A stretch of DNA of 23,212 nucleotides from a virus. The stretch covers positions 1 to 23,212 of the IMG/VR virus record IMGVR_UViG_3300044695_002071; one strand, written 5' to 3'. Below, one piece after another: positions 1 through 23,212 of this stretch (positions within the stretch are counted from its first letter, which is position 1; every line of letters starts with the position of its first letter). The notes beneath the pieces are model-generated. The model did no database searches. It was not told where the DNA came from and saw only the letters and a list, made by a program, of their open reading frames with translations. The translations under genes were made by a program, and so were the position numbers.

Positions 1-27
1 CCCACCTGCACCATTTGGTAATGCCAT
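1..27 (-). CDS. Start of a gene cut by the left window edge
   Basis: Reading leftward, an AGGAG Shine-Dalgarno site lies 7 bases before an ATG at position 27, followed by codons for MALPNGAGG, after which the window ends. The gene lies directly downstream of the major capsid gene, so a head-completion or other virion protein is the contextual guess. Nine codons are too few to assign a family. Confidence 0.6.
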
Positions 28-53
28 AATAATTCTCCTAAATAAATTTGAAA

Positions 54-73
54 GCCCCCGCTTGCGCGGGAGC
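54..73 (-). terminator. GNRA-loop hairpin after the capsid gene
   Basis: On the minus strand, GCTCCCGC pairs with GCGGGGGC (8 pairs, one G-U) around a GCAA tetraloop, followed by a short U-run and then A/T-rich sequence. It sits 7 bases past the capsid stop. The short U-run suggests a weak or partial terminator that would lower transcription of the next gene relative to the capsid gene, or an mRNA 3'-end stabiliser. Confidence 0.55.
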
Positions 74-80
74 AGTTAGA

Positions 81-1283
81 TTAGCCAAAAATACGGCAGG
101 CCATCTGTGGACGGATTGTGCTAAAGCCATAAAGAACGTCAATACGGCAAGGCAAACGGTCATTGTTAATGTCGTATTGGCGAACAATACGCATCGAAAT
201 ACCGTTGTGAACTTGACGTGAAGCCATGTCTACGCCTTGTGGCATCAACAAGTCGGCGGTCGCAAAAGTGATCGCATCTTTGTGGTATACCAAGTTCTGA
301 GCGTATTGACCTTGAGCGTTACCCAACATTGTTACTACAGCAGAAGCCGCAGGCAATGCAGATACAGTAGCCAAGGCTTGAGTAGCTGAGAATAGCGCTG
401 GGCTAATTGACAAAGTAGCTGTTGAAGAACCAGTTGCAGCAGCAGTTACAGTGAACTGTTGCAAGCTACCTGTAGACTCACGGGTTTGTGGGTTAACAGC
501 AAATACACTGCCAATAGTAAACACGTCACCCACGTTCCAAGTCTTGCTAGAGCCTGTAAAGCTGATACCAAGAGTTGTTGCGCCTTCGGTGGTTACAGTT
601 GAGGTAACAGTAATAGTTGTACCCCAGTCGCCGTTGGTGTGCTGTTTGATGGACTGTGACATATTAACTTCTTCAAAGCCCAATACGCCCATACCCATCA
701 TGCCATTCTTAAACTGCTTAGAAATGGTGTCGGTTGGGTTAAACAGGCCTTTCATGCCTTCAACCAAGCCAGCGTTCGCTGCTGGGTTAACAGTAGCGTA
801 GCGTGGGGACATAACAGCAGCGTTCTCGTTCAGCTTTTGCTGGGCTTGTAACAGCACCAACGAAGTAGAAGGAGTTGTGCCAGGCGTACCGACCGAGTTA
901 GCAATCGCTTTATATGCGTTAGCTACGTCAGCGTCGATAGAAGAAGCCAATTGCGAAATACGTGGTTTTAGAACACGTTCTGCAAAGTCATCTAACTGCA
1001 TGGTCATTTCAGCAGAGGTGAAGTTTACGCCGATGTGCTTTTGGCTAGCAACGGCTAAAGTTGTGAACTGCTCGTTGTCTGCCTGAACTTGCAAGGCAGC
1101 ACCGTCAGTTACCAAAGTGCGGTCTGGTAGACGGATACGAAGAGTAGAACCAATTTTTGCGCCTTCAACAGCGAAAGAATCGTCATACTGGCGGTTTACG
1201 TTACGTGTGAGTACAAGGTTGTTCTCGAGGATTTCGAGCGCTTTTCTTGTAATCATGTCGATGGTTAAGATCGAATTTGACAT
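81..1283 (-). CDS. Major capsid protein, P22 gp5-like
   Basis: This 400-residue protein matches in length and pattern the P22 coat family (HK97 fold). It has an N-terminal segment rich in short helices, the hallmark region around VEGAKIGSTLRIRLPDRT (about residues 39-56), a long helix near residues 95-125, and a C-terminal strand region ending in RPQMACRIFG. Residues about 210-300 are a Thr/Ser-rich beta segment containing VNPQTRESTGSLQQF, corresponding to the inserted domain that stabilises P22-type coats. The start ATG at 1283 has AAGGA upstream. It follows the scaffold gene by 18 bases, the usual scaffold-coat order. Several hundred copies would form the procapsid around the scaffold. The family assignment is from sequence pattern, not a search. 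Confidence 0.88.
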   Translation of the reverse strand: MSNSILTIDMITRKALEILENNLVLTRNVNRQYDDSFAVEGAKIGSTLRIRLPDRTLVTDGAALQVQADNEQFTTLAVASQKHIGVNFTSAEMTMQLDDFAERVLKPRISQLASSIDADVANAYKAIANSVGTPGTTPSTSLVLLQAQQKLNENAAVMSPRYATVNPAANAGLVEGMKGLFNPTDTISKQFKNGMMGMGVLGFEEVNMSQSIKQHTNGDWGTTITVTSTVTTEGATTLGISFTGSSKTWNVGDVFTIGSVFAVNPQTRESTGSLQQFTVTAAATGSSTATLSISPALFSATQALATVSALPAASAVVTMLGNAQGQYAQNLVYHKDAITFATADLLMPQGVDMASRQVHNGISMRIVRQYDINNDRLPCRIDVLYGFSTIRPQMACRIFG

Positions 1284-1301
1284 ATTAAGTCCTTAAAATA
1301 G

Positions 1302-2090
1302 TTAGCGGTTTCGTTGCGCTTCGTACTTCTTGATCTGGCGTTGGCGTTCTGCTTCGATCCATTCTGACGTACTCATGCTTTTCAGCGATCGTGGGTCAGT
1401 TGTATCGTACGCAGGCGATCCACTGCTGGATCTCGCCGTCACCGGAGCAATAGGCGCCGGAGCATTTGTAGTCTTTTTTACGACTGGGTTATCAGCTAAT
1501 TTAGCCTCAATTTTCCCTAATTCTTTGGCTTGTTGGAGAGGTGATAAACGAGAAATACGATCCGCTTCTTTCGGATTAGACCCTAGGTAATAAGCCATAT
1601 CGGGGCCAATATCGGAAGATTGGATTGTTTGAGCCATAGCGTCAGTGATTGGTAGCTTGGGGTTGTAGGCGACTTGTTCAAAGTCATCGTACTTATTCCG
1701 CGCATCTTCTTCTCTGTCGTGGTAGGACTCAATGATCTCAGACTGCATCCTAGCTTGTTCACGCCTAGCAAGCAATTCTTCTGCCTTACGTTCTGCCAAA
1801 ACTTCGGCATATTCGTCAGGTGAAGCAAACTGCTCAATCGGCGGGATTTCTACTGGGGTTTTAAGCTGCTTTTCAGCGGCTCTAGCAACCTGTTCTCTTT
1901 CCCACTTACGTTGTTCTCTAGCAAGTCTTTTACCAATAGCGGCATCCAATTCTTCTTGTGAGAAGGTCTTAGGTGCTTCTGCTGCTGGTTCTACTGCTTC
2001 CGGCGCTAATTCTTCAGCTTCAGGTGCAGCCGTTGCCACCTGCTCTGGCGCGGATACTTCCGCTGGTACTACTTCTTGACTTTCGTCCAT
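1302..2090 (-). CDS. Head scaffolding protein
   Basis: This 262-residue highly charged protein has an acidic Ala/Pro/Glu-rich N-terminus (residues about 1-40), a central heptad-like helical region rich in Arg, Glu and Ala (about 44-130), a Pro/Ser linker (about 205-230) and a basic C-terminal helix ending KKYEAQRNR. P22-type scaffolds bind coat through a basic C-terminal helix-turn-helix, so this tail is a plausible coat-binding element. Scaffold genes are poorly conserved, and the call rests on composition plus its place immediately upstream of the coat gene. The start ATG at 2090 has AAGGAAA ahead of it. It would act inside the procapsid and leave before DNA packaging. No protease gene or cleavage motif is visible. 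Confidence 0.75.
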   Translation of the reverse strand: MDESQEVVPAEVSAPEQVATAAPEAEELAPEAVEPAAEAPKTFSQEELDAAIGKRLAREQRKWEREQVARAAEKQLKTPVEIPPIEQFASPDEYAEVLAERKAEELLARREQARMQSEIIESYHDREEDARNKYDDFEQVAYNPKLPITDAMAQTIQSSDIGPDMAYYLGSNPKEADRISRLSPLQQAKELGKIEAKLADNPVVKKTTNAPAPIAPVTARSSSGSPAYDTTDPRSLKSMSTSEWIEAERQRQIKKYEAQRNR

Positions 2091-2096
2091 TTCGAT

Positions 2097-2110
2097 GTTT
2101 CCTTAGAAAC
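2097..2110 (-). promoter_or_regulatory. Small hairpin enclosing the scaffold ribosome binding site
   Basis: On the minus strand GTTTC and GAAAC form a 5-bp stem around TAAG, so part of the scaffold AAGGAAA Shine-Dalgarno site lies in the hairpin loop and 3' arm. Pairing could dampen initiation on the scaffold gene. The stem is short and this is only a suggestion. Confidence 0.3.
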
Positions 2111-2111
2111 C

Positions 2112-2128
2112 CTGGTGTGTCGCACCAG
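2112..2128 (-). other. Intergenic hairpin before the scaffold gene
   Basis: CTGGTG and CACCAG form a perfect 6-bp stem with a 5-base loop in the 51-base gap between the coiled-coil gene and the scaffold gene. No U-run follows in either direction, so a processing or mRNA-stability hairpin is more likely than an intrinsic terminator. Confidence 0.4.
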
Positions 2129-2141
2129 TACGATTTAATTC

Positions 2142-2639
2142 TTATACGTTAATAGATGCAACCTTGTCCTGAAACGCCTTAATACGGGCTTCTAATGCAG
2201 TTTGGTCAGCAGCTAAACGTGATTGTTCATTTTTTAAAGCATTTTGCGCAGTTTGTAAAGAAACTTCAGCGTCAGCAACTGCTTTTTTGTGTGCTTGAAC
2301 GGCTTTTTCTAGGGCTGCGGTGTTTTTTTCGTATTCACCTTCGCGGGTGTTTAAGCTAGCCTCACGGGTGTCTAGTGTTGTTTTTAGCTCTTTAGCGCTT
2401 GCATTAGCTTGTTTAGCCTGGTTTAAATTAACCTCGGCTTCGGCTTTTAGGCCTTGAGCGTAAGTTTGGGCGTCTGAACGTAGCTTGTTGGCGTCTTCTA
2501 CCGCCGATAGCGCGCCTTGGCGTTTAGCCAATTCATCGCGCAAAACAGCCATTTTGCCAAGATCTGTAAGAAAATCTTTGGTGAAATAGTCTATTAATTT
2601 GCTAGAGTCAATACCGCCGGAGCCGTTAGAGAGATCCAT
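2142..2639 (-). CDS. Coiled-coil protein in the head operon, unknown function
   Basis: This 165-residue protein is almost entirely helical in composition. After a short Gly/Ser start (MDLSNGSGGIDSSK), residues about 28-160 are rich in Ala, Lys, Glu and Leu with heptad spacing and very few Gly or Pro, which predicts a long coiled coil. Repeated patterns such as LNTREGEYEKN and LEKAVQAHKKA support a rod. The ATG at 2639 has AAGGAA 5 bases upstream. It lies two genes from the coat gene, so it could be a second scaffold-like, tape-like or virion internal protein. Coiled coils do not reveal a specific partner, and I do not recognise a named family. Confidence 0.7.
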   Translation of the reverse strand: MDLSNGSGGIDSSKLIDYFTKDFLTDLGKMAVLRDELAKRQGALSAVEDANKLRSDAQTYAQGLKAEAEVNLNQAKQANASAKELKTTLDTREASLNTREGEYEKNTAALEKAVQAHKKAVADAEVSLQTAQNALKNEQSRLAADQTALEARIKAFQDKVASINV

Positions 2640-2648
2640 GTCTGTTCC

Positions 2649-2954
2649 TTACGCGTAATAGCTAATGTTAAGTTCGGCGGTACCGCCGTTTTGAATAAAT
2701 TGAATTCTAGTCAAATCGCCATCATACTGCAAAGTAACGCCAGCGGCCAAGGGCATACCGACCGAAGCGGTAGGCGCAACGCCGTCATCGCGCCAACGAA
2801 CGGCGGCAGTTAAAGGCGTAATTAAGGCAAACGTAGGCCTTTGGTTAAGACCTTGTAAGTCACGTTGCGGTACAGTAAGCGCTGTTGCGGCAGTCAAACT
2901 GGTGATTTGTTGATAGCCAAGGCAAGTGGTTATCGCTTTTAAATTCATAGACAT
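2649..2954 (-). CDS. Small beta-rich virion-type protein
   Basis: This 101-residue protein has a pattern common in phage head/decoration regions: an alternating hydrophobic N-terminus, the segment AVRWRDDGVAPTASVGMPL in the middle, and a C-terminal block with LQYDGDLTRIQFIQNG and ending in SYYA. These read as a compact beta sandwich, often annotated simply as a phage structural protein. The ATG at 2954 directly follows the stop of the 38-residue gene (TAA then ATG), implying translational coupling, and GGGAG lies 8 bases upstream. It may be a capsid decoration or fibre-associated protein. Function is inferred from context only. Confidence 0.7.
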   Translation of the reverse strand: MSMNLKAITTCLGYQQITSLTAATALTVPQRDLQGLNQRPTFALITPLTAAVRWRDDGVAPTASVGMPLAAGVTLQYDGDLTRIQFIQNGGTAELNISYYA

Positions 2955-3071
2955 TTAACATCTCCCTCGTTCGGTAAATGACCGAAGTTTTACATAAAGT
3001 TGGTCTGCTGCTTGAATAATACTACCAAAAAACCCGCCTGCAAAGAATTTTCCGTTAAAAAAATTACCCAT
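2955..3071 (-). CDS. 38-residue Phe/Gly-rich small protein
   Basis: This short gene starts at ATG 3071 with MGNFFNGKFFAGGFFGS and ends in TERGRC. The Phe/Gly block followed by a small amphipathic helix (IIQAADQLYVKLRSF) is distinctive. Its stop is flush against the ATG of the next gene and its start lies 5 bases after the previous stop, so it fills the only gap in this part of the operon exactly. AGAGGA lies about 12 bases before the start, inside the end of the upstream gene. The role is unknown, and the hydrophobic N-terminus could pack against a virion or membrane surface. Confidence 0.6.
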   Translation of the reverse strand: MGNFFNGKFFAGGFFGSIIQAADQLYVKLRSFTERGRC

Positions 3072-3076
3072 GACAA

Positions 3077-3343
3077 TTAACAGTCCTCTGCGCCAGCATA
3101 ATCGCTAAAAGTCTTTAATACTGCGTAGATTGCAGGGATTAAATTGCCTTCTAAATCTTCCATAGCGATGTAATGTGCGTTCTCTTTGACCGTAGCCATG
3201 TTGCCATGCCGAGCATCTTCGTTGTAATAGATTGCAACTTGAACTTGGATTTGGTCTTTTGTACCAAAGAAGTTAGTGATTCTAGCGTAGGCTTCGGGGG
3301 CTGGTACGCCAAATTGGGTTTCAACGGGTAATCGTAGTGCCAT
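3077..3343 (-). CDS. Small protein downstream of the fibre gene
   Basis: This 88-residue protein starts MALRLPVETQFGVPAPEAY, then has alternating strands (ITNFFGTKDQIQVQVAIYY), a polar turn and an acidic C-terminus ending AEDC. Small proteins with this LPVETxFGV opening occur in phage structural operons next to fibre genes. A fibre chaperone, fibre-tip or connector protein would be reasonable, but nothing in the sequence decides. The ATG at 3343 has an ideal AAGGAG site, and the gene lies 10 bases past the fibre stop codon, in the same transcription unit. Confidence 0.7.
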   Translation of the reverse strand: MALRLPVETQFGVPAPEAYARITNFFGTKDQIQVQVAIYYNEDARHGNMATVKENAHYIAMEDLEGNLIPAIYAVLKTFSDYAGAEDC

Positions 3344-3353
3344 GTAAATCTCC

Positions 3354-5585
3354 TTAGTAAGTCATTTCGGTTGTGCGGATTTGGCAAACTGTCCTGATAG
3401 TCGTTGCCGCTTGCCCTGTAAAAGTAACTGTTATTCCACCGTTAGTCGTGTCGGCTGTGACTGCAATAGCCCAAGTAGCTGCCCCAACATCAGCGTAAGT
3501 AGATACGACTGTAGGAGTTCCGACCAAGGCTGTAGATGCCGCATTAGCACCTCGTTTAATTACACCCTCGATAGTGAAACCTTTAGTGTTACCACCGCCA
3601 GTAACTCCTGATACCACTTCTCCAGTAAAGAAGTAAGCGGAGTTGTTAGGTAGTATTACTTGGTTTGTTGTTCCTGCGGCTGCTGTGCTAGAACGCAATG
3701 CTGTAGCAGTTGCATCGGTAGTTTGCACTCCTAATACAAGTAAACCAGCTTGAGAAACACCAGCAGAACCTGCTATAGACCTATCAGGAGTTCCTAATAT
3801 TGTGTTTCCCGTAATTCCTCTTGTAGTTGCATAAGTGCCACCAACAACTGTGCTTCTAGTTCCTGAAGCCGTATTATTATTACCGCCACCAATTGCAGAA
3901 GATGTCCCAGAACTTACATTACTGTAACCGCCACATACTACAGAAGAAGTGCCAGACGCAGTATTTCCAGCTACACCGCCCCCAAAAGAGCCACCACCGC
4001 CAACAAATGACGCTTCACCAGATGCTACATTTTTCCAACCACCAGCCACTACAGACCAATCACCACTAGCCACATTCCTATTAGCACTACTGCCCGCATC
4101 ACCACCACCACCGATAAATGAATAACTACCTGTAGCTTGGTTATTACCACCGCCTACTACTACTCCATGAGGAGTAAAGAAAGATAGAGTGCTTGTAGAT
4201 GAACCTGATGCTACTTTGCTTAGAGTTAAGGATGTTCCGCTAATGGCGGCAACATAGGTATCACCAGCAATAGAAGTGCCTGTAATGTATTGCCCTACTT
4301 TTATATTGGCATTAGAGCCACTAAGCGTTACCGCAGTAGTACCATTCATCGTACCGCTTTGGGTGGTTACGGCAGAGTTTGATGTTGTTGAATTTGTAAA
4401 CCCATTACCAACAAATCCGTAATATCCTGATGCTGTATTTGCGTATCCACTTATTACAGAGGCATAAACTCCTGATGTAGTATTTATAAACCCACCGCCT
4501 AAAACAGAATCTGTGCCTGATGCTGTATTGTTGTATCCACTTCCTACAAAACTTCGTGTTCCACTTGCCGTATTAGAATTACCACCTGCTATTACTGCTT
4601 GACTAGAAGAAGCAACATGAACAGCGTTGTAACGGATAGTCTGCCAATCAACAGCATTAGTACCCCTAGCATTACCACCTGCTGTAGTAGATGTAGTAGC
4701 TTGTGCTTGTAATGCGCCTGTTCCTGCTGGTTGTAAATACAATGCACCAGTAGACAGTAAACCTATTTCAGATACGCCACTAAAGGATAGGGTAGGAGTT
4801 CCGTAGACTGCTGTAGTGGTTGTGGGGATGTAGGTGTTGGCTGTTGAGCCAAACTCTATTTGACCGCCCCAAGCAAAAAAAGAATTACCAGCAATAGCAG
4901 TTATTGAACCATCAGCGTTTGCTGTGCCAAAATCAATAAAATTTGCGGATGATGTTGAACTTGATATACAAGTTACTGTACAACGAAACCATCCTGAACC
5001 TGCTGAAGTAATTGTTGCTGACTGTCCTGATTGAACAGTTCCAACAGTTCTAGTATTTAAATTAAACCAAACATTACCTGCGGTTGCACCGCCTGAAACA
5101 ATAATATTTCTAATTCTAAAAAAATCTGTTGTGTCTTTTTTAGCAAATACAGAAATAGTATAAGTTGCTCCAAAAGAAGGGGTAAACGAAAACCTAGATA
5201 CTGCTTCTGCGGTTGTTGCAGTTGCAGCTATTTTTGTTGCTGTATTAGTAGAATCAGGTGCAGTTGTTGCGTTTTGAGTTAATGTTACATTTGTGCTGCC
5301 TGACCAATTAGACCCAGCAAATGCTTGCGAATTGGTAAGTAAATTCTGCCCAGTACCATTTAATCTACCTGTCTGTCCTGTAATCGTAGTAGCGTTTACA
5401 GTAGATGGGGTAGTAGCACCAATAGTAGTGCCATTGATTGTGCCGCCTGTAATAGCTACTGCGTTGGCGTTTTGTTCTGCTAACGTCCCTACGCCTGCTA
5501 GGGTATGGTCAGCGTTCCAAGCAGTTGCGCCTGTAGCACTAAAAGTACCGTCGGCAGGCGTTGAATGGTTGACAGTTATTGGCAT
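3354..5585 (-). CDS. Tail-fibre/adhesin-like protein with YadA-type head repeats
   Basis: This 743-residue Ser/Thr/Gly/Ala-rich protein is modular. Residues 1-75 are a phage-type N-terminal anchor (MPITVNHSTPADGTFSATGA). Residues about 80-255 look like a beta-sandwich carbohydrate-binding module (LLTNSQAF, TAPDSTNTATKI, GWFRCTVTC). Residues about 330-395 and 475-590 carry repeats of the AxGxxNxASGxxS type, the left-handed beta-roll of trimeric YadA-like adhesin heads. Residues about 398-472 are a separate Thr/Ser-rich strand domain splitting the repeat array. Residues about 620-743 are a C-terminal beta domain ending TTEMTY. No signal peptide or membrane anchor is present, fitting a virion fibre rather than a bacterial adhesin. 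It likely binds host surface glycans. Its start overlaps the upstream stop (TAATG). Placement between portal and scaffold is unusual. Confidence 0.82.
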   Translation of the reverse strand: MPITVNHSTPADGTFSATGATAWNADHTLAGVGTLAEQNANAVAITGGTINGTTIGATTPSTVNATTITGQTGRLNGTGQNLLTNSQAFAGSNWSGSTNVTLTQNATTAPDSTNTATKIAATATTAEAVSRFSFTPSFGATYTISVFAKKDTTDFFRIRNIIVSGGATAGNVWFNLNTRTVGTVQSGQSATITSAGSGWFRCTVTCISSSTSSANFIDFGTANADGSITAIAGNSFFAWGGQIEFGSTANTYIPTTTTAVYGTPTLSFSGVSEIGLLSTGALYLQPAGTGALQAQATTSTTAGGNARGTNAVDWQTIRYNAVHVASSSQAVIAGGNSNTASGTRSFVGSGYNNTASGTDSVLGGGFINTTSGVYASVISGYANTASGYYGFVGNGFTNSTTSNSAVTTQSGTMNGTTAVTLSGSNANIKVGQYITGTSIAGDTYVAAISGTSLTLSKVASGSSTSTLSFFTPHGVVVGGGNNQATGSYSFIGGGGDAGSSANRNVASGDWSVVAGGWKNVASGEASFVGGGGSFGGGVAGNTASGTSSVVCGGYSNVSSGTSSAIGGGNNNTASGTRSTVVGGTYATTRGITGNTILGTPDRSIAGSAGVSQAGLLVLGVQTTDATATALRSSTAAAGTTNQVILPNNSAYFFTGEVVSGVTGGGNTKGFTIEGVIKRGANAASTALVGTPTVVSTYADVGAATWAIAVTADTTNGGITVTFTGQAATTIRTVCQIRTTEMTY

Positions 5586-5947
5586 TAGGCTAGAAACCGT
5601 AATTTATAAAGCGTTGTTAAATACAACTCAATAATGTTATCTATCAACTGTTGCAAAGTGCTATCACTTTTATCACATACGTCATACCGCATAGTTTCAA
5701 GCTCGGCAAGCTGATCTTCTAAAAACTCAAGGACGTTATTGGTCTTTTTGGCTGACGCTAACGCAATCGGGCCAATCAAGCCTTTTCGTCCTTGGTACGC
5801 CTCGGCAAACGCGTCTGCCCGGTCAATAATATTTTCGTAAAATTTTTGCAACGCCTTGTGTTTTGAATAGCTACGAGTGTTGAGATGCGCCGAATGGGTA
5901 ACATCCCGTGCCAAAAACAACATTCCAATAAATTTTTCACAACTCAT
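5585..5947 (-). CDS. Dps/ferritin-like (DUF5856-type) phage protein
   Basis: This 120-residue all-helical protein has a pattern resembling Dps-like proteins: H18, H21, Y27, H30, F36-Y37, D45 and E49 within THSAHLNTRSYSKH and RADAFAEAYQG, then a long second helical half. It fits my recollection of phage proteins annotated DUF5856, which look like cut-down Dps/ferritin four-helix proteins. Typical Dps is about 160-180 residues, so this is short. Whether it binds iron or DNA is not shown. The ATG at 5947 lies 2 bases after the portal stop, with AAGGA inside the end of the portal gene, and its own stop overlaps the fibre ATG. Confidence 0.7.
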   Translation of the reverse strand: MSCEKFIGMLFLARDVTHSAHLNTRSYSKHKALQKFYENIIDRADAFAEAYQGRKGLIGPIALASAKKTNNVLEFLEDQLAELETMRYDVCDKSDSTLQQLIDNIIELYLTTLYKLRFLA

Positions 5948-5949
5948 AA

Positions 5950-8184
5950 TTACATTCCTTGGGGCGGCATGGGTTGCTCGGGCGGCATCATTTCAGGCGC
6001 TATTTCACCTTCCATTGGCATTTCTTGAGGCATTTCTTGAGGCATTTCCATTGGTTCACGTTGTAATTCGTTACCAACCAAATCGCCTGTATCCAAAGCG
6101 GCTGCAATGGTACCCATTACAATGTCTTGAATCTGCTCTTGGGTCATGCCTGCGGAAACAGCGCTAATCCGCTGAGTTTCAGCTTGGTAAGCCTTAATCT
6201 CAGCTTCAAAGTTCTTACGATCAAGGTCTTGTGCTTCCATCGACTTTTGGACGTTTTGCAACATAGTGTGCATACCTTCCATTTCTTGACCCATCATCTG
6301 TATTTGTTGCTCTGCGGCTTGCAACTCAGGTGACTTGTCGTCGTCGCTCATTAGTTTAGGATCAATCGTCTTAGCAAACCGCGCTGCCATCTCTTGAGCG
6401 CCAGGCCAATCCATGTTCTTAACAAACAGATCGCCTGCCACTGCCCAAAGCTGAGGATTGCCCTGCAATAGCTGACTCATGGCATCTAAGGACTCTTGAC
6501 GCTTGGTCATGTAGCTTGGGCCAGTCGTAACCACTACGTCGTAAGTACCTACGCCTGGGTTGTAGATCTTTTCAATCAGCAAACCTGTTTCGTCGCGAAT
6601 TTCTTTAACTGGCTCGGGCTGCTCGGGGTTAATTCTAACCATCTCGACTTCACCATCAAGCCCTACAATGCGAGCAATGCGCTCGGTGTCGTAAATCTTG
6701 GGGATCATGTCAACTAACTGACGGGTGATGTGACGAATTGCACGGGACAGGTTGTCAACATAGTGATATGTACCTGTGTCGCCTTGTTTTTCCCGTGCCA
6801 GAATAGCCCGACCTGAGCGTTCGTTACTTGTGGCTCCTAAGCTCGAGTCGTACTGTCCAGTGGTGGACTTGATGTCATCGCTTGCGCCCATCTTGGCTTG
6901 AATTAAGCCAGTCTGGGGTAATGGGGGCGGCGCGCGCTGTGGCAAAGGTAGTACAGCGCCCATACCATCAGTCACGTCGGGGTTAACTTCTAAATACGGC
7001 CAATTGGTCGTGTTTGCGGTCTTCCATTGCTGCTCGTAACCTTCAAACTGACCGCCGTAGCCGATAAATGGTGCTTTTGGCGCCAAGGCAAGCATCTCTG
7101 CCTCTTGGCTAGTCCAGTAATTGTACATCCGCTGGGCATCTTTAGCGTTACGCACAAGACCCGAAATGTAAATCTGGCCTTCTACCTCAAATTCATTGCC
7201 AATTACGCGTACGACAGGGATCCATTTGCCTGCCCACTCGCGTTCTTCAAGCACTTCATAGCCGTTTGTTTTCATCCACATCACGGTTTTGCGCTGTACT
7301 GGGCGGCTTTTGATGGGTTTTAAGCCCATCATCTTCATTTCTTTATCTTCGGGCGATCCATCAAACAAGCTGACGTTGCCAGGGTACAAATTGAGGGTTG
7401 CGTCTTTGTATCTGTAGTAAAAATACTCGGCAATACGGATGGTGTTCTCATCTAGCCATTGGCTAAGGTACTGATCGCCTACACCGCTTGCCAAAATAGA
7501 GCTAACGGGCGCGGCATCAGGAAATTCACGCTCGTATTCTTCTTTAGTCAAATCTTCGGTGATAAAACACCAGCAGGCGTCTGCGCCCGTAGGGTCTTGC
7601 GCCATCGGATCCATGTAAACGCTAAAGCTGTTGCGTACGCGCCCAATCTTGAGGTCTTGATCGAAGCTGTTGTCGTTGCAATACTCGGTCAAGACGCGGA
7701 TATAGCCTTCGCCGTACGTGACTTGGTTCTCGCAGGCGGTGTCGTACGCTACATCGGCGTCTGACAGGTACTCAATGTGGCGAACCATGCCGTCGTAGAT
7801 CTCAGCGACCTGCACGTCAGCCTTGTCATCCGCGGGGATGACCTTACCCGATGGGCGATTCTGACGTTGTTCGTTGGTAACCATCCGAACGTGCTGCGGT
7901 AGCTTGTTAATTGTGAGGCAAGGGCGAGCGTTGATCGTTTGACCCTGCACCGACCCGCGCGTTTGCAGTACATCGGCAGGCCATTGCCACTGATTGTCAG
8001 GGCTACCCGCCATAAAGCGCAGGTCATCTAGCTCATCTTCACGACTGTCGCTGTACGCCGCAATCGCCATCGTGTACCGATGACGCATCTCAGCCAGTTT
8101 ATCGCGGTGGTCATCTGGGCCAGTAGGGTTACTACCTACGTTAGCTACTTGACCTACCTTGTTCATGCCTGTTGGGTCATTCAT
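5950..8184 (-). CDS. Portal protein, P22-like
   Basis: The portal forms the dodecameric ring at one head vertex through which terminase pumps DNA. This 744-residue protein has the size of P22 gp1 (725) and its hallmarks: an N-terminal YTMAIAAYSDSREDELDDL helix, QWPADVLQTRG, a conserved PCLTINKLPQHVRMVTNEQR segment, the stem/wing region near YEQQWKTANTTNWPYLEVN, a GQYDSSLGATSNERSGRAI segment, and a C-terminal coiled coil (barrel-like) with a Met/Pro/Gln/Glu tail. I place the start at ATG 8184 (MNDPTGM); an in-frame TTG 12 bases earlier is also possible. It overlaps the GroES stop by 8 bases. Position after terminase and before the scaffold/coat genes agrees with the role. Confidence 0.9.
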   Translation of the reverse strand: MNDPTGMNKVGQVANVGSNPTGPDDHRDKLAEMRHRYTMAIAAYSDSREDELDDLRFMAGSPDNQWQWPADVLQTRGSVQGQTINARPCLTINKLPQHVRMVTNEQRQNRPSGKVIPADDKADVQVAEIYDGMVRHIEYLSDADVAYDTACENQVTYGEGYIRVLTEYCNDNSFDQDLKIGRVRNSFSVYMDPMAQDPTGADACWCFITEDLTKEEYEREFPDAAPVSSILASGVGDQYLSQWLDENTIRIAEYFYYRYKDATLNLYPGNVSLFDGSPEDKEMKMMGLKPIKSRPVQRKTVMWMKTNGYEVLEEREWAGKWIPVVRVIGNEFEVEGQIYISGLVRNAKDAQRMYNYWTSQEAEMLALAPKAPFIGYGGQFEGYEQQWKTANTTNWPYLEVNPDVTDGMGAVLPLPQRAPPPLPQTGLIQAKMGASDDIKSTTGQYDSSLGATSNERSGRAILAREKQGDTGTYHYVDNLSRAIRHITRQLVDMIPKIYDTERIARIVGLDGEVEMVRINPEQPEPVKEIRDETGLLIEKIYNPGVGTYDVVVTTGPSYMTKRQESLDAMSQLLQGNPQLWAVAGDLFVKNMDWPGAQEMAARFAKTIDPKLMSDDDKSPELQAAEQQIQMMGQEMEGMHTMLQNVQKSMEAQDLDRKNFEAEIKAYQAETQRISAVSAGMTQEQIQDIVMGTIAAALDTGDLVGNELQREPMEMPQEMPQEMPMEGEIAPEMMPPEQPMPPQGM
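6017..6048 (-). repeat. 12-bp tandem repeat in the portal tail
   Basis: GGCATTTCTTGA occurs twice in tandem with a partial third copy, encoding the repeated Pro-Gln-Glu-Met units of the Met/Pro-rich portal C-terminus. Slippage here would change the tail length by 4 residues at a time without a frameshift. Confidence 0.75.
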
Positions 8185-8452
8185 GTAATATTCCAATCAC
8201 GTCTGGCTCGCGCATCATTAGCAGTTCTTCGCCATCGACCGTAACCTTTTGCCCGGAATACTCACCGAATAGCACACGGTCGCCGACTTTGACGTTCATA
8301 GGCTCAATATGCCCTTTCGGACTTTTTTTGCCTTCTCCCGCTGCCACAATGATACCGCTAAATAATTTATTTTGGGGTAAAACAATCAGGTCAGATAATT
8401 TTTCAATGTCTTGCCTGATTAGAACACAGTTAGATAAAGGTTGTAAGCTCAT
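8177..8452 (-). CDS. Phage-encoded GroES-like co-chaperonin
   Basis: This 91-residue protein follows the Cpn10/GroES pattern: MSLQPLSNCVLIRQD as first strand, then a shortened mobile loop keeping the GroEL-binding IVL triad (residues 23-25, followed by P26), SGIIVAAGEG (32-41), KVGDRVLFGEYSG (55-67) and DGEELLMMREPDVIGIL (73-89). E. coli GroES has 97 residues. GroES caps GroEL and encloses substrate; phage versions such as T4 gp31 adapt the host chaperonin to the coat protein. Here it sits between terminase and portal in the head operon, which supports a role in folding virion proteins. It has no Shine-Dalgarno site of its own but overlaps the upstream gene (ATGA), implying coupling. Confidence 0.88.
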   Translation of the reverse strand: MSLQPLSNCVLIRQDIEKLSDLIVLPQNKLFSGIIVAAGEGKKSPKGHIEPMNVKVGDRVLFGEYSGQKVTVDGEELLMMREPDVIGILHE

Positions 8453-8592
8453 TTTTTCATTTTAGGTTTAGCTGCAGCGCGTTTGGTTGCATACGCAATT
8501 GCTACTGCTTGCTTGACGGGCTTGCCACTTTTGACCTCAGCCTTAATGTTCTGACGGAACGCTTCTTTGCTTGCGCTTTTCTTGAGTGGCAT
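8449..8592 (-). CDS. 47-residue basic small protein (MPLKK type)
   Basis: The peptide begins MPLKKSASKEAFRQNIKAE, continues with SGKPVKQAVAIAYATKRA and ends in a Lys-rich tail. Small phage proteins of this kind, with an N-terminal LKKSAS stretch, an amphipathic helix and a GKPxKQAxAIA motif, are common beside terminase and portal genes; their function is unknown. AAGGGG precedes an ATGATG pair; the second ATG (8592) gives the better spacing, though 8595 is possible. The stop overlaps the GroES start (ATGA), and the start overlaps the previous stop (TGATG). High positive charge suggests nucleic-acid contact, which is inference. Confidence 0.7.
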   Translation of the reverse strand: MPLKKSASKEAFRQNIKAEVKSGKPVKQAVAIAYATKRAAAKPKMKK

Positions 8593-8756
8593 CATTTCCC
8601 CTTTTTAGCAGGTTTGGCTGTCTTAGCCGATTCTTTAAAATCCTTCGCAGTAGGCGCGCCCTTAGCGCCAACTTTACGCATCCTCTCACCACTACCAGCC
8701 GCAATGCGAGCCTTTTTTGCGTGAATATTTGCATATAATCCAGGTTTTGTAGCCAC
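8592..8756 (-). CDS. 54-residue basic small protein (GLYANIHAK type)
   Basis: A GTG start at 8756 is preceded by AAGGAG at ideal distance. The product opens VATKPGLYANIHAKKARIA, continues with GSGERMRKVGAKGAPTA and ends in a Lys/Ala-rich tail. This LYANIHAKxxRIxxGSGExMRxxGxKGAPT pattern recurs in many phage head regions and is of unknown function. A longer reading frame extends upstream to 8939, but it would overlap the neighbouring gene almost fully, and the Shine-Dalgarno site marks GTG 8756. Its length, charge (almost one residue in four is Lys or Arg) and place with two other basic peptides suggest a related role, perhaps on packaged DNA. Confidence 0.72.
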   Translation of the reverse strand: MATKPGLYANIHAKKARIAAGSGERMRKVGAKGAPTAKDFKESAKTAKPAKKGK

Positions 8757-8766
8757 AGTTTTCTCC

Positions 8767-9054
8767 TTATTTTTTACCACAGTTCCAACTTTTGAGCGCG
8801 GCTTTCGCGCGCGGGGCGTCGCCTTTGGCGTTTTTAACGACGCCTGACATTCTGGCGCAGAAGCTGGCTTTTCGACCAGCGTCGGCTTTAGTCTTAGGAT
8901 TTGGCGCAGGCGCCTTAAGATTTGCATTATTTTTTGCATTGTATTCAGCCCTTCCTTTGGCAGTCATACCCGCACCTTTGTCGGTCGGTTTGTAGTTGGC
9001 GCCTTTGCCCGTGGTAGTACGAGCAATTGGTTTGTCTTGTTTCTTTGTTGCCAT
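8767..9054 (-). CDS. DUF6321-like basic protein
   Basis: This 95-residue basic protein has the pattern I associate with DUF6321: TDKGAGMTAKGRAEYNAKNN in the middle and a C-terminal half with RKASFCARMSGVVKNAKG and RAKAALKSWNCG. The SFCARMSG core with its Cys and the closing WNCGKK are diagnostic. Function is not known. I choose ATG 9054 (MATKKQDKP), whose A overlaps the terminase stop (TAATG) with GGATGGGG just upstream; a start 15 bases earlier inside terminase is less likely. Two Cys and many Lys/Arg would suit a small DNA- or RNA-binding protein, but that is a guess. Confidence 0.78.
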   Translation of the reverse strand: MATKKQDKPIARTTTGKGANYKPTDKGAGMTAKGRAEYNAKNNANLKAPAPNPKTKADAGRKASFCARMSGVVKNAKGDAPRAKAALKSWNCGKK

Positions 9055-10583
9055 TACGACCCCATCCATGAGTTAAGGGCAGCGCCCTGACTTGAGTACG
9101 TTGATCTGCGAATTGTACCTTTATATTCCCGATGTGCAACAGGAAACGCAAACGTCAGCGCGATAGCGTCTGCGCTGTCGGGTGATGCTAACCCCCGTGC
9201 CTTCATCTCTTTCTTGCCTTCTAGGTAAATCGCCCCTTTACTGTCGGGCTTCATCATAGGGCTAATCAGGTCGGTCTTGAGCATCTTCTCGTTTGGAACG
9301 CTAGCCGTCTTGAGCCAATCCTTCATTGTTCCCCAGATCTGCGCCCGCATATTGCCATACATCATGGGGTTCTTGCTTTTGTTCGCGAAGTTTACCCCGC
9401 GGATCTTGTACCGCTGCTCCTTGAGTCGGTCGACTACCCCAGCCCCTAGCCCGCCTTCGTCGATGGCAACCACCGCTGGCTGGTACTGCTCGATTGCTTC
9501 GATGACGTGGCCGACCACCGTCATGGTGTCGTCGCCCTTGAACCTGCGGATCTCTACAATATCCCGTCCTTGCCGCACTGCAATAACCGTACTGTCCGAG
9601 CCGAACCGCGCTGGGTCTACCCCAATCACGATGGGCGCGGAGTCGTCCTTGTGTTTGTCCCGTTTCATGGCTTCGTCTACCAAAGTTGAAGGGATGAACT
9701 GATCGTCGCCTTCTGAGGGGAACGAGCCATAGACCTCAACGTGCGCCTGGTAGGAATCAGCGCCGTATTCTTCAATAATCTGGTTGTAGACGTTCTTGTC
9801 CGTGCCTTCGACATCCCTCGCGTCCACTTGCCTAGATTGCCAAAAGTCACGTTTGCTACCCTCGATTGCTTCGTAGAAGTAGCCCGTATTGCGCCGCGGA
9901 TTGCTAAAACAGCACCAAAAACGGTTCGGTGTGTTTTCCGTAAAGAACCCCGAGGTCACCGCCCAGATGGAGTCGTCAATACCTGACGCCTCGTCAAACA
10001 CGACCATTACCCCGTCGTAGTTGTGGACTCCCGCGAACGCGTCCGGATTCTCAGCCGACCACAGCCGCCCCTCTAAGTTCCAGTAGCGGGTGCCTTTCTT
10101 GAGGTCACGCTCAACCAGCTCGGTCAGCCATTTGGCAGGCATGACGCGGGTGGCGCTGATTTCCCACCAGTGGGTGTTGATCGACATCGACGACCACTTA
10201 GTGATCTCAGCCCATGTGACACTTCTGAGCTGCGACTCGCTGTTGGCACTAACGATCACGGTAGATCCGATCCGGGTAGTCATCATCCATAACACTAACC
10301 AGCTCACTAGGGCCGACTTGCCAATACCACGGCCTGACGCAATCGCTAACCTTAGTACGTCAAAGTCAACCCTGCCGTTGTTGCGCTTGATGTGGTCTGC
10401 CAAGTCAGTTAACACCTGGCGCTGCCACTTGCGTGGCCCAGTAAAGTATTCCAAGGGCGTACCGGCTTGCCCCCACGGGAACGCAAACATCACAAACGCT
10501 AGGGGGTTGTCTTTGATGCTTGGCGTCCAAAGCCGCGCCATGAGTTCTTGTTCATCTTGCGCAGAATAGCGGGTAGTTTGCAT
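9054..10583 (-). CDS. Terminase large subunit
   Basis: The packaging motor ATPase and headful/cut nuclease, 509 residues. Visible motifs: an adenine-binding-like Gln in the RKWQRQVL segment (51-58), Walker A SGRGIGKS (83-90), Walker B VMVVFDEAS with D197-E198, and coupling motif around SANSES (112-117). The RNase H-like nuclease half has D323 in VIGVDPARFGSDST, D375-E376 in AIDEGGLGAGVVDRL and the C-terminal acidic pair near SPDSADAIALTFAF. All expected catalytic positions appear intact. The start overlaps the terS stop by one base (TAATG). Together with terS it would recognise phage DNA concatemers, dock on the portal and fill the head. Confidence 0.93.
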   Translation of the reverse strand: MQTTRYSAQDEQELMARLWTPSIKDNPLAFVMFAFPWGQAGTPLEYFTGPRKWQRQVLTDLADHIKRNNGRVDFDVLRLAIASGRGIGKSALVSWLVLWMMTTRIGSTVIVSANSESQLRSVTWAEITKWSSMSINTHWWEISATRVMPAKWLTELVERDLKKGTRYWNLEGRLWSAENPDAFAGVHNYDGVMVVFDEASGIDDSIWAVTSGFFTENTPNRFWCCFSNPRRNTGYFYEAIEGSKRDFWQSRQVDARDVEGTDKNVYNQIIEEYGADSYQAHVEVYGSFPSEGDDQFIPSTLVDEAMKRDKHKDDSAPIVIGVDPARFGSDSTVIAVRQGRDIVEIRRFKGDDTMTVVGHVIEAIEQYQPAVVAIDEGGLGAGVVDRLKEQRYKIRGVNFANKSKNPMMYGNMRAQIWGTMKDWLKTASVPNEKMLKTDLISPMMKPDSKGAIYLEGKKEMKARGLASPDSADAIALTFAFPVAHREYKGTIRRSTYSSQGAALNSWMGS

Positions 10584-11035
10584 TAGGCTGCTTTTAGCTT
10601 TTGTTTGGTGGGTAGCTCTTTGAAGTCTACAGTTTGGGCGGGTTGGCTTTCCAGAGCGTTGATAACTCTTGATTGCGCTGATTCAAGCGCTGCCGTGATA
10701 GATATTCGTTGTTCAACGTCGATTGAAAGTTGCTGTTTGGCAACCCATCCGTGCTGGTGCTGGAGGACTGCGAGGGCGGCTTTGGCGTCACCTTCTTTTG
10801 CAGCAAGGTGCAAGACTTCAGACATTTCACGCTCTCCATCTGCTCTCCCTTTGAGTTCGGCGTATTCGGCGATTGGGTCAAACAAGATTAATTGACGGTA
10901 TTCGGTCGGGGTCATTCCGGCGGCTAGCGCCAACGAGTCGCCCTTAAGCCCGAGCTTGGCGGCTTTCATGATGGCTTCTAGCCTGCTTTCGGTGGCTTCG
11001 AGCTTGCGAGGTTCGTAGTGGAAGCTAGTGAACAT
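10583..11035 (-). CDS. Probable terminase small subunit
   Basis: This 150-residue helical protein has a helix-turn-helix-like N-terminal segment (IMKAAKLGLKGDSLALAAGMTPTEYRQL, residues about 22-50, in two parts joined by a turn at Gly), followed by helices around GDAKAALAVLQHQHGW and a Lys-rich end. Small terminases have this arrangement and bind the packaging site before handing DNA to the large subunit. Sequence identity in the family is low, and the call relies on the direct TAATG overlap with terL. The start ATG at 11035 lacks a clear Shine-Dalgarno site and lies 5 bases from a GTGAT/ATCAC palindrome. An internal ATG (IMKAAK) cannot be excluded as the true start. Confidence 0.72.
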   Translation of the reverse strand: MFTSFHYEPRKLEATESRLEAIMKAAKLGLKGDSLALAAGMTPTEYRQLILFDPIAEYAELKGRADGEREMSEVLHLAAKEGDAKAALAVLQHQHGWVAKQQLSIDVEQRISITAALESAQSRVINALESQPAQTVDFKELPTKQKLKAA

Positions 11036-11039
11036 ACGC

Positions 11040-11052
11040 GTGATGTTATCAC
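11040..11052. promoter_or_regulatory. GTGAT-GTT-ATCAC palindrome before terS
   Basis: A perfect 5-bp dyad with a 3-base spacer lies 5 to 17 bases upstream of the terS ATG, where a ribosome binding site would be expected. It could be an operator, or in RNA a very small hairpin. No partner protein is identified. Confidence 0.35.
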
Positions 11053-11081
11053 TTTTTAAATAAAAAATAAATTTTAAAAAT
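11053..11081. other. A+T-only tract
   Basis: Twenty-nine consecutive A/T bases between the terS palindrome and a G8 run. This is the most easily melted stretch near the 9-mer array and a candidate DNA-unwinding element, or part of a terS promoter. No convincing -35/-10 pair is visible. Confidence 0.5.
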
Positions 11082-11176
11082 GGGGGGGGTGGGCTTTTTG
11101 TGAAAAGAAAAAAAATTGTTCGTGGAACCTACACCGCCACACATCCCTAGCCCCCGGCCCTACCCCCCCCTATTTT
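11076..11176. repeat. Imperfect inverted repeat with G8 and C8 runs
   Basis: The left arm (11076-11094, A5-T-G8-T-GGGC) is complementary to the right arm (11157-11176, GCCC-TA-C8-TA-T5) apart from two single-base bulges. The arms are about 62 bases apart. The structure could extrude as a cruciform or fold in single-stranded DNA or RNA. Homopolymer runs this long are also prone to sequencing error, so the exact run lengths need care. Confidence 0.6.
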
Positions 11177-11198
11177 TAGCTGCTAGCTTTAGGGCTAA

Positions 11199-11303
11199 TA
11201 GCTCACGCTATGAGCTAGTGGCCGAGTAGTAGCTCATTTTGTGAGCTTGTGCCAGGCGGATAATGCTGCATAGGGTTTACCCTAGTAGCTCATAAAATGA
11301 GCT
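11199..11303. promoter_or_regulatory. Three AGCTCA-N5-TGAGCT dyads
   Basis: Perfect dyads with the same half-site and a 5-base spacer occur at 11199-11217 (7-bp arms with flanking T/A), 11231-11247 and 11287-11303. The spacers differ (CGCTA, TTTTG, TAAAA) while the half-sites are identical, the signature of repeated binding sites for a dimeric regulator or replication protein. Confidence 0.65.
11271..11284. repeat. TAGGG-TTTA-CCCTA dyad
   Basis: A perfect 5-bp inverted repeat with a 4-base loop sits just before the third AGCTCA dyad. It may be part of the same control region. No U-run follows, so it is not a terminator. Confidence 0.45.
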
Positions 11304-11316
11304 TCTCCCAGGGAGA
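11304..11316. repeat. TCTCCC-A-GGGAGA palindrome
   Basis: A perfect 13-base odd palindrome lies between the third AGCTCA dyad and the first TGTGGACAA copy. Possible protein-binding site in the control region. Confidence 0.45.
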
Positions 11317-11318
11317 GC

Positions 11319-11694
11319 GTGGACAATGTGGACAATGTGGACAATGTGTTTTTAGTTGATAGCCAACAGGCTTGGGCGCGGTACTTGTGGACAATGTGGA
11401 CAATTAGTTTTTAGGTTGTCCACATGACCCACAAACCCCAAAACCTTTTGGCAAATTGCACGGGGCGCGGGCGCGATTTGTGGACAATGTGGACAATGTG
11501 GACACCCCCTTTTAAGTCGCTGACTTGTAACCATGCGCCCAACTGACATATAAATATGTGATATTCATTGAATAGCCTTAAAACAATTGTCCACATTGTC
11601 CACAAACCAACCAAAAGGCTGATTTTATAAGGCTCTCACGCCCCGATTTGTGGACAATTCAGCCCTTTCCAACATTGTCCACACGCTATCCACA
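11319..11694. repeat. Array of GTGGACAAT / ATTGTCCAC 9-mers (DnaA-box-like)
   Basis: The 9-mer GTGGACAAT occurs in direct orientation at 11319, 11328, 11337 (three in tandem), 11387, 11396, 11480, 11489 (with a partial copy at 11498) and 11650, and inverted as ATTGTCCAC at 11586, 11595 and 11674, plus TTGTCCACA at 11416. CTATCCACA at 11686 is one base from the canonical TTATCCACA box. TTGTCCACA differs from the E. coli DnaA consensus at one position and equals the box preferred by some other bacterial DnaA proteins. A 17-base direct repeat, TCCACATGACCCACAAA, is at 11419-11435 and 11689-11705. Candidate initiator-binding sites. Confidence 0.75.
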
Positions 11695-11746
11695 TGACCC
11701 ACAAAACGACCCACAAAACTATTTGTATCTTTTTTGCAAATAACGC

Positions 11747-11776
11747 TTGACATCCTGTAAAGAAATGTTTTACAGT
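11747..11776 (+). promoter_or_regulatory. Sigma70-like promoter for the small-gene operon
   Basis: TTGACA at 11747-11752 is a perfect -35 box, with TACAGT at 11771-11776 as -10 after an 18-base spacer. It faces the ten-gene plus-strand operon starting at 11832. A strong -35 and host-like architecture suggest early transcription by host RNA polymerase. Confidence 0.65.
11755..11775. promoter_or_regulatory. Operator-like palindrome inside the promoter
   Basis: CTGTAAA at 11755 and TTTACAG at 11769 are perfect 7-bp arms with a 7-base spacer, filling the gap between the -35 and -10 boxes. A bound repressor would block RNA polymerase. The spacing does not match a LexA box. Confidence 0.55.
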
Positions 11777-11831
11777 CTATTTATGGGAGGCAATTTGTCC
11801 CATTTTGTAACCTAATCTAAAGGAAATAACC

Positions 11832-12158
11832 ATGAAACAGACACTAAACAAAGACCAATTTCGCTTTGCTTTCAATGAAATTCGCCCTAATAATTTCAGT
11901 TATGAGGCGCTTGGGATGTTGTTTGATTACCTCGAAGAAATCGATGAAAGCATGGAATTTGACCCTATCGCCATTTGTTGCGACTTTACAGAGGGCAATT
12001 TTCAAGAAGTCGCTAATGAGTTAGATGATGAAATTGACCTAGAAACCGTTGGTTTAAATGAGGAAGAAACGGCGCAAAAAGTCGCGGATTACCTCAGCGA
12101 AAAAACAACCGTTTTGGGTATCACATCCGATAATTTTATTGTTTACGCTAATTTCTAA
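11832..12158 (+). CDS. Acidic 108-residue phage protein, unknown function
   Basis: First gene of the plus-strand small-gene operon, preceded by AAAGGAAA at good distance from ATG 11832. The product is strongly acidic: NFSYEALGMLFDYLEEIDES, then EFDPIAICCDFTEGNFQEVA, an acidic middle and an end reading DNFIVYANF. The YEALxxLFDYLEE...FDxIAICCxF pattern recurs in small early-type phage proteins; I do not know an assigned function. High negative charge over a short compact fold is seen in DNA-mimic anti-restriction proteins, which is one possibility among many. It lies downstream of the promoter with an embedded palindrome and is likely early. Confidence 0.75.
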   Translation: MKQTLNKDQFRFAFNEIRPNNFSYEALGMLFDYLEEIDESMEFDPIAICCDFTEGNFQEVANELDDEIDLETVGLNEEETAQKVADYLSEKTTVLGITSDNFIVYANF

Positions 12159-12172
12159 GGGGCTACACATGA
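12156..12172 (+). repeat. Duplicated translation-start leader, copy 1
   Basis: TAAGGGGCTACACATGA, containing stop, Shine-Dalgarno site and start codon, occurs identically at 12448-12464. Both copies join one gene's end to the next gene's start, suggesting duplication of a gene-start cassette. Confidence 0.8.
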
Positions 12173-12447
12173 GAAAAATTGAACAACAAATGAAAAACGC
12201 TATTCATCGCCATGCTAGATGGGCGCTCGACAATACGGTCGTTTCACCGTTGGATGAGCTGACGGTTGCGGTCTATTTACATGGTCATGAAATCGCCCTA
12301 ATCAATCAGCGATCGGGCTTAATCATGGTCAATGAAAACACCCTCAAAGCGTATCCAACCAACACAACCAAAAGCCGTTTGCGCGCTTTGGGTGTTGACG
12401 TTGCGACGCGTAAGGGTGTGACTTATCTCTATGGCAAACCTGTCTAA
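12169..12447 (+). CDS. 92-residue protein, unknown function
   Basis: I choose ATG 12169 because AAGGGG precedes it and the upstream in-frame extension overlaps the previous gene. The N-terminus is basic and helical (MRKIEQQMKNAIHRHARWAL). The middle alternates strands (TVAVYLHGHEIALINQRS), and the end SRLRALGVDVATRKGVTYLYG looks like a compact alpha/beta fold. The opposite charge to its acidic upstream neighbour could mean they interact. No known family is recognised. Confidence 0.75.
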   Translation: MRKIEQQMKNAIHRHARWALDNTVVSPLDELTVAVYLHGHEIALINQRSGLIMVNENTLKAYPTNTTKSRLRALGVDVATRKGVTYLYGKPV

Positions 12448-12464
12448 TAAGGGGCTACACATGA
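12448..12464 (+). repeat. Duplicated translation-start leader, copy 2
   Basis: Exact second copy of TAAGGGGCTACACATGA found at 12156-12172. A third start at 12556 keeps only the TAAGGGG part. Confidence 0.8.
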
Positions 12465-12544
12465 AACAACCAACACCGCGGGACATCTTTGGCGCTTGCA
12501 TCTTTGGCGCGATCTTGGGCGCATTTATCGCCTTCAACTTTTAA
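12461..12544 (+). CDS. 27-residue single-pass membrane peptide
   Basis: ATG 12461 follows the duplicated TAAGGGG leader. The peptide starts MKQPTPRDIFGA and continues as one hydrophobic helix rich in Ile, Phe, Gly and Ala, with a GxxxG-like GACIFGAILGA core that favours helix packing. It could insert in the inner membrane. Short phage membrane peptides often inhibit or modify host functions, but none can be named here. The strong start signal and tight spacing to its neighbours support it as real. Confidence 0.6.
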   Translation: MKQPTPRDIFGACIFGAILGAFIAFNF

Positions 12545-12555
12545 GGGGTATAAAA

Positions 12556-12756
12556 ATGGAATTTAACTTAGTGATTGAAATAGATGAAAACCAAATAGCC
12601 GAATGGCTTGCGGACAATCCAACCAAAACTTTAGCCGATTTTAAGGGCGAAGCGGGCAACGTTTGCTATTTAGGGCTTGATTGCATTGACGCAATTATGA
12701 GCCGTTTGATGGGCTTAGGTGTTGGCAATTCTTACGTTAAAAAAGAGGTGAAATAA
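12556..12756 (+). CDS. 66-residue protein, unknown function
   Basis: The start at ATG 12556 is set by TAAGGGG 5-8 bases upstream; a longer frame from 12496 overlaps the membrane-peptide gene and lacks a start signal. The protein opens with an acidic strand-helix segment (MEFNLVIEIDENQIAEWLAD), then has a Gly/Cys-containing middle (NVCYLGLDCIDAIMSRL) and a basic end. Its stop overlaps the next ATG (TAATG), implying coupled translation. I do not recognise a family. Confidence 0.7.
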   Translation: MEFNLVIEIDENQIAEWLADNPTKTLADFKGEAGNVCYLGLDCIDAIMSRLMGLGVGNSYVKKEVK

Positions 12757-12992
12757 TGGCTACTTACGCAATATTTTTAGACGATTGTGAAATCCACTTA
12801 TCCCTAAGCCTTGGAACGCTTGAGAGCGTCCAAACGGCTCGGGAACTCATCAAACACCAAATGGAGGAAAGCCCCAACTTAGGCGCGGGCTATGTTGAGT
12901 CTTATCCATTTTTCAAAGGTGAATGGGAAATAGTAGGGGGCAAATTGCCCGTAGGCTTTGACCAATCAACCATACTAGAGGTGACCGAATGA
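12756..12992 (+). CDS. 78-residue acidic protein, unknown function
   Basis: ATG 12756 overlaps the previous stop, with GAGG shortly upstream. The sequence starts with a strand (MATYAIFLDDCEIHLSLSL), has a helix (TARELIKHQMEES) and a Gly-rich strand region (GEWEIVGGKLPVGF). It is a small alpha/beta protein with net negative charge. Its end overlaps the next gene by four bases (ATGA). No family recognised. Confidence 0.68.
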   Translation: MATYAIFLDDCEIHLSLSLGTLESVQTARELIKHQMEESPNLGAGYVESYPFFKGEWEIVGGKLPVGFDQSTILEVTE

Positions 12993-13207
12993 AAATCTAC
13001 CGCGCATATTATGACAGTCGCAACTTTACCTTTGAGGCTTATTCCAAGTCAGAAAAGACCGCCCGCGCCAAGTGTTTAGAGGCTTTGCACCTGCATACAA
13101 AAGACTATGATTTAGACCCCGATTGGTTTATGTTTGGCGAGTCCGATGGCATCGAGTGCGACACATACGAATTAGACACCCCATACCGAGATCGGAGCAA
13201 ACTATGA
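12989..13207 (+). CDS. 72-residue phage protein with RNFTFEA motif
   Basis: GAGGTG lies 6 bases before ATG 12989. The protein begins MKIYRAYYDSRNFTFEAYSK, followed by a helix and a strongly acidic region ending YELDTPYRDRSKL. Small early phage proteins with the YRxYxDxRNFTFEA opening and a closing YRDR motif are fairly widespread to my recollection, without a known function. It shares ATGA overlaps with the genes on both sides, so the cassette is one translationally coupled unit. Confidence 0.72.
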   Translation: MKIYRAYYDSRNFTFEAYSKSEKTARAKCLEALHLHTKDYDLDPDWFMFGESDGIECDTYELDTPYRDRSKL

Positions 13208-13365
13208 CTTTCCGCGATTATTTGATCGATCAATACCTGGATTTCAAAAATAATTACCTCAGCCCCGCGCTATTTGCGGAGCATAGAGGCATGACAGAGC
13301 GCCAAGCGCAGATTTTAATTGACTTAGGGCGCGACCTATTCAACTCAAACCATCCCGAGGCATAA
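13204..13365 (+). CDS. 53-residue HTH-like small protein
   Basis: The start at ATG 13204 overlaps the previous stop (ATGA) with GGAG upstream; a longer in-frame start at 13123 would lie within the neighbour. The sequence is helical: MTFRDYLIDQYLDFKNNYLS, a short loop, ALFAEHRGMTERQAQILIDL and a polar tail. The AEHRGMTERQAQ segment resembles a helix-turn-helix turn. It could be a small DNA-binding regulator, although many similar early phage proteins have no known target. Confidence 0.68.
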   Translation: MTFRDYLIDQYLDFKNNYLSPALFAEHRGMTERQAQILIDLGRDLFNSNHPEA

Positions 13366-13367
13366 CC

Positions 13368-13523
13368 ATGAATACCAATCCCGTAGATGATTTATTTTTT
13401 TCTGTTAATGACATCTATACCCAATATGACGAAGGCGAAATTAATTACATCGAGGCAGTCGAAATTTTAGGGCGCGTTTGCCGTCACTTTTTAAAGGAAG
13501 GGGGCGAACCATGTGGGCAGTAA
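13368..13523 (+). CDS. 51-residue acidic protein, unknown function
   Basis: ATG 13368 lies two bases after the previous stop with GAGG upstream. The product (MNTNPVDDLFFSVNDIYTQY then DEGEINYIEAVEILGRVCRH) is short, acidic and helical. The DEGEINYIEAVEIL stretch looks like a helical hairpin. The 3' end overlaps the next gene by 13 bases in another frame. No family recognised. Confidence 0.62.
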   Translation: MNTNPVDDLFFSVNDIYTQYDEGEINYIEAVEILGRVCRHFLKEGGEPCGQ

Positions 13524-13645
13524 CTTATCAAACGTACCTTGGCGGGATCGAATCCCTCGCCTGTCGCAGATTCACAACCAAAGCGGGGGCAACTACGTTT
13601 GCGCGTAAAGTCGGTGGAACCGTTGAAAAGAGGATATTTAAATGA
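13511..13645 (+). CDS. 44-residue basic protein, unknown function
   Basis: ATG 13511 is preceded by AAGGAAGGGGGCG, a strong start region. The product (MWAVTYQTYLGG, then CRRFTTKAGATTFARKVGG, ending in VEKRIFK) is basic and looks like strand-turn-helix-strand. Its stop overlaps the next ATG (ATGA). Too short to place in a family. Confidence 0.6.
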   Translation: MWAVTYQTYLGGIESLACRRFTTKAGATTFARKVGGTVEKRIFK

Positions 13646-13785
13646 CCGTATACCATGTCTATAACCAATCAAACCGCTTGATTAGTACGCACCAAAGCCC
13701 CTCAGAGGCGCTCAAACAAGCCTTGATATACCAACACCAATATGGCTCACCCGCCTTTGTAGAAAGCGAGGTTATATGCTTATAG
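13642..13785 (+). CDS. 47-residue protein, unknown function
   Basis: AGAGGA precedes ATG 13642, and the start overlaps the previous stop. The product starts MTVYHVYNQSNRLISTHQSP, continues SEALKQALIYQHQYGSPAF and ends ESEVICL, a compact strand-helix-strand pattern like the preceding small protein. The two may be relatives by duplication, as both are strand-helix-strand miniproteins, but identity is not obvious by eye. Confidence 0.6.
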   Translation: MTVYHVYNQSNRLISTHQSPSEALKQALIYQHQYGSPAFVESEVICL

Positions 13786-13838
13786 CCGTCATTACGGTCG
13801 CGATTGTGGCAATACTTGTTCTAATCTTCGACCTCTAA
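13776..13838 (+). CDS. 20-residue hydrophobic peptide
   Basis: ATG 13776 has GAGG five bases upstream and overlaps the previous gene by 10 bases. The product is almost wholly hydrophobic (Val, Ile, Leu, Ala) with a closing FDL, long enough to span a membrane once. It is the last gene before the terminator. It is very short, so the chance that it is not translated is considerable. Confidence 0.45.
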   Translation: MLIAVITVAIVAILVLIFDL

Positions 13839-13841
13839 TAA

Positions 13842-13865
13842 AAAAGCCCCTTAATCGGGGCTTTT
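13842..13865. terminator. Bidirectional intrinsic terminator
   Basis: AAAAGCCCC and GGGGCTTTT form a 9-bp stem around TTAATC, with a U-run on each strand. It lies between the end of the plus-strand small-gene operon and the end of the convergent minus-strand primase operon, separating the two. Confidence 0.9.
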
Positions 13866-13868
13866 CTT

Positions 13869-16169
13869 TTACTTAACTAATACCATTTTGGGCGGTGGAT
13901 TTTCCTCCACCATGCGCCTTAGCTCTGACTTGCTTAAATCTGCCATCTCAGGGCAAGCGAATATATGCTTCTTAGTGTCAAAATCCCGCGACTTGATGCG
14001 CCCGCAGTCAATCCAACCCGCTTCCTTTAGCGCATGAAGTAACGCAGCCTGCGGTACTTTGACACCGCTTGGAGCTTGGCCCGCCAGGCGATCGCACAAA
14101 GAATGAAAGGGCGAACCGATCACACCTCGAGCAAACTCGCTCTTACGCTCCCTTAGCATATCGACTAGATAAGACTCAGCCATAGACATACCATGCTCAA
14201 CTAAGTTTGCTTTGAACTCCGTCCACATTGGCGGGGCAGATGGGTTGAACTGCAAAACATCACGATCACGCAAAAAGCGCGCGATCATACCGAACCCACC
14301 GCCTCTGTACCAATCCCAAATTTTCTTGGCTTGGCGCGAATCCATACGGGGCGCAGTTGACCAAACACAAAACCAACGTCGATCCTGACTAGCAAGCGAA
14401 ATAGGCACGGGGTCATTACTAAACGCTAATACAAACAGACGATTAGCCATATAGTACGGATGCAAGCCCTTACGGTTAATTGGCAACATTTCTGGCGGGG
14501 CCGCGATGATTGGTTTTAACTGGTTTGCAAGTTGCCGACGCGTGGCTGCGTCAGGCTCTTTAAGTTCGTTAATAATTAAAATTTCGGATTCTAACTGATA
14601 ACCCCATTGGCTATTCACGCTGTTATTGTCCATAATCCCGCGGTTTTTCAAATGATCGCCACAAACCGCCCAAATAAATGGCGCCCAAAACGTGTCTTTA
14701 CCACTTCCTTCATCACCCGCGTGTAGAATCGCGTGGTTGACCTTGATCTCAGGATGTTGCACCTTAAAAGCCATTACATCAAGAATATGATCTAACTCTG
14801 CCTGCTCAGGCACTAATTCTTGACAATGGTCAAGCCACATAGAAATGTCACCGTCACGCAAATTCTGAACGTCTGGGCGCGCGTCGCGCCACCGATTACC
14901 AAACAGGTCACCGTCGCGGGTAACGATCACATCCTCGCCCGCAGCGTAAGTAACACCAACCAAGGCTTTGGCGCCCATCGCTTGCCTATTCTCATCAAAG
15001 CAGATCGACGCCTCGACCTTACGGGCGGTGTGAATGGACTTGCAAGGAATATGACGGAACAGGGCGTTGAACGTCTGACGGCCAACCTCACGCCTGTCTT
15101 GCATATCAAAGTAGGACTCATCGTCTTGAATGTAAGCAAAGCGGTTATACCAGTCTGCCTTCTCAATCCGTCCAAGTTCTTTACGCTCAACCTCAGCGAT
15201 TAGCTCGGCTGCGGTGTCGCGGTAGACTTCGTTTGGGGTTAATTTTGACAGGGCAGCGGACATCTTTTCTGCGATCAACTCATCTCGCAAACCGTGATCG
15301 ACCGTTGGGCCACCGTTGTCGGCTACCCAATCCAAAAACATTTGCGAGCTAAAGTCCACGCAATGCCCATGCAAACAGCAATAACTACGATCTAAGGGTT
15401 TGTATCTACCTTCAATGTTGCCATCGGTATGTTCGCCGTTGTTGGGGCAGACCACACCCATCCAACCCTCGCCGTTGGGCGCGGACAGTACCAAGCCCTG
15501 CTTGTTAAGCCACGTCATTACCGAGTCTTTGCCCGTGTCAGCAAGGCGAATAGGATTGTTTTGTGCCGTGTCCGTTGGGTCAGGCACCACATCAAGGGCG
15601 GTGCAGATGTCAGCCAAAGTGTACTCACGCTCAGGGTGGAACTCAACTAGGACGGAGGCAAAGCTACCGCGCCCAGGCTTGAGATTGACTGAACCAGGCA
15701 GACGGAAGTTGCGAACGGCGTTGGTTGCGCCAGGATCGGTGTAGCCTGCCTTGGCAATCGCCTTGATAGCTGCGGTGAAATCGCCCTTCGATGGTTGCTC
15801 ACTAAACGCGTAGCCCCACTGGTACGAGCCTTCGGACGTTTCCATGATCCATGTAGGCGCCAAGGGCGGCTCTTTGGACTTGGTGCCGATGTCATCAAGC
15901 ATCATCACAAGGACGTATTCGCAGTTGGCTGCGGACGCTGATACCTTGCCATCGGCAAAGCGGTCAAGAATAAATGAGCCTGTATTGCCGTAGATTGCCC
16001 AGTCTTTCTTGAGCTTGGCCGTAGGCAAGAAAGCAGGCCACGTACACTTGATCGTGCCATCAGCATGGCTCTGCATCAGCCCGTTGCCGTCTAACTGTGG
16101 CTTTTGACGCACAATTAAAGCGGTTTCGCCCTCGGGGGCTAAGTTCGTGATATATTCTAAAAAGTTCAT
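13869..16169 (-). CDS. Primase-helicase (RepB-type primase plus DUF5906-like helicase)
   Basis: This 766-residue replication protein has two parts. Residues about 1-190 follow the RepB-like primase pattern, with the acidic pair D92-D93 in VLVMMLDDIGTK and RNFRLPGSVNLKPG (153-166) as likely catalytic elements. A possible zinc motif follows: CPNNGEH (241-247) and CCLHGHC (264-270). Residues about 430-720 form a superfamily 3-type helicase/ATPase with Walker A GDEGSGKDT (485-493), an IINELKE Walker B-like segment and an Asn/Arg sensor region near FVLAFSNDPVP. It would prime and unwind phage DNA. I use ATG 16169 (AAAGGAA upstream) over TTG 16172. Last gene of its leftward operon. Confidence 0.88.
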   Translation of the reverse strand: MNFLEYITNLAPEGETALIVRQKPQLDGNGLMQSHADGTIKCTWPAFLPTAKLKKDWAIYGNTGSFILDRFADGKVSASAANCEYVLVMMLDDIGTKSKEPPLAPTWIMETSEGSYQWGYAFSEQPSKGDFTAAIKAIAKAGYTDPGATNAVRNFRLPGSVNLKPGRGSFASVLVEFHPEREYTLADICTALDVVPDPTDTAQNNPIRLADTGKDSVMTWLNKQGLVLSAPNGEGWMGVVCPNNGEHTDGNIEGRYKPLDRSYCCLHGHCVDFSSQMFLDWVADNGGPTVDHGLRDELIAEKMSAALSKLTPNEVYRDTAAELIAEVERKELGRIEKADWYNRFAYIQDDESYFDMQDRREVGRQTFNALFRHIPCKSIHTARKVEASICFDENRQAMGAKALVGVTYAAGEDVIVTRDGDLFGNRWRDARPDVQNLRDGDISMWLDHCQELVPEQAELDHILDVMAFKVQHPEIKVNHAILHAGDEGSGKDTFWAPFIWAVCGDHLKNRGIMDNNSVNSQWGYQLESEILIINELKEPDAATRRQLANQLKPIIAAPPEMLPINRKGLHPYYMANRLFVLAFSNDPVPISLASQDRRWFCVWSTAPRMDSRQAKKIWDWYRGGGFGMIARFLRDRDVLQFNPSAPPMWTEFKANLVEHGMSMAESYLVDMLRERKSEFARGVIGSPFHSLCDRLAGQAPSGVKVPQAALLHALKEAGWIDCGRIKSRDFDTKKHIFACPEMADLSKSELRRMVEENPPPKMVLVK

Positions 16170-16192
16170 CAAATTCCTTTCGTGAGGGATAC

Positions 16193-16222
16193 CCCCCTAG
16201 CTCAACACTAGGGGGTTTTTTT
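16193..16222 (+). terminator. Hairpin with T-run between polymerase and primase genes
   Basis: CCCCCTAG (16193-16200) and CTAGGGGG (16208-16215) form an 8-bp stem with a 7-base loop, followed on the plus strand by seven Ts. As an intrinsic terminator it points rightward, against the genes around it, and would stop antisense transcription. For the leftward operon it is a hairpin without a U-run, possibly a processing or stability element between the two genes. Confidence 0.6.
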
Positions 16223-18191
16223 ATTTTCCGTACCGCTGCATTGTTGCTATGTCTACGCCCAAAGGGATGCCTTTTGCCCACTCAGGTGGGGTACACATTA
16301 TGCGCTCCATCTCAAGGGCTACTGCTTCGGGTCTATCTGTTTCGACCACAATTTCATCATGGACGTGTAATACCACATCATCCAATTCACGCAAAGAATG
16401 TCGAAGTAAATCATTGGCAACCGCTTGGGTAATGTTTTCACAGGCTAAACCTTTCCATAATCTTGCTCTAGGCCATTCTTTCGCATCGGCTGCGGGTTTC
16501 CATGCTGCCTTGGCATACGTGACGCCATCGGCATCTAACTTGGCAAACGGGTAACAGAGAACGCGCCCAGAAGGTAAAGAATACCAAAGATGCTGACCGT
16601 CGTACATATAGGTTACCCTACCCGCAGAGAACTCATGGTTTTTGTTCCGCATGGCACGGGTATACGCTGACTCAAGGTTCTGCCAGTACGGTACAGCCCA
16701 CGGGTTCGCAAGGCGCCACCCTGCCACCATGCGCTTGGCTTGGGGTTCGGGTAGCAAGATGCCGTAAGCTCTGCCCATCGCCGCAAACGCGCCCACACCA
16801 CCTGCAAAGCCACAAGCTAACTCTTGGACTTTGCCGATTTGCCGCTGTTCACCGTCAACGTCAGCGACAGGGACGTGGAAGGTTGCACTGGCGTTAACCC
16901 GATAGACGTCCTCTCCGCGTTCAAAAAGCGATAGCTTCTGAACGCCGGCGTCGGAATTGGAAAGCCAGGGGTTGACTCTTGCTTCGATTCCTGACCAGTC
17001 GGCAACGACGAGGGACTTTCCCACAGCGGGTACCAAAGCTGGCCTAAGCATCCCTTTGAGGACGTCGGTAACGCGGCGTCCAAAGGCAGGGACAATTGCG
17101 TGGCCTCTAACCATAGCTTGTCGAGTGGCATCAGGATCCTTAGCGCATTTGCGGGTAAAGTTGTGGACTTGGGCGCCGTAGCTGCTTGCTCTGCCTGTGG
17201 CAGACCCACCAGCGAACACAAACGCGCCACGTACTCGGTGATCTTCTTCATCGGCTAACTCCGTTAATCTCTTGAATTTCGCAACACTAGACGCCCATAG
17301 GTCGTCCGCACATTGGATAACATCTGCAACTTCCGCTGGTATTTCATCGGGGTTTTCTTCAGCAAGAATAAGTAGGTTAGCTCGAACTGTTTTGTCGATC
17401 GAATATTTTTTATCGCCATCTTTATACATTTCCATTAACTTTTTGGCCTCGTCACCGACCCGAGCCAAGACCCATTCTCTCATGCGGGGGCTGCGGACAG
17501 AGGTGATTTCACCCTCAGTAATCTCGGTAACGAGCGTCTGTATTTCGTCTAATTCCTCGCCTGCGTAGCGGATTGCCGCCTGCGCCAAGGGCTTGTCTAA
17601 CATCACGCCGCGGTCATTGATGCGCTCGTTGACGTGGTAATCAATCAATTCATCACGGGATAGCTGGCGCATAGCCTGTGAGATGGCGCGCATCGCCCGC
17701 ACGTCTTGCAGGGCGTAGTTAGCCATTTCTGCCATCAAGGTGGGGTCTGTACTAAATGTACCATCTGCCTTGGGGATGCACAACAAACGGATCAATTGCT
17801 TGCCTCGGTGGTCTTTTTTCATGCTACTGCTGGCAAAGCGTCCCACGTCCTCGAGCGAACCTGGCGCGCAGTTGGCACGGGCTTGCGCTGCCGTGCAGTA
17901 CCACTGCTCTAGCCAAGGTACAGGAACGCCGAAGTCAGGGCAAAGGACGAACTCGGTAATCAAACGGTCAAAGCCTGCGTTGTGCGCCCTGATTTGACCA
18001 CCTGCGTTAATATGCTTCACAATCGCTTGCGGGAACGGTAAGTCAGGCGTCCACAAGGACACCTCCTCATCATTGATGGCATACGCCATGCAGATGACTT
18101 CGGTGCTAGGGTCTTGCGCGTAGTTGTACCCGCCGCGACTAGGTAAGTCGCAACGGCTACGGGTTTCGTAATCAAGCCAAAGTATGTTCAT
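16221..18191 (-). CDS. Family A DNA polymerase with 3'-5' exonuclease
   Basis: This 656-residue polymerase belongs to the short phage family A type without a 5'-3' exonuclease. The N-terminal DEDD exonuclease shows D7-x-E9 (LWLDYETRS), HNAGFD near 70, and YALQD near 155. The polymerase part has a TGRASS template-binding motif near 330, motif A VVADWSGIEARV near 395, motif B RQIGKVQELACGF, and motif C HVHDE near 617. All catalytic Asp/Glu residues are present. In motif B the position equivalent to E. coli Tyr766 is Phe. It replicates the phage genome with the adjacent SSB-like and primase-helicase proteins. The start at 18191 has no clear Shine-Dalgarno site; the upstream gap holds a structured element. 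Confidence 0.93.
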   Translation of the reverse strand: MNILWLDYETRSRCDLPSRGGYNYAQDPSTEVICMAYAINDEEVSLWTPDLPFPQAIVKHINAGGQIRAHNAGFDRLITEFVLCPDFGVPVPWLEQWYCTAAQARANCAPGSLEDVGRFASSSMKKDHRGKQLIRLLCIPKADGTFSTDPTLMAEMANYALQDVRAMRAISQAMRQLSRDELIDYHVNERINDRGVMLDKPLAQAAIRYAGEELDEIQTLVTEITEGEITSVRSPRMREWVLARVGDEAKKLMEMYKDGDKKYSIDKTVRANLLILAEENPDEIPAEVADVIQCADDLWASSVAKFKRLTELADEEDHRVRGAFVFAGGSATGRASSYGAQVHNFTRKCAKDPDATRQAMVRGHAIVPAFGRRVTDVLKGMLRPALVPAVGKSLVVADWSGIEARVNPWLSNSDAGVQKLSLFERGEDVYRVNASATFHVPVADVDGEQRQIGKVQELACGFAGGVGAFAAMGRAYGILLPEPQAKRMVAGWRLANPWAVPYWQNLESAYTRAMRNKNHEFSAGRVTYMYDGQHLWYSLPSGRVLCYPFAKLDADGVTYAKAAWKPAADAKEWPRARLWKGLACENITQAVANDLLRHSLRELDDVVLHVHDEIVVETDRPEAVALEMERIMCTPPEWAKGIPLGVDIATMQRYGK

Positions 18192-18198
18192 AAATAGG

Positions 18199-18292
18199 TA
18201 AGGGTGTCGATTTGGTTGCTATTGCGCGTATGGTTGAAGGCAGAAAAAACCCACACTTGCAACATCCTCGAACGTCTGCCTAACCACCCTTA
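18199..18292 (-). ncRNA. Structured intergenic RNA element upstream of the polymerase gene
   Basis: The outer arms TAAGGGTG and CACCCTTA (8 bp, 18199-18206 and 18285-18292) enclose an inner stem of TGGTT-AGGCAGA with TCTGCCT-AACCA (12 pairs, 2-base bulge, 30-base loop). The outer and inner stems share bases 18285-18286 and so compete there. A GTTGC/GCAAC pairing offers an alternative fold. It fills nearly all of the 107-base gap between the SSB-like and polymerase genes in the direction of transcription. Candidate attenuator, cis-regulator or small RNA; the plus strand has eight Ts after the stem, so a rightward terminator is an alternative reading. Confidence 0.4.
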
Positions 18293-18298
18293 TTTTTT

Positions 18299-18967
18299 TT
18301 AACCGCGACGACGACGTGCTGGGGCTGTTTCGACTTTAGGCGCTTCATCATCAAACGCCGACTCTACTTCGGTGTTTGGTTCAGCTTGTACAGCGTCCCC
18401 GTCCATACCTACCCACTCAACTACTTTGAATACTGGGGTAAAAATACGGCCGTACGACTTGTGGGTGTAATGCTCTTTGCCTAGCTCAACGACGGGTACT
18501 GGCTTGGATTGGTCTTTGTCTACCTGAGTAGCAATCGCTACTGCTAAGGCTTGAACGCCCTTTTTACCACCCACAGACGTGGTGGTATAGCGCGCTTCCA
18601 TGCCTGCGTCAGCACCAGATAGGCACTTGATCGACATACCAACCTGCGTTTCCCAACCCTTTTTAGCACTAGGAGGCGCTGCTTCGAGTTCAGGCAATGG
18701 CTGACTGACGTTGACCATCTTCTCGGCTAACACTTCACCGTCGCCCCACGCAATGTAGCCGTGGACAAACGAGAAAGGGTTAACAGCCCAAGTCGAGTCG
18801 TCCTCGATCTCGGTTTGGTCTGCACCGAACACCCAATGACCTGTCTTGTCCATCTTAATGATGACGGTGCCAGCACCGCCAACATCGGCTTCGATGGTAC
18901 GCAAGGCTGTAGCCAATGACTTAACAGAAGGAAGGTTTGCACCTGAGAAAGTTGTGATATTTGACAT
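18299..18967 (-). CDS. Probable ssDNA-binding protein (by position)
   Basis: This 222-residue protein lies between a DUF2800 nuclease and a family A polymerase, the slot usually taken by a DUF2815 or other SSB. Its core is strand-rich (GTVIIKMDKTGHWVFGAD, FVHGYIAWGDGEVLAEKMVN, WETQVGMSIKCLSGADAG, YGRIFTPVFKVVEW), consistent with an OB-like barrel. The C-terminus is acidic (EVESAFDDEAPKVE) and ends in a run of Arg. It does not look like DUF2815 by eye, so it may be an unrelated replacement. Binding to ssDNA is inferred. The ATG at 18967 has AAGGA upstream, and the gene follows the nuclease by 11 bases. Confidence 0.6.
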   Translation of the reverse strand: MSNITTFSGANLPSVKSLATALRTIEADVGGAGTVIIKMDKTGHWVFGADQTEIEDDSTWAVNPFSFVHGYIAWGDGEVLAEKMVNVSQPLPELEAAPPSAKKGWETQVGMSIKCLSGADAGMEARYTTTSVGGKKGVQALAVAIATQVDKDQSKPVPVVELGKEHYTHKSYGRIFTPVFKVVEWVGMDGDAVQAEPNTEVESAFDDEAPKVETAPARRRRG

Positions 18968-18978
18968 TATTAAAGTCC

Positions 18979-20118
18979 TTATTGAATTTTAGAAAGGGCG
19001 GCGGTCAGTTGCTGCCCGATTTGTAATACCGCAGGTCTTGGATCAGAGTCCTCAACCAACGTACTGCCACTGCTTACTGCCACTACTTGATTGGCAGGCA
19101 ATTGCTTGCCGTGCTTTTTCAATACTTTTTCAGCCTGGGCTGGTGATATTACCTTACTTGTGAGCAGCTCACTCTCAGGAATACCCTCATTAAGCATCGC
19201 AACCAAGGCCTGATCGTCGTCAGCCCATTGGCGTGTAGCGCGCTTGGCAACTAACTTAAAGCCTGGCACGGGTTTGCCAGCCTCTAGGATCTGATGCGCT
19301 AGAGCGCGTACGTCGGTAACCCACTGCTCAAGCATATCAGCCTTCTTGAGATAGCCAGCGATCTGCTCTACGTTCAATACGTCAAGCTGGGCGTGTAGAC
19401 TGCGCTCGACCAAGCCTGTCATTTTGGGGCAGGTAGGCTTTGCAGCGCACCAACGGCAATGATCGCCTGTGTTTAGGGGCGCGTCAGGCATTTGGCTAAT
19501 CTTGACCGCCATCAAAAGCTCTTGCTCGAACTGCTTGATGCGCTTAGTAGTTGTAACCCAACGCTTTACACTTGGGGGTTGGACGATGATGCACTCGATT
19601 TCTTCACAATTATCAAAGACCCATTGAACTTCGGGGGTTCGCATAGCTGCGGCTGCGTAGAACATAAGCTGTTCGTTTTCTTCGGCGGCCACTGCCACTC
19701 CTGAACCAAATTTCCAATCCAAGATGAAAGCGCGTTTCCCAATACGACCAAGGAGATCGGTACTACCAAAAACACCAGGCAAATAATCACCAAAACCAAC
19801 GCGTGTTTCAGTCGCATATTCCATCTCCTTATTTGGGTCAATATCGTCTAAAGCGCGTAAGGCGGGGTATACCTTCTCGTCTATTAGCTCTTGGGTTAAC
19901 TTGATACCTTCGTATTCCATGCCAGCAAATGACTCAGGCGTTTGATTGGTGGTCAAGATCAGATCCATGACGTTATGTAAAAGGGTGCCTTCGTCAGCGT
20001 ATTTGCTTGAAGGTTTAGGTGGCATCTTGGCGCACAAGGCTACAGAGCCAGGGCAACTGATAACCCGCTTGGCTGTAGAGCCACCCACTACACGGGAATG
20101 TTGGACTACTTCGTTCAT
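18979..20118 (-). CDS. DUF2800 PD-(D/E)XK nuclease with iron-sulfur staple
   Basis: This 379-residue Cas4/RecB-like nuclease has EGTLLH with H48, then D121 (GSTDLLG), D134 and K136 (ILDWKFGSG) and the conserved ENEQL with a following Tyr (147-154), the standard exonuclease motif set. Cysteines at 22 or 29 plus 221, 224 and 230 (CRWCAAKPTC) match the four-cysteine 4Fe-4S staple of this group. It probably processes DNA ends during replication or recombination. It is the first gene of the leftward replication operon with an AAAGGAAAC Shine-Dalgarno site, diverging from the VRR-NUC gene. Confidence 0.88.
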   Translation of the reverse strand: MNEVVQHSRVVGGSTAKRVISCPGSVALCAKMPPKPSSKYADEGTLLHNVMDLILTTNQTPESFAGMEYEGIKLTQELIDEKVYPALRALDDIDPNKEMEYATETRVGFGDYLPGVFGSTDLLGRIGKRAFILDWKFGSGVAVAAEENEQLMFYAAAAMRTPEVQWVFDNCEEIECIIVQPPSVKRWVTTTKRIKQFEQELLMAVKISQMPDAPLNTGDHCRWCAAKPTCPKMTGLVERSLHAQLDVLNVEQIAGYLKKADMLEQWVTDVRALAHQILEAGKPVPGFKLVAKRATRQWADDDQALVAMLNEGIPESELLTSKVISPAQAEKVLKKHGKQLPANQVVAVSSGSTLVEDSDPRPAVLQIGQQLTAALSKIQ

Positions 20119-20147
20119 TTTGTTTCCTTTACTTTAGTTGACTGAGA

Positions 20148-20185
20148 TTAAACTTTACCACAGCTTTTAAACTTGTGCTAAACTT
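20148..20185. promoter_or_regulatory. Divergent promoter region with three TAAACTT repeats
   Basis: TTAAACTT at 20148 and 20167 and CTAAACTT at 20178 are three direct repeats between the divergent DUF2800 and VRR-NUC genes. On the plus strand, TTTACC (20154) and TAAACT (20179) could be -35 and -10 boxes with a 19-base spacer. The repeats overlap these boxes and may bind a regulator controlling both replication arms. Confidence 0.45.
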
Positions 20186-20191
20186 TTTTAC

Positions 20192-20479
20192 ATGAACTCA
20201 AAAATATCCGAAAAAGAAATTGAAAAATACTTTGTATGGGCTGTCCAAAACCTTGGCGGCGTAGCGTACAAGTTTAAGTCCCCCACCCAGCGCGGCGTAG
20301 CCGACCGCATCGCTTGCTTGCCAGGCGGCGTGACGTGGTTCGTGGAACTCAAGACCGAGGGCGGTACGCTGTCAGCCTTGCAGCAAGTCCATGCGCGCAA
20401 CCTCAAACAGCTCAATCAGAACTACGCTTGCTTGTGGTCGATTGACCACATTGACACATGGATGAAGGACAACCAATGA
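20192..20479 (+). CDS. VRR-NUC domain nuclease
   Basis: This 95-residue protein is a stand-alone VRR-NUC nuclease: YKFKSPTQRGVADRI places D38, and TWFVELKTEGG gives E52 and K54, followed by the Q64 of ALQQVH. These match the D...ExK active site of the family, which cuts branched DNA such as Holliday junctions or flaps. The gene opens the rightward replication arm and is often found beside a SNF2-type helicase in phages, as here. The start has no Shine-Dalgarno site and lies 7 bases past a candidate -10 box, so the transcript may be leaderless. It ends within the methyltransferase start (ATGA). Confidence 0.9.
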   Translation: MNSKISEKEIEKYFVWAVQNLGGVAYKFKSPTQRGVADRIACLPGGVTWFVELKTEGGTLSALQQVHARNLKQLNQNYACLWSIDHIDTWMKDNQ

Positions 20480-21597
20480 GGTATTTATCAGTTTGTAGCG
20501 GTATCGAAGCAGCCACAATGGCTTGGCATGACCTAGGATGGACACCTGCGGGGTTCTCCGAGATTGAGCCGTTCCCATCAGCCGTATTAGCGCATCACTA
20601 TCCCAACGTCACTAATTTCGGTGACATGACCAAATATAAGGAGTGGAATTTAGATGGATCAATTGACCTTCTCGTTGGAGGAACCCCCTGTCAATCCTTC
20701 TCAGTCGCAGGACTCAGGAAAGGAATGGATGACCCGCGTGGTAACTTGGCCCTCGTCTATTGCGGAATGCTTGACTACTTTAGACCGAACTGGTTTGTCT
20801 GGGAAAACGTCCCAGGTGTCTTGTCAAGCTCAGGAGGACGGGACTTTGGTTCCTTCCTCGGGGCGGTGGCTCAACTCGGGTATGGGTTCGCCTACCGAGT
20901 GCTTGACGCTCAGTACTGCGGAGTGGCACAGCGACGCCGTCGTGTCTTTGTTGTCGGATACCTTGGAGATTGGCGACCTGCCGCCGCAGTATTATTTGAG
21001 CGACATAGCTTGCGCCGGGATCTTGCGCCGAGCGCACCGCAGGGGAAAGAACCTTCCGCATACTTTGAAAGTAGCCTTGCTCAATACCGCGAGGGAGATA
21101 TTGGAGGAACCCTTAAGGCAAGCGGTGGAGTCCTCGGTGGAGGAAGCGAAACCTTCTTAGTCCAAAAGGTTTACGAAACCCACCCTGCCGACAGCCGTGT
21201 TAAGGAAATGGGCGAAACCTGTCAAACCGTGACTAGCCGTTGGGGTACAGGTGGTGGCAACGTGCCTATAGTTGAGGCATACAGCATCCGTGAGGACGCA
21301 GGCGCTAATACGTTTAGCGCCACACCATTGACTGTAACGCCTGCCTTGCAAGCCTTGCGCCCATCGGTTCAATCACACCACGCGCAGACGTTTGTTGCTG
21401 ATTCAGTCAAAGTACGTCGTTTAACACCTACCGAGTGCGAGCGTTTGCAGGGTTTTCCTGATGACTTTACTAACATTCCGTGGCGTAAAAAAGACACATC
21501 GCCTGAAGGACTGCGCTACAAAGCCCTTGGCAACTCAATGGCGGTGCCGTGTATGCAGTGGATCGGCGATGGCATTGACTTGGTAGATAAAATATGA
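20476..21597 (+). CDS. C5-cytosine DNA methyltransferase
   Basis: This 373-residue enzyme transfers a methyl group from S-adenosylmethionine to cytosine C5. Motifs in order: I, LSVCSGIEAATMAW (4-17); II, FSEIEPF; IV, GGTPCQSFSVAG with catalytic C72; VI, ENVPG (110-114); VIII, AQRRRRVFVVG (151-161); a variable target-recognition region about 170-310; and IX/X, ERLQGFPDDF and ALGNSMAVP. All key residues are present. I choose ATG 20476 (AAGGA upstream, ATGA overlap with the VRR-NUC stop) over the ATG at 20458. No restriction endonuclease is adjacent, so it is probably an orphan phage methyltransferase protecting DNA from host restriction. A second frame overlaps it at 20654-21160. Confidence 0.95.
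   Translation: MRYLSVCSGIEAATMAWHDLGWTPAGFSEIEPFPSAVLAHHYPNVTNFGDMTKYKEWNLDGSIDLLVGGTPCQSFSVAGLRKGMDDPRGNLALVYCGMLDYFRPNWFVWENVPGVLSSSGGRDFGSFLGAVAQLGYGFAYRVLDAQYCGVAQRRRRVFVVGYLGDWRPAAAVLFERHSLRRDLAPSAPQGKEPSAYFESSLAQYREGDIGGTLKASGGVLGGGSETFLVQKVYETHPADSRVKEMGETCQTVTSRWGTGGGNVPIVEAYSIREDAGANTFSATPLTVTPALQALRPSVQSHHAQTFVADSVKVRRLTPTECERLQGFPDDFTNIPWRKKDTSPEGLRYKALGNSMAVPCMQWIGDGIDLVDKI
20654..21160 (+). CDS. Overprinted gene inside the methyltransferase (+1 frame)
   Basis: A 168-residue open frame lies wholly within the methyltransferase gene, one base out of its frame, and is preceded by a perfect AAGGAG 10 bases before ATG 20654. The product starts MDQLTFSLEEPPVNPSQSQD, has SGMGSPTECLTLSTAEWHS in the middle, then ACAGILRRAHRRGKNLPHTL and an acidic Glu-rich end. 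It reads as a plausible soluble protein with a Ser-rich N-half and a helical, basic C-half. I recall phage proteins with the LSDxxCAGILRRAxxRGKxLP pattern annotated next to cytosine methyltransferases, unverified. It could be co-regulated with the enzyme. Function unknown; shared conservation with the enzyme frame may also explain it. Confidence 0.6.
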   Translation: MDQLTFSLEEPPVNPSQSQDSGKEWMTRVVTWPSSIAECLTTLDRTGLSGKTSQVSCQAQEDGTLVPSSGRWLNSGMGSPTECLTLSTAEWHSDAVVSLLSDTLEIGDLPPQYYLSDIACAGILRRAHRRGKNLPHTLKVALLNTAREILEEPLRQAVESSVEEAKPS

Positions 21598-22928
21598 AAC
21601 TGCGCGACTATCAAGAGAAGGCAGCCGACTTCTTGTACGAAAACAACCGCGCGATGATTCTTGCCCCTGTGGGCGCGGGAAAGACCGCCCTGACGCTTAC
21701 AGCCATGCAAGATATGCTGCGCTATGGTTTTGTTAAACGGTGGCTTGTGCTGGCTCCTAAGCGCGTCTGTACCGACGTATGGCCTGTCGAGCAGCCTAAG
21801 TGGGCAACGGACACGCCCATAGCGGTAGCGGTGGGTACGCCCGTTCAGCGCAACCAAGCCCTACATTCGGGTTTTCCCGTAGTTGTCACCAATTACGACA
21901 ACATCCAATGGCTTGCTGACCAAGAACTTAATTTTGACGGCATTGTGTTTGACGAGCTGACCAAGCTCAAAAACCCGTCTGGCAAGCGCTACAAAGCCTT
22001 GGCTAAGGTCGTCGATAAAATCAACATTCGCTGGGGTTTGACTGGTTCGTTTACTAGCAACGGGCTTGAGGACGTGTTTGGGCAGTGCAAGATCGTCAAC
22101 CAAGACCTGCTAGGACGGGCTAAGGGCGCGTTTATGCAGCAGTATTTTGTTCTAGTCAACAAGGACTTTGGCGAGTGGGAGCCGCGCGTAGGATCGCTAG
22201 CGCAGGTCATGGCTCGGATTAAGCCTGCAACCTTTTTGCTTAACGCTGGCGAGTACGCTGACAAGCTGCCGCCCTGCCATACGGTCGAGATGAAGTGCGA
22301 CCTGTTAGACCGCGCGCCATACGAGAAGATGAAGAAGGATTTTGTTATTGAGTTTAAAAACGTGGAGATCACCGCTGTCAACGCAGGCGTAGTCACTGGC
22401 AAGCTGCAACAGATGGCGTCAGGTTTTGTGTACAAGACCGAAACAACTGCTTCGGACACGCCTGGCAAGATGAACGTCAGCAACATACCTGTGTGGTTTT
22501 CTAGCCACAAGTTTGATATGCTTGACGAGCTAATCGAGGAAAACCAGCACGACAACACCATCATCGTCTACAACTACGTTGAGGAACTGGCTGAACTTAA
22601 GCGCCGCTACCCCCACGCCCAGACGATCAACGACCCCAAGGCCATTGAGCGCTGGAACGAAGGCAAGATCGAGTTACTGCTGATCCACCCCAAGTCAGCT
22701 GGGCATGGATTGAACCTACAGCATGGCGGTAATAAAATGGTTTTTGTATCGTTGCCGTGGAGCCTTGAGCTGTACGAGCAAACGGTTGGGCGCCTGCACC
22801 GCAGCGGTCAGAAACACGACGTATGGGTTTACCTTTTATTGACCAATAAAACGATTGATTTGAGGATTTGGGACGCCCTGAAGGACAAACGGGCAATTAG
22901 CGACATAGCATTGGAGGAATTGAAATGA
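21594..22928 (+). CDS. SNF2-like superfamily 2 helicase
   Basis: This 444-residue ATPase has motif I APVGAGKT (24-31), motif II DELT (120-123) in place of the usual DEAH/DESH, motif III-like WGLTGSF, and motif VI QTVGRLHRSGQ (396-406), the QxxGRxxRxGQ signature of SNF2/RapA-type enzymes. The size is minimal: two RecA-like lobes and no extra DNA-binding domain. Phages commonly carry such a helicase next to a VRR-NUC nuclease in replication modules; it probably remodels forks or branched DNA. The start overlaps the methyltransferase stop (ATGA) and lacks a strong Shine-Dalgarno site, suggesting coupled translation. DELT in motif II keeps the catalytic Asp-Glu pair. Confidence 0.92.
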   Translation: MKLRDYQEKAADFLYENNRAMILAPVGAGKTALTLTAMQDMLRYGFVKRWLVLAPKRVCTDVWPVEQPKWATDTPIAVAVGTPVQRNQALHSGFPVVVTNYDNIQWLADQELNFDGIVFDELTKLKNPSGKRYKALAKVVDKINIRWGLTGSFTSNGLEDVFGQCKIVNQDLLGRAKGAFMQQYFVLVNKDFGEWEPRVGSLAQVMARIKPATFLLNAGEYADKLPPCHTVEMKCDLLDRAPYEKMKKDFVIEFKNVEITAVNAGVVTGKLQQMASGFVYKTETTASDTPGKMNVSNIPVWFSSHKFDMLDELIEENQHDNTIIVYNYVEELAELKRRYPHAQTINDPKAIERWNEGKIELLLIHPKSAGHGLNLQHGGNKMVFVSLPWSLELYEQTVGRLHRSGQKHDVWVYLLLTNKTIDLRIWDALKDKRAISDIALEELK

Positions 22929-23074
22929 CACTACGTGAAGAAGCATTAAAACTAGCAGACGACATAGCAGAGTACGCGCCTGACACTAACATCGAGATAA
23001 TGCTTCGCCGTTTGGTAGACCACATTGACTGGCTAAACGACGAAACTAAGTTTGACATGGACGGGCGATGCTAA
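22925..23074 (+). CDS. 49-residue acidic helical protein
   Basis: The start ATG 22925 overlaps the helicase stop (ATGA) and has GGAGGA at ideal distance. The product (MTLREEALKLADDIAEYAPD, then TNIEIMLRRLVDHIDWLNDE and a polar end) is helical and acidic, like a two-helix hairpin. It lies in the replication arm. No family recognised. Confidence 0.68.
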   Translation: MTLREEALKLADDIAEYAPDTNIEIMLRRLVDHIDWLNDETKFDMDGRC

Positions 23075-23212
23075 TGGCTAGGCTCAATCACTTTAAAGCC
23101 AAACTCAAGGCGGCGCAGGCAGAAGAAACGATCCGCGTCAAAGAGTACAACCAAGCCATGCGAGCGTTAGCGCGGGTGACTAAAGAAGTAATTAACTTAC
23201 AGACTAAGGTAG
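23074..23212 (+). CDS. Basic helical protein, cut by the right window edge
   Basis: An open frame begins at ATG 23074, overlapping the preceding stop (TAATG), with GGACGGG upstream; ATG 23068 is an alternative. It reads MARLNHFKAKLKAAQAEETI and continues as a Lys/Arg/Ala-rich helix to the edge of the window. It may be a small DNA-binding or coiled-coil protein. The rest is outside the window, so no family can be given. Confidence 0.6.
   Translation, partial: MARLNHFKAKLKAAQAEETIRVKEYNQAMRALARVTKEVINLQTKV

Follow-up and report, generated by a model that had tools for sequence, protein, structure and literature searches.

A two-orientation array of short repeats beside the small terminase gene (terS) of an uncultivated freshwater phage is, with a probability of roughly 80%, the iteron block of the phage replication origin, recognised by a primase-polymerase/SF3 helicase that the phage itself encodes. 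Three residues in the wing of the C-terminal domain of this helicase (727, 729 and 732) probably dictate both the sequence and the spacing of the origin repeats, residues and repeats having been rewritten together many times among related phages, and this would give the Tail of NrS-1 polymerase a role in origin recognition. The window analysed here is the whole stretch of 23,212 bp from IMG/VR record IMGVR_UViG_3300044695_002071 (positions 1 to 23,212), and its structural genes are P22/epsilon15-like.

A repeat array between divergently transcribed genes

Units of TTGTCCACA are present at 11318-11683 of the window as 11 exact copies and two copies with one mismatch, in both orientations (Table 1), and six pairs of head-to-tail neighbours among them are spaced by exactly 9 bp. 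A preliminary description of this DNA had reported such a dense 9-mer array together with a DnaA-box-like 9-mer (CTATCCACA) and a 17-base direct repeat (TCCACATGACCCACAAA), and all three are borne out; it had placed the array at 11319-11705, which is the correct location but slightly too short, as degenerate GACCCACAAA units extend it to 11719. Over the whole window there are 19 matches to TTGTCCACA with at most one mismatch, against 5.55 ± 2.22 expected, and none of 100 shuffles reaches this count. The densest 400 bp of the window contains 13 units, with Markov resamples (n=60) giving no more than three.

The array lies within a 796-bp gap, with terS (10583-11035, minus strand) on one side and small plus-strand genes starting at 11832 on the other, and transcription diverges around it as had been described. 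The left-hand units are mostly on the minus strand and the right-hand tandem pair is on the plus strand, with an A+T-rich stretch between them. Cumulative GC skew, which had been put forward as a marker of the origin, gave no usable signal, either in the window or in the eight full-length relatives examined.

Table 1. Coordinates of the repeat array and of the proposed initiator gene in the window.
Feature	Coordinates	Strand or orientation	Basis
Iteron array: 13 TTGTCCACA units (<=1 mismatch) plus degenerate YTATCCACA/GACCCACAAA units	11318..11719	both orientations	
Exact TTGTCCACA copies (starts)	11327, 11336, 11386, 11395, 11416, 11479, 11488, 11587, 11596, 11649, 11675	-, -, -, -, +, -, -, +, +, -, +	
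One-mismatch TTGTCCACA copies (starts)	11318, 11497	-, -	
Three tandem units, 9-bp period	11318..11344	-	
Two tandem units	11386..11403	-	
Unit plus degenerate TGACCCACA unit; holds first 17-base repeat copy	11416..11437	+	
Three tandem units	11479..11505	-	
A+T-rich stretch (about 70%) within array; candidate unwinding element	11540..11586		putative role
Two tandem units	11587..11604	+	
Lone unit	11649..11657	-	
Unit, CTATCCACA box, second 17-base repeat copy, degenerate GACCCACAAA units	11675..11719	+	
CTATCCACA box	11686..11694		
17-base direct repeat TCCACATGACCCACAAA	11419..11435 and 11689..11705		
PrimPol-SF3 helicase ('VapE-like', 767 aa), proposed origin-binding initiator	13869..16172	-	Pfam, profile, model
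Predicted C-terminal winged-helix domain, about residues 651-757 (codons)	13902..14222	-	AlphaFold2 model; weak but uniform winged-helix matches
Wing, codons 725-736 (RIKSRDFDTKKH), proposed specificity residues K727, R729, D732	13965..14000	-	covariation; translation checked

Arrays at the same site in related phages

A terminase search yielded 80 related loci, and the arrays of these relatives sit at the same terS-flanking intergenic site, built from units that differ in sequence and period: TTGTCCACA and TGACCCAAA with a period of 9 bp, TGACYCACAA with 10 bp, TGACAATT with 8 bp, and TGACTNACA and TGACTAACA with 8-9 bp; further units also occur, and most of these sequences do not resemble DnaA boxes. 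The preliminary description had proposed looking for the array in related genomes; its position is shared, but its unit sequence and period are not. Relatives with terminases 92-96% identical to that of the window have an array at the same place with units (TGACAATT, TGACTAACA) unlike DnaA boxes, and more distant relatives have TGACCCAAA or TGACYCACAA arrays. A clear array was not seen at the loci of some relatives, including some phages with divergent wings. Seven contigs were matched in a bacterial genome collection, all of them in MAGs, and an array is detectable in the available sequence of two of the seven; a MAG contig with the K727/D732 wing (KSRRHDS) has TTGTCCACA units, as predicted, and one with neither K727 nor D732 (ASRDHTT) has a unit other than TTGTCCACA.

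The primase-helicase and its C-terminal domain

The 767-residue protein encoded to the right of the array has Pfam matches to DUF5906 (1.4e-9) and, slightly below the curated cut-off, to RepB_primase (3.4e-5), and together with the model matches these identify a primase domain fused to an SF3 helicase. The model resembles S-2L PrimPol (Z 13.9) and RepB' (Z 12), and a sequence-profile search with the helicase matches NrS-1 polymerase. The model aligns with the full extent of the NrS-1 CTR, the Tail included (Z 25.2; 368 residues, model 336-741 on 308-718), and with the SaPI5 primase-helicase (7ola/7om0) at Z 18.0. The protein is of the NrS-1 type, having a homologous helicase body and the same C-terminal layout.

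AlphaFold2 models the C-terminal 120 residues with good confidence as helices and a two-stranded beta-hairpin, and residues 727, 729 and 732 fall in the loop of this predicted hairpin, i.e. the wing. The domain is predicted to be a winged helix. Its leading PDB matches are largely winged-helix proteins but are weak (Foldseek E >= 0.27; best VIA Z 6.8), with nothing found by Foldseek at E <= 0.001, and a sequence-profile search of the domain against solved structures gave chance matches only.

Covariation of the repeat unit with wing residues

In a first alignment of the relatives, the residues between GWxDxG and KKH vary with array class. Five helicase queries recovered about 300 further loci, which were dereplicated to 216. 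Array type was defined, blind to the protein, from over-represented 7-mers in the terS-proximal region, and a sliding window of eight residues was scanned along the helicase against array distance with whole-protein distance removed (partial r). Residues 725-732 are the sole peak across all 767 residues, with a partial r of 0.51 (n=129; 0 of 500 permutations) and of 0.47 in the full-length set (n=121), and the next best region of the helicase reaches an r of 0.14-0.16. The highest-ranking single columns are 732, 727 and 729.

Contingency counts are 53/7/0/100 for D732 against a GTCCA-type array, with seven of the 60 D732 phages not GTCCA-type by the simple rule, and 86/2/1/71 for K727 against a YYCACA-type array. 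A control tree of 160 phages was built with the last 130 helicase residues left out, and on it each of the two residues changes at least 25 times. D732 provides 19 supported independent pairs, in which the array follows in about 15 and opposes in none (p about 6e-5), and K727 provides 18, in which it follows in about 16.5 and opposes in none (p about 1.5e-5). The table of wing class against unit is nearly diagonal: KSRxxD phages have 5.6 copies of TTGTCCACA per locus, against no more than 0.1 elsewhere, ASGDFQ-type phages 6.8 of TGACCCAAA, KSRAHT-type phages 3.2 of TGACYCACAA, and ASHDYP-type phages 7.3 of TGACAATT. The patterns in this class table and the binary D732 and K727 rules were picked after part of the data had been seen, and the sliding-window scan and a test that starts from DNA only were not. 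In the latter, a search of viral contigs for exact matches to TTGTCCACATTGTCCACA gave 15 new non-redundant helicases, all 15 of which have K727 and 14 of which have D732, with E in the remaining one.

Shared inheritance or cassette exchange was considered as a cause of the covariation and rejected. The DNA 0-1200 bp after the helicase gene gives an r of 0.00-0.03 with the array, compared with 0.47 for the wing, and helicase residues 738-767 give 0.07; recombination linkage is unlikely because neither the DNA that separates the helicase gene from the array nor the last 30 residues of the protein carries a signal. In this covariation the proposed initiator and the repeats are matched in specificity, and binding of the array by the C-terminal domain of the helicase is strongly implied.

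The same scan bears on a different use of the units by this protein, in which, like TTTGGTTA for NrS-1 polymerase, they would be recognised in the template by the PrimPol domain as places to make primers and would not be duplex initiator sites. The N-terminal domain is indeed a PrimPol-type primase, and NrS-1 polymerase is reported to prime at an 8-nt sequence (PMC8718748). Against this, no window in the PrimPol domain or the linker tracks the array and only the C-terminal wing carries a signal, so that we rejected this reading as very improbable.

Host DnaA as the reader of the array, starting replication there from TTGTCCACA units that serve as DnaA boxes, was one of the two options raised in the preliminary description. 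The resemblance of TTGTCCACA to the TTATCCACA consensus and the adjoining CTATCCACA box speak for it, as does a small DnaA-HTH protein encoded by one related lineage (MW202483, L334, L335). However, DnaA-box units are not kept at the site in relatives: DnaA-like boxes (TTWTNCACA) number 0.0-0.2 per locus outside the K727/D732 class in spite of the common array site, and because these other classes are essentially without such boxes, reading by host DnaA cannot explain the varied arrays. Moreover, the period of abutting units is 8, 9 or 10 bp in different phages, and residues of the phage helicase predict which unit is present. As a general reader of the arrays host DnaA was rejected, and it is improbable as the agent of initiation here; the likeness of the window's unit to a DnaA box looks coincidental, though DnaA may perhaps bind in this one, TTGTCCACA, class. 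The part of the earlier proposal that stands is the origin itself, still the best functional reading of the array, and its alternative of a phage initiator, which is strongly supported.

The position of the array 280-680 bp upstream of terS, itself a variable gene, would also suit a packaging (pac) site read by the adjoining small terminase. TerS does not covary with the array, though (raw r 0.04, best window 0.11; n=87). A relative whose TerS is 93% identical to that of the window (L008) has a different unit class, yet one with only 61% identity (L016) has the same class. A pac site is strongly disfavoured, with a negligible probability.

Proposed initiation and comparison with known systems

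P4 alpha combines a primase, a helicase and a C-terminal winged-helix domain that binds the origin, and the ori1/crr type I iterons of P4 are short and in both orientations. The window helicase has the same layout of primase, helicase and C-terminal domain and likewise accompanies short iterons in two orientations. It differs in that P4 has two sites and the window a single array, and P4 alpha was not detected as a relative in the searches made; its absence from the VIA matches listed is not informative on kinship.

In the SaPIs the C-terminal domain of Rep recognises the origin iterons, and the C-terminal domain of Cch2 binds the direct repeats of its origin (PMC7581432). The likeness of the phage protein to SaPI Rep/PriRep, and also to SCCmec Cch2, is that of a primase-helicase that would use its C-terminal domain to recognise short repeats of an origin lying downstream of the gene (PMC7581432), and the model aligns with the SaPI5 enzyme at a Z of about 18. 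This likeness is by fold only, as the sequence search found no SaPI protein. Here, in contrast, the genome is that of a tailed phage, the proposed origin is about 2 kb off, past small opposing genes, and the units are of 8-10 bp in abutting tandems and both orientations.

The best match of the window helicase in both sequence profile and fold is NrS-1 polymerase, a PrimPol-helicase of a deep-sea phage. According to the available portion of its description, the NrS-1 genome has two copies of the 8-nt priming site, and the Tail has a novel fold and an unclear role, its deletion weakening DNA binding; an iteron array is not mentioned in that portion (PMC7102993). In PLE, a Vibrio satellite, the DNA-binding domain of the initiator RepA covaries with the origin, as here, and the nuclease Odn may select for diversification (PMC8263062). 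The two differ in that PLE RepA is a RepA_N initiator without helicase or primase, with semi-palindromic iterons of about 30 bp, and changes by swaps of the whole domain, compared with a few wing residues in these phages.

By analogy with SaPI Rep, Cch2 and P4 alpha we infer that the array functions as an origin. In the mechanism that we propose, the C-terminal winged-helix domain would read each 8-10 bp unit, with K727, R729 and D732 setting the specificity as the covariation suggests. Many subunits would gather on the two opposed sets of units and assemble helicase rings, by analogy with SaPI Rep and P4 alpha; the A+T-rich stretch would open, the rings would self-load, needing neither host DnaA nor a loader, and synthesis would be primed by the N-terminal PrimPol domain. 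Recoding of initiator and units together would then provide each phage lineage with a private origin.

A further reading, that helicase binding to the array chiefly serves an operator, copy-control or incompatibility function (as at P4 crr or in a repressor array) and that the origin is elsewhere, is unlikely. The array does lie between divergent transcription units, and plasmid iteron arrays often regulate too. Self-loading helicases, though, generally load by way of binding to origin repeats, tandem units are confined to one locus in the nine full-length relatives that bear the TTGTCCACA unit, and an A+T-rich stretch lies inside the array, all of which argues against this reading.

Escape from satellites or from origin-directed nucleases, as with PLE and Odn (PMC8263062), is a plausible driver of origin diversification, as is the need for co-infecting phages to avoid cross-replication. 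It has long been asked how an initiator and its origin can switch specificity in concert while replication is maintained, and for this question the present phages supply about 190 natural variants, 18-19 independent switches, single-residue predictions and periods of 8, 9 and 10 bp; with these variants and residue-level predictions, specificity swaps are therefore directly testable with short DNA and one domain. The proposed role for the Tail would account for an unexplained part of a studied polymerase family (NrS-1), and the window's array is a warning that DnaA-box look-alikes in phage origins may be unrelated to DnaA.

Other features near the array and the helicase gene

The DnaA-HTH protein of MW202483 and its relatives L334 and L335 is a free-standing DnaA domain IV helix-turn-helix protein (PF08299) encoded near the helicase (L087, 7083-7379), and the array unit of these phages differs again, being of the ATGTAAAC type. 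Four other loci (L127, L264, L209 and L340) have long perfect short-period tandem repeats downstream of the helicase (e.g. CGACCGC, ACCGGCTG) that are unlike iterons. A PADLOC search gave zero matches.

To the left of the array, window positions 11196-11312 contain three AGCTCA-N5-TGAGCT dyads and a CTAGGGTTTACCCTAG palindrome close beside the array, and similar dyads with A+T loops are also found in relatives. TerS is strongly mosaic among relatives, with about 54-97% identity, and within the near group the TerL sequences share 92-99% identity. A second conserved non-coding element is found between terS and the array, at 11100-11175, reading GGGGTAGGGCC ... CACGAACAATTTTT on the terminase strand, which is a candidate packaging site or terS promoter; GGTAGGGCC and AACAATTTT are each present in 113 of 179 relatives, irrespective of array class.
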